From NCBI GenBank assembly GCA_900554725.1, contig USII01000065.1, forward strand, positions 1 to 6,126: DNA of 6,126 nucleotides, in the 5' to 3' direction. This DNA is from an uncultured Eubacteriales bacterium. GTDB lineage: Bacteria; Bacillota; Clostridia; Christensenellales; Christensenellaceae. Both the position numbers and the translations under genes were made by a program. Position 1 is the stretch's first letter; each line of letters begins with the position of its first letter. Positions 1 through 6,126 of the stretch are shown here, in pieces. A model generated the notes under the pieces. The model made no database searches and was not told the DNA's origin. It saw only the letters and a program-made list of their open reading frames with translations.

Positions 1-842
1 GAGTGGGCTGGCATACCATGTAACATGGGAGGAAGTATTTCAAAAATTGCGTTAGCTCCCGAGCGAGAGAGCATCAAATCTGCAGCGGCAAAAAGATCTG
101 CCAGCTCTTTTCCAATATATTCAAATTGGGCATAGCCTTTTTTGCCCTTAAGGGCAGGGTTAAGCTTTTCTGCGCCACGAATATGGGCAATATCGAACTG
201 ATCCAGGAGCTGATCGAGCACTTCATCTATGGCCTGGTTGATGGCAAGCGCCCCGAGGCTGCCCCCCATGATGAGCAGAACTGGCTTTTCCCCTGAAAAC
301 CCGAGAAAGCGGAGCCCTTTTTCCCTTTTGCCTAAAAACAGTTCTGGGCGCACCGGGGCGCCTGTCTTGATGCATTTTTCCTGAGGGATATGCTGGCAGG
401 CGGCATCAAAACAAACGCATACGCGCTCTGCCTTTGGAATGCAGAGGCGGTTTGCCAGACCTGGCGTATAATCGCTTTCGTGAATCACCACAGGAATTTT
501 CAGCTTATTTGCCGCGAATACGACGGGCACGCTCACATAACCGCCCTTGGAGAACAGAATATCCGGGCGGATTTTTTTGAGGATTTTTTTGGATTGGGAA
601 TAGCCCTTGAGGATTCGAAAAACATCTGAAAAGTTTTCCCAGCTGAAATAGCGGCGCAGCTTTCCGCAGGAAATCCCAAAAAAGGGAAGAGCTGTTTTGC
701 CAACCAGCTCTTTTTCGATTCCGCGCTCAGAGCCTATGTAGGAGATCTCCAGGCCATGCGCCTTAAGAAGCGGAATCAGCGCAAGGTTTGGGTTTACATG
801 CCCTGCTGTTCCGCCGCCCGTCAGTACAATTTTTTTGCCCAT
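1..842 (-). CDS. murG: MurG, lipid II-forming GlcNAc transferase (partial, C-terminus beyond window)
   Basis: The product transfers GlcNAc from UDP-GlcNAc to undecaprenyl-pyrophosphoryl-MurNAc-pentapeptide (lipid I) on the inner face of the membrane, giving lipid II for peptidoglycan. The 280 visible residues show the N-terminal glycine-rich loop GGGTAGHVNP (9-18), FSKGGYVSVP (97-106), the acceptor-side IPVVIHESDYTPGLANR (116-132), GAPVR (161-165), the linker and start of the UDP-binding half with GGSLGA (193-198), and SRSGANAIFEIL (259-270). The start is set by an AAGGCGGG-like ribosome binding site about 5 bases upstream. Family members are about 355-370 residues long, so some 80-90 residues lie outside the window, including the donor-binding loop after this point. 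The last ten visible residues (PPMLHGMPAH) do not match the family's usual continuation (see findings). The gene stands apart from a dcw cluster here, opposite another family-28 transferase. MurG is preferred over other GT28 proteins because of the HES and GGSLGA context. Confidence 0.95.
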   Translation of the reverse strand, partial: MGKKIVLTGGGTAGHVNPNLALIPLLKAHGLEISYIGSERGIEKELVGKTALPFFGISCGKLRRYFSWENFSDVFRILKGYSQSKKILKKIRPDILFSKGGYVSVPVVFAANKLKIPVVIHESDYTPGLANRLCIPKAERVCVCFDAACQHIPQEKCIKTGAPVRPELFLGKREKGLRFLGFSGEKPVLLIMGGSLGALAINQAIDEVLDQLLDQFDIAHIRGAEKLNPALKGKKGYAQFEYIGKELADLFAAADLMLSRSGANAIFEILPPMLHGMPAH

Positions 843-847
843 ATCAG

Positions 848-855
848 CCCGCCTT
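848..855 (-). promoter_or_regulatory. Ribosome binding site of murG
   Basis: On the minus strand the sequence AAGGCGGG lies about 5 bases upstream of the ATG at 842. It differs by one base from the AAGGAGG consensus and supports that start. Confidence 0.7.
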
Positions 856-889
856 ACTGCAAAGAAATTTTGCGTGTCGCTTAAAAACT

Positions 890-917
890 ATAATAACATA
901 TATTCCGGGAAAAACAA
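890..917 (-). promoter_or_regulatory. Candidate sigma-A promoter for murG
   Basis: Reading the minus strand, TTGTTT (917-912) is followed by a 16-base spacer and TATTAT (895-890), placing transcription start roughly 40 bases before the murG start codon. It lies in the divergent intergenic region and no better match is seen closer to the gene. It was judged by eye only. Confidence 0.5.
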
Positions 918-934
918 ATCTGTTCCATCGGTTC

Positions 935-963
935 TTGAAGCGAAAGCCGCAAGATGGTAAGAT
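935..963 (+). promoter_or_regulatory. Candidate sigma-A promoter for the glycosyltransferase gene
   Basis: TTGAAG (935-940), a 17-base spacer and TAAGAT (958-963) lie about 60 bases before the ATG at 1026. Each hexamer matches the consensus at four of six positions. The -10 hexamer is the same as that of the much stronger promoter at 2172-2200. The rest of the intergenic stretch shows no other convincing element on this strand. Confidence 0.4.
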
Positions 964-1025
964 AAAAAAGGGCAATGGCCGATACAACGCATCTCAGCCG
1001 CGCCAGCGGTTTGGAGGAAAGAGCT

Positions 1026-2162
1026 ATGAATCAACAAAAACGAGTGTTGTTTTTATCTATCACATCTGGTCAGGGGCATAATGCCGCCGCCAAGGCAGTG
1101 AAGTCCTATTTGGAAGAAAAGCAGGTGCAGTGCCGCATTCTGGATACTTATACCTACCTCAGCCGGCCTGTGGGGAAAGGCGTGGATAAGGGCTATACCT
1201 TTATTGCGCGCTACCGGCCCGAAGCGCTGGAGATGATCTTTCGGGGATACGAGGAAAACCAGAGCGTAGAAAAATCTCTCCCCTTTAAATTTGCCGATCT
1301 TCAAAAGCGCAAGCTTGCCCGCTATATTCAGGAGTATGACCCAGATGTCATCATCTGCCCGCATGTGCTGGCCTGTATTCTGGTGAGCAAAATCCGCGAG
1401 GCGGGGCTGCTGCAGCGGGAGATTCCCTGCATTGGCATCAATACAGATTACTCTCCTATCAGCATGTGGGAGAAAGTGGATATCGACTATATTGTCGTTG
1501 CAGCAGATTTCCTTGTGCCCCTGCTTACACAAAGAGGAGTTTCGCAGGAAAAACTGCTTGCCTTTGGAATTCCGGTGGATCCAAAATTTGAAAAGCGCCA
1601 GGGAAAAGAGGAGGCGCGCAAAAAGCTCGGGTTGGAGCAAATAGATACCATTTTGGTGCTCTCCGGCGGGGCGGGGCTTGGGCACCTGGAAGAGAGCGTG
1701 CAGGATTTGGGCCAGATCGCGCAGCAGTGCCAGATTGTCGTAGTCTGCGGGAGCAATAAGCGGCTGAAAGCGAAGCTGGAGGAATTCGCAAAGCCCTATC
1801 CGCTTATGAAAATCCTCGGATATACAAACAACCTGGATGAATATATGGATGCGGCGGATATCGTCTATACCAAGCCCGGCGGGCTTACCAGCACGGAAAC
1901 GCTTACAAAGGATAAGCCGCTTGTGCTGATGGATCCGCTTCCGGGCGTGGAAAGTTGGAACCAGGTATACTTTGCAAACCACAGCCTTGCCTGCATCACA
2001 AATGATTTCTTTACAGGCAGCGCCGTAGCCGGCCTTCTTTTGAAGGATAAAAGCCGCCAGGAAGAAATGGCGGAGGCGCGCGCAAGGCTGGTAAAACACA
2101 ACAGCGCAAAGGCGCTTGGAGATTTTGCGCTGGAGCTGGCAGAAAAAAATAGAAAAATTTAA
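1026..2162 (+). CDS. MGDG synthase/UgtP-like family-28 glycosyltransferase, probable diacylglycerol glucosyltransferase
   Basis: This 378-residue protein probably transfers a hexose from a UDP-sugar to diacylglycerol at the inner membrane face, making glycolipids that can also anchor lipoteichoic acid. The N-terminal half matches the MGDG-synthase type, with the loop SGQGHNAAAKA (14-24) and a TDYSPISMW segment. The C-terminal GT28 donor domain shows SGGAGLGH (213-220), TKPGGLTSTET (282-292) and DPLPGVESWNQ (303-313), the region that normally holds the nucleotide-sugar contacts. The start at 1026 is chosen because GGAGG (1013-1017) sits 8 bases upstream. An in-frame ATG at 975 has no such site and would add 17 unconserved residues. 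No signal peptide or membrane segment is obvious, fitting a peripheral membrane enzyme. The gene ends nine bases before the next promoter, with no terminator of its own. Sugar and acceptor cannot be read from the sequence; other lipid or polyprenol acceptors remain possible. Confidence 0.88.
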   Translation: MNQQKRVLFLSITSGQGHNAAAKAVKSYLEEKQVQCRILDTYTYLSRPVGKGVDKGYTFIARYRPEALEMIFRGYEENQSVEKSLPFKFADLQKRKLARYIQEYDPDVIICPHVLACILVSKIREAGLLQREIPCIGINTDYSPISMWEKVDIDYIVVAADFLVPLLTQRGVSQEKLLAFGIPVDPKFEKRQGKEEARKKLGLEQIDTILVLSGGAGLGHLEESVQDLGQIAQQCQIVVVCGSNKRLKAKLEEFAKPYPLMKILGYTNNLDEYMDAADIVYTKPGGLTSTETLTKDKPLVLMDPLPGVESWNQVYFANHSLACITNDFFTGSAVAGLLLKDKSRQEEMAEARARLVKHNSAKALGDFALELAEKNRKI

Positions 2163-2171
2163 AAAATGGCA

Positions 2172-2200
2172 TTGACAAATTTTAATTTGCCGGATAAGAT
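2172..2200 (+). promoter_or_regulatory. Strong sigma-A promoter for the T-box transcript
   Basis: A perfect -35 hexamer TTGACA (2172-2177), a 17-base spacer and TAAGAT (2195-2200) precede the leader. Transcription would start near 2207-2210. The -35 begins only nine bases after the upstream stop codon, so read-through from the glycosyltransferase gene could also enter the leader. Confidence 0.85.
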
Positions 2201-2235
2201 AATAGAAAATAGCATATGTGAATGTGTGGAAGGGG

Positions 2236-2314
2236 AGTAGTAATCTCGCCGAAGAGCTTTTTAGAGAGCTGCCGGGTGGTGCAAGGCAGCATAAGCCTGG
2301 AGCAGATGAACTCG
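2236..2314 (+). promoter_or_regulatory. T-box specifier loop: CUC codon (Leu) at 2311-2313
   Basis: The internal loop of Stem I has AGUAGUA (2236-2242) on the 5' side and GAACUCG (2308-2314) on the 3' side. In T-box leaders an AGUA/GAA pair forms the S-turn and the codon follows the GAA. This gives CUC, a leucine codon, at 2311-2313, followed by a purine. The closing helices on both sides (GGGG/CCCC below, AUCU/AGAU above) fix the register. CUC is a common leucine specifier in known T-boxes. The flanking purine is G rather than the usual A. Confidence 0.78.
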
Positions 2315-2420
2315 CCCCGGAGCAGCCAAACTGAAATAGATAGGTTTGGACGGGAACTCAGCCGAAACAATGAGTGCAGCATGATAGTGCTGGCAGAGCT
2401 GGCAGAAGTAATTTCTGCAA

Positions 2421-2457
2421 GCAGAGTGGTACCGCGAAGGATAACCTTCGTCTCTGT
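2421..2457 (+). promoter_or_regulatory. T-box antiterminator with UGGU bulge
   Basis: GCAGAG (2421-2426) pairs with CUCUGU (2452-2457). A seven-base bulge UGGUACC (2427-2433) follows, and then GCGAAGG (2434-2440) pairs with CCUUCGU (2445-2451) around an AUAA loop. The bulge begins UGGU, which pairs with a tRNA 3' end ACCA, so the tRNA should carry discriminator base A. tRNA-Leu fits this, and tRNA-Ser (discriminator G) does not. Confidence 0.93.
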
Positions 2458-2481
2458 AGAGACGAAGGTTTTTTTATTTTT
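2443..2481 (+). terminator. T-box regulated Rho-independent terminator
   Basis: A perfect 12-bp stem (2443-2454 with 2459-2470) with loop TGTA leads into a T-rich tract through 2481, interrupted by a single A. Its 5' arm shares bases 2445-2454 with the antiterminator, so only one of the two structures can form. Confidence 0.96.
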
Positions 2482-2492
2482 CACAAACATGA

Positions 2493-2497
2493 GGAGG
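2493..2497 (+). promoter_or_regulatory. Ribosome binding site of the acyl-CoA synthetase gene
   Basis: GGAGG within GAGGAGGT lies 8 bases before the ATG at 2506 and just after the T-box terminator. This rules out the in-frame upstream ATG at 2374, which lies inside the leader RNA. Confidence 0.9.
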
Positions 2498-2505
2498 TTA
2501 CCAAA

Positions 2506-4182
2506 ATGGCAGAAATGTCAGATATGATAACAATGACAATCGGGCAGATGGTGGAGAGCCAGGCAAGGATGCACCCGGATAACGATGGACTTATCGCCCC
2601 GCTCATCGGCGTGCGCTATACCTACCGGCAGTTCAATGAGGAATGCGATACCATCGCCAAGGCTTTTTTGGCAATGGGCATAAAAAAGGGCGATCATATC
2701 GCAATCTGGTCCACAAATTACCCGCAATGGGTGATCACCCAAGTAGCCGCCTCCAAGATTGGGGCAGTGCTGGTGACGGTTAACACCGCATATAAGCGTT
2801 TTGAGCTGGAATATCTTTTAAGGCAATCGGATTCTTCTACGCTCATCACTATGCAGGGGTTGAAGGATTCCAATTATATCGAGCATATCATGGGCATTTG
2901 CCCTGAAATTGAAACCAGCCGGCCGGGAGAGCTGAACAGCGAAGCGCTGCCCCGCCTCAAACGCATCATATACCTGGATGAGCATACGCCAAAGGGCATG
3001 TTTAACTGGAAAGACCTCTATCAGTTTGCCAAACAGGTGAGCGATGAGCAGCTTAAAAAGGCAAAAGCGCAGGTGGGAATTCACGATGTTGCCAATATGC
3101 AGTATACTTCCGGGACGACAGGCTTCCCCAAAGGCGTCATGTTGACACACTTTAACCTGCTCAACAACGGCAAGGGCATTGGGGATTGCATGAGGCTTAC
3201 CGAAAAAGATCGCCTGCTCATCCATGTTCCGCTGTTTCACTGCTTTGGTGCGGTGCTGGGCGTCATGAGCTGCATCACGCACGGGACAACCATCGTGCTA
3301 AACGATCACTTTAACCCCGTTCATGCGCTTCAGGTGATCGAGAGCGAGAAATGTACTGCAGTGCATGGCGTTCCCACCATGTTCATCTCCATGCTGAATG
3401 TAGACGGATTTGAAAAGTACGATCTTTCCAGCCTGCGCACGGGCATTATGGCGGGTTCTCCCTGCCCGATAGAGCTGATGCGCCGTGCCATCAACGAGAT
3501 GGGGATGCGCGAAATTACCATTACCTATGGCCTGACAGAAGCCTCGCCCGCCATCACAATGACGACGACGGAAGACCCTGTGGAAGTGCGCGTCAATACC
3601 ATCGGCAAGGCCATGCCGCATGTGGAGGTAAAAATCGTCGATCCCGAAACAGGGGAGGAATGCCCGGACGGTGTGCCTGGGGAGATCATGTCCCGGGGAT
3701 ATAACACCATGAAGGGATACTATAATATGCCGGAAGCAACAGCCCAGGCAATCGAGCCGGATGGCTGGCTGCATACGGGAGATATCGGCACGCGGGATGC
3801 CAGCGGCTACTATAAAGTCACCGGGCGGCTCAAGGATATGATTATCCGGGGCGGAGAAAATATCTATCCCCGCGAATTGGAAGAATTCTTATATACGCAT
3901 GAATGCGTGCAGGATGTGCAGGTGATCGGAGTGCCGGATGAAAAATATGGCGAAGAGGTGATGGCCTGTATTATCCTGAAGCCGGGTGCCGCGCAACCGA
4001 CGGAAGAGGAGATGATCGAGTTTGTTCGCGGCGGGCTTTCCCGTTTTAAAGCGCCTCGCTATGTGCGCTTTGTAGAGGGATTTCCCATGAACGCGGCGGG
4101 GAAAATTCAGAAATTCAAGATGCGCGAATGGGCTGTGCAGGAATTGGGGTTAGGAGAAACGGCAAACATTGAAACGGCCTAG
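2506..4182 (+). CDS. AMP-forming acyl-CoA synthetase, YngI/FadD-like (short- or medium-chain, possibly branched)
   Basis: The 558-residue protein should activate a carboxylic acid with ATP to an acyl-adenylate and then form the acyl-CoA, in the cytoplasm. It carries the full set of adenylating-enzyme motifs: phosphate loop YTSGTTGFPKG (200-210), YGLTEASP (341-348), GWLHTGD (420-426), hinge and A8 motif GRLKDMIIRGGENIYPRELE (440-459), and the catalytic lysine K533 in NAAGKIQK (529-536). No key residue is missing, and the length is normal for the family (about 545-560). From memory, long stretches resemble Bacillus subtilis YngI, a ligase in an operon linked to leucine and branched-acid metabolism. 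It is transcribed alone between the T-box leader and its own terminator. Control by a leucine-type T-box means expression should rise when tRNA-Leu is uncharged. The chain length and identity of the acid cannot be read. Candidates are isovalerate, other branched or medium-chain acids, and acetoacetate. Confidence 0.95.
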   Translation: MAEMSDMITMTIGQMVESQARMHPDNDGLIAPLIGVRYTYRQFNEECDTIAKAFLAMGIKKGDHIAIWSTNYPQWVITQVAASKIGAVLVTVNTAYKRFELEYLLRQSDSSTLITMQGLKDSNYIEHIMGICPEIETSRPGELNSEALPRLKRIIYLDEHTPKGMFNWKDLYQFAKQVSDEQLKKAKAQVGIHDVANMQYTSGTTGFPKGVMLTHFNLLNNGKGIGDCMRLTEKDRLLIHVPLFHCFGAVLGVMSCITHGTTIVLNDHFNPVHALQVIESEKCTAVHGVPTMFISMLNVDGFEKYDLSSLRTGIMAGSPCPIELMRRAINEMGMREITITYGLTEASPAITMTTTEDPVEVRVNTIGKAMPHVEVKIVDPETGEECPDGVPGEIMSRGYNTMKGYYNMPEATAQAIEPDGWLHTGDIGTRDASGYYKVTGRLKDMIIRGGENIYPRELEEFLYTHECVQDVQVIGVPDEKYGEEVMACIILKPGAAQPTEEEMIEFVRGGLSRFKAPRYVRFVEGFPMNAAGKIQKFKMREWAVQELGLGETANIETA

Positions 4183-4215
4183 CATCAGCGCAGAAATGCG
4201 GCATGAAATAATGGG

Positions 4216-4246
4216 AGAGGCGTAAAAAAGCGTCTCTTCTTTTTTT
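4216..4246 (+). terminator. Rho-independent terminator after the acyl-CoA synthetase gene
   Basis: An 8-bp stem with two G-U pairs, AGAGGCGT (4216-4223) with GCGTCTCT (4230-4237), has a loop of six A and is followed by TCTTTTTTT. It lies 33 bases after the stop codon. Confidence 0.88.
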
Positions 4247-4270
4247 GCGGTCAAAAGAAAAACGGTTATC

Positions 4271-4296
4271 TTTGCTGTACTGTTATACGCAGCAAA
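4271..4296. repeat. Short inverted repeat upstream of the lipoprotein gene
   Basis: TTTGCTG (4271-4277) and CAGCAAA (4290-4296) form perfect 7-bp arms around 12 bases. Neither strand has a T tract placed to make it a terminator. It could be a protein-binding site near the lipoprotein promoter, but no clear promoter was found in 4247-4383; the best -10-like string is TACAAT at 4333-4338, without a matching -35. Confidence 0.35.
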
Positions 4297-4395
4297 AAAG
4301 AGCGATGGGCGAGGCACGATATGCGGCATGTATACAATACCCCGTTTCTGGGAAAAGTAGGAATAAGAAAAAGCCCAACAAAAGGAGATTGTGAG

Positions 4396-4740
4396 ATGAA
4401 AAAAACTGTATCTGTTTTTATGGCGCTCCTTGCCATGATCATTTTGCTGGCAGGGTGCAAGAATATCAGCGATAATGCCGGCGGCAAAATAGAGCCGCCC
4501 TCTCCTGCACTTCCCCAGGAGGACGACAGCCCGGATGGCAGTGTTCTGCCGGAATCCACCATCATGCCCGAGCTCGTTCCTTCCAAGGATAGCGAACCGA
4601 GCGCTTCTCCCGCCGGCACTTCTTCTTCGGGCATGGAGAGCCCGTCCATCCTGCCTGAGCAGAGCGCGGATCCTTCGCCTGGCCAGGATGCGGCAGAAGG
4701 CGGCGGCACAGCCGGCGAAGGGGGCTCTGCCCATACCTGA
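4396..4740 (+). CDS. Small Pro/Ser/Glu/Gly-rich lipoprotein of unknown function
   Basis: The 114-residue product begins with a lipoprotein signal peptide: a basic MKK start, a hydrophobic core (about residues 5-18) and the lipobox LLAGC, with the acylated cysteine at position 21. The mature part of about 94 residues is low-complexity and rich in Pro, Ser, Glu, Asp, Gly and Ala. It is acidic, almost free of aromatic residues, and shows no recognisable domain. It should sit on the outer face of the membrane as a flexible, extended chain. The start at 4396 is chosen because AGGAG lies 8 bases upstream and gives a proper signal peptide; the in-frame ATG at 4321 would put 25 extra residues before it. 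The gene has its own terminator, so it is not in an operon with lgt. I do not recognise the family. It may be a spacer-like or cell-wall-spanning lipoprotein, or a decayed form of a larger one. Confidence 0.8.
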   Translation: MKKTVSVFMALLAMIILLAGCKNISDNAGGKIEPPSPALPQEDDSPDGSVLPESTIMPELVPSKDSEPSASPAGTSSSGMESPSILPEQSADPSPGQDAAEGGGTAGEGGSAHT

Positions 4741-4756
4741 GCTGCTGATGAATGGG

Positions 4757-4782
4757 AAAAGAGGCTTTGCGGCCTCTTTTTT
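4757..4782 (+). terminator. Rho-independent terminator after the lipoprotein gene
   Basis: AAAAGAGGC (4757-4765) pairs with GCCTCTTTT (4772-4780) around a TTTGCG loop, and a T run ends at 4782. It sits 16 bases after the stop codon. Confidence 0.9.
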
Positions 4783-4798
4783 CTATGCCCGGCCTTGC

Positions 4799-4827
4799 TT
4801 GACTTCGCCAAAGTGAAAAACTATAAT
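4799..4827 (+). promoter_or_regulatory. Near-consensus sigma-A promoter for lgt-pncB
   Basis: TTGACT (4799-4804), a 17-base spacer and a perfect TATAAT (4822-4827) match the consensus at 11 of 12 hexamer positions. Transcription would start near 4834, leaving a leader of about 27 bases before lgt. Confidence 0.9.
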
Positions 4828-4860
4828 GTAGATATTTGGTGTGAAGAGATGGAGGTTCGC

Positions 4861-5856
4861 ATGGAAAATCCATACTTGTTTGAGGACCTGTTTGGCATTT
4901 CGGGGCTCAGCGTCCGCTGGTATGCGGTGTTTATCTGCCTTGGGTTGGTGGCGGGGCTTTTCGTCGCTTTTCTGTTGGCCAGAAAGCGCGGCTACAATTT
5001 TGATATGGTGCTGGATTTGCTGCTGCTCGCGCTTCCCTTCTGCATTGTGGGGGCAAGGCTCTATTATGTGGCCTTTGAGTGGGATAGCTATAAGGATAAT
5101 CTCTTGGAAATCGTGAAAATCTGGCATGGCGGAATGGCCATATATGGCGCTGTCATCGGCGGTGTCATCGCAGCGCTCATTTTCTGCAAGTGGAAAAAAG
5201 TTCCCATTGGGGATTTGATGGATATTGGCGGCGCCGGCCTTATCCTGGGGCAGGCCATAGGGCGCTGGGGCAATTTTGCAAATCAGGAGGCCTTTGGCAA
5301 TCTCATCACAAACCCAGATCTGCAGTTTTTCCCTTATGGGGTGTATATCGATCGTTTGGGCGAATGGCATCAGGCCACTTTCTTTTATGAAAGTATGTGG
5401 GATTTTCTAGTGCTGGCAGTGCTCCTTTGGTATTTTAAGCGCGCCAAGCATAAGGGCAATGTGTTTGCGATGTACCTTGTACTTTATGGAGTAGGGCGCT
5501 TTTTCATCGAGGGCCTGCGCACAGATAGCCTCTGGCTGATTCCAGGCGTCATTCGCGTTTCCCAGCTGTTAAGCGCGGTGCTGGTGGTTTTGGGCACGGC
5601 CTACCTTTTCGTAATGCATTTCAGGCCGGTTCGGGCAGTGCACTATTATGGTGTATACAGCCTTGGATATAAGAAACCGGAGAAAGGCGAAGAAACTAAG
5701 GAAGATGTAAATTTGGCCGAGGAGGAAGCCGCATCTGAAGCAGAGCAGCAGCCTTCGCAGCTGAAACCGGAGGCAGAGCTGCATTCGTCGGCTGAAGAGC
5801 AAGAGGCGCAAACACCGCCGGAAGATGAGCAGGCTGCGGCCAAGAAAACGGAGTAA
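4861..5856 (+). CDS. lgt: Prolipoprotein diacylglyceryl transferase Lgt
   Basis: Lgt moves diacylglycerol from phosphatidylglycerol to the lipobox cysteine of prolipoproteins, the first step of lipoprotein maturation, in the cytoplasmic membrane. The 331-residue protein shows about seven hydrophobic segments, roughly at 18-40, 50-72, 90-109, 121-137, 179-193, 200-219 and 234-252. The family signature GRWGNFANQEAFG is at 134-146, and VRWY (18-21), HGGM (89-92), HQAT (170-173) and VGRFFIEGLR (211-220) are present. R135, N138, R213 and E217 appear to match the E. coli active-site positions R143, N146, R239 and E243. The ATG at 4861 follows GGAGG by 5 bases; upstream in-frame ATGs at 4849 and 4795 have poor sites, and 4795 precedes the promoter. 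The C-terminus carries an unusual acidic tail (about 275-331, rich in Glu, Ala and Gln), predicted cytoplasmic. The gene is followed after five bases by pncB in the same transcript. Confidence 0.97.
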   Translation: MENPYLFEDLFGISGLSVRWYAVFICLGLVAGLFVAFLLARKRGYNFDMVLDLLLLALPFCIVGARLYYVAFEWDSYKDNLLEIVKIWHGGMAIYGAVIGGVIAALIFCKWKKVPIGDLMDIGGAGLILGQAIGRWGNFANQEAFGNLITNPDLQFFPYGVYIDRLGEWHQATFFYESMWDFLVLAVLLWYFKRAKHKGNVFAMYLVLYGVGRFFIEGLRTDSLWLIPGVIRVSQLLSAVLVVLGTAYLFVMHFRPVRAVHYYGVYSLGYKKPEKGEETKEDVNLAEEEAASEAEQQPSQLKPEAELHSSAEEQEAQTPPEDEQAAAKKTE

Positions 5857-5861
5857 AAATC

Positions 5862-6126
5862 ATGAGAAACCTGACGATGATGACAGATCTCTATCAGCTT
5901 ACGATGATGTACGGCTATTTTCGTAAGAAGACGCATGAGAATATGGCGGTTTACGATGTCTTTTTCCGAAAGGGAGCGGGAGAATCCAAGTACGCGGTGT
6001 TTGCCGGCCTGGAACAGGTGATAGAGTATATCAATAATTTGCACTTTTCAGATGAGGATATCGACTATCTGCGCACGCTGAACCTGTTCGACGAAAATTT
6101 CTTCTCCTACCTGAAGCAATTCCGCT
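5862..6126 (+). CDS. pncB: Nicotinate phosphoribosyltransferase PncB (partial, N-terminal 88 residues)
   Basis: This enzyme joins nicotinate and PRPP, with ATP hydrolysis, to give nicotinate mononucleotide in the Preiss-Handler route of NAD salvage, in the cytoplasm. The visible part carries the typical N-terminal signature MTDLYQLTMMYGYF (7-20), then AVYDVFFRKG (29-38) and YAVFAGLEQVIEYI, the usual opening of this family. The phosphoribosyl-binding core lies beyond the window. The start is five bases after the lgt stop codon. Its ribosome binding site, CGGAG (5849-5853), overlaps the last codons of lgt, so translation may be coupled. The pairing with lgt in one transcript has no obvious functional logic and is probably only co-transcription. 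Confidence 0.94.
   Translation, partial: MRNLTMMTDLYQLTMMYGYFRKKTHENMAVYDVFFRKGAGESKYAVFAGLEQVIEYINNLHFSDEDIDYLRTLNLFDENFFSYLKQFR

Follow-up and report, generated by a model that had tools for sequence, protein, structure and literature searches.

A complete T-box leader with a leucine specifier codon was identified before the gene of an AMP-forming acyl-CoA ligase in a 6,126-nucleotide stretch of DNA from an uncultured Eubacteriales bacterium (contig USII01000065.1; hereafter the window). Uncharged tRNA-Leu probably promotes transcription of this gene, and the enzyme probably makes isovaleryl-CoA from isovalerate, likely for leucine synthesis. The same RNA recurs on related ligases, and gene runs in relatives include leuS, VOR-type 2-oxoacid:ferredoxin oxidoreductase, and aminotransferase genes. 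Switching in response to tRNA, the substrate acid, and the flux direction are inferred.

T-box leader of the window

An earlier note on this DNA had described a complete T-box with CUC specifier, UGGU bulge, and terminator before the ligase, with no gene between, and had proposed a covariance search with the T-box model RF00230. That search (cmscan) matched the full model (1-219) at positions 2218-2458 of the forward strand, which carries all features given here, with 108.9 bits (curated cut-off 93) and an E-value of 3.7e-24, and no other match reached a curated cut-off anywhere in the window. The interval in the note, 2208-4182, starts ten bases before the covariance match and ends at the ligase stop codon. 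A consensus scan predicted a sigma-70-like promoter (TTGACA-17 nt-TAAGAT, 2172-2200), and the covariance alignment placed Stem I, including the specifier loop and the apical AGAGA/GGUGG motifs, at 2224-2323. The antiterminator (2423-2454; covariance alignment and folding energy) contains the T-box sequence AGAGUGGUACCGCG with the UGGU bulge at 2427-2430, which would fit a discriminator base A. An intrinsic terminator (2443-2480; hairpin scan and folding energy) consists of a hairpin at 2443-2470 with 12 pairs and a U-rich tail. The terminator hairpin with its U-run (-18.3 kcal/mol) overlaps the antiterminator stretch (2420-2460, -15.7 kcal/mol), making the two folds mutually exclusive as in class I T-boxes. 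Judged by its sequence, the leader is predicted to allow transcription of the ligase gene once uncharged tRNA-Leu builds up, so that leucine shortage would lead to read-through and turn the gene on.

The window leader shares the RF00230 architecture, the CUC codon, the UGGU bulge, and the transcriptional terminator with known Leu class I T-boxes such as Bacillus subtilis ilv-leu (also CUC), leuS leaders, and Geobacter leuA, but differs in having an acyl-CoA ligase as target. No such target was met in the portion of the T-box literature searched. The RNA itself is ordinary, and its target and regulon are unreported as far as the literature was searched.

Specifier codon

The covariance alignment assigned the specifier to CUC (Leu) at 2311-2313, followed by G2314 and by CCCC (2315-2318), which pairs with GGGG (2232-2235). 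A Leu codon was read in all 36 readable leaders including the window (31 CUC, 5 CUG) among 38 in total, the excluded L014 and L018 having no readable specifier, and in 19/19 of the covariance-aligned ligase leaders (15 CUC, 4 CUG). The scripted specifier rule gave several candidate frames per leader, from which the frame fitting the helix was chosen; it missed three leaders: those of the window and L161, for which covariance alignments supplied the reading, and that of L048, which was read by eye. In the frame one base upstream, the amino acid varies among leaders (e.g., ACU, GCU, UCU, CCU), and in the frame one base downstream CUC leaders would read Ser whereas CUG leaders would read UGG, UGA, or UGC. 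The Leu frame was preferred because it alone keeps one amino acid across leaders.

As a control, the covariance column was applied to the leaders of six synthetase genes in the nearest relative and was correct in four (valS GUC, pheS UUC, serS UCC, leuS CUC). The misreads were the two weakest matches, proS (74.5 bits), shifted by two bases to CAC, and thrS (61.3 bits), shifted by one to CCA; their codons CCC and ACC fit by eye only. The leucine assignment of the earlier note held when specifiers were tabulated across relatives, with changes only between CUC and CUG and no non-Leu call; the nearest relative's leuS leader likewise carries CUC.

Recurrence at related ligase loci

The comparison set comprised 60 clostridial and 20 non-clostridial ligase loci. 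At 32/60 clostridial loci a T-box core was found directly upstream of the ligase or at an earlier point of its gene run, and at 0/20 non-clostridial loci was one found near the ligase. On this recurrence and the E-value given above, a chance match was rejected. Twenty-seven of the 32 leaders lie directly upstream, four have one LeuA-like gene between, and one (L077; 86 bits, E 2.7e-19 for RF00230) has six genes between. The covariance model matched 28 of them, 27 above the curated cut-off, and four were recognized by core motif alone.

At the remaining 28 clostridial loci, five of which had less than 700 bases upstream, no T-box core was found near the ligase. More distant upstream cores occur in three of them (L002, L045, and L076), and that of L045, the only one of the three inspected, sits inside a coding frame. 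Nor was a T-box core found near the ligase in seven genomes of the sister group of the window, two of them Christensenella, each with at least 1.4 kb upstream. Leaders of this kind, for which the earlier note had suggested searching related genomes, were found at 32 loci; orthologues without a leader, which the note had named as counter-evidence, also occur, at the 28 loci and in the sister group. In a FastTree ligase tree, on which L064 and L038 had very long, unreliable branches, the leader was patchily distributed (22 changes versus about 30 when shuffled). Leu T-box control of the ligase is lineage-patchy.

Ligase gene and protein

The ligase gene (2506-4182) starts at ATG 2506 behind a ribosome-binding site (GAGGAGG, 2491-2497), and no entry in the list of open reading frames between leader and ligase was taken for a gene. 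A hairpin scan found a terminator-like hairpin on its 3' side (4213-4240), which makes it likely that the ligase gene is transcribed by itself; no other pathway gene was found next to it in the window. The 558-amino-acid product contains the AMP-binding (PF00501, 339 bits) and AMP-binding_C (PF13193, 65.6 bits) domains, and the motif YTSGTTGFPKG, a mark of the ANL superfamily, is invariant in the ligase alignment (A1).

The best NCBIfam match was PRK12583, fatty acid CoA ligase, at 756.5 bits and below its cut-off of 832, and the protein fell below the curated cut-off in the best 25 of 109 matching NCBIfam models. Among solved structures, its best relatives were a fatty-acyl-CoA synthase and a feruloyl-CoA synthetase, with scores of just 266 bits. 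The label "fatty-acid-type CoA ligase" used in the earlier note holds for the family only; the gene context indicates a branched acid of short chain length. No member of the ligase's own subfamily with a demonstrated substrate was met in the material examined, and the enzyme is predicted from gene partners in relatives and the identity of the T-box to be an isovalerate (3-methylbutyrate)-CoA ligase.

A probable route from isovalerate to leucine

In relatives, T-box gene runs place the ligase alongside leuS or alongside VOR and aminotransferase genes. The order T-box, ligase, leuS was found in L020 and L035. Ligase, VOR-type oxidoreductase, and branched-chain aminotransferase stand jointly behind a Leu T-box in two loci, both of relatives: L066 has T-box, LeuA-like, ligase, aminotransferase, ATPase, VorB, VOR beta, and VOR gamma on one strand, and L077 has T-box, ATPase, VOR genes, aminotransferase, LeuA-like, and ligase. 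VOR genes were present in the fetched flanks of 4/32 T-box loci and aminotransferase genes in 5/32, compared with 0/28 for either at the clostridial loci that lack a T-box. VorB is also present in the nearest relative, on a different contig from the ligase. These runs support the proposal of the earlier note that the ligase is part of leucine supply.

In the pathway envisaged, the window ligase would convert isovalerate, ATP, and CoA to isovaleryl-CoA, a VOR-type oxidoreductase working in the carboxylating direction would form 2-oxoisocaproate from isovaleryl-CoA, CO2, and reduced ferredoxin, and a branched-chain aminotransferase would yield leucine. A carboxylation route from isovalerate to leucine in rumen anaerobes was reportedly described by Allison and co-workers in 1962 and 1966. 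The scheme shares with it carboxylation and amination, and differs in adding a candidate acid-activating gene, its enzyme predicted, together with its control; no named gene for the activating step was met in the literature searched. Isovalerate as precursor of leucine, and 2-methylbutyrate as precursor of isoleucine, are also given for rumen cultures in excerpts of a later study (PMC7356843). The earlier note had placed the target outside the usual T-box classes; with the isovalerate route considered, the ligase is a biosynthetic gene and therefore falls within them.

The conventional pathway was searched for in 16 genomes, whose assemblies may be incomplete. Scores over the cut-off were obtained for leuA in 10, leuB in 9, and leuC-type genes in 11, and a second leuA type scored 617-660 bits, under the cut-off of 697.4, in three further genomes. 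Neither leuA type reached such scores in G012, G015, and G016, and all three genes were missing only in G015. With this distribution, the idea that leucine comes only from isovalerate is not generally upheld. The nearest relative retains leuA, and the search of its 1.4 Mb assembly recovered neither leuB nor leuC. VorB exceeded the cut-off in 15/16 genomes, so its presence alone tells little.

A second ligase behind isoleucine T-boxes

The nearest relative also has an isoleucine (AUC) T-box that precedes genes for an XRE-cupin regulator and for a second ligase. The leaders of second ligases read Ile (AUC) in 7/7 cases above the cut-off. In the survey of locus flanks, the second-ligase query also matched the first ligase, with 25-29% identity, and such matches were left out of the tally of second ligases. 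MbcS, which acts on branched acids and supplies branched-chain fatty-acid primers, is a relative of this enzyme (473.5 bits on the MbcS model, cut-off 850), as is MacsMa (3ETC), its best solved relative at 734 bits. The window ligase belongs to another subfamily (PRK12583 score 756.5 bits versus 198.5 for the second ligase). MacsMa prefers 2-methylbutyrate, according to excerpts of its description (PMC10455477).

A specifier codon shows to which amino acid a gene belongs, so these leaders predict substrates for two ligase families whose annotation is vague. We lean, with some reserve, towards a two-armed clostridial regulon through which branched-chain amino acids would be made from fermentation acids. 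In it, a Leu T-box would turn on the ligase for isovalerate and an Ile T-box that for 2-methylbutyrate, and a single ferredoxin-dependent 2-oxoacid synthase, with an aminotransferase, would serve both arms. The arms can check each other. If true, the isovalerate route described in 1962 would gain both its acid-activating genes and its mode of control, and the leaders would provide an annotation marker for bacteria scavenging branched volatile acids, bearing on rumen and gut cross-feeding.

Other possible roles for the ligase

The main rival, which is unlikely, is that isovaleryl-CoA chiefly primes the synthesis of iso-branched membrane fatty acids, with the Leu T-box raising the ligase when leucine, the usual primer source, is scarce. 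The window neighbors are lipid genes (lgt and an MGDG-type glycosyltransferase), an lgt-like open reading frame (by eye) begins about 11 bases past the ligase in Christensenella L002, the second ligase has the MbcS score given above, and in L011 the genes fabH, fabK, fabD, fabG, and fabF come after the ligase on its own strand, which points to lipid synthesis. However, no T-box core lies near the ligase of L011, a FabH query matched 0/32 leader-bearing loci, and it is such loci that hold leuS, VOR, and aminotransferase genes; lipid need alone would leave the pairing with leuS or VOR unexplained.

A role in leucine or isovalerate breakdown, as appears to be the case in Bacillus relatives, is far less probable for the window enzyme than leucine synthesis. 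The Bacillus relative, which we take to be a yng-type acyl-CoA ligase, belongs to the same ligase family and lies beside genes resembling those of leucine/isovalerate catabolism, but no T-box core was found near the ligase at the 20 non-clostridial loci, and a catabolic direction is likely there. In Priestia L060, the ligase adjoins acyl-CoA dehydrogenase, biotin carboxylase, enoyl-CoA hydratase, and carboxylase genes (best NCBIfam matches), and acyl-CoA dehydrogenase occurs in the flanks of 7/20 non-clostridial loci, adjoining the ligase in six, and of 1/28 clostridial loci without a T-box (L030). By comparison, it occurs in the flanks of 0/32 leader-bearing loci, and T-boxes of this kind would be expected to activate their genes in starvation, contrary to catabolic need. 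Use of a different acid (long-chain, aromatic, or hydroxy), with the Leu T-box being metabolically meaningless for the ligase, would agree with the low family and structure scores but is very improbable, as recurrence in distant relatives (mostly 54-61% identical to the window protein), retention of Leu through CUC/CUG changes, and linkage to leuS and VOR argue against accident.

Leader and Ligase of the Window

The window carries an ordinary class I T-box, matched full-length by RF00230 at 2218-2458 on the forward strand (score 108.9 bits, curated cut-off 93; E 3.7e-24), which bears out the complete leader with CUC specifier and UGGU bulge described in the earlier note. The covariance alignment places the specifier CUC at 2311-2313 (+), within GAA-CUC-G-CCCC, and the antiterminator bulge UGGU at 2427-2430 (+). 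A terminator of 12 pairs followed by a U-run lies at 2443-2470 (+; fold -18.3 kcal/mol), with which an antiterminator stretch of -15.7 kcal/mol competes in folding, and a sequence scan identified a promoter-like site just 5' of the T-box (2172-2200, +). The AMP-forming acyl-CoA ligase (2506-4182, +; 558 aa) contains both AMP-binding Pfam domains, its top NCBIfam match being PRK12583 at 756.5, below the cut-off of 832, and a terminator-like hairpin is situated 3' of the gene (4213-4240, +). The closest proteins were from Christensenellaceae-type bacteria with a top match of 91% identity, while matches named Christensenellaceae or Christensenella showed about 64-73%. The nearest genome, G001, contains a ligase (locus L001) 91% identical to that of the window. 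A small predicted lipoprotein at 4396-4740 had no Pfam or NCBIfam match.

A CoA ligase as T-box target is unreported within the literature searched: none is named in the portions available of PMC7778990, PMC3766115, PMC2494555, and PMC11477304, nor did one appear among the papers listed in a wider search of the T-box literature outside the two main surveys and supplementary tables. A Leu T-box before leuA is already known in Geobacter (PMC2700814, in excerpt).

Recurrence of the Leader on Related Ligases

Relatives of the ligase were collected by one scan with a 14-sequence alignment, and the best 80 loci were split by name into 60 clostridial and 20 Bacilli, Geobacter-type, or spirochaete loci. 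Among these 80, the T-box core (the short antiterminator motif GTGGNACCRCG with at most one change, on the ligase strand) was present upstream of 32 of the 60 clostridial ligases and near none of the 20 others. The core was directly upstream of the ligase in 27 of the 32, including L026 whose open frame overlaps the leader; one LeuA-like gene intervened in four loci (L046, L051, L066, and L070) and six genes in L077. The RF00230 curated cut-off was reached in 27 of the 32 loci, ten of these leaders being assigned to their ligase via contig position, in part from a truncated match list that can support a leader and not rule one out, while L014, L018, L029, and L070 fell below it and the L077 leader scored 86 bits (E 2.7e-19, searched alone).

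The association between leader and ligase claimed in the earlier note is found again in orthologues, and it holds for part of them: the core was absent near the ligase in the other 28 clostridial loci of the best 80. Three of these had remoter upstream cores, of which that of L045 sits within a coding frame and those of L002 and L076 deviate from the motif, and five had fewer than 700 bases of upstream sequence. Among relatives of G001, the core preceded 6/30 ligase loci (L100, which is L001 again, L108, assigned from its scan positions, L110, L115, L123, and L124). No core was found in the seven sister-group genomes with at least 1.4 kb upstream of the ligase, a count that leaves out L101 (one base upstream), L114, and L127. 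On the ligase tree the leader was patchy (38 of 95 rows, 22 changes).

Specifier Codons

The specifier was read from the covariance alignment as the triplet 5' of the strand that closes the helix, with a single spacer base between them. All 19 ligase leaders aligned in this way read leucine, with CUC in 15 (the window, L001, L009, L012, L013, L019, L020, L035, L123, L115, L026, L124, L059, L032, and L077) and CUG in four (L108, L110, L043, and L031). A further 17 read by rule or eye were also leucine (16 CUC, and CUG in L070), such that the leucine assignment first made for the window extends to 36/36 readable leaders of 38 in total, the specifiers of L014 and L018 being unreadable. Neighboring frames fail to keep one amino acid, since the frame one base upstream varies (ACU, GCU, UCU, CCU) and the downstream frame gives UCN in CUC leaders and UGG, UGA, or UGC in CUG leaders. 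To check the column, six control leaders of G001 were read before valS, pheS, serS, leuS, proS, and thrS, whose proteins scored above NCBIfam cut-offs. The column was correct for valS (GUC), pheS (UUC), serS (UCC), and leuS, which also uses CUC. For the two weakest matches it was displaced: in proS (74.5 bits) it read CAC, two bases downstream of the expected CCC, and in thrS (61.3 bits) CCA, one base downstream of the expected ACC, so its position can shift when a leader is short and weakly matched. CUC is also the leucine specifier of the Bacillus subtilis ilv-leu operon (Marta et al., 1996, cited in the part of PMC2494555 available).

Genes Joined to the Ligase

The ligase lies between the Leu T-box and leuS, in that order of T-box, ligase, leuS, in Desulfofundulus (L020) and Desulfotruncus (L035). 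The L077 T-box precedes genes for an ATPase, VorB (541 bits, cut-off 399), beta and gamma subunits of a 2-oxoacid:ferredoxin oxidoreductase (VOR; named from best matches below cut-offs), a branched-chain aminotransferase (483.8 against a cut-off of 307), a LeuA-like protein, and finally the ligase. The L066 T-box (93.1 bits against 93) heads a run of LeuA-like protein, ligase, aminotransferase (504.9), ATPase, VorB (530.9), VOR beta, and VOR gamma, and in L046 and L062 the VOR genes lie upstream of the leader on the same strand. Within the best 80 loci, whose flanks vary in length as contigs end, VOR genes flanked 4/32 T-box loci and aminotransferase genes 5/32, compared to 0/28 T-box-less clostridial and 0/20 other loci for each.

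Other results, including the patchy spread of the leader and its absence from the sister-group genomes, weigh against a role in leucine supply. The neighbors of the ligase in the window are lipid genes, the L011 ligase is paired with a fab cluster, and in Bacilli the ligase is often beside genes for acyl-CoA dehydrogenase and carboxylase. Many of the 16 ligase-bearing genomes checked retain canonical leucine genes (over cut-off: leuA 10/16, leuB 9/16, and leuC-type 11/16). In G001, leuA was present and leuB and leuC were not found, and none of the three was found in G015 (the genome of L077), the completeness of either assembly not being stated. VorB exceeded its cut-off in 15/16 genomes, so that only its linkage is informative.

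An Isoleucine Counterpart

Another T-box in G001 (C5:25255-25478, 106.7 bits) lies 5' of an XRE-cupin regulator and a second, separate AMP-forming ligase; this Ile T-box, regulator, and ligase span 1528-3779 of locus L130. The top solved relative of the second ligase was MacsMa (3etc, 734 bits), with 2-methylbutyrate as favored substrate (PMC10455477, in excerpt), and its match to the MbcS model (473.5 bits) was below the cut-off of 850. The second ligase was present in 55/61 genomes, and a T-box core preceded it in 10/30 loci examined. Seven of these ten reached the curated cut-off and all seven carried AUC (isoleucine) in the covariance alignment, while L148, L149, and L152 were below it and read AUC by rule. 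In locus L054 two T-boxes point away from each other: by rule, the one facing the second ligase (6211, -) reads AUC and the one facing the first (6764, +) reads CUC. Both ligases and VOR genes share one neighborhood in L046, L062, and L066.

Proposed Mechanism

As charged tRNA-Leu falls, uncharged tRNA-Leu would pair with CUC and UGGU and hold the antiterminator, allowing transcription of the ligase. The enzyme would then activate isovalerate to isovaleryl-CoA, which a VOR-type enzyme could carboxylate before amination to leucine. Rumen cultures are reported to form leucine also via isovalerate carboxylation then amination, and isoleucine from 2-methylbutyrate (Allison and co-workers, cited in the part of PMC7356843 available). 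The second ligase may follow the same logic for isoleucine and, since its relative has a measured substrate, offers the strongest external check on the acid predicted for the first.

Other Features of the Ligase Loci

The LeuA-like protein (L077 7730-9124, L066 7736-9142, L046 6361-7740, and L051 7708-9114) keeps the LeuA_dimer domain, has lost the HxH of LeuA, a metal motif, in 4/4 aligned, and has mostly lost DTTLRDGEQ. The protein may be a pseudoenzyme that senses leucine. Of the best 80 loci, 44/60 clostridial and 0/20 others encode a xylose-isomerase-like TIM barrel (AP_endonuc_2) either close to the ligase, such as at L012 11712-12530, or joined to it, as an N-terminal fusion in L077, L071, L079, and others. 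Amidohydro_2 family proteins flanked 10/60 clostridial loci (e.g., L012 12561-13367 and L046 10268-11077), and in L043 a cobalamin riboswitch (11733-11922) is located 3' of the ligase gene. In the two sulfate reducers, a tRNA-Ala(GGC) gene lies inside the Leu T-box leader, 5' of the antiterminator (L020 9755-9829 and L035 9796-9871), and the covariance model aligns around it.
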